Assembly (NCBI GenBank): GCA_016935695.1
Contig: JAFGQL010000011.1
Coordinates: forward strand, 1-64,000
From: Spirochaetales bacterium
GTDB taxonomy: Bacteria > Spirochaetota > Spirochaetia > JC444 > Marispirochaetaceae
DNA: 64,000 nt
Reading direction: 5' to 3'
The position numbers and the translations under genes were made by a program. Positions 1 through 64,000 of this stretch are shown here, one piece after another. The number at the start of each line of letters is the position of its first letter. The first letter of the stretch is position 1. The notes under the pieces were generated by a model that did not search any database, had not been told where the DNA came from, and worked only from the letters and a program-made list of their open reading frames with translations.

Positions 1-480
1 ACAGCAAGAAACGGCGTGAGTAAGTTAAGTGATGCGGCCCTCCTGGGATACCGGAACCTGGCTGCACGGTGGCCCCTCGACCGTAAAAGAATTTTCACCT
101 TGACGGATGCAGTTCTGGATATGGGGATTGAACAAAAACCGCTGGAAACACAAATACCTGCGGGAACCGGGCTGCCAGATGAAATGAACCGTCAACCTAA
201 AGATGAACACAGCATTTTCACCGAGGCCGCCTGCAAAACGTTCCTTGCAACTGAATTTGAACTGCTTAACCGTCTTTATGAGGTTTCATTTGATATGCTG
301 GAAAAAGGAATAACTGAAGAACGGCTCGCCATATTTGTACCGCTTGCAACGGAATGTGATTATCCGGCCCTGCATATCACCGATATGGATATCAAAGCCC
401 CCGATGCGGTCCAGCTTAAACGCCTTCTTATGGCAATCGCCCTCTACAGGAAACCCCTTACATCTGCTTTGCTGAAGTAG
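1..480 (+). CDS. C-terminal part of an uncharacterised protein, truncated at the left window edge
   Basis: Frame stays open upstream of the GTG at 16 to base 1 (..TARNGVSKLSDAALL..); stop at 478-480; convergent with lepA. Confidence 0.5.
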   Translation, partial: TARNGVSKLSDAALLGYRNLAARWPLDRKRIFTLTDAVLDMGIEQKPLETQIPAGTGLPDEMNRQPKDEHSIFTEAACKTFLATEFELLNRLYEVSFDMLEKGITEERLAIFVPLATECDYPALHITDMDIKAPDAVQLKRLLMAIALYRKPLTSALLK

Positions 481-486
481 ACATCC

Positions 487-2298
487 CTAATCACTATCGT
501 CCGATTTGAGGACAGAAAGAAATGCTGACTGGGGCAGTTCCACATTCCCGACCATCTTCATCCGTTTTTTTCCTTCTTTCTGTTTCTCCAGGAGCTTCCG
601 TTTACGTGAAATATCTCCGCCGTAACATTTAGCGGTTACATCTTTGCGCAAGGCGCTTATAGTCTCACGGGCAATGATGGAATTGCCGATTGCTCCCTGT
701 ATGGGGATTTTGAACTGGTGCCGTGGAATTTCTTCCCGAAGTTTTTTGCATACTCTTCTTGCCCGGTAAGCCGCCTGTTCCTTGAATACAAGCTGTGATA
801 ACGCGTCGACAATGTTCCCGTTTAAAAGAATATCAAGCTTTACAAGATCAGTGACCTTGTAATCGGTAAGTTCATAATCAAAAGAGGCATATCCTCTGCT
901 CACCGATTTGAGCTTGTCATAGAAATCAAACAGCACTTCAGCAAGGGGCATTTCATAAATGAGTTCCACCCGTTTCTCATCCAGATAATTCATGTGTTCC
1001 TGTACACCCCGTTTTTCCAGACACAGACTAATTATACTGCCCACATAGGTTGTCGGCGTGATTATGGTGGCCCGGATATAAGGCTCCTCAGACTGTGCTA
1101 TCTTGACGGGATCTGGGAAATTGGCAGGATTGTCAATATATTCTACCGAACCGCTGCTTAAGGTAATACGGTACCGGACTGACGGAGAAGTCAGTACAAT
1201 GGACAGATTGAACTCCCGTTCTATACGCTCCTGAACAACTTCAAGATGTAAAAGCCCAAGGAAACCGCATCTGAAACCGAATCCAAGGGCCAACGATGCG
1301 TCTTTTTCATACACCAGAGAAGCATCATTGAGTTTAAGTTTTTCCAGGGCTGTTTTAAGATCTTCATAATCATCGGCGTTTACCGGATAAATACTGGAAA
1401 ACACAACCGGTTTTACATCCTTGAACCCTTTTAACAGACCGTCACAGGGACGGGCGACACTGGTTACGGTATCGCCCACACGTATATCGCTGATGGTTTT
1501 TATTCCCGCGATAATGTAACCTACATCTCCCGCATGCAAAGATTTAGCAGGCTGCAGAGCAATGCTGAACCGTCCGCATTCTTCCACTTCATATTTTCCA
1601 CCGCTTGCTATAAAAAGGATTTCATCTCCTGTGGATATTTCTCCGGCGAACACCCGGACATGGACAATGACTCCGCGATAGGGATCGTAGTGGGAATCAA
1701 AAATGAGGGCCTTGAGCGGTTCATCCTTAGTATCCGCCGGTGCAGGAATCTGGTGTACAATTTGTTCAAGCAGGTCATCGACACCTTTCCCGGTTTTTGC
1801 CGAAACAAGGACTGTATGATCAATGTCCAGACCAAGATCATGGTCTATCTGATGCTGGACCATATCGATATCAGCGCTGGGCAGGTCAATTTTGTTGATT
1901 ACCGGAATAATTTCCAGATCGTGTTCAAGGGCAAGATACATATTTGCAAGAGTTTGCGCTTCCACACCCTGGCTCGCATCAATGAGCAACAGAGCTCCTT
2001 CACAGGAAGAAATGGCCCTTGACACTTCATAGCTGAAGTCGACATGCCCGGGTGTATCAACCAGATTCAGCGTATACGCTTTACCGTCTTTCGCAGTATA
2101 GGGAATGGTTATCGCCTGGGACTTGATAGTTATTCCCCTCTCCCGTTCAATATCCATGTTATCCAGAAACTGGTCTTTTTTGGTGCGGTCGTCAAGGAGC
2201 ATTGCTTTTTCTATGAACCGGTCCGCCAGTGTAGACTTACCGTGGTCTATATGCGCGATAATACAAAAATTACGAATTAGGTCTGTGTCGTGGGCCAT
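487..2298 (-). CDS. lepA: Elongation factor 4 (LepA GTPase)
   Basis: IAHIDHGKSTLADRF, DTPGHVDFSYEVSRA, NKIDLP; full-length 603 aa, typical LepA C-terminus. Confidence 0.98.
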   Translation of the reverse strand: MAHDTDLIRNFCIIAHIDHGKSTLADRFIEKAMLLDDRTKKDQFLDNMDIERERGITIKSQAITIPYTAKDGKAYTLNLVDTPGHVDFSYEVSRAISSCEGALLLIDASQGVEAQTLANMYLALEHDLEIIPVINKIDLPSADIDMVQHQIDHDLGLDIDHTVLVSAKTGKGVDDLLEQIVHQIPAPADTKDEPLKALIFDSHYDPYRGVIVHVRVFAGEISTGDEILFIASGGKYEVEECGRFSIALQPAKSLHAGDVGYIIAGIKTISDIRVGDTVTSVARPCDGLLKGFKDVKPVVFSSIYPVNADDYEDLKTALEKLKLNDASLVYEKDASLALGFGFRCGFLGLLHLEVVQERIEREFNLSIVLTSPSVRYRITLSSGSVEYIDNPANFPDPVKIAQSEEPYIRATIITPTTYVGSIISLCLEKRGVQEHMNYLDEKRVELIYEMPLAEVLFDFYDKLKSVSRGYASFDYELTDYKVTDLVKLDILLNGNIVDALSQLVFKEQAAYRARRVCKKLREEIPRHQFKIPIQGAIGNSIIARETISALRKDVTAKCYGGDISRKRKLLEKQKEGKKRMKMVGNVELPQSAFLSVLKSDDSD

Positions 2299-2335
2299 AT
2301 CGGCACACTATACAGGAAGAGTCGTTACGTATCAA
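2296..2335 (-). promoter_or_regulatory. Sigma-70 promoter of lepA, predicted leaderless or 2-nt UTR
   Basis: Minus strand TTGATA (2335-2330), N17, TATAGT (2312-2307), 8 nt, ATG (2298); no SD. Confidence 0.6.
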
Positions 2336-4298
2336 GAATTACCCGCATCTTCGCAAGTAATTCTTCCGGAGAAAAGGGTTTGAGGATGATATGATCAGCT
2401 GAAAATTCATTTGTGTTGAATTTTTCATGGCCTTCCGGGAAACCGGACATCAACAGGTATTTAACCCCGGGCAGTTGTACTCTAATTCTGCTAATCAGTT
2501 CTATACCGTTCATATAGGGCATCAGCAAATCAGATACAACCAGATCGATACCACCGTCTTCACCGAGTCGTTCAAGAATGAGGATTGCTTCCCCGGGATT
2601 TGCCGCCGCCAGTACCGTATACCCGCTGTTCATTAGTGATTGACGAAGGATGTCCCGTATCTTCGGATCGTCCTCAACGAACAGAACCGTTTCGCTGCCC
2701 GGATAAACGGTTTTAGGCGGTTTTTCATCACTGGCGGCAGACACAACCGCTGTTTTCGGTTTCGGAAAATACAGGAAGAAAACAGAACCTTTACCTTCTG
2801 TAGTCTGCACATCAATGATCCCGTTACTCTGGGACACAATCCCGTACACCATCGCGAGGCCGAGACCGGTACCCTTATCCGACGGTTTGGTAGTAAAAAA
2901 GGGTTCAAAAATATGCTGGATGACCAAAGGATCTATACCTGATCCGGTATCCCTGACAAAAACCCGTATATAGTCTCCCGGATGAATAATCCCGGTACTT
3001 GCCGGTGTGTCCTTTTGAATACGCATGCTGTCTACACCAAGGGTAATGACACCCCCATCGGGAGATGCGTCCCGCGCGTTGACAACCAAATTAATGATAA
3101 CCTGTTCGAGCTGCCCCGGATCTATATACAGGAAGGCCTTTTCATCGGATGGGGAAAAATAAAAAGAAATATTGTCCGGTAACAACCGGTTCAGCATTTT
3201 CTCCAGATGAAGCAGCTGCGCATTGGCTTCAATGATACGCGGATTCAAAAGCTGCTGCCGCGAAAATGCCAGTAACTGTCTGGTGAGAGCACTTGCCTTG
3301 CTGGTAGCGTCCAGGATACCGTCCACATGGGTTATGACGTCCGAATTCGGTTGGTCATCCCCCTGTATCATGGAGCAGTACCCGATTATGACGGTAAGCA
3401 GATTGTTGAAATCATGGGCGACTCCGCCGGCCAGCCTTCCAATGGCTTCCATTTTCTGTGACTGCCTGAGCTGCTGTTCCAGATTTTTCCTGTCGGTTAT
3501 GTCGATGAGATACCCTTTTATTTCCAGTATTTCACCATTGACTTTACCTGTCTTGGCAATAATATTCGCGAGTACAATAATTGACCGGCCGTTCGCCGTT
3601 TTCAGTTTAAGTTCCTGCAGCTTTAAGACTTCTTCTGCGTAGATGCGCACAAGAAAACGCTGATACTCGATACTGTCAGGGAACAATGTCTCGATACTCT
3701 CAATTGTCTGTCCATCATGCTCGTCAAGTTCAAGCATTTTGGCGAACGCACTGTTATAATCTATGAGAATACCATCGCCGTCGGCAAGAAAATCACCGGA
3801 CAGGTCCTCTTCGAACAACAGGCGGTATCGTTCTTCAGACTCCTGAAGACGCGCCTCGAGGGAAAACCGTACAAAGGCCATCTCGATTGCAGTTTTCAGT
3901 TCACGGTCTTCAAAGGGCTTAATAATGTACCCAAAGGGGCCAAGTTCCTTAACCCTCGCTATTGTCGCGTCGTCGGCGAAAGCAGTGAGCATGATAATCG
4001 GTATCTGGTATTGATCGGAGATGATACGCGCTGTTTCTATTCCATCCAATGATCCCGCGATTTTGATATCCATTAGTATGAGATCGCAGTAATCCCTCGT
4101 CAAATACTCAAGGATGGCCTCCCCGGAAGAGAATACCCCGCCAATCCGGTATCCGCCGTTGGTAAGAATCCGCTTTATGTCGAGAGCAACAATACTTTCA
4201 TCTTCAACAATGCATATGGAAGGTATAGGTTTTATTTCATGTGTGCCGCGGGTAATAGCCAAGTTTCTCCATCTCCTCTCTGATTTTAGCCATATCAA
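2325..4298 (-). CDS. Hybrid sensor histidine kinase, REC-PAS-HisKA-HATPase-REC; start uncertain (overlaps upstream response regulator)
   Basis: N-terminal REC (ICIVEDESIVALDI..LILMDIKI..IIKPF), H-box GGVAHDFNNLL, HATPase DTGSGIDP, C-terminal REC (VVSDLLMPYMNG). Confidence 0.85.
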   Translation of the reverse strand: MIWLKSERRWRNLAITRGTHEIKPIPSICIVEDESIVALDIKRILTNGGYRIGGVFSSGEAILEYLTRDYCDLILMDIKIAGSLDGIETARIISDQYQIPIIMLTAFADDATIARVKELGPFGYIIKPFEDRELKTAIEMAFVRFSLEARLQESEERYRLLFEEDLSGDFLADGDGILIDYNSAFAKMLELDEHDGQTIESIETLFPDSIEYQRFLVRIYAEEVLKLQELKLKTANGRSIIVLANIIAKTGKVNGEILEIKGYLIDITDRKNLEQQLRQSQKMEAIGRLAGGVAHDFNNLLTVIIGYCSMIQGDDQPNSDVITHVDGILDATSKASALTRQLLAFSRQQLLNPRIIEANAQLLHLEKMLNRLLPDNISFYFSPSDEKAFLYIDPGQLEQVIINLVVNARDASPDGGVITLGVDSMRIQKDTPASTGIIHPGDYIRVFVRDTGSGIDPLVIQHIFEPFFTTKPSDKGTGLGLAMVYGIVSQSNGIIDVQTTEGKGSVFFLYFPKPKTAVVSAASDEKPPKTVYPGSETVLFVEDDPKIRDILRQSLMNSGYTVLAAANPGEAILILERLGEDGGIDLVVSDLLMPYMNGIELISRIRVQLPGVKYLLMSGFPEGHEKFNTNEFSADHIILKPFSPEELLAKMRVILDT

Positions 4299-4644
4299 GA
4301 GGTTTTACAAGATACGCTTCCGCTCCGCCTTTATGAAAGGCATTTATAACGTTTTTTGGATCTTCCATGACCGTCGTCATAATGATTTTTACCGCATCAA
4401 AGGGGGGAACGGCCATCTCGTTTTCAATATCCCTTATGATCTGCATTGCCTCGTGACCATCCATTTTAGGCATCATGATATCCATGAAAATCAGCTCATA
4501 GGGTTGGTTCTCGTCCAGGGCGATTCTGAAAGCTTCTACCGCTTCCTTTCCATCTACTACAATATCTGTATCTCCATACTGCAGCAGAGCCTTCTGCATG
4601 AAACGCCTGGAACCGTAATCATCTTCCACTATAAGAATTCTCAA
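4237..4644 (-). CDS. Stand-alone CheY-like response regulator (TTG start)
   Basis: MRILIVEDDYGSRRF..LIFMDIMMPKMDG..YLVKPLD; 135 aa, one REC domain. Confidence 0.9.
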   Translation of the reverse strand: MRILIVEDDYGSRRFMQKALLQYGDTDIVVDGKEAVEAFRIALDENQPYELIFMDIMMPKMDGHEAMQIIRDIENEMAVPPFDAVKIIMTTVMEDPKNVINAFHKGGAEAYLVKPLDMAKIREEMEKLGYYPRHT

Positions 4645-4660
4645 AACCTCGCCCGCCTTT

Positions 4661-7147
4661 TTATTTATAGTGACCCAGTACCGTTAAAAGTTCAAGAAGA
4701 CGTTCATCGTCCTCGTTCCGCGCAGCCAGAATGAACTTGAAACAAAGAGCTTTCAGACGTTTCAGTTCCTTCTGCTCAGCTTCTTGTTTCAACTTGCTCG
4801 CTGTATTAATTATATCCATGTAATTCTTTTCCGCTACATTATCTTTCAATAATTCCATATGAGGTTGAAGAACAATACTCGCCGCTTCTTGTTCAGCCTG
4901 GGTTTCTTCCTGTTTTGCAGGTGCATGTTTTCCATCCTTATTAATTAGCATTTCAATTTTCTCAAGCAGCACAGGAACCTTAAACGGCTTTGTAATATAG
5001 TCATCCATACCCGCGTCCAGACACTGTTCCCGGAACCCCTCAAGAGCATGGGCTGTCAATGCCAAAATAGGTACGTGTACGTTGGTCTCGATTGAACGGA
5101 GTACCTTGGTTGTCTCAATCCCGTCTTTTTTCGGCATCTGAACATCCATGACAACAATACTGGGTTGATCTTCTCTGTACAGACGGATGGCTTCGTCCCC
5201 GTTGGCGGCGATGATGACGGTGTATCCGTGTTTCGTCAATATGCGGGACAATAATACCTGATTATGAACATCATCTTCCGCCAGTAACACCCGTTTTCCG
5301 CGATCTTCCTGGTGCCTGTTTGTCGTTTCTGTTGGCAGCCCCGGATCAGGAATTCCACATATCCGGTTATATAAATCCGAACGCCGGAAAGGATAGAGAA
5401 GAACCGAACAGGCGGGACACTTAGGTCTTCTTGTTTGAGGGGCGGCCGCACCGAATTGTTCAACGAGTATGTACTTGGAAAAACCGGGATTATCATTCTG
5501 TGCCGCCGCCTGTATGGACTCCCTCGAAAGTACAGCACTTTCTGCAATCAGGACATGGATACCCTCTTCAGGTAATGTGACGGCAGAAATCATATCTGGC
5601 GGCAGCTCATGTACAATCGCTCCCATGGATGCAGCGCAGTCACGGATATAACCTGAGATATATTCTTTTTCAGATGCAAGCCATACATGAAAATTGTCTG
5701 CAAAATGCAGATTTTCTTTTGGTCCATGCTTGTCAAAGCCGACACGGATTACAAATTCACTCCCTTGTCCTGGTCTGCTGGAAACCACAATTGAACCACC
5801 CATCAGTCCTAGCAGGTTCTTTACAATGGCAAGGCCGAGTCCGGTACCTCCATGACGTCTGGTATATGAATCATCCTGCTGAGTGAACGCGTCAAAAATG
5901 GACCCAATTTTCTCCTGAGCAATTCCCACGCCCGAGTCAGTAACACGAATTTCAAACTCAGTTGCCTTGTCGGAATCTGTGAATATGCTGCGGGTGATAT
6001 GAATAAATCCGTGGCTGGTAAATTTTACGGCGTTTGATACAATGTTCAGCAAAATTTGAAAAACTCTTTTAGGATCGCCAATATACGTAGACGACAAGGG
6101 GACAGCCAGATTTGACCACAATTCTATATTTTTTTTCGCGGCTTCGGCCGCGACCTTCCTCATGGCATTTTCTATGACTTCGTCAAGATCAAATGGGGTG
6201 TAATGCAGATCCATTTTGCCTGCTTCTATTTTAGAGAAATCAAGTATGGAATTTATCAGAGAAAGAAGGCTCTCACTGGCGTGTCTGGAAATTGTTAAAT
6301 ACTCCCTGAGATCATGATCATCAATGCTCTCCAAGACCAGATCAGTCATACCGATAATGCTGTTCAATGGAGTCCGCAGCTCATGGCTCATATTTGCCAT
6401 GAAATTGCTTTTTGCCTCGGATACTTCCTCCGCCATTTTTTTTGCTCTTATAAGCTGAGCTTCCGAGTTCACTATATCAGAATAGTCCCGAACAACCACA
6501 ACCTGCATTTTTTGACCACCGAGATTATTTACCGACACATGAACCGGTATGTTGGAGAACTTCGCAAAGGTTATGAATTTATCGCTTCCGAAAATTTCTC
6601 GGTCTTCCAGACAGGTAAATATATCGGTACAGTGATGCAGCGGGCCCAGAATTGTCTGGGCTATCTTGTTCTGATATAGAATGTTGCCGTCATTATCTAT
6701 GGTAACAATACCATCATTTATCGAGCCAAGAGTCGCCGATAATAACATTTCCTTTTCATGCAGCTTCTTCTCCAGGCCATGTTTGTACAGCGCCATTTCT
6801 ATGGTGATCATCAGCTCACGTTCCTGAAACGGCTTGAGGATGTAACCAAAAGGCTGGGTAATTTTAGCTCGTGCTAAGGTATCCTTGTCTGCATAGGCTG
6901 TTATGAAAATGAGCGGAGTTCCATGCTCCCGCTGAATTATTTCAGCAGCTTCAATACCGTCCATCCTGCCTTTCAGATGGATATCCATTAAAACAAGGTC
7001 GGGATCAAACTCACCGAAATCAGACAATGCTTCGTCTGCCGACATCACACAACCGGCAACGATATAACCGAGGGTTTCCAGCCGTGCGGAAATATCAATA
7101 GCGACGATACTTTCGTCTTCTACGATCAGAACTCTTGGGTTTTTCAT
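4661..7147 (-). CDS. Hybrid sensor histidine kinase, REC-PAS-HisKA-HATPase-pseudoREC-REC
   Basis: N-terminal REC, NFMANMSHELRTPLNSIIGM H-box, DSGVGIAQEKIGSIFDAF, TGLGLAIVKNLL, C-terminal REC VVMDVQMPKKDG. Confidence 0.92.
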   Translation of the reverse strand: MKNPRVLIVEDESIVAIDISARLETLGYIVAGCVMSADEALSDFGEFDPDLVLMDIHLKGRMDGIEAAEIIQREHGTPLIFITAYADKDTLARAKITQPFGYILKPFQERELMITIEMALYKHGLEKKLHEKEMLLSATLGSINDGIVTIDNDGNILYQNKIAQTILGPLHHCTDIFTCLEDREIFGSDKFITFAKFSNIPVHVSVNNLGGQKMQVVVVRDYSDIVNSEAQLIRAKKMAEEVSEAKSNFMANMSHELRTPLNSIIGMTDLVLESIDDHDLREYLTISRHASESLLSLINSILDFSKIEAGKMDLHYTPFDLDEVIENAMRKVAAEAAKKNIELWSNLAVPLSSTYIGDPKRVFQILLNIVSNAVKFTSHGFIHITRSIFTDSDKATEFEIRVTDSGVGIAQEKIGSIFDAFTQQDDSYTRRHGGTGLGLAIVKNLLGLMGGSIVVSSRPGQGSEFVIRVGFDKHGPKENLHFADNFHVWLASEKEYISGYIRDCAASMGAIVHELPPDMISAVTLPEEGIHVLIAESAVLSRESIQAAAQNDNPGFSKYILVEQFGAAAPQTRRPKCPACSVLLYPFRRSDLYNRICGIPDPGLPTETTNRHQEDRGKRVLLAEDDVHNQVLLSRILTKHGYTVIIAANGDEAIRLYREDQPSIVVMDVQMPKKDGIETTKVLRSIETNVHVPILALTAHALEGFREQCLDAGMDDYITKPFKVPVLLEKIEMLINKDGKHAPAKQEETQAEQEAASIVLQPHMELLKDNVAEKNYMDIINTASKLKQEAEQKELKRLKALCFKFILAARNEDDERLLELLTVLGHYK

Positions 7148-7190
7148 ATACTGTAGGTTAAAGAATAGAGAAATTGTAGAGTCATATCAA
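7145..7190 (-). promoter_or_regulatory. Sigma-70 promoter of hybrid kinase, very short UTR (about 8 nt)
   Basis: TTGATA (7190-7185), N17, TATTCT (7167-7162), ATG at 7147. Confidence 0.5.
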
Positions 7191-7208
7191 ATTTTACCCA
7201 ATCTGCGA

Positions 7209-7865
7209 TCAGGATGTATATTGATTGTTTTTAACCACCCATTCCACCGCATACTGAATCATTTCGGTTGCGTCCTGCAGATTGAGTTTCGTTTTTAAAT
7301 GGCTTTTATAAGTTTCTATTGTTTTGATGCTCAGGTTCAGTTTATGGGCTATATTACGGGTATTAAGTCCGTTTCCAATGAGTTGAAATACCTCAAATTC
7401 CCTGTCGCTTAAAAGCTCGGTTATGTTTTTTTCCCTGCCCCCGCCTCCGCCGGACAGGCTGTGAAGGATTTTACTGCGCATGGCATTGCTCAGGTAAACG
7501 CCGCCTTGCAGGACTTCCCTGATTGCAGTCATCACGTTATCTGTCGCCTCCGCCTTCATGATAAAACCTTTTGCACCCGCACGAAGCGCCCTCTCTGCGT
7601 AGACTTCTTCATCATGGAGGGATACTACCAAAACAATCAATTCAGGAAGAATCACTTTAAGATCTTTAATGAGCTCAAGCCCGTTACTGTTTTTCAGAGA
7701 CAAATCAACAAGGGCAAGATCCGGTGATTTCTCACGTACAACACTGACAGCTCCCGGAGCGTCCTCTGCCTCACCCACCACCTCCAGGTCTTCCTCCTGA
7801 TTAATAAGAAGAACGAACCCCTGCCGTACGATGGGATGATCATCAATAATAACTACTTTTTTCAT
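7209..7865 (-). CDS. NarL/FixJ-type response regulator (REC-LuxR HTH)
   Basis: VVIIDDHPIVRQGF, DLALVDLSL, C-terminal LSDREFEVFQLIGNGLNTRNIAHKLNLSIKTIETYKSHL. Confidence 0.93.
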   Translation of the reverse strand: MKKVVIIDDHPIVRQGFVLLINQEEDLEVVGEAEDAPGAVSVVREKSPDLALVDLSLKNSNGLELIKDLKVILPELIVLVVSLHDEEVYAERALRAGAKGFIMKAEATDNVMTAIREVLQGGVYLSNAMRSKILHSLSGGGGGREKNITELLSDREFEVFQLIGNGLNTRNIAHKLNLSIKTIETYKSHLKTKLNLQDATEMIQYAVEWVVKNNQYTS

Positions 7866-9685
7866 AATAGGTCTCCTCTTGTTGCCTGTTTAATCGGAAC
7901 CCTGCAGATTACCGATGTACCGCTGTCCTTCTCGCTATGAATAGCCAGGTGAGCGCTGATCATGTTAGCTCTGTACTGCATTATTCTCAAGCCTATTCCT
8001 TCTGTGTGATCCATCTGCATTCCGGCTCCGTCATCACGAATTGATAATATCAGTTCAGAGGATTCCTGTCTCAACGTTACCTCTATGAGTTCCGGATTGG
8101 CGTGTTTCATAGCATTGTTTATCGCTTCCTGGGCAATATGATATAGTTGTATGCTGACACCTGTGTTGTCCACCTGGATGTCACCTATCTGTGCATACTC
8201 GGTACGGCAGCCATGCATCGATTGTGAATATAAACACAGTTCCTTTATGGCAGATGAAAGCCCTTCTGACTGTACCGTAACAGGAATAAGTCCTTTGGCC
8301 AGTTCTCTGGTTTCCGAGACTGCATCCTTTATGAGACTTCTGATATGGGCAATCTGTTCTGAATAACTGCCATCACCGTTTTTCGCAACTGTATTTTCCA
8401 GGGCTTTTGTTTTTAACAGAATACCGGTAAGATGCTGCCCCAGACTATCATGAAGATCCTGACCTATCCGCGTCCTTTCCCTGTCCTGAATTTCCAGTAA
8501 TTCTTTTTCCAGAGCTTTCCGGTTGGTAATATCTCTTGCAATGATTGATACACCAGTAAGTTTCTTACCCACATCCCGGATAGGCGAAATACGGATGGAC
8601 ATATCAAGGAGGTCGCCAGCCTTCGTTTTTCGTACCGCCTCGTAATGGTCGATATTCTCTCCGTTCTTAATCCGGTCAAGAACATCGGGAATTTCATTAG
8701 GAAAGAAATCCGGCGTCAGTACCGACAGATTGGTATTCAATACCTCTTCGTCTGTATAGCCGAAGATCGCTTCCGCACCCTTGTTCCAGCTGGTAATGGT
8801 ACCATCTGGAAGAGACCCGATTATTGCGTCTTCCGATGAGCTGACAATGGAAACCAAACGCGACTGCGCAGCCTGGTAATTATGTTCTTCTTCTATATTA
8901 CGGAATACAATCACATAGCCTTCATTATCTTCCTCTTCACTGCCGACAAGAGATGTTGTAACCTCGACAGGGAAATAATACCCTTTGGTTTTTAGAAAAT
9001 AACGGGCACGTTTTAGCTCTACATAGGCCAAGCAGGGATCTTGACCGGCTTCATTTTGCGGAGCCTGCATATCTCCGGCCAGCCAGGCCAGAGGGAATAC
9101 TTCTTCTTTCGTGTGATAATCCAGGAATACGAGCATGAGTTCATGGAACTTCATACCGACTTTTTTTTCATGGCTTATGTCAAATAATCTTTCGGCGGAT
9201 GCATTGATCAGGCGTATTACCCCCCATTTGTCGGTGGTGATAACTCCTTCCTGAATGCTTTTAAAGGTTGCCGATAAAAGACGCTCCTTCTCAATAATTC
9301 GCCGCTCCATTTTACTTTTATATAAGGCCATCTCAATGGTTGAGTGTAAATCATTATGATCAAAAGACTTCTGTATATAACCGTAAGGTTCGGTCTGGCG
9401 TGCCCGCGATAAGGTTGTCGCATCTGAGAAGGCAGAAAGATAAATAACAGGTATTTTTAGGGAATTCTGTATCCTTTCAGCAACCTGAATACCGTCCATT
9501 TCACCACGGAGCTGAATATCCATCAAAACCAGGTCCGGACGTTTCTGCGAAATGATGCTCAGGGCTTCTTCACCAGTGCCTGCGGTATCAATGACATCGT
9601 AGCCCAAAGACACCAGCGTATGGGATAAATCTATAGCGACGATTGACTCATCTTCTACGACTAAAATCTTAGGTTTTTCCAACAC
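7862..9685 (-). CDS. NarX-type sensor histidine kinase, REC-PAS-PAS-HisKA_3-HATPase (GTG start)
   Basis: REC N-terminus, PAS domains, ERTRIGQDLHDSLGQHLTGI; stop/start overlap with the downstream NarL-type regulator. Confidence 0.92.
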   Translation of the reverse strand: MLEKPKILVVEDESIVAIDLSHTLVSLGYDVIDTAGTGEEALSIISQKRPDLVLMDIQLRGEMDGIQVAERIQNSLKIPVIYLSAFSDATTLSRARQTEPYGYIQKSFDHNDLHSTIEMALYKSKMERRIIEKERLLSATFKSIQEGVITTDKWGVIRLINASAERLFDISHEKKVGMKFHELMLVFLDYHTKEEVFPLAWLAGDMQAPQNEAGQDPCLAYVELKRARYFLKTKGYYFPVEVTTSLVGSEEEDNEGYVIVFRNIEEEHNYQAAQSRLVSIVSSSEDAIIGSLPDGTITSWNKGAEAIFGYTDEEVLNTNLSVLTPDFFPNEIPDVLDRIKNGENIDHYEAVRKTKAGDLLDMSIRISPIRDVGKKLTGVSIIARDITNRKALEKELLEIQDRERTRIGQDLHDSLGQHLTGILLKTKALENTVAKNGDGSYSEQIAHIRSLIKDAVSETRELAKGLIPVTVQSEGLSSAIKELCLYSQSMHGCRTEYAQIGDIQVDNTGVSIQLYHIAQEAINNAMKHANPELIEVTLRQESSELILSIRDDGAGMQMDHTEGIGLRIMQYRANMISAHLAIHSEKDSGTSVICRVPIKQATRGDLL

Positions 9686-9739
9686 ATTGCCCGCTTCATA
9701 CTCATTCTCTTTTTAATTTTCGGTACAGGAACCCGGGGC

Positions 9740-11494
9740 TTAAAGAAAATAATCCGAGTCGATCATGGCCCCCAGCTGTATGGAACTCTCTAAAAAACCT
9801 GCTTTCCTTTTTTTAATGATGACACTCATTAAAACGATGCCTTCATCAGGATAGGTATCTATACTCCTGAGAACAAAGGGATCGTTTACCGAAAGGCCGG
9901 TTTCGTCGGCGGACATCCCTGTAAGAATCCGGGTTACCCTGTACCGCCTCTCCCACAATGTTGCGCCGGCTTCCTCTAAATCGAAACCAAACAACGGTAA
10001 AATCAGGTTTTTCTTGGCATCCTTCTTGAAAGCTTCCCTGAATGGAGATTCCGGCCTGGTTCCCAGGGCCGACAGAACGGTAAGCTCCTCGCTGTCGCGC
10101 AGCAGCGATACATTCAACAGTTCACCGGACATGCGGTGCATCAGAGAATACTGGTATTCACCGATCGTCGGAGCGCTGTATCCGTCAAGAGCGGTTATGA
10201 TATCTCCTTTTTGAATACCTGATAAATCCGCGTTGCTGCCGGGAAACACATACAAGACCTCAAGACCTTCCCGTCTTTCATAAAGTGCGACACCAAGCCA
10301 TGGGTGCTCGACACTGCCGCCTTTATAGAGTTTATCTATAATGAGATTTACATACTTCCCGGGTATGGCGAAGTTTATGCCTTCAAAAGCTTCGAGCCCG
10401 GCAAACACGACGCCAACAACATTACCACGCTCATCGATCAACGGACCTCCTGAATTGCCGTGGTTTATTGGTACATCGATCTGGGTAGTATCCCCGAGCT
10501 GAAGAAGCCTTCGGTCGGTTGCTGAAACAATCCCCGAGGTTATCGTGCTTTCAAGCCCGCCGGGTGAACCGATGGCGAATATCCGCTCCCCGGGTCCCAA
10601 TTCTGTATCAGTCAGGGAAAACACGTATTTAGGTGTGTATTCTACTTTTAAAAGGGCTATATCAAGAATGGTATCCCACCCGATTACCTTGGCGGGTATT
10701 TTCTCTTTTGGTGCTTCGGGAAGCCTCACATACAAACGGGAATACCCTTCATATGCGGGATCAACCTCGCTGGATATTACATGGTGGTTTGTCAGCAGAT
10801 ACCCCCGGGTGTCGATAAAAAAACCGGATCCGATAACCCTGTCCGGTAATCCGACACCCTGGTCTACCTTGATTCCCCTATCCACCCATATCGTAGCTAC
10901 CCCATTCAGAAGCATACGTGCTTTTTCCGGATCCAGCATTTCCTGAACTGGCTCCGTGGCGTAAAGGGAGTCCTGTAGAAGTTTGAGGCTGCTCATATGC
11001 TGTTCTTTTTGGGCAACTGTGTATAAAGCTGTGAGATCCTCTTCTGAAAAGGAAATCTTCCCGTATTCGCCCACGAGAAGCGTCAATGCCGGTACCGCGT
11101 TATCTTCTTCAATGAGGGAAAAAATGAGCTTTTTTAACAGTGATGGCCCGTCGGCTCCCAGTTCATTATCATCCAGCCCCAATGCTTTTAGCGACCGGTA
11201 GTTTCGCAGTGCCGCCCTGTAATCACCCTTTTCCATTGCATCATAAAAGGCTTTTTCAACAAGTGATACGCCCTGTTCCCATTGACCACCCCATTCCCAG
11301 GAGGGATGCCTTTTCTTCGCGCCTTCTAAAATGGTAAGCCCTAAAATGGGATCATTCTCTTGGAATGCAGTATCCACATTTTCCTGAATTACATTTGGTG
11401 CAGGCAGTATAAGCGGTTCCTCAGTGTTTATCATGCATCCCGAAAGAACAACCGAAATCAAACCCGTTAGAAACGGGCGGGTCATATGTTTCAT
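9740..11494 (-). CDS. HtrA/DegP-like trypsin-fold serine protease with PDZ domain, predicted lipoprotein
   Basis: Lipobox VLSGC; GSGFFIDTRGYLLTNHHVI; DIALLKVE; PINHGNSGGPLID; PDZ-like C-terminus. Confidence 0.85.
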   Translation of the reverse strand: MKHMTRPFLTGLISVVLSGCMINTEEPLILPAPNVIQENVDTAFQENDPILGLTILEGAKKRHPSWEWGGQWEQGVSLVEKAFYDAMEKGDYRAALRNYRSLKALGLDDNELGADGPSLLKKLIFSLIEEDNAVPALTLLVGEYGKISFSEEDLTALYTVAQKEQHMSSLKLLQDSLYATEPVQEMLDPEKARMLLNGVATIWVDRGIKVDQGVGLPDRVIGSGFFIDTRGYLLTNHHVISSEVDPAYEGYSRLYVRLPEAPKEKIPAKVIGWDTILDIALLKVEYTPKYVFSLTDTELGPGERIFAIGSPGGLESTITSGIVSATDRRLLQLGDTTQIDVPINHGNSGGPLIDERGNVVGVVFAGLEAFEGINFAIPGKYVNLIIDKLYKGGSVEHPWLGVALYERREGLEVLYVFPGSNADLSGIQKGDIITALDGYSAPTIGEYQYSLMHRMSGELLNVSLLRDSEELTVLSALGTRPESPFREAFKKDAKKNLILPLFGFDLEEAGATLWERRYRVTRILTGMSADETGLSVNDPFVLRSIDTYPDEGIVLMSVIIKKRKAGFLESSIQLGAMIDSDYFL

Positions 11495-11495
11495 C

Positions 11496-13160
11496 TTAGT
11501 TTCCTAGTTGCTGAATAAAAAGGTAATCATGAAAGCGGTAACTGTAATAGGATGTACCGTCAATGATCATGTATCCTGTTGAGAAAGGTTCTGTCATTGC
11601 ATCAACAGGTTCTGTATCGATCCATACGAGAGGACCTTCGATTGTCAATTTTTTTTCCTTTCCCTGATATTTCAAGCTCACAGGGATATCGTCAACCAGG
11701 ACCACCTCGTAATCAAATATTGAAAGTGTTGCAATTCCCGCTGCATCGTCGTAGGTCTGTATTATTTCAGCATCACCGTCCTGGTCAATATCCCACTGCT
11801 CTTCTTTGAACCCTTCTTCCAGAAAAAGTGAATATTCCACGATGCCGTTATTATCCGTATCGAGGCTGAAGGACCCTGTAGAAACACTATCGTATGGAAG
11901 ACCTTCCTCCTGTTCTTTTGCTATGCTGTGGGCGCCACAGAACTCTGACAACACTCGACTGTTTAAAACCGAAACATCCGCCGGTATATACGGCTTCGCC
12001 GGCAGAGTAATCACATCAAGGACAGCCTGATCAAAGATATACACTGCAGACACCGGTTTGACTGATGAAACTCGGTCCACATAAGGATACTGACTGTAGG
12101 ATACTTCCCATACATCATCGCCGTCCCGAATTTCCACAGTTACGGGGGCCCTTTCCACCGAGTAGGAAATAATGACGTCCGCCTCACCGTCCTGATCATT
12201 GTCAAAAACATGTGAACGAAGGACTCCATCGTGAAACACAAGGGTTTCCTCATGGAAGCTGTCTTCGTCTTCATCGAAATATACCTTTCCGTTATATTCT
12301 GCATATACCTGATCGGCATATTCGCCAAGAAGAGGATCTTCCATTCCGTAATTCAGAATACCCGAAATAACCGTCCCGTACGACGCGATGTCTTTCAGTG
12401 AAGCCGGATCGAAGATACCAAGACGCAGACCATGTGCATGCAATCCAGGCGAAAAACTGCCGCTCACGGCATAACGGTTTACCAGGATGGTTTGCATTTC
12501 CTCGTCCGCGAAGGGAAAGAGGGATTGAAGGGCTTCTGTTCCCGGGTTAAATTCGCTGAATTGCCCTATTCTTTTAAAGAGCAACTCCCTGAATTCACTG
12601 TCGAGCTTGATTTTGTAGGGAACAAAACGCTCATACCAGCGTGAATACCCTGATTCCACCACTTTGATCAGACGTTCCCTGTCTCCAACGGCTTCATAGT
12701 AGTGGGCCAAAAGCTCAGCGTGGTCTGGCGTATCGAAAAAGTCCAGTTCGTATCCTCCGAGGAGGACACCGGCCTGAGAGTATTTTTTTAGCTGAATATA
12801 GGCGGAAAACAACTCGACAGCGGCATCGTTCAAGGTGAACATTAACCAGTAATCAGCGACAAGGGCTTTTTCCAGGTATGCGACACCGGTCTGTCGTGCC
12901 ACTGAAGGATGTTTACCCATTAAATACAATGCATCACCGTGGCGCGGATAAAACTCAAGGGCTACATCCAGCAAATGAAGATCGGCTGAAGTGAAATCAT
13001 CCTTCAGAAAGGTTGAAACGTACGCATCGGCAAGGTCGCGATCATGGTTTCCCGTTTCCGCGAACACATACGGGGAAACAGCAATCATCACTGCCAAAAA
13101 CGCAGCCCGGTAATTACGTGAGATATTCCGGTATAGTGTACGTTCCCTCATTCCTTCCAT
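11496..13160 (-). CDS. Secreted/lumenal protein with three EF-hand-like Asp-rich loops
   Basis: N-terminal signal-like segment; DNDQDGEADVIISY, DTDNNGIVEYSL, DIDQDGDAEIIQTY. Confidence 0.65.
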   Translation of the reverse strand: MEGMRERTLYRNISRNYRAAFLAVMIAVSPYVFAETGNHDRDLADAYVSTFLKDDFTSADLHLLDVALEFYPRHGDALYLMGKHPSVARQTGVAYLEKALVADYWLMFTLNDAAVELFSAYIQLKKYSQAGVLLGGYELDFFDTPDHAELLAHYYEAVGDRERLIKVVESGYSRWYERFVPYKIKLDSEFRELLFKRIGQFSEFNPGTEALQSLFPFADEEMQTILVNRYAVSGSFSPGLHAHGLRLGIFDPASLKDIASYGTVISGILNYGMEDPLLGEYADQVYAEYNGKVYFDEDEDSFHEETLVFHDGVLRSHVFDNDQDGEADVIISYSVERAPVTVEIRDGDDVWEVSYSQYPYVDRVSSVKPVSAVYIFDQAVLDVITLPAKPYIPADVSVLNSRVLSEFCGAHSIAKEQEEGLPYDSVSTGSFSLDTDNNGIVEYSLFLEEGFKEEQWDIDQDGDAEIIQTYDDAAGIATLSIFDYEVVLVDDIPVSLKYQGKEKKLTIEGPLVWIDTEPVDAMTEPFSTGYMIIDGTSYYSYRFHDYLFIQQLGN

Positions 13161-13166
13161 ACAATG

Positions 13167-15047
13167 TTATAAATCAGTAACCTTCTTTACTTCAGGATAC
13201 CCCAAAAGTTCCCTTATTTCCCTGTCGCCCAGGCTTTCTTTCTCATATAGATTTTCGGCAAGAAGAACCAGGGAATCCTTGTGTTCCTTCAGAAGTGCCT
13301 CGGTATCTTCCTGACAGCTGCGGAGAATGGACTGTATTTCCTTATCTATCGTGGTCGCCGTAGTTTCCGAATAGTCTTTGTGCCGGGCGATTTCCTTACC
13401 GAGAAAAATCGGCTCGTCCTCCTGTCCGAAGGTAATAAACCCGAGTTCATCGCTCATCCCCCATTCAACAACCATTTTCCGTGCAAGGGCAGTAGCCTGC
13501 TCAATGTCGCTTTTTGTACCCGTTGTTGTTTCACCATAGGTAAGTTTCTCTGCCGCGAAGCCTCCCATGGCAATTTTGATCCTGGCTAAAAGCCATTTCT
13601 TATTGCGTGAATATATTTCCTTTTCCGGCAGGGACATTGCAAGTCCCAAAGCCCGGCCATGAGGAATAACCGTTACCTTGTGAAGGGGATCGGCGTCCGG
13701 TAAGAGATAATGAAGCAGTGCATGGCCCGCTTCATGATAAGCGGTCATCTTTTTTTCCTCAGGCGATATTACCCTGGAACGGCGGGCGACACCTAGAAGC
13801 AGTTTGTCCCGGGCGTCTTCAAAATCTTTCATGATGACCTGTTCCCGGTTGTCCCGGGCGGCAAACAGGGCTGCCTCATTCACCAGGTTCGCCAAATCAG
13901 CGCCGCTTGTCCCCGGTGTTGCCCGTGCAATTCTATTCAGATCCACATCCGGACCAAGGGGGACCTTCTTCCCATGAATTTTGAGGATGTCTTCGCGCTC
14001 CTGCACATCCGGCATGTCAACAACCACTTGACGGTCAAAACGACCGGGACGGAGCAACGCAGGATCAAGTACATCGGGTCTGTTGGTCGCGGCAAGAATA
14101 ATCACCCCGTCCTTGGTTTCAAACCCATCCATTTCCACCAGCATTTGGTTCAGGGTTTGTTCACGCTCATCATGTCCGCCGCCCATTCCCGCTCCCCGGG
14201 TCCTGCCGACTGCGTCGAGTTCATCTATGAATAAAATACAGGGAGCATTTTTCCGGCCCTGTTCAAACAGATCCCGGACCCTGCTGGCCCCTACACCTAC
14301 AAACATTTCCACAAAGTCAGAACCGGACATGTGGAAAAACGATACGTTCGCTTCGCCGGCACATGCCTTTGCCAAGAGGGTCTTGCCCGTTCCGGGCATA
14401 CCTACAAGAAGCACCCCCTTGGGAATTTTTGCGCCGATTTTTGTAAATTTCTGCGGATTCTTTAAGAAATCCACCACTTCCTGAAGTTCATACTTTGCCT
14501 CCTTCTGGCCGGCAACATCACCGAAGGTCAAATTTTTCCCGTTGTCTGTATAACGTTTTGCCCTGCTCTTGCCGAAAGAGAAAGCCCGGTTTCCACTGCC
14601 TTGCACCTGTCTGAACATGAACCAGATAAAAACCAAACCTAAAAGCCATGGAACGGTCTGTAGAATAATCAGCAAAGGCGAAACACCTTTACTGTCCCCT
14701 TTTACACGGACGCCCTTTTCTCTCATAAGCGGCATCAGATCATCATCAGGATAGGGAATTCTCGTTCTGAATGCATTGATATCGGAAGAAACACCCTGGC
14801 TTTTTAATACCCCGTGAATTTCTTTGTAATCTAGAATTTTAACTGTATCAATCTGGCCATCCTGCAGATACTGATAAAAGGTCGAATAGGGCAGCTCCAC
14901 GGCGGGCGTCGTACCGTCTGCCAGAAAAATGAAAAAGAAAATGCCTACCAATGCGATAAGAAAAATTAATGCGAACCGGTTATTATCAAACCTGAAATTT
15001 ACTTTCCGGTTTGGTTCCTGATCATTATTATCCACACTATACTCCAC
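13167..15047 (-). CDS. ftsH: ATP-dependent zinc metalloprotease FtsH
   Basis: [33 protein letters not shown]; 626 aa. Confidence 0.98.
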
Positions 15048-16422
15048 GATACATTACGTATACATTATGGTCGTCTTTAGAAGACACCATTGTAGCTTTT
15101 ATAAGATTATTGCACAATTGGTTTTTTCCTCCAGCTCCCTGGGCAAACACTCCAAGTATGCTGTTTCCGTCGGTTAAAACCGGAACTGTCGTGCGTGCAT
15201 GAACGGGTACATTCCATTCGGCCAGCAGTTTTTTAATCTGCTTGCGGAAGTTGCCTGAAACGATGCTGTCACCGGGTCTGGGAGAACGTACGAACAGTTT
15301 CTTTTCCATCCCATTCGTCATCCTCAATATCGGCTGCCAGCCATCTGCTGCATTTTCCGCCAAAATGAACTCCACGCCCCCGGCAGTGACAGCCCTTCCC
15401 TCGCTAAGAATATACACATACTCTGCTTGTGAATCAAAGGAATCCATACGGAGCACCAGCTTGTCCTTCCTCCTCTCAAGCACGATACCGTGTCCCTTGA
15501 GCAAAACCTGTTGACCGCATATCTCATCGGGGAGATCGTTAAAGAAAGACATAGGCACTCGTTCAAAAGAACCGCAAAAAAGACTGTTCATGCAATGCAA
15601 TATTGACATTATCCGGCCATAGCGTGGTACATCAAAAAAATCCTTCACAGGAATTTCCCATTCATGACGGCTATCTTTATACCGCCACGGAAGCAATGCA
15701 TGCACCGCAAAATCAACAAACTCCTGGCCTGACCTGTTCAAGGTTTTCATTTTTACCGCGGAGGTATTGAAGGACGGAAAAACCTTTCTGATCACGGGTA
15801 AAATCTCCAGGCGAACCCTGTTACGGAGGTACACTGGGGAGGCATTACTGAGATCCAGACTGTACTTGAGGTCCCTTATCGCGAGATAAGCAAGAAGTTC
15901 TTCTTTGCTGATGCCTATAAGCGGCCGGGCAAAAGAACCTCGGACAGGAGGAATGCCCTGGGCACGAATAGAACCTGAAAGAAACCGCATCAGCATCGTT
16001 TCCACATCGTCATCCATTGTGTGAGCGGTAAACACATAACCACACCCGGATGATTGACGGAATTTTTCAAGCCCGTCGTATCTAAGCTCCCTGGCGTAAG
16101 CCTCGGTCCCTATCCCTCGAAGTTTTCCCTGACGGATAATTTCTCCCGGTTCTGCAAAACCCGTTTCTAAAGGGACCTTGCAGGAGCCACAGATGGAAGA
16201 AACCAGATCGAGCTCCGCCTGCTGCTCCCGGGCATTACGCAGATTATGTATGAAGTAATACGCCTGGATATTTGTCCCGTTCCTGCATGCCAGATCGAGT
16301 AACGCCCGTGAATCCGGTCCTCCGGAAAACGCAATAACGACGCCCTTCGACAGGACATCCTTATCGAGCTTGTGTATAAAGGTGAGGTAATGTTCATTCA
16401 GTTTTTCGTCGATTGACATCAT
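15037..16422 (-). CDS. tilS: tRNA(Ile)-lysidine synthase TilS
   Basis: VIAFSGGPDSRALLDLA PP-loop, TAHTMDDDVETMLMRFLSGS. Confidence 0.94.
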   Translation of the reverse strand: MMSIDEKLNEHYLTFIHKLDKDVLSKGVVIAFSGGPDSRALLDLACRNGTNIQAYYFIHNLRNAREQQAELDLVSSICGSCKVPLETGFAEPGEIIRQGKLRGIGTEAYARELRYDGLEKFRQSSGCGYVFTAHTMDDDVETMLMRFLSGSIRAQGIPPVRGSFARPLIGISKEELLAYLAIRDLKYSLDLSNASPVYLRNRVRLEILPVIRKVFPSFNTSAVKMKTLNRSGQEFVDFAVHALLPWRYKDSRHEWEIPVKDFFDVPRYGRIMSILHCMNSLFCGSFERVPMSFFNDLPDEICGQQVLLKGHGIVLERRKDKLVLRMDSFDSQAEYVYILSEGRAVTAGGVEFILAENAADGWQPILRMTNGMEKKLFVRSPRPGDSIVSGNFRKQIKKLLAEWNVPVHARTTVPVLTDGNSILGVFAQGAGGKNQLCNNLIKATMVSSKDDHNVYVMYRGV

Positions 16423-16966
16423 TCATGACCCTGTGAATCGGTTCTTCCAAAAGGCGAAGTATCTGGTCCGCCGCCTCAGTGACTACCGGGTTAAGGAGAG
16501 CAGCCTCCGCTGCATCTGGTTCACCGAGTACATAGTCGGGAATGGAACTGCCGTCCTCAGGCCGCCCGATTCCCACCATCAAACGGGAAAACATCCCGCT
16601 TCCCAAAACCGAGATTATTGATTGCAGTCCTTTCTGCCCACCTGATGATCCAGAAGGACGTAAACGCAAACATCCCGGTGGCAAATCCAGATGGTCAGCC
16701 ACCACCAAAAGATCTTGCGGTTCTGCTGCAGTGTATGCAAGCAGCCACGGGATAATATCACCGCTGCGATTCATGTAAGTAAGGGGTTTTACGAGAAAAA
16801 GGCTTTTACCGCGGTAAAAGCCTTTTCCAATTTTGAGCGGCCGAAGAAACTGCTTTTTCAACGGAATACCTGTCCGCTCTGAAAGCGCATCGACTACTCG
16901 AAACCCAATATTATGCCGGGTTCCGGTATATTCCGTCCCGGGGTTCCCAAGACCAATAACAATCAA
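16394..16966 (-). CDS. pth: Peptidyl-tRNA hydrolase (TTG start)
   Basis: MIVIGLGNPGTEYTGTRHNIGF, LVKPLTYMNRSG, SSGGQKGLQSII. Confidence 0.95.
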   Translation of the reverse strand: MIVIGLGNPGTEYTGTRHNIGFRVVDALSERTGIPLKKQFLRPLKIGKGFYRGKSLFLVKPLTYMNRSGDIIPWLLAYTAAEPQDLLVVADHLDLPPGCLRLRPSGSSGGQKGLQSIISVLGSGMFSRLMVGIGRPEDGSSIPDYVLGEPDAAEAALLNPVVTEAADQILRLLEEPIHRVMNDVNRRKTE

Positions 16967-16974
16967 TGAAAGCC

Positions 16975-17607
16975 TTATTCTTCCGATTCGCTGCCGGAAG
17001 AATCTTCCGATTCAGCAGCTTCAGGACTCTCTTCTGCAACAGGGGCTGCCTCTTCCTTCTTGATGGTTGCGATATGCAGCACGGAAGTTTCAGGAGCGGT
17101 AAGAATTTTCACACCCGCCGGAGGAGTAATATCGGAAACGTGAACCGAAGCATTAAGCTCAAGCGGCGTGATATCCACCACAATTTCCTGAGGCAGATCT
17201 TTCGGAAGACATTCAATTTCCAGTTCATGGAGCGAAACTTCCAGAACACCGCCGAGCTTGACGCCAATCGCGTTGCCGGTCGTATGAACCGGTACATGGG
17301 TTTTAAGCACTTTACCGCGTTCAATCTCAAAAAAATCGATGTGGAGAATTTTTTCAGTAAGAATATCATCCTGATATTCCTTCACCAGTACATCGTAGGA
17401 TTTGTCCTTATCCTTGAGGGTAATAATTGTGTTCTCACTTACCGTATGAAATTTCTTTGAAAATTCCCTGGCATCTATTGAAATTGACACAGGCTCATTA
17501 TGGCCATATATTACCGCAGGAATCTTCCCTTCTTTCCTGACTCTCTTCGCACCACCTTTGCCGAAATCGGTCCGCGGTGCACATGTTAATGTTTTACTGT
17601 CCATCAT
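16975..17607 (-). CDS. rplY: Ribosomal protein bL25 (Ctc family) with acidic C-terminal tail
   Basis: GKGGAKRVRKEGKIPAVIYG; bL25 beta domain; tail EEAAPVAEESPEAAESEDSSGSESEE. Confidence 0.93.
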   Translation of the reverse strand: MMDSKTLTCAPRTDFGKGGAKRVRKEGKIPAVIYGHNEPVSISIDAREFSKKFHTVSENTIITLKDKDKSYDVLVKEYQDDILTEKILHIDFFEIERGKVLKTHVPVHTTGNAIGVKLGGVLEVSLHELEIECLPKDLPQEIVVDITPLELNASVHVSDITPPAGVKILTAPETSVLHIATIKKEEAAPVAEESPEAAESEDSSGSESEE

Positions 17608-17634
17608 TCTACCTCAAAAAAAATCAAAATATAT

Positions 17635-17706
17635 CTGGGATGGCAGGACTTGAACCTGCGAATGCCGGAACCAAAATCCGGTGCCTTACCACTTGGCGAC
17701 ATCCCA
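17635..17706 (-). tRNA. tRNA-Gln (anticodon TTG)
   Basis: Acceptor TGGGATG/CATCCCA, anticodon stem-loop CCGGA-TTTTGGT-TCCGG, T-arm GCAGGTTCAAGTCCTGC. Confidence 0.95.
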
Positions 17707-17752
17707 TCTTCAAAGAGTTCAATGCTTTAGGTGTTCTTTGAGAAGTCGTCTA

Positions 17753-18031
17753 TCAGGTGTCTTCCGGAGAGTCGTCTGATGCACCGCTTTCATATTCTTT
17801 CAGAATACGGTCCTGAAGCTCATTTCTAAAATCGGAGTTAATGGGATGGGCAACATCCTTATATTCACCGTTTTTGGTTTTTCTGCTAGGCATCGCAATA
17901 AACGCACCGCTTTTGCCCTCAATAACCTTCACATTATGAACTACGAAGGCATCATCAAAGGTAACAGTGACATAGGCCTTGAGTTTACCATCTGCTTCCA
18001 CACGCCTGATGCGAATATCAGTAATCTCCAT
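17753..18031 (-). CDS. spoVG: SpoVG family RNA/DNA-binding regulator
   Basis: [51 protein letters not shown]; 92 aa. Confidence 0.96.
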
Positions 18032-18066
18032 TCATACCTCCACTTGTTGCACATAACCTAGGGGTC

Positions 18067-18095
18067 ATTGTAATACCCTGCTATAATCTTAGCAA
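18067..18095 (-). promoter_or_regulatory. Sigma-70 promoter proximal to spoVG
   Basis: TTGCTA (18095-18090), N17, TACAAT (18072-18067). Confidence 0.6.
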
Positions 18096-18210
18096 GAAGA
18101 AAAAAACCCCAAAAAAATGAGCAGATATGTATCCGGAACACACCCACTTGTAAAAGCATCATCACTGATGACTACACATCATGCCACGCTAATACTTCAA
18201 CAAGCGGAGC

Positions 18211-18235
18211 GATACCCGGTCATTCACCGGATATC
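18211..18235. other. Inverted repeat/hairpin in nadB-spoVG intergenic region
   Basis: GATACCCGGTCATTCACCGGATATC: 10-bp stem with one mismatch, 5-nt loop. Confidence 0.5.
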
Positions 18236-18326
18236 CGTACAGCAGGAATGGATACCAATATTCGAAATGATTTCAAAGAACAACGGCCCCATCTTCATGA
18301 TGTGGTCCTTTCATAAGTAAGTGCAC

Positions 18327-18354
18327 ATTATACATATAAAAAGGAACATGTCAA
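18327..18354 (-). promoter_or_regulatory. Near-consensus sigma-70 promoter overlapping nadB stop codon
   Basis: TTGACA (18354-18349), N16, TATAAT (18332-18327). Confidence 0.75.
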
Positions 18355-19913
18355 CTTCGCAGATAGTGACAGCCTATAGAGGTACCGTTCGCATAGGCGG
18401 CCCGTGCGATAAGAAACGAGGCAACTGTCGCGTTACGCAACTCGATAATTTCACGGGTAACCCGGGCTTCCCGGTAAAATTTATCTACACGATGCTGCAT
18501 GTAACCAAGATCGGCGATGGCTCTTTCGAGCCTGCTCTTTGTCCGTATGATACCGGCGTAGTTCCACATGGTATGACGGATACTTAAAAGATCACTGTGG
18601 ATAAGAACCGGATCGAATTCAAAGGCCTTTTCAGGGGAAACCCATTCAGGAATATTGCTGATCCGGTCTTGATCGAGACCGTAACTGTCTTCGGCAATTT
18701 TTGCGACCGCCCGTACCGCGAAATAGAAGCCCTCTAAAAGACTGACCGAAGCAAGCCGGTTGGCGCCATGGACGCCTGTGCAGGCAGTTTCACCAACAGC
18801 ATACAGCCCGTCCAGGCTCGTAGCTCCGTTTATGTCCACCTTTATACCGCCGCAGAAATAATGGGCCGCGGGAACAACCGGAACAGGGTCCTTGCGTATG
18901 TCAATTCCCGCCTTCATGCAGGTAGAAAAAATATCAGGAAAACGTTCTTCCAGATTAATTCCTTTGATCTGTGTGGCATCAAGGAGAACAAAAGCCGAGT
19001 TGTCGCTCTCTATTTCAGAATAGATCGCTCTGGCCACTTCATCCCGGGGCGCAAGTTCCTTCAACCCGGGCGCATATCGGTCCATAAAATACTCACCGTC
19101 CCTGTTAATGAGCCGCGCCCCTTCCCCACGCATCGCTTCAGTTATAAGAAACCTTCCGATATCGCGATGAAACAGTACGGTCGGGTGGAACTGGACAAAC
19201 TCTGCATTCAGAATCTCGACACCGACACGGTATGCCATGGCAATACCGTCACCGGTAGCCGAAGGAGGATTGGATGTATGAAGATACAAATTTCCCACTC
19301 CACCGGTTGCAAGAATAGTCGTTGCGGCGAATATCGGCTCGACATTGCCGGTGACATTATTGAGGACATACACCCCAAGGGCCCTGTTTTTCCGATACCG
19401 GTCTTGAAAACTCACTGAGTTATGGGAAGAAGTTATGATATCAATGGTGGTCATATCCGGCAAAATCGTGACCCCTTCCATTTTTTGCACATACGCAGAG
19501 AGGCCTTCCTGTATGGCACGGCCGGTATGATCGGTTACATGAAGGATTCGGCGGGTAGAATGGGCGGCTTCCTTTGTCCGGTCAAAATCGCCGTCGGCAT
19601 TTCGTACAAAGGGAATACCGATCTTTTTGCTAAGATATTCTATTGCCAGCGACGGCGCTTCCGTGGCGAGCAGTTGAACAGCCGGCTCATAATTCATTTC
19701 TGAACCGGCTAGTAAAATATCCCGGGTGAGTAATTCAGGACTGTCTTCAATTCCCGTCGCAACTATTCCTCCCTGGGCATAAAATGTATTCGTATGATGT
19801 ATTTGAGGATCTTTCGTGAGTACACACACTTTTAAGCCGCGCTGGGCAGCACAAAGCGCCGCCGTCAGACCTGCGATTCCGGAACCAACAACTAGCAGAT
19901 CATATTCATTCAT
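18351..19913 (-). CDS. nadB: L-aspartate oxidase
   Basis: DLLVVGSGIAGLTAALCAAQRG, YAQGGI, HPTVL, CTGVHGANRLASVSLLEG. Confidence 0.96.
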   Translation of the reverse strand: MNEYDLLVVGSGIAGLTAALCAAQRGLKVCVLTKDPQIHHTNTFYAQGGIVATGIEDSPELLTRDILLAGSEMNYEPAVQLLATEAPSLAIEYLSKKIGIPFVRNADGDFDRTKEAAHSTRRILHVTDHTGRAIQEGLSAYVQKMEGVTILPDMTTIDIITSSHNSVSFQDRYRKNRALGVYVLNNVTGNVEPIFAATTILATGGVGNLYLHTSNPPSATGDGIAMAYRVGVEILNAEFVQFHPTVLFHRDIGRFLITEAMRGEGARLINRDGEYFMDRYAPGLKELAPRDEVARAIYSEIESDNSAFVLLDATQIKGINLEERFPDIFSTCMKAGIDIRKDPVPVVPAAHYFCGGIKVDINGATSLDGLYAVGETACTGVHGANRLASVSLLEGFYFAVRAVAKIAEDSYGLDQDRISNIPEWVSPEKAFEFDPVLIHSDLLSIRHTMWNYAGIIRTKSRLERAIADLGYMQHRVDKFYREARVTREIIELRNATVASFLIARAAYANGTSIGCHYLRS

Positions 19914-19916
19914 ATA

Positions 19917-20759
19917 CTACCTTTTACCATTGCCAATCTGCAGTGAAAAATTAAACGACGAGACCGAATGAGTCAGGCGCCCCGCAGAAATGAAATCAAG
20001 CCCCAGACCGCTGTAGATTTTTATTTTTTCTTCATCCATGTCGCCTGATGCTTCGAAGGTCACTTCACCGGAACGCAGAGCAAGGGCTGCCGCCACGTTT
20101 TCTGTATTCATGTTATCAAGCATAATGATATCCACCCGGCATTCAAGAGCCTCCCGGACTTCGTTGATGTTCCTGCACTCAACTTCGATACGATAGCTGC
20201 TCCCCCACATATTCCTTACTTTTTCAACAGCCCCCGTGATCCCTCCCGCTGCATCAATGTGGTTGTCCTTTATCATTACCATATCGTAAAGACCCATACG
20301 GTGATTCGATGCCCCGCCCTGCCGCACAGCCCACTTTGCAAGGGCCCTGTATCCAGGCAGGGTTTTGCGGGTGTCCAATATGGTGGTCCGGCTTCCGGCG
20401 ACTGTAACCATCCTGTTTGCTGCAGATGCTATACCGGATAGATACCCGAGAAAATTAAGGGAAATGCGTTCGGCCGACAGGATGGAAACCGCTTTCCCTT
20501 CGATCTCCGCGACAAGATCCCCGTGGACAAGATTATCACCATCAGCCTTTTTAAAAGTCACAATGACCGAAGGATCAAGACGGGCGAAAACTCTCGTAAA
20601 AAAACCAGTACCGGCAAGCACACCGCAGTCTTTTGAATACAAAAGCGCCCGGGTGGTTTCGGCGCTAAAAATGGCCTTTGAAGTCACATCCCCGGTCGTA
20701 CCAAGGTCCTCTTTTACAGCCATGTCAAGCAGGGCTTCAAAACACTCATCAATTTCCAT
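19917..20759 (-). CDS. nadC: Nicotinate-nucleotide pyrophosphorylase; start set at MEIDECFEALL (ORF extends to 20795)
   Basis: EDLGTTGDVTSKAIF, ILDTRKTLPGYRALAKWAVRQGGASNHRMGLYD. Confidence 0.94.
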   Translation of the reverse strand: MEIDECFEALLDMAVKEDLGTTGDVTSKAIFSAETTRALLYSKDCGVLAGTGFFTRVFARLDPSVIVTFKKADGDNLVHGDLVAEIEGKAVSILSAERISLNFLGYLSGIASAANRMVTVAGSRTTILDTRKTLPGYRALAKWAVRQGGASNHRMGLYDMVMIKDNHIDAAGGITGAVEKVRNMWGSSYRIEVECRNINEVREALECRVDIIMLDNMNTENVAAALALRSGEVTFEASGDMDEEKIKIYSGLGLDFISAGRLTHSVSSFNFSLQIGNGKR

Positions 20760-20795
20760 AGGGCAAATACTATATCCTAAATTCAGAATGGGCAA
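20757..20795 (-). promoter_or_regulatory. Sigma-70-like promoter of nadC, predicted leaderless
   Basis: TTGCCC (20795-20790), N17, TAGTAT (20772-20767), 7 nt, ATG (20759); no SD. Confidence 0.5.
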
Positions 20796-20820
20796 GACGG
20801 CACGATAGCCTGCGATTGGT

Positions 20821-20858
20821 TTGACACGTCTAAAACCTGGTTCTATACTTTAGACATG
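20821..20858 (+). promoter_or_regulatory. Strong sigma-70 promoter, predicted leaderless cheX transcript
   Basis: TTGACA (20821-20826), N17, TATACT (20844-20849), 6 nt, ATG at 20856; no SD. Confidence 0.75.
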
Positions 20859-21335
20859 AATGACAACTACCTTGATGTGTTTCCATCTGCCCTGCTTGAG
20901 GTTTTCAACGAAATCGGGTTCGATGAAATAACCGTCAAAGACAGCGAAGAACCCTTTGAACCTTCGACAGAAATCATCGCTTCCGTCGGACTCACCGGGG
21001 CTATTCAAGGTTATATGATGCTCAGTGCGACCTTTGAGAGTGCTAAAAAGTTCGTTGACAAAATGATGACCAACATAGGAATGGAAATAGAAGAAATGGG
21101 TTTCGGCCAGTTTCACAAGGAAGCGATGGGGGAAATGGTTAATCAATTCTCTGGCAGATCAGCCATGAAGCTCCACGAAATACTGCATGTGGACTGTAAT
21201 ATCACCCCTCCCACTATAATAACCGGAAATAATATTTATGCTGACATGACCAGCCTGATTTCCCGTTCGTCAAAAAAAATATCCGGACATTTCGGCAGCG
21301 TGCATATCTTCATCGGCATTAAAAATATTTTCTAA
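20856..21335 (+). CDS. CheX-like chemotaxis phosphatase / CheC-CheX family
   Basis: TEIIASVGLTGAIQGYMMLSATFESAKKFVDKM...EAMGEMVNQFSGRSAMKL. Confidence 0.82.
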   Translation: MNDNYLDVFPSALLEVFNEIGFDEITVKDSEEPFEPSTEIIASVGLTGAIQGYMMLSATFESAKKFVDKMMTNIGMEIEEMGFGQFHKEAMGEMVNQFSGRSAMKLHEILHVDCNITPPTIITGNNIYADMTSLISRSSKKISGHFGSVHIFIGIKNIF

Positions 21336-21353
21336 AAAAGTGAATAGAAAGAG

Positions 21354-21382
21354 TTGACAGCATATTAAGGCTACCTTAGATT
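21354..21382 (+). promoter_or_regulatory. Sigma-70 promoter of hyperacidic protein
   Basis: TTGACA (21354-21359), N17, TAGATT (21377-21382). Confidence 0.6.
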
Positions 21383-21410
21383 ACGAGTATAATCTTGATG
21401 GATAGAAAGG

Positions 21411-21677
21411 ATGGAGATCATCATGATGAATGTGAGTGACTTTCCAGAAAATAGCACAGGCTGGGTATTCATGTCCGAAGATGACGATGATTTTTACGAC
21501 GACAACTTCGACGACAATGATTATGAAGATGATATAGACGATTTTGAAGACGATCAGGACGAATTCGAAGAAGAATTCGATGATGACTATGAAGAAGATT
21601 TTGAAGAAGACGAAGACCTCGTCGACGACGATTACGACTACGACGACGGCCTGGATTACGAGGACTTTGACGAATAA
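21411..21677 (+). CDS. Hyperacidic Asp/Glu-aromatic small protein (start may be 21423/21426)
   Basis: 88-aa ORF after a good promoter; C-terminal 67 residues contain 45 D/E, 13 F/Y and no K/R/H. Confidence 0.7.
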   Translation: MEIIMMNVSDFPENSTGWVFMSEDDDDFYDDNFDDNDYEDDIDDFEDDQDEFEEEFDDDYEEDFEEDEDLVDDDYDYDDGLDYEDFDE

Positions 21678-21766
21678 CGAACGAATGAAGAATGACGAAC
21701 CATGTAAACAAGCGTTAACCGATAGAATGTAAACAAGGTAAAAAAGTTTTATGCGCGGGGGTGGCG

Positions 21767-22114
21767 CTATTTTGACACACCCTCATGCCACAGCTTCTCC
21801 AGACCGTAAAAATCCCTTGCTGTTTCGTCCATAAGATGAATAACGAAATACCCGCAATCAAGCAGGACCCAGCCGCCTTCTTCGTATTTTTTTTGCCGAT
21901 TAATGATATCTACATCAAAATTCGACAGGGTTTTCCTGATGTACTTTATGAGCCCTCGCAAATGACCGCTGCTCGTTGGAGTAGATATGATAAAATAGTC
22001 GGTCCAGGAACTCGCGGTACGCACATCAATAACACGGGTGTCTACACCGTTATGTTCTATGATTGAATCGGCAACCGCCTGTACAATTTCATTCTTTACA
22101 ATATCGTCCATCAA
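21767..22114 (-). CDS. rsfS: Ribosomal silencing factor RsfS
   Basis: DTRVIDVRTASSWTDYFIISTPTSSGHLRGL...EGGWVLLDCGYFVIHLM. Confidence 0.93.
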   Translation of the reverse strand: MMDDIVKNEIVQAVADSIIEHNGVDTRVIDVRTASSWTDYFIISTPTSSGHLRGLIKYIRKTLSNFDVDIINRQKKYEEGGWVLLDCGYFVIHLMDETARDFYGLEKLWHEGVSK

Positions 22115-23276
22115 AGTCCTTCCCGATTATTATCGTGATATCCGTAGCATTTATCTCTTCCTGAGCATCTTCTGCCGGAGTTTCTGAAACCACATTTGAG
22201 CACTGTATGATTTTAGCAAGCCGCTGCGCCGCAGGCACATCCCCTTTTCTGTCAATCACCGTGGTCTTTTCATATATAGTTTCGGCATTGCCGATATTTT
22301 TTATTTCATACCCGAAACTCTGAAATATCTGGGATGTCCGTGTAGCCAGTCCATTCTGATTTGTTCCGTTAAGGACCTCTATCCTGACATTCAGCTCTTC
22401 GTCACTGAAAACATCTTCGTTCACTAATGATGCGAGGGTCTGCCGCAAAGTTTCTCTGATCAAATTCCCATCGGAATACGGAAAAAGCAGACTTTCGTTA
22501 TCGACCATCCGCGAGGCCCCTCTCAACTGAAGAAACACGAACCGTTCGGTATCAAGAGAGGCCATCTCATCGAACAACACAGTAAGACCTTTTTCTGATA
22601 CGTTGGCATCAACAAGATCCCGAACATACGGGCGTACTTTGTCATGAGACAGCATCTGCGTGTTTTTACCTATTGAGCGGAAAAGCCCCTGAAAGATTTT
22701 CTGACGCCTTGCAGCTATATCTGTGTATGAATCAGAACTCTCTTCGTACACAAGATATTCAAGGACCTTACTGCCGTCGAGAACGAGATTTCCAGATGGC
22801 AATAGTACGGTCTGCCCATCCTCAATGTTTTCCACAGGGTTCGGGATGAATATTTCAATTCCTTCTATGAGATCAATGAACTTGACGAAATTCTGAACTT
22901 CCATTCGTATAAAGACATCAACTGGTATACCCAGTATTTCAACTATCTCTGCAATGAAGGCAGAGGGTTTCCCAGGCGAATATAATGTTTCAATACTCCC
23001 GATTTTACCTTTTGACTCCAGCAAACTCCCTGTTTTGGAAGGGATGTCCAGCAAAGCCCCTTTATAGGTCACCTTGCTGTACAGAAAAAGCTGTGTAGAA
23101 ATAACCCTGCTGTCTTCAGTAATAAAAATCAGGGTATGTAACACATCCTTTGTCCCTAAAAGCTCAGATACCTTGTCCGTTCTCAGTTGGAAAAAAAGGA
23201 CAGCTGAACCTCCTGCAATAATGAGGACAATCAGAATGACAAGGGGTAATCCCGATGATGTATTTGCCGTTCTCAT
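22089..23276 (-). CDS. LytR-CpsA-Psr (LCP) family protein with LytR_C-like C-terminus
   Basis: N-terminal TM segment; LCP fold residues; C-terminal VRIEVLNGTNQNGLATRTSQIFQSFGYEI. Confidence 0.8.
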   Translation of the reverse strand: MRTANTSSGLPLVILIVLIIAGGSAVLFFQLRTDKVSELLGTKDVLHTLIFITEDSRVISTQLFLYSKVTYKGALLDIPSKTGSLLESKGKIGSIETLYSPGKPSAFIAEIVEILGIPVDVFIRMEVQNFVKFIDLIEGIEIFIPNPVENIEDGQTVLLPSGNLVLDGSKVLEYLVYEESSDSYTDIAARRQKIFQGLFRSIGKNTQMLSHDKVRPYVRDLVDANVSEKGLTVLFDEMASLDTERFVFLQLRGASRMVDNESLLFPYSDGNLIRETLRQTLASLVNEDVFSDEELNVRIEVLNGTNQNGLATRTSQIFQSFGYEIKNIGNAETIYEKTTVIDRKGDVPAAQRLAKIIQCSNVVSETPAEDAQEEINATDITIIIGKDFDGRYCKE

Positions 23277-23287
23277 TTATCTACCCT

Positions 23288-24855
<1,568 letters not shown>

Positions 24856-24867
24856 TTACGAATGGTA

Positions 24868-25125
24868 TTATTTGGCTGCAGATTCAATTCCGATATATTT
24901 TCTTCCGGCGCGTTCAGAGAACACTACCGATCCTTCGGTTGTTGCGAAAATAGTATGGTCTTTACCGAGTCCCGTATTCTCACCGGGGAAAAACTTGGTA
25001 CCGCGCTGGCGTACAATGATTTCACCGGCCTTTACAACCTGACCCGCATACCGTTTTATACCAAGACGTTTCGAGTTTGAATCACGTCCGTTTTTAGAAC
25101 TTCCGCCGCCTTTTTTATGAGCCAT
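24868..25125 (-). CDS. rpmA: Ribosomal protein bL27 without N-terminal extension
   Basis: [36 protein letters not shown] directly upstream. Confidence 0.98.
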
Positions 25126-25159
25126 TATACTACTCCTTGCCTCGTGTAACTTCTATGAT

Positions 25160-25492
25160 TTACTCTGTCCTGACCACTTCAACAGTCAGGCTGCCCGGGA
25201 AATCCCGTTGTAATCCCTCGAGCCCCAGAAGAAGGACCCGGGTAATTCCGCATACTTCTTGCTGATAATTATCAGGAATACGGGTAACGTCCAGGCGTAT
25301 CTCCCCTTCCTGTTCGGCACCGCCATCTAAGACTATGCCGGGTATTGTCTCCAGGCCCATGCAGACACTCCGGATGACGGCGCTTACCGATGCACAGGCC
25401 ATATCATTACCGGAAACACCGTAATGCGCATGACCGGATGCCTCTAAACCGCGCAACACGGCGCCGCGCAGTCGGACCTGTATACGGATCAC
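25160..25492 (-). CDS. prp: Prp/YsxB-type ribosomal-processing cysteine protease family
   Basis: ASGHAHYGVSGNDMACASVSAVIRSVCMGLE (His/Cys dyad); located between L21 and L27. Confidence 0.9.
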   Translation of the reverse strand: MIRIQVRLRGAVLRGLEASGHAHYGVSGNDMACASVSAVIRSVCMGLETIPGIVLDGGAEQEGEIRLDVTRIPDNYQQEVCGITRVLLLGLEGLQRDFPGSLTVEVVRTE

Positions 25493-25507
25493 ACCACAGT
25501 CCTGATA

Positions 25508-25822
25508 TCAGGCCCCGGTGATATCGTTTACCTTCAGATAGGTATATGATTGACGGTGACCGTTTTTCCTCCGGTACCCTTTCCGCCGTTTGAACTTGAT
25601 GATGGTAACCTTCTTGTCCTTTTTGGTTTCCTGGACAGTGGTACTGATTTTTGCACCCTGTACATAGGGCGTACCAATCTTAACCTTGTCTCCATCATTC
25701 ATAAGAAGAATGGAATCAAATTCAACCTTTGACCCGTCTTCCTGTAACATCTTGTCAACTTTTAACAGACCGCCTTTTTCGGCTTTGTACTGTTTACCTT
25801 GTATTTCAACCAACGCGTACAT
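25508..25822 (-). CDS. rplU: Ribosomal protein bL21; start set at MYALVEIQGKQY
   Basis: MYALVEIQGKQYKAEKGG..KFKRRKGYRRKNGHRQSYT. Confidence 0.97.
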   Translation of the reverse strand: MYALVEIQGKQYKAEKGGLLKVDKMLQEDGSKVEFDSILLMNDGDKVKIGTPYVQGAKISTTVQETKKDKKVTIIKFKRRKGYRRKNGHRQSYTYLKVNDITGA

Positions 25823-25854
25823 TCGTATCAACCTCAACTCAAAATGTAGATGTC

Positions 25855-25884
25855 TTTATAGCATAATACAAAAGATAAGGTCAA
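25855..25884 (-). promoter_or_regulatory. Sigma-70 promoter of the rplU-prp-rpmA-obg operon
   Basis: TTGACC (25884-25879), N18, TATAAA (25860-25855). Confidence 0.6.
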
Positions 25885-25923
25885 GCCGGCGCAGGTCTGC
25901 CCAAATCCTTGCATTCTGTGGAT

Positions 25924-27387
25924 TTATGGAAGATAGGTCTTACCCATGAGATATCGGTCCGTTTCCCGAGCAGCGCCTCTTCCCTCATTGATTGCCCATA
26001 CGACCAGTGACTGACCCCGTCTGCAGTCACCGCAGGCGAAAACCCCTTCCACTGAAGTGGCGAAACTGCCATGTACCGCCTTTATATTTCCCCGGCCGTC
26101 CATGTCGACACTGAACTCATCTGTCAGCTGGGTGTCCGGACCAAGGAATCCCATGGCAAGCAGTACAAGATCAGCCTCCCAGGTTTCTTCACTTCCGGGA
26201 ATCTCCCGCATCTGATAACGCCCTTGATCATCTTTTTCCCAAAAGATCCGCACCGTTTTAATTCCGGACACTTCTCCGTTTGCGTCGCCAACAAACTCCT
26301 TGGTTAAAATACCGTACTCCCTGGGATCTTTCCCAAATTTGGCAATAGCCTCCTGATGACCGTAATCTGTTTTCAATATCCGCGGGAACGTCGGCCAGGG
26401 CATCTCATCGGTACGCTCCGCCGGCGGCTTTGGTAAAAGCTCAAAATTCACAACACTATCACAGCCGTGACGGATAGAGGTCCCGATGCAGTCACACCCG
26501 GTATCACCGCCGCCGATAACGACTACTTTCCTGCCCTTCGCGCTTATATATTTGCCGTCCTCCAGGCGTGAATCAAGAAGACTTTTTGTGTTTTTCTTAA
26601 GAAACTCCATGGCGAAGTGAATCCCGCGCAACCCGCGTCCCGGGACCGCCAAATCCCTCGGAATTGTCGACCCGGTTGCGATAACTACTGCGTCAAAAAA
26701 GCTCCTTAACTGGGCGGCGGTCCTGTCAACACCGACGTTGACACCGCACTTGAAGACAACCCCCTCGTCTTCCATCCGCTTTATGCGTTTTGCAACCAAC
26801 TCTTTATCGAGTTTCATATTGGGTATGCCATACATAAGCAGACCCCCGGGGCGGTCATCCCGCTCAAACACAATGACACTGTGACCGACCTGGTTCAGCT
26901 GGTCGGCTGCCGACAGCCCCGCCGGCCCCGAACCGACGACGGCAACGGTTTTCCCTGTACGGTGAAGAGGAGGCGACGGCTCCATCCATCCTTCTTCATA
27001 GGCCTTGTCAATGATAAAAGCCTCATTGTTTTTGATGGTTACCGCCGGTTCATTTATGCCGAGCACACAGGCTGTTTCGCATGGTGCAGGACACACCCGG
27101 CCGGTAAATTCTGGGAAATTATTTGTTTTTAGGAGCCTTACAAGAGCATCCCTGAACCTGCCCTGATAAATCAGATCGTTCCATTCGGGAATTAAATTCT
27201 CGATCGGACAACCATAACTTGAATGGCAAAAGGGAACACCGCAGTCCATGCACCGCGCTCCCTGTTCCTGCCGCTTTTCAAGGTCCAGTTCTTCGCCGAA
27301 CTCATTGTAATCTCCAATTCGATCCAATGGTTGCCGATATGTTGTCGTTTTCCTTTCGAACTCCATGAATCCTGTCGGCCTACCCAT
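25924..27387 (-). CDS. gltD: Glutamate synthase [NADPH] small subunit
   Basis: [53 protein letters not shown]. Confidence 0.96.
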
Positions 27388-30300
27388 GAACAGCCTCCTT
27401 CTGTTGTTCCTGTGCCGCAGCTGCAAGCAGCACCTGTTTGTAATCTCTGGGCATAACTTTCACAAATTCACTCCGACGTTCCTTCCATGTTTTCAACACG
27501 TAGGAGGCAACAACCGAGCCGGTATGCTGCTTATGAAGCTGTATCAGTTCCTTTATTTCCTTCTCATCCTCGGGTAGTACTTCCTCCAAATCCACCAGGT
27601 CATAATTGCATTTCTCGTCAATCTCCCTTTTCGGGTCCCAGAGATAGGCAATTCCTCCGCTCATCCCCGCCGCGAAGTTACGCCCGGTCTGTCCAAGAAT
27701 AACCACCCTGCCGCCGGTCATGTATTCACATCCGTGATCACCTACCCCTTCAATCACAACCTTCGCCCCGGAGTTTCGCACACAAAACCGTTCAGCCCCC
27801 CGTCCCTCAATGAAGGCATATCCGCTGGTTGCGCCATAGAAGGCAACGTTTCCAATAATAATATTTTCCTCGGCGGCAAAGGGAACATTCTTCGGCGGAT
27901 AGACAATTACCGTTCCTCCTGAAAGACCTTTGCCCACATAATCATTTGCATCCCCTTCCAGTTCGAGAGTTACGCCTTTTGATAGAAACGCTCCAAAACT
28001 CTGCCCTGCCGATCCGCCGAATTTCAGATGAATAGTGTCGTCTTGCAGCCCCTGTTGACCATGAACCTTGGCGATTTCATGACTGAGCATAGTCCCGACT
28101 GCACGGTCAGTGTTTTTCACCGGCAAGTCAAAGCGGACAGGAATGCCCTTGTCAATCGCATCGCGGCAGTCCCGGATAAGGGACTTGTCAAGAACCACAT
28201 CAAGATTATGGTCCTGGCCTATGCAGCAGAATACCTGTGTGTCCTTTGCGGGTTTCAGCGCAGGAGTAAGGAGTCCGGAAAGATCGATACCTCCGGATTT
28301 CCAGTTGCGTACATCGGGATCAGGCTCCAGGATATCCACCCGCCCGATCATTTCATTGTAGGTTCTGAAACCCAGCTGAGCCATGAGTTCGCGGACACCT
28401 TCGGCAAGCATGGTGAAGAAATTCACTACATCCTCGGGTTTGCCTTTGAATTTGGCCCGCAGCCGTTCATCCTGGGTGGCAATGCCGACCGGACAGGTAT
28501 TCAACTGGCATTTTCTCATCATTATGCACCCCATGGTGATGAGTGCGGAAGTTGAGAAACCGCATTCCTCGGCGCCAAGAAGGGCCGAGATGACAACATC
28601 CCTCGGTGTCTTTATCTGACCGTCGGTCTGCAGAACAACCCTGCTGCGTAAATCGTTCAGCACCAGGGTTTGATGGGTTTCGGCTACACCCAGTTCCCAG
28701 GGCAGCCCCGCGTTCTTTATCCCCGTATACGGAGAAGCGCCGGTACCGCCGTCATGACCCGACACCAGAATATGGTCCGCATGGCCTTTGGCAACACCCG
28801 CGGCTATGGTACCGACACCGACCTCGGAAACAAGTTTTACACTGATCCGGGCCCTGGGGTTTGCATTTTTCAGGTCAAAAATTAATTGAGCAAGGTCTTC
28901 TATGGAGTAAATATCATGGTGAGGAGGCGGGCTTATGAGCCCTACACCGGGTGTTGAATAACGGGTTTTTGCTATTTGCGGAAATACCTTGTGCCCCGGC
29001 AGCTCGCCCCCTTCTCCGGGTTTTGCCCCTTGTGCCATTTTGATCTGTATTTCATCGGAATTAGTCAGGTACTCTATGGTCACTCCGAACCGGCCCGAGG
29101 CCACCTGTTTGATTGCCGAACGCTTGCTGTCGCCATTGGGAAGAGGCTTGAATCTGGAAGGATCCTCGCCGCCCTCTCCGGTATTGGATTTCCCACCCAG
29201 ACGATTCATGGCAACAGCCAGCGTCTCGTGGGCCTCTAATGAAATAGAGCCATAACTCATCGCACCGGTAACAAAACGCCGGGTGATTTCAGACACAGGT
29301 TCCACCTCGTCCAGAGGAACAGGAGTTCCCTGTTTAAAGCACAACAACCCCCTTAGGGTCGCCTGGTTTTTGGACCGCTGGTCCTGAATGTCACAAAAGC
29401 GCTTAAAGGCTTGCCTGTCGTTTTGCCGGGCTGCGACCTGGAGGTTGGCGATCGATTCCGGGTCCCACATGTGTTTCTCTCCCGACCGCCGGTACTGATA
29501 TTCACCGTTGTTGACGATTTCTCCGCCGATTGGCCGGTTGGTTTTCGCGTAGGCGTAAGTATGGCGCATAAGGCCTTCCCTGGCCAGAACCGAGAAATCC
29601 GCTCCTCCTATTCGAGACGGTGTGCCGGCGAAACACCGGTCCACAACCGCGGTTCCCAACCCTATTGCCTCGAAAATCTGGGCGCCCTTATACGAGTCTA
29701 TGGTAGAAATGCCCATTTTACCGAACACTTTGCGCATGCCATAAGCCACCGCGGTCTTATACCGTTTGACTATTGCCTCGTCGCTGATCTCGCTGCTGAT
29801 GATATCGGCCCGATGAAGCTTCCACATGGCTTCAAAAGCAAGGTATGGATTGATGGCATCAGCGCCGTAACCGGTAAGCATGCAGTAATGATGAACCTCT
29901 CTGGGCTCGCCGGACTCAACGAGAATCCCTACCTGAGTCCGTTTTTCCTGCCGAACCAGATAATGATGAACAGCCCCGCAGGCCATAAGGGCGGACACCG
30001 GCACATGACTGCGGTCGGCCTGTCGGTCTGAAAGCACGATAAGAGAATAACCTTCGTCTATAGCTTCTAATGCCTCGCGTCCCAGCCGTTCAAGGGTTTC
30101 CTCAAGGCCGTCGTCTCCCATGGAAACGGGATAGCAAATATCCAGAACCCTGGTCTTCCACCCTTTATGGTCCATCCGCTTTATGGCGGACATTTCTTCA
30201 TTAGTCAGGATAGGCATAGGTACATGCAGCCTGTGACAATGGTGCTTGTTTACTTCCAGCAAATTGCCTTCGGGTCCGATAAATGACTCAAGAGACATGA

Positions 30301-31921
30301 TGATCTTTTCCCTGATGCTGTCGATGGGCGGATTGGTAACCTGGGCAAAAAGCTGCTTGAAATAGTCATACATGAGTTTGGGCCGCTCGGAGAGAACAGC
30401 AAGAGGCGTATCATTCCCCATTGAACCCAATGGTTCTTTTGAAGCGTCTACCATCGGCTTCAGAATGATATTCAGATGCTCAATGGAATACCCGAACAGA
30501 AGAAGCCGCTCATCCAGGCTTTCCGGAAAAAAACCATGGGGCTCCTGCTTGGGATCCAGATCCTCAATCTCCATACGGTAATTGTTCAGCCAGGTACGGT
30601 ACGGGTGCTGTGATGCAATTTTTTCTTTCAGCTCCTCATCACCGACAATGCGCCCTTCCTGAAAATCAACCAAAAACATCTTTCCCGGTTCAAGCCGGCC
30701 GGTTACCACCACGTTTTGCGGGGGAACGGACAGCACTCCCACCTCGCTTGCCATGATGACCCTGTCGTCGTCAGTCACATAATAACGGCTCGGCCGTAAA
30801 CCGTTTCGGTCGAGGACTGCACCGATGACGGTGCCGTCAGTAAAGGAAATGGACGCAGGACCGTCCCATGGATCCATTTTGCATGAGTTGAATTCATAAA
30901 AGGCCTTTTTGGTGTCACTCATGGTATTGTGGTTCTGCCAGGCCTCGGGAACCATCATCATGACCGATTCCGGCATGGAGCGTCCCGCCAGATACAAAAG
31001 TTCAAGGGTATTATCAAAGGCTCCGGAATCGGAAAGATCGGGTTCGATCACCGGAAACACTTTTTCCAGATCGCTGCCCAACAGTTCGCTCTCAAGCTTT
31101 CCCTGCCGGGAGAGCATTTTGTTCACATTTCCCCGAAGGGTATTTATTTCACCATTATGGCTCATAAAACGCAGAGGCTGGGCCCTGTCCCAGCTTGGAA
31201 AGGTGTTGGTGGAAAACCGGGAATGGACCATTGCCAAATGACTTTTATAATCCGGATCGGATAAATCTTTGAAATAGGGAACCAGCTGTTCCGGCATGAG
31301 CATGCCTTTGTACACCATTATTTTGGTAGACAGGGAACATATATAAAAGAAGGAATCGGGATCGTGCTCACTGTTTCGCAGCACATGGGTTGCGTATTTC
31401 CGGATGATATACAACTTCCGGTCAAATTCCTCTGAATCAAGAGCCGGATCGGCCCGAATGAAGACCTGCTCCATAACAGGCTCGGAAACCTTAGCCGTTG
31501 GCCCTATCATTGAGTTATCTCTGGGAACAGGACGCCAGCCAAGGAGCCCCTGCCCCTGTTCTTCAATGATAGCAGCAAAGGCCTTTTTACAGGCTGATCG
31601 TCGGTTTTTTTCCTGAGGAAGAAACACAATGCCCGCAGCATATCTTCCCCGTTCAGGCAGGCTTTTTCCTATGGTTTTTTCCGCGCTTTTTTCGAGCAGT
31701 TCATAAGGCATGGCAGTAAGGATACCCGCGCCGTCCCCGGTGTTTTTCTCACTGCCGACCGCGCCGCGGTGAGTCATATTTATGAGAATATGCTTCGCAT
31801 CTTGAATAATTTGATTACTCCGGCTCCCCTTTAGATGGGCGACGAACCCTACACCGCAGTTTTCCTTTTCAAACTGAGGATCGTAAAGTCCAGTCTTACC
31901 CGGCCGTTTCTTGAACGCCAT
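27380..31921 (-). CDS. gltB: Glutamate synthase large subunit; start set at MAFKKRPG
   Basis: [11 protein letters not shown] amidotransferase Cys, [36 protein letters not shown]. Confidence 0.98.
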
Positions 31922-31970
31922 ATATCTTCCTCCCATCATCATGTTTCAACCACTGTTGGATTTATAATGT

Positions 31971-31986
31971 TGCAATTATCGTGCCA
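31971..31986 (-). promoter_or_regulatory. Sigma-54 (-24/-12) promoter of gltBD
   Basis: Minus strand TGGCACGATAATTGCA: TGGCACG-N4-TTGCA, GG-N10-GC. Confidence 0.85.
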
Positions 31987-31997
31987 ATTTACTTTAT

Positions 31998-32011
31998 CGT
32001 ATATTTATACA
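31998..32011. promoter_or_regulatory. Palindromic operator-like site upstream of gltB
   Basis: cGTATATTTATACa; one mismatch from TGTATA-WW-TATACA found upstream of carA. Confidence 0.4.
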
Positions 32012-32121
32012 TAAAGAATGGTTTCGTATACACACAAGGAAATCTGACGGTAGAACTAGTAGACATATTACTTATTACATAATATACACTTATGAAACAC
32101 AAAGCAATCAAAACCGCATGG

Positions 32122-32133
32122 GTGTCATGACAC
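32122..32133. promoter_or_regulatory. Perfect 12-bp palindrome, candidate upstream activator site for gltB
   Basis: GTGTCATGACAC, centre about 168 nt upstream of the predicted sigma-54 start. Confidence 0.45.
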
Positions 32134-32194
32134 ATTTTTATACAATATCAATCCCAATGAACCGTTAGTTCTGGAAAATGCAGTTTTCTGACAT

Positions 32195-32962
32195 TTATGT
32201 TGGTTTCCGGGACATTTTAGCTACAAAATGGTAGGTTTTTCGGTTCTGATACATACCAAGGGACAGCATCAGGGTAAAGGATTCCGGGCCCTCCCGCCTG
32301 TATGACCCATATTGAGGTGAACAGGCAGTGCAATCCTCATCAGTAAAGACAGTTGTGATTCCGGCTTCAGCCAATATATGCCTATTCACTTCTTTCAGAT
32401 CAAGGAACCACTGCCCGTTCACGGATACAGCGGCTTTCGGCCCGAAATCCTCACTGAACGTACAGGCCCGCTTTTCATCCACATTGTAACAACAACGGCC
32501 GATCCCCGGCCCTATAAAAGCAAAGAATTCCCGGGCGGGACAGCCCGACGCATCCCTAAGCAGCTTTAGGCCTTTTACAACAATGCCCGTGCCTTTCCAG
32601 CCCGAGTGGAAAGCGCCAAAACATTTCTGTACGGGATGAAAAATAAACACCGGCAGACAATCTGCCGAGGTAATACCAAGAACGTGGCCGCCTTCACGAT
32701 CGACCACACCGTCAGCCTCGGCGCCATCATGCCACATAGAGGCACTGATCACCTTACGTGAATGGATCTGACGCAGGCTTATCACCGCCGCCGCGTCTAT
32801 ACCAGCCGCGCGGTAGAATTCAGACCGGGAAGGCTCGGCAACCGACCTTCCCATGTTGCCAGCCTTCACATTGGACATATACACGGTAAAATCAGTATCC
32901 GGGAAACAGTAGCGTGAATACAGGTCGGCGGATTTTTTTTCAAAGAAATTTCTTTGTCCCAT
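32195..32962 (-). CDS. pgeF: Multicopper-oxidase-like (PgeF/YfiH, DUF152) purine nucleoside phosphorylase family
   Basis: LGITSADCLPVFI, GAFHSGWKGTGIVVKG, FIGPGIGRCCYNVD. Confidence 0.88.
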   Translation of the reverse strand: MGQRNFFEKKSADLYSRYCFPDTDFTVYMSNVKAGNMGRSVAEPSRSEFYRAAGIDAAAVISLRQIHSRKVISASMWHDGAEADGVVDREGGHVLGITSADCLPVFIFHPVQKCFGAFHSGWKGTGIVVKGLKLLRDASGCPAREFFAFIGPGIGRCCYNVDEKRACTFSEDFGPKAAVSVNGQWFLDLKEVNRHILAEAGITTVFTDEDCTACSPQYGSYRREGPESFTLMLSLGMYQNRKTYHFVAKMSRKPT

Positions 32963-34680
32963 TATCTACCATTCGCGTCTTTTTCTTCAATGTTTTTAAG
33001 ATCATGAAACACACCGATGAAATTCGTCAAATCATCCAGGAGCGCCTTCAAACGGCGGATAAACTGCTGGTTTTCTTTACCGCCTATATAGCCCAGATTG
33101 GAAAGAGTGTCAAAACGCCCACCCTTTTCTCCAAACAAAATGCCATTCAGCACATTTATAAGCAGATGAAAATATGTGGCAGCATCTGTAAGCACCTTGG
33201 CGACGTCCCTGTCAAACCTTCCCAGTACCGATTTTTTTTTGCGTACGGCAAGGGCCTGGGGGATCGGTTCGCGGTCAATCTTTTCAATTTCTGCTCCGTA
33301 ACGGCCGTCTGATCTGAGCATAAGAAAAAGGTTCTGAATCTGTGCCTCCAATGCGCTGCACCCGCTGAACCCTTCAGAGAAATCCTGGGAATTCTGCTCC
33401 TTGTAAAACTCACCGTCTATGAGTATGCGCTTAAGTTGATTATGCATGGAAAGCTGATATTCCCTTTTCAGAAACTCAAGTAAAAAGGCCAGGGTTTTTT
33501 CATAGGCCACAGGTGAACCGAAGGCGGTTTTTGAATAGTAAGGGACCGAAACCACGGAACTCTGATGAATGAGATGAGCTGCTTTGGCCAAAACTTCTTT
33601 TTTCATAAGGCGAAGGAGATACTGCTTCAGGTTCTTTTCCAGCCGGGCCATCCAGAACTGCCGGTATAAAGAAAACCAGTCTTCTCCCGAGGTAATATTT
33701 CTCGGAAAGAAATTCAGGTCATCGGCAATAAGCGCATATATTTTTATAAGAGGAACCTCGGTATTGAAGCTTCGCAGAAAGCCCATCGCTTCCCTGGTCT
33801 TTTCTATCCAGCCCTTCAGATCTGATTCCAGAGGATATTGTTCGTCCTCCATATCCTTAACATGGGCAAAAAGAAACAGCCCCTCAAGGAGCACGACCCT
33901 CGGTCTGTGTTCAAGGCTGAAAATAATATTTATCACATCAAGGAGAACCGGTTGAATAGTCTCAAAGGAGGCGCCTCCGTCCCTGCCTTTTTCTTTCAGC
34001 AGCAAAATACGTTCATAAGGATACAGGGCAAACTCTCTGAGCGCCGACACCACCCTGGCGTGGTAATACATATTCTGTCGGTCAACCGGATCCATTTCTT
34101 CCAGAATCATTTCCAGCGTGTTTTCTATTTCCTGGCGTAGTATGCCCTCTTCCATGGTATTCCTGCGGACGGAGGCCCGTCCGGGATCACATTCAGCGAG
34201 GATACGCTGGGAAAGGGCCGGGGCCTCGATATCTGCCAGAAATGCGTAAAAATCGCCTCTTCCTTTTTGGATCAGCTCCTTGAAAGGCATAATGAACACA
34301 GAGGCCCTGCTTTGAAGTTCTTCTACTTTCCTGAAAAAACCGGGAAGTACTTTCTTGTTTTTATAGTCGATCATGCCCGGTACCGCATCTTCTATCTCCC
34401 GGGCGAAACGTTTGCACACCAGTTCTTCCACAAGAATAAGACGATCTCTGGAGAAAAAAAGCATCTTTATGAAGATAAGGAATTTCTCAAAAACCGAAAG
34501 GTGACTATATATCCGCTCCAGGTTCGGCTGCTCATAATTACGTTCATGAAGGGGCTCAGCGGAATCAACATAGGAGCTCCGGATTTTATCAAGAAGGTCG
34601 ATACGCTCCTCTTTGGATAAGCGGGCGGCAAGATCATCAAAGGTCTGTCCCATAGCCTCTATTGTAGAGTCACTTCTCAT
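32962..34680 (-). CDS. Conserved uncharacterised protein (looks spirochaete-specific)
   Basis: 572-aa continuous ORF with codon-like composition, ATGA-type overlap with pgeF; no recognised domain. Confidence 0.7.
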   Translation of the reverse strand: MRSDSTIEAMGQTFDDLAARLSKEERIDLLDKIRSSYVDSAEPLHERNYEQPNLERIYSHLSVFEKFLIFIKMLFFSRDRLILVEELVCKRFAREIEDAVPGMIDYKNKKVLPGFFRKVEELQSRASVFIMPFKELIQKGRGDFYAFLADIEAPALSQRILAECDPGRASVRRNTMEEGILRQEIENTLEMILEEMDPVDRQNMYYHARVVSALREFALYPYERILLLKEKGRDGGASFETIQPVLLDVINIIFSLEHRPRVVLLEGLFLFAHVKDMEDEQYPLESDLKGWIEKTREAMGFLRSFNTEVPLIKIYALIADDLNFFPRNITSGEDWFSLYRQFWMARLEKNLKQYLLRLMKKEVLAKAAHLIHQSSVVSVPYYSKTAFGSPVAYEKTLAFLLEFLKREYQLSMHNQLKRILIDGEFYKEQNSQDFSEGFSGCSALEAQIQNLFLMLRSDGRYGAEIEKIDREPIPQALAVRKKKSVLGRFDRDVAKVLTDAATYFHLLINVLNGILFGEKGGRFDTLSNLGYIGGKENQQFIRRLKALLDDLTNFIGVFHDLKNIEEKDANGR

Positions 34681-34766
34681 GCAGGGTCAAGAATTATCGT
34701 GAGCACATCCCTTTTCTTGAGTACCCTTCGGGCTTTCTCCCCGCTCGTCTTTTAAACTAAAAACAG

Positions 34767-34795
34767 TTGACATCGGAACGCAAATCGGACATATT
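34767..34795 (+). promoter_or_regulatory. Promoter of cimA leader transcript
   Basis: TTGACA (34767-34772), N17, CATATT (34790-34795); predicted +1 about 34802. Confidence 0.5.
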
Positions 34796-34803
34796 TTACT
34801 CAA

Positions 34804-34878
34804 ATGAATTGTATGAATGCAATTTCAATGATTATTCTTCCCATTATTATACCCGCTATAAAGAGGTCGGAAGGATAA
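34804..34878 (+). CDS. Ile-rich attenuator leader peptide MNCMNAISMIILPIIIPAIKRSEG
   Basis: 24 codons with 7 Ile, immediately upstream of an intrinsic terminator and cimA; not in ORF track because of size. Confidence 0.75.
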   Translation: MNCMNAISMIILPIIIPAIKRSEG

Positions 34879-34897
34879 CAGTGTCGCCATAGAGCAG

Positions 34898-34931
34898 ACC
34901 GCTCATCCTTCTGGATGAGCGGTTTTTTTTT
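34898..34931 (+). terminator. Intrinsic terminator/attenuator in cimA leader
   Basis: ACCGCTCATCC-TTCT-GGATGAGCGGT, 11-bp perfect stem plus a 9-T run (34923-34931). Confidence 0.9.
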
Positions 34932-34974
34932 GGCAGAAAGAGGAATCTGGACATCACATGAAAAAGGACAGGAT

Positions 34975-36555
34975 ATGAACGCTACAAAAATTGAAATCTA
35001 CGACACTACACTTCGAGACGGGATGCAAGGCATAGAGATCAATTTCACTCTCAAGGACAAACTGGAAATAACCCACAAGCTGGATGATATGGGTATTGAT
35101 TACATAGAAGGCGGCTTTCCGCTGGCAAATGATAAGGAAGAAGCTTTTTTTAACCAGATGAAAAAAGAAACCCTCAGCCATGCAAAACTTGTCGCTTTCG
35201 GATCCACCAGAAAACCCGGCGGGAAAGCACAACAGGATGCCCATATTCAGGCACTGCTGAATGCAGAAACCCAGGCAGTGATCGTGGTCGGAAAAACCTG
35301 GCTTGAGCATGTAGAAAAGGTCCTGGGGACACATCCAGAGGAAAACCTTGAAATGATTCATGACTCAATATCATATCTCAGCGCTGAAGGGCGGGAAGTA
35401 CTTTTTGATCTTGAACACTTTTTTGACGGATTTAAGGATAATACCGATTACGCGCTCAAGGTGCTGCAGACCGCCACAGATGCCGGCGCCAAAACCCTTG
35501 TTCTCTGCGACACCAACGGCGGAACCCTCCCCAATGAAGTTACCACTATAGTAGGAAGCCTCAGCGGCAGGGGACTCGCATCAATCGGCGTTCATTTCCA
35601 CAATGACTGCGGTGTCGCCGTAGCCAATTCCCTCCTGGGTATTTATTCCGGGGCCCTGCAGGTCCAAGGAACCATCAATGGGTGGGGAGAACGCTGCGGC
35701 AACGCAAATCTCTGCGCCATAATCCCGAACATCTGCCTGAAAACAAAAGAGTATACAGCCAATGTCGCGGCCAACCTGTCTCAGCTCACCGCCCTTTCCC
35801 GTTTTGTCGCCGAGAAGGCGAATATCATTCCGGAAAAACGGCAACCCTATGTGGGAGAAGCAGCCTTCAGTCATAAAGCCGGACAGCATGCCGATGTCAT
35901 CGCGAAAGCCCCTCAACTGATGGAGCATATTTCCGGAAGCCTGGTCGGCAACACCCGTCGCATTCTGCTTTCAGAACTGGCCGGAAAATCGACAATTGTG
36001 GAAAAGTTGGAAAAATACGGTACTTTCGATAAAAAAAGCACTCAGGTTGATCAGCTGATCTCCCTGCTGAAAGAGAAGGAAAACGCTGGGTATGAATATG
36101 AAGCAGCGGAAGCGTCCTTTGATTTGTTGATAAGGAAAATTCTCGGTAAATACGTTCCGCTCGTCGAATTGAATAATTACCATTTAGAATCGTTCAAAAC
36201 CGGCAACACCCTGTCCAAGACAGTTGGGCGGCTGTTTCTTACTACATCCGACAATCAGGTGATGGGAGCCGGTGTGGGAGTCGGTCCGGTTGAAACCCTC
36301 GACCAGGCATTAAGGGATGCCGTTAAACCTTTTCACCCGTTTATTGATTCCATAAGCCTCATCGATTACAAGGTACGTGTCCTTAATCCGGAAGAAGCAG
36401 CGGCTTCTAAAGTGCGGGTTTTTATAACCAGTACCGACCATCAATCCAATTCCTGGGACACCGTCGGTGTAAGCGAAAACATTGTTGAAGCATCCTGGGA
36501 AGCAATTGTTGAAAGTTTTGAATATTATTACAACAATTTTGTGATTCCTCAGTAA
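34975..36555 (+). CDS. cimA: (R)-citramalate synthase; start set at MNATKIEIYDTTLRDG
   Basis: IYDTTLRDGMQG, HFHNDCGVAVANSLLG, GWGERCGNANLCAIIPN, SHKAGQHADVI, LeuA-type C-terminal domain. Confidence 0.92.
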   Translation: MNATKIEIYDTTLRDGMQGIEINFTLKDKLEITHKLDDMGIDYIEGGFPLANDKEEAFFNQMKKETLSHAKLVAFGSTRKPGGKAQQDAHIQALLNAETQAVIVVGKTWLEHVEKVLGTHPEENLEMIHDSISYLSAEGREVLFDLEHFFDGFKDNTDYALKVLQTATDAGAKTLVLCDTNGGTLPNEVTTIVGSLSGRGLASIGVHFHNDCGVAVANSLLGIYSGALQVQGTINGWGERCGNANLCAIIPNICLKTKEYTANVAANLSQLTALSRFVAEKANIIPEKRQPYVGEAAFSHKAGQHADVIAKAPQLMEHISGSLVGNTRRILLSELAGKSTIVEKLEKYGTFDKKSTQVDQLISLLKEKENAGYEYEAAEASFDLLIRKILGKYVPLVELNNYHLESFKTGNTLSKTVGRLFLTTSDNQVMGAGVGVGPVETLDQALRDAVKPFHPFIDSISLIDYKVRVLNPEEAAASKVRVFITSTDHQSNSWDTVGVSENIVEASWEAIVESFEYYYNNFVIPQ

Positions 36556-36562
36556 TAGACAA

Positions 36563-36592
36563 AAGCCTCCCGAAACCGGGAGGCTTTTTTTT
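36563..36592. terminator. Bidirectional intrinsic terminator between cimA and carB
   Basis: AAGCCTCCCG-AAAC-CGGGAGGCTT followed by T8; A-run on the other side. Confidence 0.85.
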
Positions 36593-36629
36593 GCATTCTG
36601 AAACCTATAACACTTTTTATGCAGCTTTA

Positions 36630-39600
36630 TTAAGTGAAGTTTCCGGCAGGAAGAGGGCGTACAAGATATTCGCCTTTACTCAGATAGCTGATTCCCTGTA
36701 CCGCAGCCCAGGCAGCGGAACTTGTCGTCGTATAGGGAATTTTACGCTTGACGGCTTCTATCCGCATATCATGATCACCATGCTGAGCATTCGGTCCGAG
36801 GGGTGTGTTAATGACAAGCTGTATTTTTCCTGCACGCATATGATCAATAACATTCGGTCTTCCCTCATGCATCTTCAGTACCACCTCAGCAAGAATACCT
36901 TTGGAAAAAAGATACTGTGCCGTTCCACGGGTTGCAGATATGCTGAAACCCAATTCTTTCAGTTCCCGTGCTATCGGCAGAACTGTTTCCCTGTCATTTT
37001 CATTTACCGAAATAAACGCCGTTCCAGTGGTAGGCAGCATACTGCCTACTGCGGCCTGGGCTTTGGCAAAGGCTTCGCCAAGACTATCCCCGGTGCCGAT
37101 AACCTCTCCTGTTGACCGCATTTCAGGACCGAGGACCGGATCTACCGTTGAAAAACGGTCAAAGGAAAACATTGCCTCTTTCACAGCCCAGCCGGTCAGG
37201 CACTCCCCTGCTCCGATACCGTTTTTTGTCAATCCCTGATCTTCCAGGGAGGTCCCTTCCCACAAGCAGACCGCCGCCTTTATGAGGTTTATTCCGCTTG
37301 CCTTGGAAAGAAAGGGTACTGTCCTCGATGCCCGCGGATTCACCTCAAGCACATACAGCACATCATCTTTGACTGCAAACTGTATGTTGATGAAACCCTG
37401 AACATTGATTTCTCTGGATATCCGGCATACCGCATCCTTCATTTCTTCCAGAATGCGCTCGTTTGATTTATACGGAGGGAACACGCAGGCACTGTCTCCC
37501 GAATGCACCCCGGCGGCTTCTATATGCTGCATGATGCCCGCTACATAGACGTTTTTGCCGTCGCTGACAGCGTCCAGGTCATATTCAAATGCGTCTTCCA
37601 GAAATTGGTCCACCAAAACCGGACGATCCGTACTCATTGGAACGTCTTTTTTAAGAAACTCGTCCAGCTCAGACCTTGAATAAGCAATGAACATGCTGCG
37701 TCCGCCAAGGACAAAACTGGGCCGTAAAAGGACCGGATAGCCGATCTCTTCCGAGTACTTAACCACCTCTTCTGCAGTGCCCGCCATCCTGTTTTCCGGC
37801 TGACGCAGACCAAGCTTTTTCAAAAGAGCGGTGAACAGGCCGCGGTCTTCGGCATCATAAATACTCTGCACCGATGTCCCTATAATACGTGCCCCTGCTT
37901 CTTCCAGTTCCCTGGCCATATTCAAGGGCGTCTGACCGCCAAGCTGGACAAGGACATCTTTCACCTTTTCCTTTTCCATTATGGCTTTTACGTGTTCAGG
38001 AACAAGGGGTTCGATGTACAGACGGTCGCTGATATTAAAATCCGTTGAAACCGTTTCTGGATTAGAATTGACAATGATGGTTTTTACCCCTTCCTCCCGA
38101 TACCCCAGTGAAGCAAGAGTACAGCAGGTATCAAATTCAAGGCCCTGACCTATACGGTTCGGGCCGGATGCCAAAATAATGACCGCTTTACCCGTTGAAG
38201 GCCCTCCTTCGTCAATTTCACCGTAGGTAGAATAAAAATACGGGGTCTGGGCAGAAAACTCACCCGAACAGGTATCGACAAAATGGTAGGAAGGAATAAT
38301 GTTCCATTCTTTACGGTGCATTTCTATTTCACTCTCGGTTTTTCCGCACAGTGTTGAAATACGTTTATCTGAAAGGCCATAACGCTTTGCTTCCAAAAGC
38401 AGGTCCCTCGTCAAGGTTTCGCTCTCAAGCCGTTCCTCAAGATGTATCTGATCGAGCATCTGATAGAGAAACCAGTGATCAAAATGGGTCTTTCTATACA
38501 GTTCCTTGATGGCCCTTTCACCTTCCCGCTTTAAAACCGTATACGTTGCGAACATTTTCTTTGGATGCATGGTCGTAAGCATTTTATCAAGACCATCATA
38601 GCCGATATTCAGCTCCTGCAGACCTTCAAAACCAAGCTCAGCCGAACGCAAGGCCTTGTTGAGGGCTTCCATACACGTCCGCCCGAGGGCAAGGGATTCA
38701 CCTACGGATTTCATCTGGGTTCCGAGGGTGTCGTACCCCTTGGGAAATTTCTCTATCTCAAAGCGGGGAACCTTTACCGCTACATAATCAAGGGATGGTT
38801 CAAAACAGGAAACGGTTTTACCGGTGATTTCATTGATGATCTCATCCAGAGTGAAGCCGACTGCGAGTTTCGCCGAACTGCGGGCGATGGGAAATCCGGT
38901 GGCTTTACTGGCCAAAGCCGAGGAACGGGAAACGCGGGGATTCATTTCAATTATAACCATGCGACCTGTATCGGGCTTGACCGCGAACTGAACGTTGGAC
39001 CCGCCGCAATCAACTCCGACAGCCCTGAGGGTCTCAAGAGCGGCTGTCCGCATGATCTGATACTCACGATCACTTAAGGTCTGTATGGGGGCAATTGTTA
39101 TGGAATCTCCCGTGTGGACGCCCATAGGGTCTATGTTCTCTATGGAACAGATAATGACAGCGTTATCGGCTTTGTCCCGCATGACCTCCATTTCAAATTC
39201 TTTCCATCCGATGAGGGACTCTTCTATAAGGGCTTCATGAACAGGGCTCTCCAACAGGGCACGCTCAACGAGAGTTTCCACTTCGTCATGGGTGTAAGCG
39301 ATGCTGCCGCCGGCGCCTCCTAACGTAAACGAAGGTCTGATAACCAAAGGAAGACCGACTTCCTTTTCCAGTTCCAATGCGCCCTCTATATCTTTGGTAA
39401 CAACCGAACGCGGAGTATCAAGTCCTATTGAAGCGGATATTTCCTTGAAAAGACCGCGGTCTTCTGCCACCCGTATTGCTGTAACGCTTGCACCTATCAG
39501 CTCGACATTAAATTCGTCCAGGACTCCCGCGTCATACAGTTCAAGACTCAAGTTAAGGCCGGTCTGCCCTCCCATGGTTGGTAACAGGGCGTCAGGCCTT

Positions 39601-39842
39601 TCCTGCCGGATAATTTCCCGAATGTAGGGCACTTTCAACGGCTCTGTATAGATCCTGTCGGCTATGCCTGGTGTAGTCATGACCGTTGCGGGGTTAGGGT
39701 TTGCCAAAATGACTTCATACCCTTCTTCTTTTAACGCCTTTACCGCCTGCACTCCCGAATAGTCGAATTCACAGGCTTGCCCGATAACAATAGGGCCTGA
39801 ACCAATAATTAGTATTTTCTTTATGTCCTTTCTTGCGGGCAT
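36630..39842 (-). CDS. carB: Carbamoyl-phosphate synthase large subunit; start set at [11 protein letters not shown]
   Basis: [32 protein letters not shown], duplicated ATP-grasp halves. Confidence 0.98.
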
Positions 39843-39858
39843 CAGTATCTCCTTGATG

Positions 39859-41019
39859 TCATACGCCTTGGGAGGCTCGGTCGATAAACTCCTGAAAAAT
39901 CCATGCCGAATCATGGGGACCCGGTGCCGCTTCTGGATGAAACTGGCACGACATTACTGGCAGGGATTCATGATAGATTCCTTCTACAGAACCGTCGTTA
40001 GCATTGGTAAACCAGACTTTTACCTCTTTCGGAAGACTGGCCTGATCAACAACAAACCCATGGTTTTGACTGGTAACCTGCACTTTTTTGGTACGCTCAT
40101 CACGTACCGGATGGTTGACTCCATGGTGCCCGAATTTCATCTTCATGGTCCTGCCGCCGAGAGCCTGACCAATGAGCTGGTGCCCCAGACAAATCCCGAA
40201 AACCGGAACCTTGCCGATAAGGTTTTTCAGTGTATCGACAACCGGTCCGAGGACAGCCGGGTCTCCAGGTCCGTTCGAAAAAAGCACCCCCTGGGGCTTT
40301 ACTGCAAGGATATCATCTGCCACAGCAGTGTGAGGAAGGACAGTAACCCTGGCATTGCGTTTTGACAGTTCCTCTATGATATTTGCTTTCACCCCGCAAT
40401 CCACAACAACAAAGTGAATGTCACCTTTTTCATTAACAGTATGAGCCGCTGAAGAGCCCACATCCTGTATAAGATTCCGGCCCTCCATGGGGGGGATTTT
40501 ATGTAAAAACGAAAGGACAGAATGAAGTTCCTGGTCATTAAGAGCTGCGGCACCGGGATCGTCAGCTGCGACTATGACACCGTTACAGCTGCCGCCGTCG
40601 CGTAAACGCAGAGTTAGGGCTCTTGTGTCCACCCCGGAAATACCCGGGGTATCCCATTCCTTGAGAAACGCATCAAGCGTAATTCTTCCCTCTGGAACAG
40701 GGCCTGTATACAGACTTCTGACCACAAAACCCATGGCTTTTACACGCGGTAAAGACCTGTCCTCCGGGCCGTTTTCCGACCATTCGTCGTCACATCCGTA
40801 ATTACCGATATGGGGATAGGTCATAACAACGACTTGACCGCTGTAGGAAGGATCGGTGAGTATTTCATGATATCCGCACATGCCGGTATTGAAAACAACC
40901 TCACCGGCACCTTTCGAATCTTCCGTCAAAGCGGCCAGACCGGATACCTTCGGTGCCTGCGCACCGAACTGCTGCCCCGGAAACACGGTCCCATCTGCTA
41001 AAACAAGAAAGCATCTCAT
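39859..41019 (-). CDS. carA: Carbamoyl-phosphate synthase small subunit; start set at [10 protein letters not shown]
   Basis: [42 protein letters not shown]. Confidence 0.96.
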
Positions 41020-41061
41020 AAGAATATCCTTTTCTCTATCTGTAAGTTTATGCATATTTAA

Positions 41062-41075
41062 TGTATAAATATACA
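41062..41075. promoter_or_regulatory. Palindromic operator-like site upstream of carA
   Basis: TGTATA-AA-TATACA. Confidence 0.4.
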
Positions 41076-41084
41076 GTCTACTTT

Positions 41085-41108
41085 AAAAAAAACCGGCATA
41101 AGCCGGTT
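41085..41108 (-). terminator. Intrinsic terminator between tRNA-Gln and carA
   Basis: Minus strand AACCGGC-TTAT-GCCGGTT followed by a T-run. Confidence 0.85.
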
Positions 41109-41119
41109 ACCACTTCGGA

Positions 41120-41190
41120 CAGCCCGAGAAGGATTTGAACCCTCAAAAACAGAACCAGAATCTGCTGTGTTACCATTACACTATCGGGCT
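41120..41190 (-). tRNA. tRNA-Gln (anticodon CTG)
   Basis: Acceptor AGCCCGA/TCGGGCT; anticodon stem-loop GCAGA-TTCTGGT-TCTGT; GGTTCAAATCC T-arm. Confidence 0.95.
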
Positions 41191-41229
41191 AATACTCGGA
41201 CGAAAACATACTAGAACGACCTGAAATTG

Positions 41230-41766
41230 TCAAGATTCGCTGTTGTAATCAATCAATGTAGAAACCGTATAACCCTGTAACACCTCTGAAAACCGGAGGA
41301 ACGGCAGGCCAATAACCCCGAAAATTCCGCACACCTTTGCGCCGGCCTGTTCAATGATCTCGGCTGACGCTTTCAACGTACCACCTGTCGCGATAAGATC
41401 ATCCACGATCAGAACATTTTCCCCTGGCACCACGTCGGCTTTCTGTACATGTATTTCATCTTCACCGTATTCCAGAGTAAAGCGTTTTGAAATTGTCTCC
41501 CCGGGTAATTTTCCTTTTTTCCGCAAAAGCACGAGAGGCTTGCCCAGCTCTTTTGCAAATGGCGCGGCAAACAAAAAACCCCGGGCTTCCACCGCAGCGA
41601 CCCTGTCCACCGCAGTGTGACCGTAACGTTTTTTCATTTCTTCTATGCAAAACCGGAAAGCTTCAGGATTGGTAAGGATGCTGGTAATGTCGTAAAACAA
41701 TATACCGGGTTTAGGAAAATCAGGTACCTTACGTATTGCATTGTCCAGAAAAGAAGTTGCGCTCAT
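41230..41766 (-). CDS. apt: Adenine phosphoribosyltransferase; start set at MSATSFLDNAIRKVPDFPKPG
   Basis: VAAVEARGFLFAAPFA, VLIVDDLIATGGTLKA; SD GGGAGG. Confidence 0.96.
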   Translation of the reverse strand: MSATSFLDNAIRKVPDFPKPGILFYDITSILTNPEAFRFCIEEMKKRYGHTAVDRVAAVEARGFLFAAPFAKELGKPLVLLRKKGKLPGETISKRFTLEYGEDEIHVQKADVVPGENVLIVDDLIATGGTLKASAEIIEQAGAKVCGIFGVIGLPFLRFSEVLQGYTVSTLIDYNSES

Positions 41767-41794
41767 GAAACCTCCCGCAGTAAAACAGCTTCCA

Positions 41795-42808
41795 TCAGGG
41801 GTAGTTCTTTTTGAACCCCTGAACACGTGACAAAGCGGTAAGCCGGTAATCGTCACGCATTCCGTTTTTCAAATAATGATAACCGATGCCGGCAACCATT
41901 GCGGCGTTATCGGTGCAAAGACCCAAGGAAGGAAAGTATACCTCCCAGTCTTTACGGCCATTGACCGAGCTGCGGAGGTACGAATTCGCAGCCACCCCGC
42001 CTCCTGCTACAATCCGGCGAATTCCTGTATCATCGACTGCCTTTTCTACACGTTTCAGGAGCATATCAATTGCGGCCTTCTGAAAAGATGCAACAATATT
42101 CTCCGTGGTATCAGCCTTCCCTTCCATTCTAAATTGGCTTATCTGGTTGATCACCGCCGTTTTCAGGCCGGAATACGACACATCATACACATGCTGGCCC
42201 TTATGAAGACTCGCATCAGGAAACCGGAAGGCTTCCGCATCACCTTCCTTGCTCATCTTGTCAATGACGACACCGCCTGGATATCCCAACTTATAGTATG
42301 CGGCCACCTTGTCAAAAGCTTCGCCGCAGGCATCATCTATAGTTGTACCCATGACTTCAATATCATCGAATGCGTTTACCCTGGAAATAATCGTGTGGCC
42401 GCCTGATACAAGCAGCCCTATGAAGGGATAGGCAATATCGTGTTCAAGTTGAGGCGCATATAAATGCGCTCTGATATGATCTACGCCAACAAGAGGCAGT
42501 TCCCGTGAAAAAGCAAGACCTTTCGCAAAAGATATACCGACAAGAAGTGCCCCTAGCAGCCCCGGCCGGTTTGTAACTGCGATGCCGTCAACATCATCAA
42601 GAGCAAGTCCTGCCTCATCAAGTGATTCCTTTACGGTTGCGCTTATCCATTCGGTATGGGTCCTTGAGGCAAGCTCGGGAACGACACCGTTATAGGGACG
42701 GTGAATGTCAATCTGACTTGCTACCACGTTGCTCAGGATACGCCTTCCGTCCTGAACAATGGCGGCGCTGCATTCATCACAAGAACTTTCTATCCCCAAG
42801 ATATTCAC
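41795..42808 (-). CDS. tsaD: tRNA N6-adenosine threonylcarbamoyltransferase TsaD
   Basis: MNILGIESSCDECSAAIVQDG, HIRAHLYA, GLLVSGGHTII, VAGGGVAANSYLR. Confidence 0.98.
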   Translation of the reverse strand: MNILGIESSCDECSAAIVQDGRRILSNVVASQIDIHRPYNGVVPELASRTHTEWISATVKESLDEAGLALDDVDGIAVTNRPGLLGALLVGISFAKGLAFSRELPLVGVDHIRAHLYAPQLEHDIAYPFIGLLVSGGHTIISRVNAFDDIEVMGTTIDDACGEAFDKVAAYYKLGYPGGVVIDKMSKEGDAEAFRFPDASLHKGQHVYDVSYSGLKTAVINQISQFRMEGKADTTENIVASFQKAAIDMLLKRVEKAVDDTGIRRIVAGGGVAANSYLRSSVNGRKDWEVYFPSLGLCTDNAAMVAGIGYHYLKNGMRDDYRLTALSRVQGFKKNYP

Positions 42809-43821
42809 TGCTCAGAGCCTTTTATCAGCAAATCACGGACATCTTTCAATTCATAACCGTCGTCCAGAAGAGACGGATATAATTCCAAAAGCAGATCGGC
42901 AAGCTCGCTGGACCAGACATGACCGATCATAATGGCATGGCCTTCTCTTGCTGCAACACCACGGGCGGCATTAATCATCTCTTCTATGGATTCCCGGTCT
43001 TTGTCATTATCTAAAAACATCGTATTCCTTTTGTACACCGCAAGCCCCATTTCCTTTGCGATACCTGCGCTTTTTGAGTCTGGACTGGTAAAACTGTCAA
43101 TAAACACCAGATCGTTTTCCTTGAGTACTTCCAGTACTGGTGTTAATTTTTCAACATCGGCGGTTATTCTTGATCCCATATGATTATTCATACCGAGCGC
43201 ACCTGGCATGGAACGCAGATTTTCACGTATTCGGCTTCGAATTTCATCCTTGCTCATACCCGAAGTCACCGCACAGACTCCCGGGTCGGCATCACCTATC
43301 GGTTCCATAGGCTGATGAATGATGAATGGCTTTCCGGCTGCATTAATTCTGTTTATTGCCGCCTCAGTATATGGGCGTCCAGGCATAACTGCAAGGGTAA
43401 CGGGAAACGGAAGCCCCAGAAACGGTTCCAGTTCACCAAGGTTGTTCCCGACATCATCTATAATAAGGTACAATTCTCCTCGTTTTACAGACACTGTTTT
43501 TGCCGCCACAACAGCTGATGCAGAATTATTGACCGTCTTGCCGTTTTTACCTTCACTTGATGAAGGCGTCTGGGCGGGTGATTCCGTATGAGTTATTCCA
43601 TAATCACTTGTTAGTGAAGAAGGTGTCGGAGAAACAACAGTCGATACTGATGGCACAGGAATTGCGACACGTTCCACCGCGGTTTGCGGCCCGGTAAGCA
43701 GCGAAAGGACAGAAAGAAGGACAACCGCAGCCACCGAAAGAACAGCAACGATAAGTTTTGGTGATATGCGGAGTCTTTTTGTGGAACGGTTTCGTCCCTT
43801 CTTGCCGGGCTTTGGTTTCAC
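42805..43821 (-). CDS. Divergent polysaccharide deacetylase family protein, membrane-anchored (GTG start)
   Basis: TM near N-terminus; LYLIIDDVGNN, VTLAVMPGRPYTEA, IIHQPMEP, GMNNHMGS. Confidence 0.85.
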   Translation of the reverse strand: MKPKPGKKGRNRSTKRLRISPKLIVAVLSVAAVVLLSVLSLLTGPQTAVERVAIPVPSVSTVVSPTPSSLTSDYGITHTESPAQTPSSSEGKNGKTVNNSASAVVAAKTVSVKRGELYLIIDDVGNNLGELEPFLGLPFPVTLAVMPGRPYTEAAINRINAAGKPFIIHQPMEPIGDADPGVCAVTSGMSKDEIRSRIRENLRSMPGALGMNNHMGSRITADVEKLTPVLEVLKENDLVFIDSFTSPDSKSAGIAKEMGLAVYKRNTMFLDNDKDRESIEEMINAARGVAAREGHAIMIGHVWSSELADLLLELYPSLLDDGYELKDVRDLLIKGSEQ

Positions 43822-43857
43822 ATGGGCAAAAGTAGTATCTCTTCAGCTATAAGTCAA
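43819..43857 (-). promoter_or_regulatory. Sigma-70 promoter of deacetylase gene, predicted leaderless
   Basis: TTGACT (43857-43852), N17, TACTTT (43834-43829), 7 nt, GTG (43821); no SD. Confidence 0.5.
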
Positions 43858-43872
43858 GGGCGGGAACTGTTC

Positions 43873-44712
43873 TTATTGATAGACATATTCCCTGACTTCT
43901 TCCCTGTGCTGTCTGAGTTTCTTTATGGCCCTGATTTCGATTTGCCGCACGGTTTCCGGGGATATCCCCAACTTTTCTCCAATTCGCTTGAGGGTATACT
44001 TCTCTCCGCCGTAAAACGAGAACCGGTACAAGAGTATCTGTTTCTCTTTATCCATCAGGTGCTCAAGGAATTTCATTGTTTCTTCCTTCAGACTCATGGA
44101 CAAAAGTTCGTTTTCCGGCGTGAAGGATTCATCCTGATAGATATCCATCAAAGTACCCGACTCGAAATTTTCTTCGCTGTCGAGGGAAGCGATAGAACCA
44201 GCCGCACTTAGAATGGAAGCGACTTCATCTTCCTTCATGTGTATATCTTTGGCGACTTCTCCGATTGATGGTTTGCGCTGAAGGGACTGAGTCAGGGTGT
44301 AATACGCTTTCTGGATCTTTTTCAGGGCCTCTTCCTTTCTGTGAGGAAGCCGAATTGCCCGCTTTTTATTTGACAGCGCTCTTACAATGGACTGTTTAAT
44401 CCACCATGCTGCATAGGTACTGAAACGGACATTCTTATGATAATCATATTTTCCGGCAGCCTTTATAAGCCCAAGATTACCTTCCTGTACGATGTCAAGA
44501 AAACTGACTTCCGGCGATACATAGGCTTTTGCAATTTTTACCACAAGGCGCAGATTCGCCTCAATCAACCGCTGCCGGGCATGTTCATCACCCTTCATTA
44601 TTTTACGTGACAATTCGAGCTCTTCATCGAATGTCAACAACGGGGTACTCTTTATCTGCTGAAAATATGCTTTGAGTGCATCTTCACTGGTATTCGGTTT
44701 TTTCTGTTTCAT
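43873..44712 (-). CDS. Sigma-70 family (group 2, RpoS/RpoD-like) RNA polymerase sigma factor; start set at MKQKKPNTSED
   Basis: EANLRLVVKIAKAY, DIVQEGNLGLIKA, RFSTYAAWWIKQSI, TLKRIGEKLGISPETVRQIEIRAIKKLR; no region 1.1; SD AGGAG 7 nt upstream. Confidence 0.95.
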   Translation of the reverse strand: MKQKKPNTSEDALKAYFQQIKSTPLLTFDEELELSRKIMKGDEHARQRLIEANLRLVVKIAKAYVSPEVSFLDIVQEGNLGLIKAAGKYDYHKNVRFSTYAAWWIKQSIVRALSNKKRAIRLPHRKEEALKKIQKAYYTLTQSLQRKPSIGEVAKDIHMKEDEVASILSAAGSIASLDSEENFESGTLMDIYQDESFTPENELLSMSLKEETMKFLEHLMDKEKQILLYRFSFYGGEKYTLKRIGEKLGISPETVRQIEIRAIKKLRQHREEVREYVYQ

Positions 44713-44736
44713 CACACATCTCCTGTCAATAGTATT

Positions 44737-44752
44737 TGCAGGAACTGTGCCA
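44737..44752 (-). promoter_or_regulatory. Sigma-54 (-24/-12) promoter of the sigma factor gene
   Basis: Minus strand TGGCACAGTTCCTGCA: GG-N10-GC; predicted +1 about 44726, UTR contains the SD. Confidence 0.75.
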
Positions 44753-44898
44753 AAAAGACCAATTTTCTTAATAATTACATAAGTTGTTATATTACAATTA
44801 TTTAGAAATGGCAATCATGTATTTGCAGTACAATAATGAAAAACCGTATAGTTTTGTATACACCCGAATAGCAGAAATATTGCAAAAACAGAGAAAAA

Positions 44899-45237
44899 CT
44901 AGGGTATTTGTGAAGGTTTTGTGGTATCGAGACGGTCCGACAGCTGTTTATAGATCATTTCGCCAATACCAAGACCGCCATTACGTGATATTTTCTGAGC
45001 ATATTTTTCATACAACATATCTTCGAATATGCCTTCGGCCATTGATGATTTTATGAGACCCGATTTATTGATGGTGCTCTTCATTGAATTGAGCATCTGT
45101 TTGACAAAAATGCTCTCGAACTCTTTGCAGGTTTCGAGGAGTTTTTTATCATCCTGTGATTCCACCCTCATTCTGCTTGCACGCTGAACCCCCAGGTGAG
45201 AGGTTAGTGTATCCATATCTACAGGGCTTGTTATCAT
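44899..45237 (-). CDS. flgJ: FlgJ-like rod-binding protein (N-terminal domain only)
   Basis: CKEFESIFVKQMLNSMKSTI..FEDMLYEKYAQKISRNGGLGIGEMIYKQL; no muramidase domain. Confidence 0.85.
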   Translation of the reverse strand: MITSPVDMDTLTSHLGVQRASRMRVESQDDKKLLETCKEFESIFVKQMLNSMKSTINKSGLIKSSMAEGIFEDMLYEKYAQKISRNGGLGIGEMIYKQLSDRLDTTKPSQIP

Positions 45238-45258
45238 AAATCGGCTCCTTACATTTCC

Positions 45259-46275
45259 CTACATCACAATAAGATCGCCGTACAAGGCTCCGGCGCGGTC
45301 AACAGCGATCAAAATTTCTATAATACCTTCCGCTTTCAGGCCGAGATCCTGCAGCATCTGCACAAGCTCTTCCGCACGTACCGCCGTATTCAACATGAAA
45401 GCCTCTGTTTCTGTATCGGCACCACCACCGGGCCGGTTTACTTCTATTTTTATGCCTTTATATGCGACACCGACACTTCCAATGCCCGCATCAGCGCCGA
45501 CAACGACGACCCCGGTCCGCGGATTGACGACTATACGGCTATTCTTCGGCGGCTTCACCAATGTGTTTTCTATGAGGACAAGATTGTCTTCTATGTTCCC
45601 TTCAAAATTATCCGGTACTTGAAGCGTTAACGCACCTGCATCTGCGATTCGAACCTGCCATTCAGGCAGAGCTTCTTTCAGGCTGGTCATAACATCAAAT
45701 GCGGTGGAAAAATCTGGTTGGTTCAACGTCAAGTGCAAAACGGAACCGTCATGATAACTGGCGGGTATGGACCGTTCAACCATGGCCCCCCGCGCGAGAT
45801 GTGCCACGGTTCTATTGGGAGATTCGACGGTACTCTCCACGATTCCCTGGGCGACCGCATACATGACGTTGTCTGCGCCGTACAGGGGAGACTGAAGGAG
45901 AACTCCTCCTTCCAGGGACTTCGCATCGCCAAGACTGGATATATATGCGAGGATACGGTCTCCGCTTCGGACAAAAGGAGGAATATCCGCGGTTATGAGG
46001 ACAACCGCGCAGTTTTTACTTTTCAGTTCATCAGGAGAGACAGCCAGCTGGTGTTTTGAAAAAAAGTTGGTCAGTACCTTTTTTAAGGCAGGGGAATCGG
46101 CTGAATCACCCTTGCCGGCAAGGCCTGTCACCAAGCCAAAACCGCTAAGCTGATTGTCGCGTACACCCTCAATGCTTACCAGATTTTTCACCATGATCCT
46201 GGGCTCCTCTTGAGAGTAGAGAGACAACAGGAAAAAAACAAAGACCATTACCGCCAGCAGCTTTCTATTGAACAA
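45259..46275 (-). CDS. flgI: Flagellar P-ring protein FlgI; probable TTG start at 46275 (ORF to 46311)
   Basis: RIMVKNLVSIEGVRDNQLSGFGLVTGLAGKGDSA; SD GGGGAGG before TTG. Confidence 0.93.
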   Translation of the reverse strand: MFNRKLLAVMVFVFFLLSLYSQEEPRIMVKNLVSIEGVRDNQLSGFGLVTGLAGKGDSADSPALKKVLTNFFSKHQLAVSPDELKSKNCAVVLITADIPPFVRSGDRILAYISSLGDAKSLEGGVLLQSPLYGADNVMYAVAQGIVESTVESPNRTVAHLARGAMVERSIPASYHDGSVLHLTLNQPDFSTAFDVMTSLKEALPEWQVRIADAGALTLQVPDNFEGNIEDNLVLIENTLVKPPKNSRIVVNPRTGVVVVGADAGIGSVGVAYKGIKIEVNRPGGGADTETEAFMLNTAVRAEELVQMLQDLGLKAEGIIEILIAVDRAGALYGDLIVM

Positions 46276-46879
46276 GAAACACCTCCCCTTTCTCGACGAC
46301 CGTACACACAAGCTGTTTCCGTGTCGACGTTGCCAAAACAGGTATTATGTCGCCTACAGCACCGCTGCGCTGTGCCCTGCCCTGGAACCGTATGGTGATC
46401 GGCCCTTTTTTCATGGTCACTTTTACATAATCTCCCCCGCGTATAACCGATACAGATCCACGGGAAACCGGTTCCAGGGTCGACTGCTGTTTTCCGATCA
46501 TCTGACGCCAGTTGGGCACCTCTACCACCACATTTTTTCCGTTTCCGCCCGTAGCCATATCTGCAAGCAAAGCAAACACCTGTTCAACCAGGTCCTGAGG
46601 GACCGTACCGGCGGGAATAAACAAAAGGGTATTACCAATAACCGGCGAATCTTTTGGCAGATACGGTAAAAACGCCGAAGGCGGAATGATGGCAGGCACA
46701 CGGGGCAATATGTTCCCGCTGCGCAAGGAATCCGCGACTTCCCTGCTGACTGTATTAATAAACACCTGTTCAGGCAACCGCGGATCACCGACGTATCGGT
46801 CGCGCAGATATAAGGGCTCCGCGCAGAGAGGCAGCAGTACACAAAGAAAAAGTATGAACTTACATAAGATTGGGTTCAT
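46265..46879 (-). CDS. flgA: Flagella basal body P-ring formation protein FlgA
   Basis: SRGSVSVIRGGDYVKVTMKKGPITIRFQGRAQRSGAVGDIIPVLATSTRKQLVCTVVEKGEV. Confidence 0.85.
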   Translation of the reverse strand: MNPILCKFILFLCVLLPLCAEPLYLRDRYVGDPRLPEQVFINTVSREVADSLRSGNILPRVPAIIPPSAFLPYLPKDSPVIGNTLLFIPAGTVPQDLVEQVFALLADMATGGNGKNVVVEVPNWRQMIGKQQSTLEPVSRGSVSVIRGGDYVKVTMKKGPITIRFQGRAQRSGAVGDIIPVLATSTRKQLVCTVVEKGEVFLVQ

Positions 46880-46931
46880 ATATCACCTTTCAGCCTCAGC
46901 GATGCTGCATTCTCCGCATCATGCGCGTTCA

Positions 46932-47726
46932 TTACCGTTTCAGGCCGTTGGCTATACCGAGCATGGAATCCGATGTCTGGATAGCCTTTGAATTCAACTC
47001 ATACGCGCGCTGGGCTACTATCATATTGACCATTTCTTTTACAACCGACACATTGGACATTTCAAGAAACTTGTGAATTGTCTTTCCCATGCCGTCGAAA
47101 CCGGGCCGTCCCCCAATTGCCTCACCTGAAGCGTTGGAAATCTTAAACAGGTTTTCTCCGACGGCCTGCAGTCCAGCCGGATTTACGAAACGGAAAAGCT
47201 CCATCTGTCCTACATCCAGGGGATCGTCGTTTCCAGCCACCTTCACGGTTATCCGGCCGTCCTGGGAAACTGTCAGACTGTCACGGACAAAGTTTTCTGG
47301 CAGAACTACTTCGGGCATAACCCGGTAACCATTGGAAGTGACAAGCTGTCCGTTCGAGTCAATCTTGAATGCCCCGTCGCGGGTATACCCGTACGTGCCG
47401 TCAATCATCATGACACGGAAAAAGCCCTCTCCCTGTATCGCCAGATCAGATACATTGCCGGTATTCTGAAGCGCTCCCTGGGTAAATATTTTCTGCGTTG
47501 CCGTAACTTTGGTTCCGTGGCCTACCTGAACCCCAACGGGTACCGTGGTTAGTTCAGTTGCCGGGGTGCCGGCAATTCTGGAAGTCTGATACAACAGGTC
47601 CTCGAAATCCACCCTGTTTTGCTTAAACCCGGTGGTATTTACGTTTGAGAGATTATTGGAAATCGTGTCAATGTTAAACTGCTGTCCGGTCATGCCGCTT
47701 GCGGCGGTCCATAATGATCTCATCAT
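46932..47726 (-). CDS. flgG: Flagellar distal rod protein FlgG
   Basis: MMRSLWTAASGMTGQQFNIDTISNNLSNVNTTGFKQNR; LEMSNVSVVKEMVNMIVAQRAYELNSKAIQTSD. Confidence 0.96.
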   Translation of the reverse strand: MMRSLWTAASGMTGQQFNIDTISNNLSNVNTTGFKQNRVDFEDLLYQTSRIAGTPATELTTVPVGVQVGHGTKVTATQKIFTQGALQNTGNVSDLAIQGEGFFRVMMIDGTYGYTRDGAFKIDSNGQLVTSNGYRVMPEVVLPENFVRDSLTVSQDGRITVKVAGNDDPLDVGQMELFRFVNPAGLQAVGENLFKISNASGEAIGGRPGFDGMGKTIHKFLEMSNVSVVKEMVNMIVAQRAYELNSKAIQTSDSMLGIANGLKR

Positions 47727-47740
47727 AAGAGTTTATCCTC

Positions 47741-48592
47741 CTAAAGCCGTACGGCTTCGTTTATCAATTTTGATGCGAGCTGGTCATGAGTCTGTATGAC
47801 TTTCTGGTTTGCCTCATAGGCACGGTTGATTTCGATCATGCGCACCATTTCAGTCACGGCGTTGACGTTGGAAGCTTCTAAAAAACCTTGCTGTACTTTG
47901 ACACCGTCGGCGGCTGCTACCGGTACGGGATCGCCGCTGAATCTGTCGTTCATCCAAAGGGAACTTCCTTGTTTTTTCAGATAGCGGTCGCGGGGAAAAT
48001 CGACAATCTTAAGTCTGTCTACCAACTCGATGCTCTCCCATTCATTTTCCTCAAGACTGACTAAACGTTCCGGATCGTCCGCCAGAGAACTGTTCTGCCA
48101 TACCCGGCCTTCCTTGTCGACCACGAAATTGTTCATTTTTAAACGTATAATGCCGTTTTCACCCAGGACAGGAAGGCCTTCTTTAGTCGTGAGGATGCCC
48201 TCGGGACTTAAATGAAAACTTCCGTTACGTGTATAACGCTCCTCTCCCACAGGATTTTGCACAGTGAAAAAACCCTTCCCGTCCAGGGCTATGTCAAATG
48301 GATTATCGGTTTGCTTAAGCGCGCCCTGGGTAAATGCAGTAAAGCTTTCATTGTACTCGACGCCGGTACCGATCTTGCCGATCACCGGTGCTACGTCAAC
48401 CGACCCGTGGGGGATGCGGAACACACCGTCGTCATTCATGCGCCTGAGTAAAAGTTCCGGAAATGCTTTATGAACCGATGTGTCTCGTTTATAACCGGTA
48501 ACATCCACGTTTGCGAGATTGTTGGACAATGCATCCATGTCATGCATACGGGCAATCATGCCGCTTGCGCCAGTGTAAATGCCTCTGATCAC
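47741..48592 (-). CDS. FlgF/FlgG-family rod protein (GTG start)
   Basis: MIRGIYTGASGMIARMHDMDALSNNLANVDVTGYKRD; LEASNVNAVTEMVRMIEINRAYEANQKVIQTHD. Confidence 0.9.
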   Translation of the reverse strand: MIRGIYTGASGMIARMHDMDALSNNLANVDVTGYKRDTSVHKAFPELLLRRMNDDGVFRIPHGSVDVAPVIGKIGTGVEYNESFTAFTQGALKQTDNPFDIALDGKGFFTVQNPVGEERYTRNGSFHLSPEGILTTKEGLPVLGENGIIRLKMNNFVVDKEGRVWQNSSLADDPERLVSLEENEWESIELVDRLKIVDFPRDRYLKKQGSSLWMNDRFSGDPVPVAAADGVKVQQGFLEASNVNAVTEMVRMIEINRAYEANQKVIQTHDQLASKLINEAVRL

Positions 48593-48691
48593 CTTTACAA
48601 AACCTCCCCTCGCCTTTCTCTTATGGACAGAAAAAGGGTCATTTTAACTATCGGATGTTTCAAAGAGGCGCCTTAGAAATAAAAGGGTTTT

Positions 48692-49342
48692 TTAGTCCTG
48701 ATGCTGGGATTTACGTTTTGAATTGACGAAACGCTGAAAGTCATTGATATTGCGGACCACAATACGGTCAGGGAATATTTCTATTCTGCGCTGTGTGGCA
48801 AAATGATTGAGAATTTGCCGGCATTGATCGGGTGACATACCAGCCCAATGGCCGATATCGTCCTCTGAAGTGTTAAAAACCCGTTCGTCTTCACCCTCAT
48901 CCTGTGTCGGCTGAGTCTCTGCGAGCATAAGAAACACGTCGGCAATACGCGCCTGGTCGTCTTCCAGGGTTAAAATCATGAAACGCCGCTTCTGGTCATA
49001 AATACGTTTGGTAAAGAGTTTCAGGAGTTTCAGGGCGATTGCTGGATTTCCCTGCATGAGGATATCAAAATTTTCCCGGTTGAATTCCAGCAGTTTAACA
49101 TTATCCAGAGCAATGGCGGTTGCACTGCGGGGAGCCTGCTCAAGAATGGCCATCTCTCCGAAAAGTTCACCCGGCTGAAGGATATCGATGTTCTTCTCTA
49201 TATTATCCATGATTTTCACAATCTGGACACGGCCGGATTGAATGAGGTAAAAGGTGTCACCAGGCTCGTGTTCGCAGAAAATAATGTCGCCTTTCTGGTA
49301 TGTTTTTGCGAACCGGTTGAAAATCGACATGTCCAGGGACAT
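48692..49342 (-). CDS. Crp/Fnr-type cyclic-nucleotide-binding regulator
   Basis: cNMP domain (DIIFCEHEPGDTFYLIQSGRVQIV..GELFGEMAILEQAPRSATAIA), C-terminal winged-helix-like segment. Confidence 0.88.
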   Translation of the reverse strand: MSLDMSIFNRFAKTYQKGDIIFCEHEPGDTFYLIQSGRVQIVKIMDNIEKNIDILQPGELFGEMAILEQAPRSATAIALDNVKLLEFNRENFDILMQGNPAIALKLLKLFTKRIYDQKRRFMILTLEDDQARIADVFLMLAETQPTQDEGEDERVFNTSEDDIGHWAGMSPDQCRQILNHFATQRRIEIFPDRIVVRNINDFQRFVNSKRKSQHQD

Positions 49343-49368
49343 AAAAACTCCTCTGCTAACAGAAAATC

Positions 49369-50352
49369 CTAGGCTTCAAGACCCCGGAGGGCTTTTTTGG
49401 TCCTGCGGTATACAGGCAATGAATCGGAAGCCATGCTCAATATTTTAGTATAAAATCCCTTTGCCTTATCTATAACACCCTTTTTTTCATAACTTGAGCC
49501 CACATAATACAGGGCATCAATCAGATCAGGGTGTTTAGGATATTGCTGAATCATGTTCTGATAATGGGCGATACAGTTGTCAAAGCTGCCCATGGAATAT
49601 AAACAGCGGCCTATTTCATAATTGGATTTAGCCACATATTCAGGGTCATCGCCTTTTTCCAGTATAAGCTTGAAAGCCCTGAGAGCATCCTGAAACTTTT
49701 GCTGGCTGAACAAACTGACTCCGTCATAGTACTGTTTTGCAGCCGGAGTCAACGACGCATGGGTGGTAACAGGCTGCTGGCGTATCGACGGCTGTGCCGT
49801 ACCTCCCTGGGACAGTTTCTGCTCCAGTTCGGTAATGTGGGTATTCGCCTGGCTTGCAAAACGACCGGAGGGATAATAGGTGAGGTAACGTTTGAATACA
49901 TACAGGGCCTGGGGAAATTTCTGACATGCCGCGTAATATTCACCAATTTTATAAAGACCCTGTTCCGGATTTTGTTCCTGGCCTGCCCTGCCGGCAGAGA
50001 GAAGGTTCTGCACCTGTTTATGAATACGCCTGAGCTGATTTGAAAACACAGTGAGCATTTTGGTAATGATCCTGGTGTTTTTTGAAACAAAGGCCTCGAA
50101 CTCAGGAACCGAGAAAACAATCATATCTGAATCCTGAAGGACCATGGCGGTTTCTTCCCGGGGATACCTACCCAAAGCGGATTTTACGCCGAAAAACTCA
50201 CCGGTCTGGATAAGATCCCGCAGCTCCTGTCCGGTCTCAATATCATTATACCGCAGGGACACTTTTCCGCTCTTGAGAATATAAATGCGGTCGCCGCTGT
50301 CTCCCTTAAAGTACACAACGGAGTTTGCTTTGTATTGCATCGGCCTTGGCAT
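49369..50352 (-). CDS. cNMP-binding domain + TPR protein, no HTH
   Basis: NSVVYFKGDSGDRIYILKSGKVSLRY; C-terminal TPRs (YYDGVSLFSQQKFQDALRAFKLILEKG..). Confidence 0.88.
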   Translation of the reverse strand: MPRPMQYKANSVVYFKGDSGDRIYILKSGKVSLRYNDIETGQELRDLIQTGEFFGVKSALGRYPREETAMVLQDSDMIVFSVPEFEAFVSKNTRIITKMLTVFSNQLRRIHKQVQNLLSAGRAGQEQNPEQGLYKIGEYYAACQKFPQALYVFKRYLTYYPSGRFASQANTHITELEQKLSQGGTAQPSIRQQPVTTHASLTPAAKQYYDGVSLFSQQKFQDALRAFKLILEKGDDPEYVAKSNYEIGRCLYSMGSFDNCIAHYQNMIQQYPKHPDLIDALYYVGSSYEKKGVIDKAKGFYTKILSMASDSLPVYRRTKKALRGLEA

Positions 50353-50519
50353 GCATTCCCCTCAATCTTTGTCTGCCCTTTCTATTACAAGAAATTGATC
50401 CAATAATCGCAGACAGCGCTACGGGCCGGACTAAACCGGACCATATATACAACTATATCGGTATTTCACGGATAAAAAAAGAGCCATGACAAAGGTTTAT
50501 GGTGTATTATTTGGGGCAT

Positions 50520-51371
50520 ATGTTTGATTTTCACTGCCATTCCAGTCATTCAGATGGAGAACTCAGCCCGGGAGGTCTTGTGGCCCTGGCGGCGAAACAT
50601 TCCCTTAAGGCAATCTCTCTTACCGATCATGACGTGGTAAGCGGTATCCCAGAGGCCGTGGAAAAAGGCCGCGAACTTGGAGTGGACATCATTCCGGGGA
50701 TAGAACTTTCCCTGGGATTTATGGGAGGAGAAATACATCTCCTCGGCTACGGGATAGCCTATGACGACCCTGTATTTCGGCAGACCCTCACACATGCCCA
50801 GCAGGTGCGGGAATCCCGTAATGTAAAAATTATCGAAAAAATGAGGGAACAGGGCATCGAAGTGGATTACGATGATATTCGCTCCATAGCTGGAGGCGAT
50901 TATCCGGGACGGCCCCACTTCGCCGAGTTGTTAGTCAAAAGACGGATTGCCAGAAACATTAAAGACGCTTTCGCCCGTTTTTTGGGAAACGGAAAACCGT
51001 TGTTTGTCCAGCGGGATTTTATCTCTCTCGAAGATGGCATTGATATGATTACAAGCGCCGGAGGTATTCCGGTAATTGCACACCCGTTAAGCCTCATGAT
51101 ATCATGGTCCCGATTGATGGAGTATCTGAAACGCTGGCATGAAATGGGGATTCGGGGCATAGAGGGATATTACCCGGAACACTCACCGGGAAAATGCGAA
51201 CGGCTCATCGCCGCGGCCCGGGATTTCGGGTTTCTTATTACCGGGGGCTCTGACTTTCACGGGAAGAGCAAACCCCACAACCACCTGGGAAGAACCACTG
51301 GAAACATGAAGATAAGCCCTGACATGGTAAAATCTTTCTTGATGGAACTTGCGTATTCGCCTATCATGTAG
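50520..51371 (+). CDS. PHP-domain phosphoesterase; start set at MFDFHCHSSHSDG
   Basis: FHCHSSHSDGELSPGGLVALAAKHSLKAISLTDHDVVSGI; GGSDFHGKSKPHNHLG. Confidence 0.92.
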   Translation: MFDFHCHSSHSDGELSPGGLVALAAKHSLKAISLTDHDVVSGIPEAVEKGRELGVDIIPGIELSLGFMGGEIHLLGYGIAYDDPVFRQTLTHAQQVRESRNVKIIEKMREQGIEVDYDDIRSIAGGDYPGRPHFAELLVKRRIARNIKDAFARFLGNGKPLFVQRDFISLEDGIDMITSAGGIPVIAHPLSLMISWSRLMEYLKRWHEMGIRGIEGYYPEHSPGKCERLIAAARDFGFLITGGSDFHGKSKPHNHLGRTTGNMKISPDMVKSFLMELAYSPIM

Positions 51372-51375
51372 ACCT

Positions 51376-52152
51376 ATGATCCAGCATATCGGCAGATGGG
51401 TGTTTGGGCGCATAAAGTCCTTTGGATACGCGGCGGGCTTTTTCTGGCTTGTAATGAAGGAAGCCCTTCTTTTTTTCCGAAAGAAGCAGGTGGGCTTCAA
51501 AGTATTTGTCCTTCAGGTGTTTTTTACAGGATATGAAGCCCTCACCGTCATAGCCCTTCTGTCTATGTCGATCGGAGCGGTCATTATCATCCAGGGGCTT
51601 AACCTCCTTCCCCAGTTCGGCCAGGGCCAGCTGATTTACACCATACTAATCACTGTTATTACCCGGGAACTCGGCCCGATTCTTACCGCTTTCATCATCA
51701 TAGCCCGGTCAGGCACCGCCATAGCGACGGAACTGGGCAATATGGTAGTCAACCACGAAATAGAAGCCTACCAGGCAGTGGGCATCAATCCCATTTCCTA
51801 TCTTGTCGTCCCGCGCTTTCTGGGAGTTACCGTATCAATCCTCCTTTTAAACATTTATTTCAACGTATTCGGCTTAGGCGGATCATTCCTCCTTACAAGG
51901 CTCATTCGGCCCATTCAGTTCCAGGAGTATTTCTCTAACCTTCTTCAGCAGATAGGCATGGCGGACATTGTCTCTTCCCTCGTGAAGAGTCTGGTGTTCG
52001 GCGTAATCATATCCATTGTAGCCACCTATCACGGATTCAATGTTCAACAGGCCTCCTATGAAGTACCGGTAGCCGCGATCAAGGCGGTCGGTCAGGGATT
52101 TGTCATGTGTATCCTCGCTGATGCGGTCATCACCATGATATACTATCTGTAA
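51376..52152 (+). CDS. mlaE: MlaE-type ABC transporter permease; start set at MIQHIGRW
   Basis: ITRELGPILTAFIIIARSGTAIATELGNMVVNHEIEAYQAVGINPISYLVVPR. Confidence 0.93.
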   Translation: MIQHIGRWVFGRIKSFGYAAGFFWLVMKEALLFFRKKQVGFKVFVLQVFFTGYEALTVIALLSMSIGAVIIIQGLNLLPQFGQGQLIYTILITVITRELGPILTAFIIIARSGTAIATELGNMVVNHEIEAYQAVGINPISYLVVPRFLGVTVSILLLNIYFNVFGLGGSFLLTRLIRPIQFQEYFSNLLQQIGMADIVSSLVKSLVFGVIISIVATYHGFNVQQASYEVPVAAIKAVGQGFVMCILADAVITMIYYL

Positions 52153-52167
52153 GGAACAGGCGGGTAC

Positions 52168-52962
52168 ATGGCAGCGATCATAGAATTGACAAACGTAACC
52201 TTAATCCGTGGAGGAATTGCCATTTTACGGGATATAAACCTGTCTATTCCCGCAGGAAAAACCACGGTCATTATTGGTCCTGCAGGAAGCGGAAAAAGCA
52301 GCCTCCTAAAAACAAGCGCCGGCCTTCTGGATCCGCAAAAAGGCAATGTGCGGTATCTGGGCAGGGATTACCGGAGCCTGAATGACAGGGAACTTTTGGA
52401 AACCAGAAAAAAAACCGGATTTGTGTTTCAGGACAGCGCACTGTGGGCCAACCGCTCAGTGTATGAAAACTTAAGTCTCCCCCTCGTTCTTCATAATCCG
52501 GACCTGACGCCTTCAGATATAGACGCCCGGGTACATGAGCTAATCCGCAAGGTCGGGTTCTGGGACAACCCCCACCTGAGACCCGCCCAGGTTTCTGCGG
52601 GAGAACGGAAACTCATCTCCTTTGCCCGCGGGATCTGCAACAACCCGGAAACCCTCTTCCTGGATTTCCCGACCTCAGGGGTGGATACGAGCAACGCGCG
52701 CAAAATGGAATCCATCATGAACGTGTTTAAAACAGAAGGAAAAACCCTTTGTCTTTCCACCCACGAGAGCAGGACCCTTACCATGTATGCCGATTATCTG
52801 ATAGCTCTGGATAAGGGAGAAATTATTGCCGCCGGCCCGTATCCCCAGATATTGAGACAACACAATGATCACTTACGGGACATCATAGCTGACGTCATAG
52901 AAACCAATGAAGCACAATCAGAAGGGGATGATCTGCTTGACCTCATGAATACAGGAGACTAG
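52168..52962 (+). CDS. mlaF: MlaF-like ABC ATPase with non-canonical Walker B (LFLDFPTSGVD)
   Basis: IGPAGSGKSSLLKT Walker A, VFQDSALWANRSVYENLSLPL, VSAGERKLISFARGI signature, STHES H-loop. Confidence 0.9.
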   Translation: MAAIIELTNVTLIRGGIAILRDINLSIPAGKTTVIIGPAGSGKSSLLKTSAGLLDPQKGNVRYLGRDYRSLNDRELLETRKKTGFVFQDSALWANRSVYENLSLPLVLHNPDLTPSDIDARVHELIRKVGFWDNPHLRPAQVSAGERKLISFARGICNNPETLFLDFPTSGVDTSNARKMESIMNVFKTEGKTLCLSTHESRTLTMYADYLIALDKGEIIAAGPYPQILRQHNDHLRDIIADVIETNEAQSEGDDLLDLMNTGD

Positions 52963-52974
52963 AATAGCAACAGC

Positions 52975-54021
52975 ATGAAATTCAGACTTCGGTTCGCTGA
53001 ACAGATAACAGGATTATTCGTCCTCATAGCCATCGGAATGATTGCCCTTGTACTCGTATTCATGGGCATCAACAAACGCTGGTACGTAGATGATCCTGTA
53101 TTTTTCACCAAATTCGAGTCCGCAGAAGGGCTCAAGACAGCCATGGCAATACGGTTTAAGGGTTTTCAAATCGGGCAGATTGATGCTCTTCAGCTTTTAG
53201 ATGATGACACGGTCGAAGTACGGTTCACCATTTACCGGGAATACCATTCACGGGTACGGGAAAACACAGTTATTGAATTCGCCACAAATCCACTTAACCT
53301 GGGCGGGGGCCTTTTGCTCCATCCGGGTAAATATGTCACCGCGCCTAAACCAAGCGGTTCTTACATCCCTTCCCTGGATTTCGCCGACGGCATTAAACTG
53401 GTAAAAGATGGCCTTGTGGAAACAAAATCCTCGGATGAAATTTCGGTAATGATGGGGAATGTCGGCGATATTCTAGTGCATATAAAGGAAGAAACACTTC
53501 CCGCCGTCAATACCCTCCTGCGGAATGTTGATGCCATCGCCACCGGCGCTGACAAAGGTCCTCTCGGTCAGACACTCTACCATGTAGAGGACATAACCCG
53601 GGACGCTGCTTCTGTCATGTCGGAAATCGCTGCTGCATCAAACAAACTGGTCGGGGACATAACTCAGCTGTCGGAATCCTTGCGATCAGAACTTTCTGAC
53701 CCCGCCGTCCTGGTGAAAAAACTGGTCGCTCCTGACAGCACAGCCGCGTTTCTTTTGAACGATCATATGGCACTGTATGCCCAGATTGACGGGATTCTTT
53801 CAGGGGTGAACAATTCCATACAACAGGTAGAAGACATTACCCGATATATCAACGCGACGACCCCCCAGATTACCGGATTAATTGAGGAGACCAGGCAAGC
53901 CCTGGATCAGGGAAAGGATGTTCTGGAAGGCCTGAAAAACAATCCGGTTCTTCGCGGCGGTATTTCACCTGAAAAAGAACAACCCGGCACGTTCCGGGGA
54001 TACCGGGATGGAGATTTTTAA
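52975..54021 (+). CDS. mlaD: MlaD/MCE-domain lipid transport protein
   Basis: N-terminal TM, VFFTKFESAEGLKTAMAIRFKGFQIGQIDALQL MCE domain, long helical tail. Confidence 0.9.
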   Translation: MKFRLRFAEQITGLFVLIAIGMIALVLVFMGINKRWYVDDPVFFTKFESAEGLKTAMAIRFKGFQIGQIDALQLLDDDTVEVRFTIYREYHSRVRENTVIEFATNPLNLGGGLLLHPGKYVTAPKPSGSYIPSLDFADGIKLVKDGLVETKSSDEISVMMGNVGDILVHIKEETLPAVNTLLRNVDAIATGADKGPLGQTLYHVEDITRDAASVMSEIAAASNKLVGDITQLSESLRSELSDPAVLVKKLVAPDSTAAFLLNDHMALYAQIDGILSGVNNSIQQVEDITRYINATTPQITGLIEETRQALDQGKDVLEGLKNNPVLRGGISPEKEQPGTFRGYRDGDF

Positions 54022-54950
54022 TGAAACGCCTGATCATTTTGCTTGTTCCACTCGTGATCTGTACCGCCGCATGTTCATCAAAGCCGGATAAGGGGCCGGA
54101 CGTGTACACAAAACGGAATAAAGCCGCTGAATATGCGGTTTACGGCAACACCTATTTTGACAGTGCTATGTACGAACAGGCACTGGGCTTTTTTACCATG
54201 GCACTTGAGTTGAACATTTCCGTAGACAATCAGGACGGTATGACAGCAAACTACATTTCGGCAGGAAAAACACTTATTGCTCTGGGCAAACAGGAACAAG
54301 GCGAAGAGTATCTCCTAAAAGCAGTCCAGCTTGCACGGAACCTCGGTAATCCGGAACTCGCGGTACTGTCGCTTGCGAACGCGGGGGAAGCTTATCTCCA
54401 GACCGGAGATGTCGAAACAGGCCGTCCGTATATAGAAGAAGCACTTGAACTGTCAGCCACAATTCCCGGCGGAACGGAAACTGTCGCGGTTCTTTATCAT
54501 AACGCGGGAGTACTGGCCAAATACGACGGCGATCTGGATCGGGCGCTGAACAGCTTCACGAATGCCGCCTCGATCAATAAAAACCTTTCGAGACTCACTC
54601 TGTTGGCGGCCAATTACTATATGATCAGCTCAATCTATTCGAAACTGGAAAAGTATGACGAGGCCCTCGATTTTGCGCACCGAGCTCTGGATAACGATAA
54701 AAAAACAGAACACAGTTATGGAATAGCGAAGGACATCCACGCTCTGGCCATCATTCACCGTAAAGCAGGTAATCATAAGGAAAGCTACGAATATTTTAAG
54801 AAAGCCTGCCTCATATATGACACCCTGCGGCTTAAACCCGAGTTAATGGAAGTACTCGAGGCGCTCATATCCATGGCCGCAACCTGGGGAACCGAGGCCG
54901 AGGTAATAAAATTCACCCAGGACTATCTGTTATTGAAGGAAACACCATGA
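54021..54950 (+). CDS. TPR-repeat lipoprotein
   Basis: Lipobox CTAACSS; repeated TPRs; ATGA overlap with mlaD. Confidence 0.85.
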   Translation: MKRLIILLVPLVICTAACSSKPDKGPDVYTKRNKAAEYAVYGNTYFDSAMYEQALGFFTMALELNISVDNQDGMTANYISAGKTLIALGKQEQGEEYLLKAVQLARNLGNPELAVLSLANAGEAYLQTGDVETGRPYIEEALELSATIPGGTETVAVLYHNAGVLAKYDGDLDRALNSFTNAASINKNLSRLTLLAANYYMISSIYSKLEKYDEALDFAHRALDNDKKTEHSYGIAKDIHALAIIHRKAGNHKESYEYFKKACLIYDTLRLKPELMEVLEALISMAATWGTEAEVIKFTQDYLLLKETP

Positions 54951-55360
54951 AAAAAGCCGTTCAGTCCATACTTAAAGGGTATATTCATTTTTTTAAAACC
55001 TCCACAAGCTTCCTCCTTGTACTTCTGTTTTTCCTTGCCCTGGCTGTTGCAGCGGGGTATCCCATGTGGTTTCTTGCCACAAAGGAGCCTGCAGTATATA
55101 CCGCGTTCGCCCTAAGCTTTCTCGCGCTGCTTCTGTTGTCCTCTCTTGGGATGCGGCTAAAAGGTATCACCGATCGCGATGGAACAGCCGGATTGTTCAC
55201 CGCTATACGGGAATTCTTCGTAAACACAGGAAAGTACCTGCTTGCCATCGTCACTGGTTTGTGCACTGTATACCTTTTCGGTCATGGAATGATTGCCTTC
55301 GGGATTGCCGGCGCCGCAACATTTCTGACATTAACAGGGTTTCTGTTTTTTAAAAACTGA
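54947..55360 (+). CDS. Small integral membrane protein
   Basis: 137 aa with 3-4 hydrophobic segments; overlaps upstream ORF. Confidence 0.75.
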   Translation: MKKAVQSILKGYIHFFKTSTSFLLVLLFFLALAVAAGYPMWFLATKEPAVYTAFALSFLALLLLSSLGMRLKGITDRDGTAGLFTAIREFFVNTGKYLLAIVTGLCTVYLFGHGMIAFGIAGAATFLTLTGFLFFKN

Positions 55361-55361
55361 T

Positions 55362-56270
55362 ATGGGTTTTCTGCAACTGACAAGACTGTCTGTCCGCGTG
55401 GTATCCCTCAGCCTGGCGCTGATCATCTTGTGCATACCCCTTGCCGCTTTTCCCAGGATTCACAGCACAACACTACAGGATCCTGTCTTCCGCCAACTGA
55501 AGGAAGATATTGACCGCTATCACCAGTCGGTCCAACGGAATGAACCTGTGCCTATGCTGAGTATTTTCGAACTTACGGTGCCCGTAGAAATGGACATCCT
55601 TTCTGTTGCTGCCCGGTGCAATCTTCCCTACGAAGCAATTGCAACCCTCAACGGCTACGCATCCAATGTTTTTTTTAAGGGCGGAGAAATACTGCTTGTT
55701 CCCAATATGCCCGCTGTATTTGCCCGCACCGACAAGCCAACAGACCTCGATATGCTGATAGTAGCCTCCCGTGCGAGTGAAAACCGTATGGAAATTCGAA
55801 TTAATTCCAGGAAAATAATCGCTTTCACAGGTACCCGGTTTCATCCCGTTGAACGGGCCATGTTTTTGGGGGTATTTTTCAGATATCCGGTACTCGCCGG
55901 CTACATAAGCTCCGATTTCGGCCGCAGACACGATCCCTTTACCGGACATCCAGCCTTTCATAACGGCATTGATCTCGCCGCGCCGGTGGGAACTCCTGTA
56001 ATCGCCGCACGGGAGGGAACGGTAACACGAATTGCACAAAACGAAGTTCTGGGAAACTATATAATCATCGATCACAAAAGCGGTTATGAAACCCTTTACG
56101 GACATCTGTCAAAAGCCCTTGTTCGGTTGAATCAAGAGGTTCATTCGGGTATGATAATCGGTGAGATAGGAGTTACCGGCATGACGACCGGTCCTCATCT
56201 CCACTTCGAAGTACGGCAGCATGGCAATCCTCAAAATCCAAAACTGCTGCTGCCAAAGGGACAGGAATGA
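55362..56270 (+). CDS. M23-family peptidase, LysM-like + LytM domain
   Basis: SSDFGRRHDPFTGHPAFHNGIDLAAPVGTPVIAAREGTVTRI..GPHLHFEVRQHGNPQNP. Confidence 0.92.
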   Translation: MGFLQLTRLSVRVVSLSLALIILCIPLAAFPRIHSTTLQDPVFRQLKEDIDRYHQSVQRNEPVPMLSIFELTVPVEMDILSVAARCNLPYEAIATLNGYASNVFFKGGEILLVPNMPAVFARTDKPTDLDMLIVASRASENRMEIRINSRKIIAFTGTRFHPVERAMFLGVFFRYPVLAGYISSDFGRRHDPFTGHPAFHNGIDLAAPVGTPVIAAREGTVTRIAQNEVLGNYIIIDHKSGYETLYGHLSKALVRLNQEVHSGMIIGEIGVTGMTTGPHLHFEVRQHGNPQNPKLLLPKGQE

Positions 56271-57220
56271 AGAGGTTCATATGCCCATACATTCTTCTCG
56301 CTCTTCTCATACCAGGCGCTGCTGCGCCGATTAGCGGACCCTATACATCTACCCTGGCTGTTTCCGCAGGATCAGCCGTGGAAACGGAAATCGTTATAGA
56401 AGACATCTTCGGGGTTGCCATAGAAGGGGACATGGATTTCATTGCGGGATTCGATCTGGAACTTCATATCGCACCGGCTCTGGCACAGTACCGGGACAGC
56501 TTTGCCCTCTTTGTATACCAGGGAGTGACCCCGTCGCCTTCTGAAGGAGTACGCCGTTACAGCGGAGAAGAACTCGGCTTCTCTGTCCTGCCCCCCTCCC
56601 GGCGTGAGTTTATCCGGTATAGTTTCCCGGGAGAAACCGGCCGGCCTTCAGATCCCGACATAACAGTTTTTCACACCGCCGTCAATCCGGACAAGCTTCC
56701 TCTCCTGTGTACAGTTCTGCCGGTCATGAAGGGTATTCCGAATTCTCTTTACCGTGAAAAAATCAAGGTTATCGCCAAGCCGGTAGTGAAGGATGTTGGC
56801 GCGCTGTCACTTCTCATGAACAACGAACATCCTGTCCTTGTACGCATAGATGATACCGAAATAAAGGGGCCCTGGCAGAAGATTCTTCTCTCACCCGGGC
56901 TTCATACCGTGAGTATCCATTCTGAACACTACTCACCGTTGACGAAACAAATCGGAGTAGAGCGTGGCAAAACGGCAGTCTTGAACCTTGAGCTTGTTAA
57001 GACAGAACCGAGAATCATCTTTGAAATCAACCATAACGCCGCGGTATACCTGGATGGGGAAAAAATCCTGGAGCCGGGTAAAGAAAGGACGATTGCCCCC
57101 GGCGATCATTCCATTGTGATCAACATCGGCGATTACAGCCTGACCCAGTCCCTGAAAGTCGAAGGAGGAAGGGTTTACCGTATTCAATTATCTATGGATA
57201 TTGTTATAAAAGTTGATTAA
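56267..57220 (+). CDS. Exported PEGA-domain-like protein
   Basis: Signal peptide; GLHTVSIHSEHYSPLTKQIGVERGKTAVLNLEL, AVYLDGEKILEPGKERTIAPGDHSIVI. Confidence 0.75.
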   Translation: MKRFICPYILLALLIPGAAAPISGPYTSTLAVSAGSAVETEIVIEDIFGVAIEGDMDFIAGFDLELHIAPALAQYRDSFALFVYQGVTPSPSEGVRRYSGEELGFSVLPPSRREFIRYSFPGETGRPSDPDITVFHTAVNPDKLPLLCTVLPVMKGIPNSLYREKIKVIAKPVVKDVGALSLLMNNEHPVLVRIDDTEIKGPWQKILLSPGLHTVSIHSEHYSPLTKQIGVERGKTAVLNLELVKTEPRIIFEINHNAAVYLDGEKILEPGKERTIAPGDHSIVINIGDYSLTQSLKVEGGRVYRIQLSMDIVIKVD

Positions 57221-57317
57221 ATTTATCCAGTGTACAGGTCGATAATAAGGGTGTCGGCGACCTAATATAGTTCCCCTCCCAGTTTACTATATTTAACCAA
57301 CCGACAACCTAGCTTAA

Positions 57318-57351
57318 GGCCGGTTCCCCGCAAGGGGGATCGGTCTTTTTT
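57318..57351 (+). terminator. Intrinsic terminator after Mla/M23/PEGA operon
   Basis: GGCCGGTTCCCC-GCA-GGGGGATCGGTC-type 12-bp stem (3 G-U) then T-run. Confidence 0.8.
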
Positions 57352-57439
57352 ATGCTATTTTTTTTATTGCGCTGCATCCCCCTCCCTTTACCCCGTGAAA
57401 GGACGAGCCTGGTTCCGCCAGGACCTATAGGTCCATAAC

Positions 57440-57478
57440 TTGACAAAGATTGCCTTGGGACTTACTGTAAGCCTCATG
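57440..57478 (+). promoter_or_regulatory. Sigma-70 promoter of PBP gene, predicted leaderless
   Basis: TTGACA (57440-57445), N17, TACTGT (57463-57468), 7 nt, ATG (57476); no SD. Confidence 0.65.
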
Positions 57479-59962
57479 GGTTTTTCACGAAAACAGCGGG
57501 TATTGATTGACGGAATTATTGCGCTTGCCGTCCTGTTTGCGGTCATTACCGGAGCCGCCGTCGGGCTTGCGGTTTCATCAACAAAAAACATTGATATCAT
57601 TCGCGAAATCGGCAACTACGAACCTGCCCTACCTACACAGGTCCTCGATAAACACGGAAGGGTTATCACCGAGTTTTTCGGCGACCAGAAGCGGGAAATT
57701 GTTTCCCTTAACGAACTCCCCAAGCATCTGATATACGCATTGATTACCCGTGAAGACCGCCGTTTTTACTCCCATCGAGGTTTCGATCCGCTCCGGTTTT
57801 CCAGGGCGGTTTTCGACTGGGCCACCGGAAATTTTTCCGGAGGCGCAAGTACCATCACCCAGCAGGTAGCCGGATGGATATTCGCCGACCGTAAAGAAAA
57901 ATCCATCACCAGAAAACTGAAAGAGTTGTGGTACTCCTTTCAGGTTGAACGGGTACTGTCCAAAGACCAGATACTGGAACTCTATGTTAACCTGATGCCT
58001 CTGGGCCACGGCACTGACGGCGTAGAAGCCGCGAGCCAGTTTTATTTCAACCATTCAGCCAGGCACATGACCGTCGCGGAATCGGCCATTCTGGTTCCCC
58101 TGTTGTCCGCTCCCGACGCCTTCAGTCCGATCAAAAATCCGGAAGTAGCAAAAGAGAAACAGCAGTCGGTTCTGCGCGAAATGGTACAGCTTGGCTATTT
58201 ATCCCAGGAAGAAGCAGACCAGTCGGTTCAGGAATTCTGGGACAACTGGGACTATACCCGTTCCAACATAACCGGGGCGTACCTGGATAATGAAAGCCTT
58301 GCACCCTACTTCACTGAATACGTACGGCAGACGCTGGAGGAAATACTTTACGGATCCGCAAACATCAATAGAGACGGATACACGGTGTACACGACGCTGG
58401 ACCTCGATTACCAGGAAATCGCCGACAGAGAAATGTCAACCGGGTATACGGAAATCAATACCGCGTACCGTAATACCCGTTCAAGCCGGCTGGATCTCGC
58501 TGATCAGGCCTACATCCCCATCGTTGACATGATTTCCCTGGCATTCGACGTTAACTCCATGAAAGTTGCGGGAGTCCAGAATAAAAAAGAAGCGACTCAG
58601 TCGTATTTCAACGATATTAATCCGGCTCTTGATCTTGTTTCCCTGATGTTCGGTAACCGTAAAGTCCGGCAGAGCGCCGACACCGTCTATACAATCAGAA
58701 AAAAAGCCGATGAACGCACGATTGTCGAAGGGGCCCTCATCACCATCGAGAACGGCACAGGCCATATACTGGCAATGGTCGGCGGCCGTGACTTTGAAAT
58801 CACCAAACTTAACCGGGCAGTCCAGGCCCAGGTACAACCGGGATCGGCGTTTAAGCCGCTGTATTATTCCGCGGCGATCTCATCGCGGAAATTCACGCCG
58901 GCAACCAGGCTGTACGACGGACCAATGATGTGGACCAACCCTGACGGCACAGTATGGGATCCTACGAACTACCTTGGAGACTGGAAAGGATCCGTGCTCC
59001 TCCGCTTTGCCTTGGCAACTTCTATGAATATTCCGTCAATTCAGGTTCTGGAAGGGGTCGGGTTTGAAGCAGCCATTGAACGGGCATCTCTCCTTCTGGG
59101 CAAATACGAGTTCCGCAATGATGAAAACAATTTCCCAAGGAAGTATCCCCTTGCTCTCGGTATTGTAAAAGTCGCCCCTATAGATATGGTAAGGGCTTAC
59201 GCTACCTTTCCCGGACAGGGTAAACGGGTTGAACCGATTGGCATTATTTATGTAGAAGACCGTGAAGGAAACACCATTCTTGAGTATGAGAAAGAACTCC
59301 TCAATGAACGGAAAAACGGCAACACTCAGCTGATTCCCCCACAGGACGCGTATATGATGGTGAATCTCCTTCAAAGTACTGTTGAATACGGCACCCTGGC
59401 AAACCGGAGAAGGCAAGTCGGCGGTTTCGGCGAAATGGCCATGGCAGGGAAAACAGGAACCACCCAGAACTGGGGAGATGCCTGGACCTGCGGTTTTTCA
59501 CCCTATGTCACCACTGCAGTCTGGTTCGGTTTCGACCAGCCGGGGAACTCCCTGGGCCGTGATTTGACAGGCGCCACTGCGGCCGGTCCTGTCTGGGCCC
59601 GTTACATGAAACAGATCCACGCAAACCTTGAGCCCAAGGAATTTAAACGTCCTGAAACCGGCCTTGTCACCGCAATTATCTGCGCCAAATCCGGCCAGCT
59701 GCCGACCTATGCCTGTACTGATGGAACAGTGGAAGAGCTGTTCCTTGCTGGAACCGAACCGAAAACCCCCTGTGAGTATCATGAATGGCAGCAGGAACGG
59801 GATGATATACTGCTCAAGCGTATCCAGGACAGCATGATGCGGATTGAACTGCCGGACCTGAATATACATGATCTGCAAAAGGACGACAGGAGCAGTGACG
59901 CTTCTGACCGCTTTTTATCAAACCCGATCAGCTCTGATTCAGAAAATCCGCTCCTTGACTAG
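57476..59962 (+). CDS. Class A penicillin-binding protein (PBP1A-like); start set at MGFSRKQRV
   Basis: REDRRFYSHRGFDPLRF, GGASTITQQVAG, PGSAFKPLYYSAAI, SMN, AGKTGTTQNWGDAW. Confidence 0.95.
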   Translation: MGFSRKQRVLIDGIIALAVLFAVITGAAVGLAVSSTKNIDIIREIGNYEPALPTQVLDKHGRVITEFFGDQKREIVSLNELPKHLIYALITREDRRFYSHRGFDPLRFSRAVFDWATGNFSGGASTITQQVAGWIFADRKEKSITRKLKELWYSFQVERVLSKDQILELYVNLMPLGHGTDGVEAASQFYFNHSARHMTVAESAILVPLLSAPDAFSPIKNPEVAKEKQQSVLREMVQLGYLSQEEADQSVQEFWDNWDYTRSNITGAYLDNESLAPYFTEYVRQTLEEILYGSANINRDGYTVYTTLDLDYQEIADREMSTGYTEINTAYRNTRSSRLDLADQAYIPIVDMISLAFDVNSMKVAGVQNKKEATQSYFNDINPALDLVSLMFGNRKVRQSADTVYTIRKKADERTIVEGALITIENGTGHILAMVGGRDFEITKLNRAVQAQVQPGSAFKPLYYSAAISSRKFTPATRLYDGPMMWTNPDGTVWDPTNYLGDWKGSVLLRFALATSMNIPSIQVLEGVGFEAAIERASLLLGKYEFRNDENNFPRKYPLALGIVKVAPIDMVRAYATFPGQGKRVEPIGIIYVEDREGNTILEYEKELLNERKNGNTQLIPPQDAYMMVNLLQSTVEYGTLANRRRQVGGFGEMAMAGKTGTTQNWGDAWTCGFSPYVTTAVWFGFDQPGNSLGRDLTGATAAGPVWARYMKQIHANLEPKEFKRPETGLVTAIICAKSGQLPTYACTDGTVEELFLAGTEPKTPCEYHEWQQERDDILLKRIQDSMMRIELPDLNIHDLQKDDRSSDASDRFLSNPISSDSENPLLD

Positions 59963-59982
59963 AATTCTGGAGGCATACAGCC

Positions 59983-60375
59983 ATGGAAATCGGTGTCCAC
60001 GAAATCATAATTAAAAAAAGGGTACGAAAGGATTTAGGCGACCTGGGCCATCTGATGGACAGCATGCGCCATCACGGGCTGTTGAATCCCATTCTTATTA
60101 CCGAAGACAATGAACTGATTGCAGGTCACCGCCGGCTTGAATCAGCCATACGGCTGGGCTGGCGTACAATAGAGGCCCGTGTATACACACATCTTACAAG
60201 GACAGAAAAGCTGGAGATGGAGCTGAATGAAAACCTGTTCAGAAAGGATTTCAACGAAGAAGAAGTCGCGGAAGGATACACCCGGCTCGACCGTCTCAAC
60301 CACCCTTCATGGATCCAGCGTATGTGGTTACGGCTCGTCAAATTTATTCAAAAATTTTTTAAGATAAAACGCTGA
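59983..60375 (+). CDS. ParB N-terminal-domain-like protein with basic amphipathic C-terminus
   Basis: LIAGHRRLESAIRLGW, NENLFRKDFNEEEVAEGYTRL, C-terminal WIQRMWLRLVKFIQKFFKIKR; SD GGAGG. Confidence 0.85.
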   Translation: MEIGVHEIIIKKRVRKDLGDLGHLMDSMRHHGLLNPILITEDNELIAGHRRLESAIRLGWRTIEARVYTHLTRTEKLEMELNENLFRKDFNEEEVAEGYTRLDRLNHPSWIQRMWLRLVKFIQKFFKIKR

Positions 60376-60381
60376 ACAGTT

Positions 60382-61956
60382 TTACACATCCCAAATTTCA
60401 TGGAAAGAATGGGGATGCTCACAGTATTTACAGGAGTAGGTATTACTGTTCAAGCGGATAAACTCTGCCTTCACCGGTTCGCAGTGACTCGGATGTGAAA
60501 TACAGTTTTCGTTTTTACAGGATATTTCCCTAAAATTGTATACCCTCGGCGGCGTGTGCATTCTGTATTTTTTTGTAATTTTGCTGCCGTGAATGATATT
60601 GAGGGTACATTCCGGCGCCACCGCTCCCAGCATCTTTATCTGCCGTTCATCAAATGAAAGCACGTTGGGCAGGCTAATGATTCCTTTGTATATCCCTTCC
60701 TCGTTTGAATGGTATACCCCGTGAGAACTTCTTATATTCAGGTTCATGATACGACGTATTTTATCGATATGGTCCCAGATCAGGGCCAAATCACGGCCCT
60801 TGCCGATATGATCTATCACAATACCGTTTTCTACAGGCTTTATGCCCACCTTGTAATTATGCGGCTTAGCCCGCTCCGCGGCAACTTCCTCGACAAAATC
60901 ATCCGCATAGGTTTCCTCTTGAACACTGCTTCCGCTGAAATCCTTTCCCAGATCACCAGCGAGAAGACCTATCTCTACTATGCGGGTAAAGTACCCATTA
61001 ATCGATTGCCGGTCCCAGCCATTGAGAGGCGTTGCATCCAGGAACGAAGGAATTGTGGGAAACTCCCGGTGCCGGGGTAACGGATGATAAAACCTGGTAC
61101 CTTCAGCAATTTTCGGCAGAAATTCCCTGGTGAAAGATACCGCAGCCCGCAGCGACTGGGCTTTCTCACGAATTTCATCACCCATCCTTTCTAATTGTAA
61201 CCGGGTAAAATACCATATGGGCGCAGTTGCTCCCGATGCCAGATATTCGTCAATAGAAGCATATTCACGCACCAGAAAACCGTTACGTTTCATTTTGTCT
61301 ATATAGGAAGCCGGCATTTGCAGCTCTTTCGGCGCCACAAGATCAACCTGTACCTCTTTGAATACCCGTAAACCGTCGGCTTTCGAATGAACAGTCCGAC
61401 CGTGAAAAAGATCCCCGACAAGGGCAAGATGAATATGTGAATTATCCCATTCCCGCTGTTCAAGAAAACTGAACTCATCCAGAAATTCCTGGGTAGGATG
61501 CTCATGCCGACCGTCTCCGCCGTTAATGAATGACGGTTTAGGATAGCCGATTTGCCGGGCATAATCACCAAGAGCCTCGTCCAGCCATGAACATAAACCT
61601 TCTTCCTTACTGCGGACAACAAAAAGTGAACGGTCGGCATAGCCGAAAAGCATTTTAACCGTATCGGTAATGCTTTCCTTTTTGTTAAAAGAGGAGGTAT
61701 GGGGGTTAAACACATTTACCCTGGCGCCGTGGAAACGCGCGGCGTTTATGAAAGATTCTTTCGTACGCGTACTGTCTTCAAGAAACATAATATACACAGA
61801 AAGAGCGTTATCCTGTATGCGGAAGTAATCCACATCTTCTCCACGGAGGGTTTTCAATTTCAGTTCCCGTGTTCTTTCATACAAATACATCTGTTCGGCA
61901 ACAGAAAAACTGTTTACAACCTCAAGACTTCTTCCCCGAAACAGGTTCATACTCAC
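60382..61956 (-). CDS. pyrBI: Fused aspartate carbamoyltransferase catalytic + regulatory (PyrB-PyrI)
   Basis: FLEDSTRTKESF, HPTQEFLDEF, HPLPRHREFPTIP; C-terminal zinc ribbon CKNENC...CKYCEH. Confidence 0.93.
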   Translation of the reverse strand: MSMNLFRGRSLEVVNSFSVAEQMYLYERTRELKLKTLRGEDVDYFRIQDNALSVYIMFLEDSTRTKESFINAARFHGARVNVFNPHTSSFNKKESITDTVKMLFGYADRSLFVVRSKEEGLCSWLDEALGDYARQIGYPKPSFINGGDGRHEHPTQEFLDEFSFLEQREWDNSHIHLALVGDLFHGRTVHSKADGLRVFKEVQVDLVAPKELQMPASYIDKMKRNGFLVREYASIDEYLASGATAPIWYFTRLQLERMGDEIREKAQSLRAAVSFTREFLPKIAEGTRFYHPLPRHREFPTIPSFLDATPLNGWDRQSINGYFTRIVEIGLLAGDLGKDFSGSSVQEETYADDFVEEVAAERAKPHNYKVGIKPVENGIVIDHIGKGRDLALIWDHIDKIRRIMNLNIRSSHGVYHSNEEGIYKGIISLPNVLSFDERQIKMLGAVAPECTLNIIHGSKITKKYRMHTPPRVYNFREISCKNENCISHPSHCEPVKAEFIRLNSNTYSCKYCEHPHSFHEIWDV

Positions 61957-61987
61957 TCCCGCGTATCTGCTGTAACTGCCTGCCGGC

Positions 61988-63490
61988 TTATTCGCTTTCC
62001 ATGAGGGTCATCGCATCCACACCCTTCACACCACCTGCAGTCTGCACAAAGAGCTGCCCGCTGTCAATCTTCATCCATGTATTTGGCAGAACCGAAACCC
62101 TGGAGGATGCGTTTCTGCCTAAAAATTTGTCGAATCTGCCAATGTAATACTCCGACCCTTCCTTTACCACCCCGTAGATGTACTCCCCGTCGACTAAAAG
62201 AAAACTTGCAGGATACATATCGGAATCGCCCTGTTGCTTCATTTCCAGAGAAACGGGATCAATCAGCACCAGACGGATAGCCCGGTTGCCCTCCTCCTCT
62301 CCGGCTACCACCAGGATGTCCCTCCCGTATGAGTAGGTTGTCGGCGAATGGATGGTGGTAACAGAGGATGCTCTGGTTTCCCTGCCTGTAGCAGTGTTCA
62401 GGAACACAAGAGTGCCCGGAGCATCCCGTGAATCCGAGTTTTTCTTGAGAAAAAGGATTTCTTTTCCCCGGACGACTGCTGTTGCACTTTGCGCGTTTTC
62501 ATCTTCAATAAGCTCCTGCTGGTCTGCGGCTATCTGGGCCCGCTCTTCCTGAATTCGTTCCACCCGGGATCGCTGTTCTTCTTCCTTCTCCTCTACCTCG
62601 GCTTCCTTTTCCGCGACTGTTTCCCGCCGCTGTTCAAGTTCCTTTTCCTTTTCCGCTATCTCCTCTTCCTGACGGGCTGCTTCTTCGGGTTCGAGGGTCT
62701 CTTTTTGCTCTTCCAGAACGGCTTTGTCTTCTTCTATTTCCTGTTCTTCCCTGGCAATTGTTTTCTTTTCGGTGTCAATTTCTTCTCTGGCAGTATCAAT
62801 CTGTTCCTGATACTCCTCTATTTCCTTTTCTTTATATTCCACCAGCTCTTTACGTTCGGGTATTCCCTTGTCTTCTTCTTCACGCAGTTTTTCCACTACG
62901 TTTTCATCGGAAATCACATCGGCATCGATTTTTCCCGACCCTTTCAAAGGAATAAGCATTCTGGTTTTTCCCGGCCATTCCCGGTAAGAAGTGGCTATTC
63001 CCATATTCGCCGCGGAAAGATGGGACACCACACCCGTGTGGTACTTCGATGATACATAATCCATGTTTCCGCGATATACCGCATTGTAGTAGCTGCAGAA
63101 TTCAGCCAACAGGTCCGCGTCTTTGACTGAATAATCATATGTAGTCTGCAGATAGGAGGATATGATCCTCCGGATATTATCGATATGATCAACTTGAGCA
63201 CCGGCTTCCACCACAAAAATATCGGCATTTAGAAGGACAGTATCTTCAAGGAATGCCCTTAGTATACGGTATTTCCCCGCGTACACCGATTCCCGTGAGA
63301 AATCACCGCCTAGGAACCGGCCTATTCCTTCTATTTGCTCTCGGGTTTCGATTTTACTGTGTGGGCCTTCATAATTGAGAAATTCAACAGAGCCGAGCCG
63401 TACCGATGTAAGCTCCTGTTCTTCCACATCTATACCGAAACAGGGTGTTAAAAAAAGGATGAGGCCCAATGCTGCGATTACTTTATTCAT
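61988..63490 (-). CDS. P83/100 family protein with central coiled coil; start set at MNKVIAALG
   Basis: Signal peptide; VRLGSVEFLNYEGPHSKIETREQIEGIGRFLG; long E/K/Q heptads; SD GGAGG. Confidence 0.85.
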   Translation of the reverse strand: MNKVIAALGLILFLTPCFGIDVEEQELTSVRLGSVEFLNYEGPHSKIETREQIEGIGRFLGGDFSRESVYAGKYRILRAFLEDTVLLNADIFVVEAGAQVDHIDNIRRIISSYLQTTYDYSVKDADLLAEFCSYYNAVYRGNMDYVSSKYHTGVVSHLSAANMGIATSYREWPGKTRMLIPLKGSGKIDADVISDENVVEKLREEEDKGIPERKELVEYKEKEIEEYQEQIDTAREEIDTEKKTIAREEQEIEEDKAVLEEQKETLEPEEAARQEEEIAEKEKELEQRRETVAEKEAEVEEKEEEQRSRVERIQEERAQIAADQQELIEDENAQSATAVVRGKEILFLKKNSDSRDAPGTLVFLNTATGRETRASSVTTIHSPTTYSYGRDILVVAGEEEGNRAIRLVLIDPVSLEMKQQGDSDMYPASFLLVDGEYIYGVVKEGSEYYIGRFDKFLGRNASSRVSVLPNTWMKIDSGQLFVQTAGGVKGVDAMTLMESE

Positions 63491-63559
63491 GTACTTCCTC
63501 CGCACAAGAAGCTTCTATGGTAACGAGTATATAATGGAACGGGTACATTTGCGAGTACA

Positions 63560-64000
63560 TTAATACCGCATAAGCAAAAGGGCCTTGCGTTTGATCGCCT
63601 CATCCCTGGTATTGCGGTACACAAACATGGCTGCGTCGGTAATGAGGGTATCTGGACGGCTCCCGCGGTACCTGGCCGCGGCAAGAAGAGCATCGATTGC
63701 CGCTGACGTGAATATGTCGTATGCGGATTCCTGCCTGAGAAGCCTGGCGCTTATTGCCTTGGAAAGACGCCCGTTTTCATCTACCGGAAGTTTTTCAAAC
63801 CCTTTAAGAGCCTTGGCCAGAACCGAGGTGTCCCATTCGTGTTCGCACAACGTCAGGTATATTTCATTGCGGTAAGAAGAATCCATCTGTTCCAGCAACC
63901 CCAATGCCCTTATACGAATACCGGGGTAATCCTTCGCAGGGACTGTCCTTGTCGGCTCCAGGATATGATGGGTAATTATCCTTTCAAGAAAGAAAAGAAG
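63560..64000 (-). CDS. HEAT-repeat-like protein, N-terminus beyond right window edge
   Basis: Frame open to base 64000 (LLFFLERIITHHILEPTRTVPAKDYPGIRIRALGLLEQM..); helical repeat-like. Confidence 0.6.
   Translation of the reverse strand, partial: LLFFLERIITHHILEPTRTVPAKDYPGIRIRALGLLEQMDSSYRNEIYLTLCEHEWDTSVLAKALKGFEKLPVDENGRLSKAISARLLRQESAYDIFTSAAIDALLAAARYRGSRPDTLITDAAMFVYRNTRDEAIKRKALLLMRY

Follow-up and report, generated by a model that had tools for sequence, protein, structure and literature searches.

A putative ribosome-mediated attenuator with an isoleucine-rich, apparently near-leaderless leader peptide upstream of citramalate synthase in Spirochaetia

The window analyzed here, a stretch of 64,000 bp of contig JAFGQL010000011.1 from a Spirochaetales bacterium, was found to contain a leader region flanked by a divergently oriented gene encoding a DUF5312 protein (32962–34680, minus strand) and by cimA on the plus strand (Table 1). 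The product of cimA was confirmed to be a true citramalate synthase, as assigned in a preliminary description of this DNA, and an AGGA-type Shine-Dalgarno sequence is present at its start (34975). The spirochaete host was likewise borne out by the relatives of the locus, which carry the names Spirochaetales or Spirochaetia. The gene 3′ of cimA is convergent, located on the minus strand and carbamoyl-phosphate-synthase-like, and cimA appears to be monocistronic in this genome. The hairpin that follows cimA could terminate both cimA and the convergent minus-strand gene. No threonine deaminase was detected above the cut-off in the source genome (82% complete), and CimA is therefore probably the entry point to isoleucine synthesis in this organism.

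Table 1. Features of the cimA leader region, with positions in the window.
Feature	Position	Strand	Basis or remark
Sigma-70-type promoter, TTGACA-17-CATATT	34767–34795	+	TTGACA 34767–34772, CATATT 34790–34795; sequence; TTGACA stands in the same place relative to the uORF start in 44 related leaders
Transcription start, predicted	about 34801–34804	+	from promoter position
Leader peptide uORF, MNCMNAISMIILPIIIPAIKRSEG	34804–34878	+	24 codons, 7 Ile; start 8 nt past the -10 box; no Shine-Dalgarno sequence
Element 1	34832–34841	+	overlaps codons Ile10–Pro13; pairs with 34869–34878 (1:2 hairpin); folding
Element 2, predicted antiterminator strand, uORF tail UCGGAAGGAUAA	34867–34878	+	folding; leader-specific pairing
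Terminator 5′ arm	34897–34908	+	12-bp stem
Element 3, partner of element 2	34905–34914	+	takes in the end of the terminator 5′ arm and the loop
Element 4, terminator 3′ arm and T9 tract	34913–34931	+	sequence, folding, covariance model
cimA, citramalate synthase, putatively regulated gene	34975–36555	+	TIGR00977, 602 bits, cut-off 450
Terminator after cimA	36561–36592	+	T tracts flank the hairpin at either end

The promoter and the Ile-rich uORF upstream of cimA were both recovered as previously described, with Ile at codons 7, 10, 11, 14, 15, 16, and 19 of the uORF. An intrinsic terminator with a T9 tract closely follows the uORF stop, and it cannot belong to the DUF5312 gene because that gene is divergent. 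The terminator differed slightly from the preliminary description, since the stem comprises 12–13 bp rather than 11 bp, with a 4-nt loop (about 34896–34931), and starts 18–19 nt rather than 20 nt past the stop codon. The hairpin by itself was predicted to have a folding energy of -22.7 kcal/mol, and the cimA leader showed -48.6 kcal/mol compared to -28.6 kcal/mol for shuffled sequences (z -5.0). The unmasked leader folded into two main hairpins, one formed by elements 1 and 2 (1:2) and the other being the terminator (3:4). Besides, the 10-bp pairing proposed earlier between 34867–34876 and 34905–34914, including two G-U pairs (2:3), was found to be real; the 1:2 hairpin had been absent from that proposal and completes the set of 1:2, 2:3, and 3:4 pairings. 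Taken alone, the 2:3 match of this leader was only mildly unusual, being equaled in 4% of shuffles and by 1.6% of the 20-mers in the window, and chance was ruled out by the comparative evidence, not by the match in a single leader.

Relatives were drawn from 60 and 395 Spirochaetia genomes and from 80 named loci. About 48 related Spirochaetia leaders (35 clusters at 60% identity) were found to contain an Ile-rich uORF followed by an intrinsic terminator. The Ile leaders precede cimA, leuA-cimA, ilvBN-cimA, or longer ilv-leuA-cimA operons in many families of the class, and the genes found downstream of leaders were cimA, leuA, ilvB, ilvN, and ilvD. The uORF stop lies 15–32 nt from the terminator in the related leaders and the median distance from the last Ile pair to the stop is 11 codons, a geometry in which a stalled ribosome would leave element 2 free. 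Both the Ile-rich uORF and the competing stems were shown to recur in relatives, and the earlier proposal, which their absence would have contradicted, survives. Some Spirochaetia cimA loci were found without such a leader, at least under the criteria used. The leader, MNGMLNMTTILLSLLXLIIIGGRGVGVGG, with one ambiguous base, was detected in Alkalispirochaeta alkalica DSM 8900 (L077, 4303–4376), upstream of the gene that precedes cimA.

In a promoter scan of 44 leaders that permitted gaps of 3–25 nt between the -10 box and the uORF start, the -10 box of the best promoter was located 6–10 nt before the start in 38 leaders, compared to 8 nt in the source genome (Table 1). Such a gap implies that transcription of these 38 leaders would begin on the start codon itself or no more than a few bases away, with no room for a Shine-Dalgarno sequence. 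The leader peptides therefore look leaderless or nearly so, as judged from predicted transcription starts.

The coevolution of the uORF tail and the terminator was analyzed in 35 leaders, each from a different cluster (less than about 60% alike). Pairing of the tail with its own terminator arm showed a mean of -13.6 kcal/mol compared to -11.5 kcal/mol when the arms were swapped (z -5.4, p < 2e-4), and none of 5000 permutations was as good. Control segments from further upstream and from the spacer showed no own-arm preference in these 35 leaders, which makes base composition an unlikely cause. An earlier run on 31 leaders, performed without segment controls, gave the same outcome; the own-arm preference of the source cimA leader was slight (rank 12 of 31) and adds little to the coevolution signal. 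The 1:2 protector hairpin known from classical attenuators was present as well, and across 31 leaders 1:2 pairing exceeded that of shuffles (p 4e-4), being weak in some relatives.

It could be argued that termination in the leader is constitutive, or marks the 3′ end of a separate short RNA, and that the Ile-rich reading frame is open by chance, since a strong terminator does stand there. However, among 45 Spirochaetia cimA loci, Ile-rich uORFs before a terminator were found in 22 cases on the coding strand and in none on the opposite strand, with the next residue, Leu, reaching 9 and 1, respectively. The conserved promoter-to-start spacing and the leader-specific pairing of tail and arm also speak against a chance frame, as does the finding that the strong model matches (see below) with examined downstream genes were all located at branched-chain amino-acid operons. 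This explanation is thus considered very unlikely.

A ribosome covers about 13–15 nt downstream of its A site, and this footprint was assumed when the leader was folded with ribosome-masked RNA, a check suggested in the preliminary description. With the RNA 5′ of 34864 removed, corresponding to an A site on Ile16, the 2:3 pairing was 94–95% formed when polymerase was at 34915–34918. With the RNA through 34890 removed, corresponding to a ribosome at the stop codon, the terminator alone could form and 2:3 never did, in agreement with the earlier claim that a ribosome at the UAA (34876–34878) permits termination. Of the stall sites proposed earlier to allow antitermination, Ile14–16 stood, and the range Ile10–16 fits, but Ile19 is unlikely: an A site on this codon would place the ribosome edge near 34872 and hide half of 34867–34876, with 2:3 at most 39% formed, which makes it a poor stall site. 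Folding thus predicts an antiterminator whose formation is incompatible with the terminator and which a ribosome positioned on the stop codon would hide, and the leader-specific pairing supports it. In equilibrium folding, the terminator outcompeted the antiterminator only after polymerase had reached 34921. Because the terminator wins at equilibrium past this position, the modeled switch must be kinetic, with the antiterminator forming before the terminator. The hierarchy of antiterminator and terminator in the E. coli trp leader is likewise kinetic.

The cimA leader is in our opinion very probably a ribosome-mediated transcription attenuator tuned by how much charged tRNA-Ile is available. 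RNA polymerase would initiate at, or slightly 5′ of, the uORF start codon, with a ribosome trailing it on the near-leaderless message. When Ile is plentiful, the ribosome would reach the UAA at 34876 and mask element 2, so that the 3:4 terminator would form and cimA would be off. When Ile is scarce, the ribosome would halt within Ile10–Ile16 and mask element 1; element 2 would then capture element 3 upon its emergence and pre-empt the terminator, and cimA would be on. If the leader were untranslated, the 1:2 hairpin would form and the terminator would prevail. Ribosome stalling, readthrough, and the transcription start are what we infer here from the uORF, the promoter position, the hairpins, the conserved geometry, the leader-specific 2:3 pairing, and the match between residue and pathway, all of which were found by sequence analysis and comparison. 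Every feature of a classical ribosome-mediated attenuator that can be looked for in a sequence was found in the cimA leader. These results support the earlier suggestion of an Ile-sensing attenuator on the citramalate route in a spirochaete, chiefly through the comparison with relatives. Like the 1:2 hairpin, the apparently near-leaderless start, the different operon types, and the Val and Leu leaders described below are additions to that suggestion.

A covariance model of the uORF tail and the terminator, built partly from the Spirochaetia cimA-locus sequences, matched the source leader at 34864–34931 (53.5 bits, E 3.5e-8 for the whole genome). In the search of the class, the matches examined at E below 1e-6 all showed an Ile- or Ile/Leu-rich leader peptide, except for one (L153). 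The strong matches included three genomes of the same family (G001 to G003), and in G002 the operon behind the leader was shown to be ilvB-ilvN-cimA. Below E 1e-4, the model was found at 26 of 45 Spirochaetia cimA loci, a count that is not independent of the model, compared to 0 of 31 loci from other phyla, an absence that speaks only for the sequence family modeled. In a draw of 198 genomes from the phylum, E ≤ 1e-5 was reached in the source genome only, showing a low background; this draw is no survey, since the model misses real divergent leaders such as those of G009 and G034. Most of the examined matches with E above about 1e-5 resembled plain terminators, and a few Val, Leu, or Ile leaders were found among them. 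Two matches were rejected as attenuators, both having no amino-acid-rich uORF: C155:50470–50567 of the same genome (E 9.5e-4), taken as an ordinary terminator, and 57294–57352 of the window (21 bits), a plain terminator.

A structured leader with a terminator in front of an Ile gene would look alike if a ligand-binding riboswitch or a T-box sensed Ile or tRNA-Ile directly and the uORF were untranslated. However, no Rfam T-box or riboswitch model matched at the gathering threshold, and a permissive scan of the leader, which gave no T-box match either, remained sub-threshold throughout (best PyrR, 25 bits compared to a cut-off of 54). The Rfam amino-acid leader families were also below threshold, the best leader-type matches being rnk_leader at 22 bits (cut-off of 50) and Phe_leader at 14 bits (cut-off of 55). 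Furthermore, no aptamer was conserved beyond the tail and the terminator, and what is conserved is an open frame containing Ile codons, together with the spacing between this frame and the terminator. Both the riboswitch and the T-box reading were rejected, there being no qualifying match in the gathering and permissive Rfam scans, and direct sensing of this kind is regarded as extremely improbable.

The residue apparently sensed was found to track the pathway, cimA operons being headed by Ile leaders, ilvBN by a Val run where a close cimA match is absent, and leuA by Leu leaders. Val-run leaders (family f29), found in genomes that have no close cimA match, contained nine consecutive Val in genome G124 (L166, G124:C39) and six in genome G036 (L164/L184, G036:C14). 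The G036 leader is located before ilvBN and is a probable Val attenuator; a search for cimA in G036 gave no match under stringent settings and only weak matches otherwise. In the source genome, a Leu-rich ORF, MISENCFYSSQQTFSTILNLVLSLSWLLGNGKAGGAGSA, stands upstream of leuA on contig 74 together with a terminator of its own, an arrangement likely to be a Leu attenuator. This locus (L132, reverse strand, about 1070–1300 of the reverse complement) contains a PRK03739-type leuA, and the Leu-rich ORF lies shortly downstream of a TTGACA promoter. A Leu-run leader peptide, MISMPAKSATFLLLLLPLFL, was also found before leuA in another genome (L173, G071:C137). The ilvB gene of the source genome is located at a contig edge (L129, contig 117, position 122), which hides any leader it may have.

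These substitutions also bear on the possibility that it is the peptide that arrests the ribosome, or that the peptide works in trans, regardless of the charging of tRNA-Ile. A trans-acting leader peptide, peTrpL, has been published (PMC7298713). However, the spirochaete peptides were shown to vary in sequence apart from the Ile runs and the tail dictated by RNA pairing, and Ile is swapped for Val or Leu where the downstream pathway differs, so that an action of the peptide as such seems hardly credible as the explanation. Codon use in the leaders was also distinctive: at loci with an ATC-preferring cimA (leaders L032–L063), ATT accounted for 49 of 82 Ile codons in the leaders compared to 60 of 371 in cimA. 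Wobble reading may sharpen stalling at these codons, or the pairing may require U.

The enterobacterial ilv, leu, trp, and his attenuators contain a short ORF rich in the regulated residue, 1:2, 2:3, and 3:4 hairpins, and a U-tract terminator. The spirochaete leader resembles them in its residue-rich ORF, alternative hairpins, and U-tract terminator before a biosynthetic gene. Unlike them, it has no Rfam match, appears near-leaderless, and targets citramalate synthase, and its predicted antiterminator strand consists of the final uORF codons themselves. Leaderless leader peptides have been reported for ilvL, leuL, and trpL of Streptomyces lividans (PMC8079986) and for ilvBNC of Corynebacterium glutamicum (PMC11857589). 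These actinobacterial leaders are similar to the present ones, which look leaderless or nearly so, in having a leader peptide before branched-chain amino-acid genes and alternative hairpins, but they target ilvBNC or leuA instead of cimA, and phylum, peptides, and RNA differ. Compared to them, every spirochaete leader collected has a strong U-tract terminator, which was partly a search criterion.

In the literature, which was covered only partly, no published leader-peptide attenuator of a spirochaete or of citramalate synthase was found; a study of leader peptides across phyla including Spirochaetales deals with reinitiation, not with attenuation of the present kind (PMC4833913). We consider it reasonably likely that the leaders form a Spirochaetia-wide, leaderless or near-leaderless attenuator family for branched-chain synthesis, in which the Ile, Val, or Leu sensing codon is swapped to suit the branch, and whose origin was separate from that of the attenuators of Proteobacteria and Actinobacteria. 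With the cimA attenuator, the citramalate route to isoleucine would gain a regulatory logic, in a phylum for which the literature found holds no leader-peptide attenuator, and citramalate synthase would join the targets of attenuation. Leaderless leader peptides, known from Actinobacteria, are indicated in a distant phylum too. The covariance model, together with the rules given here, allows dozens of small leader ORFs to be annotated.

The only earlier spirochaete RNA candidate found before a branched-chain gene is the Leptospira ilvB motif WRC-14-1, a weak riboswitch candidate with seven members, all from Leptospira (PMC8632094). This motif may merit a look for a leader ORF.
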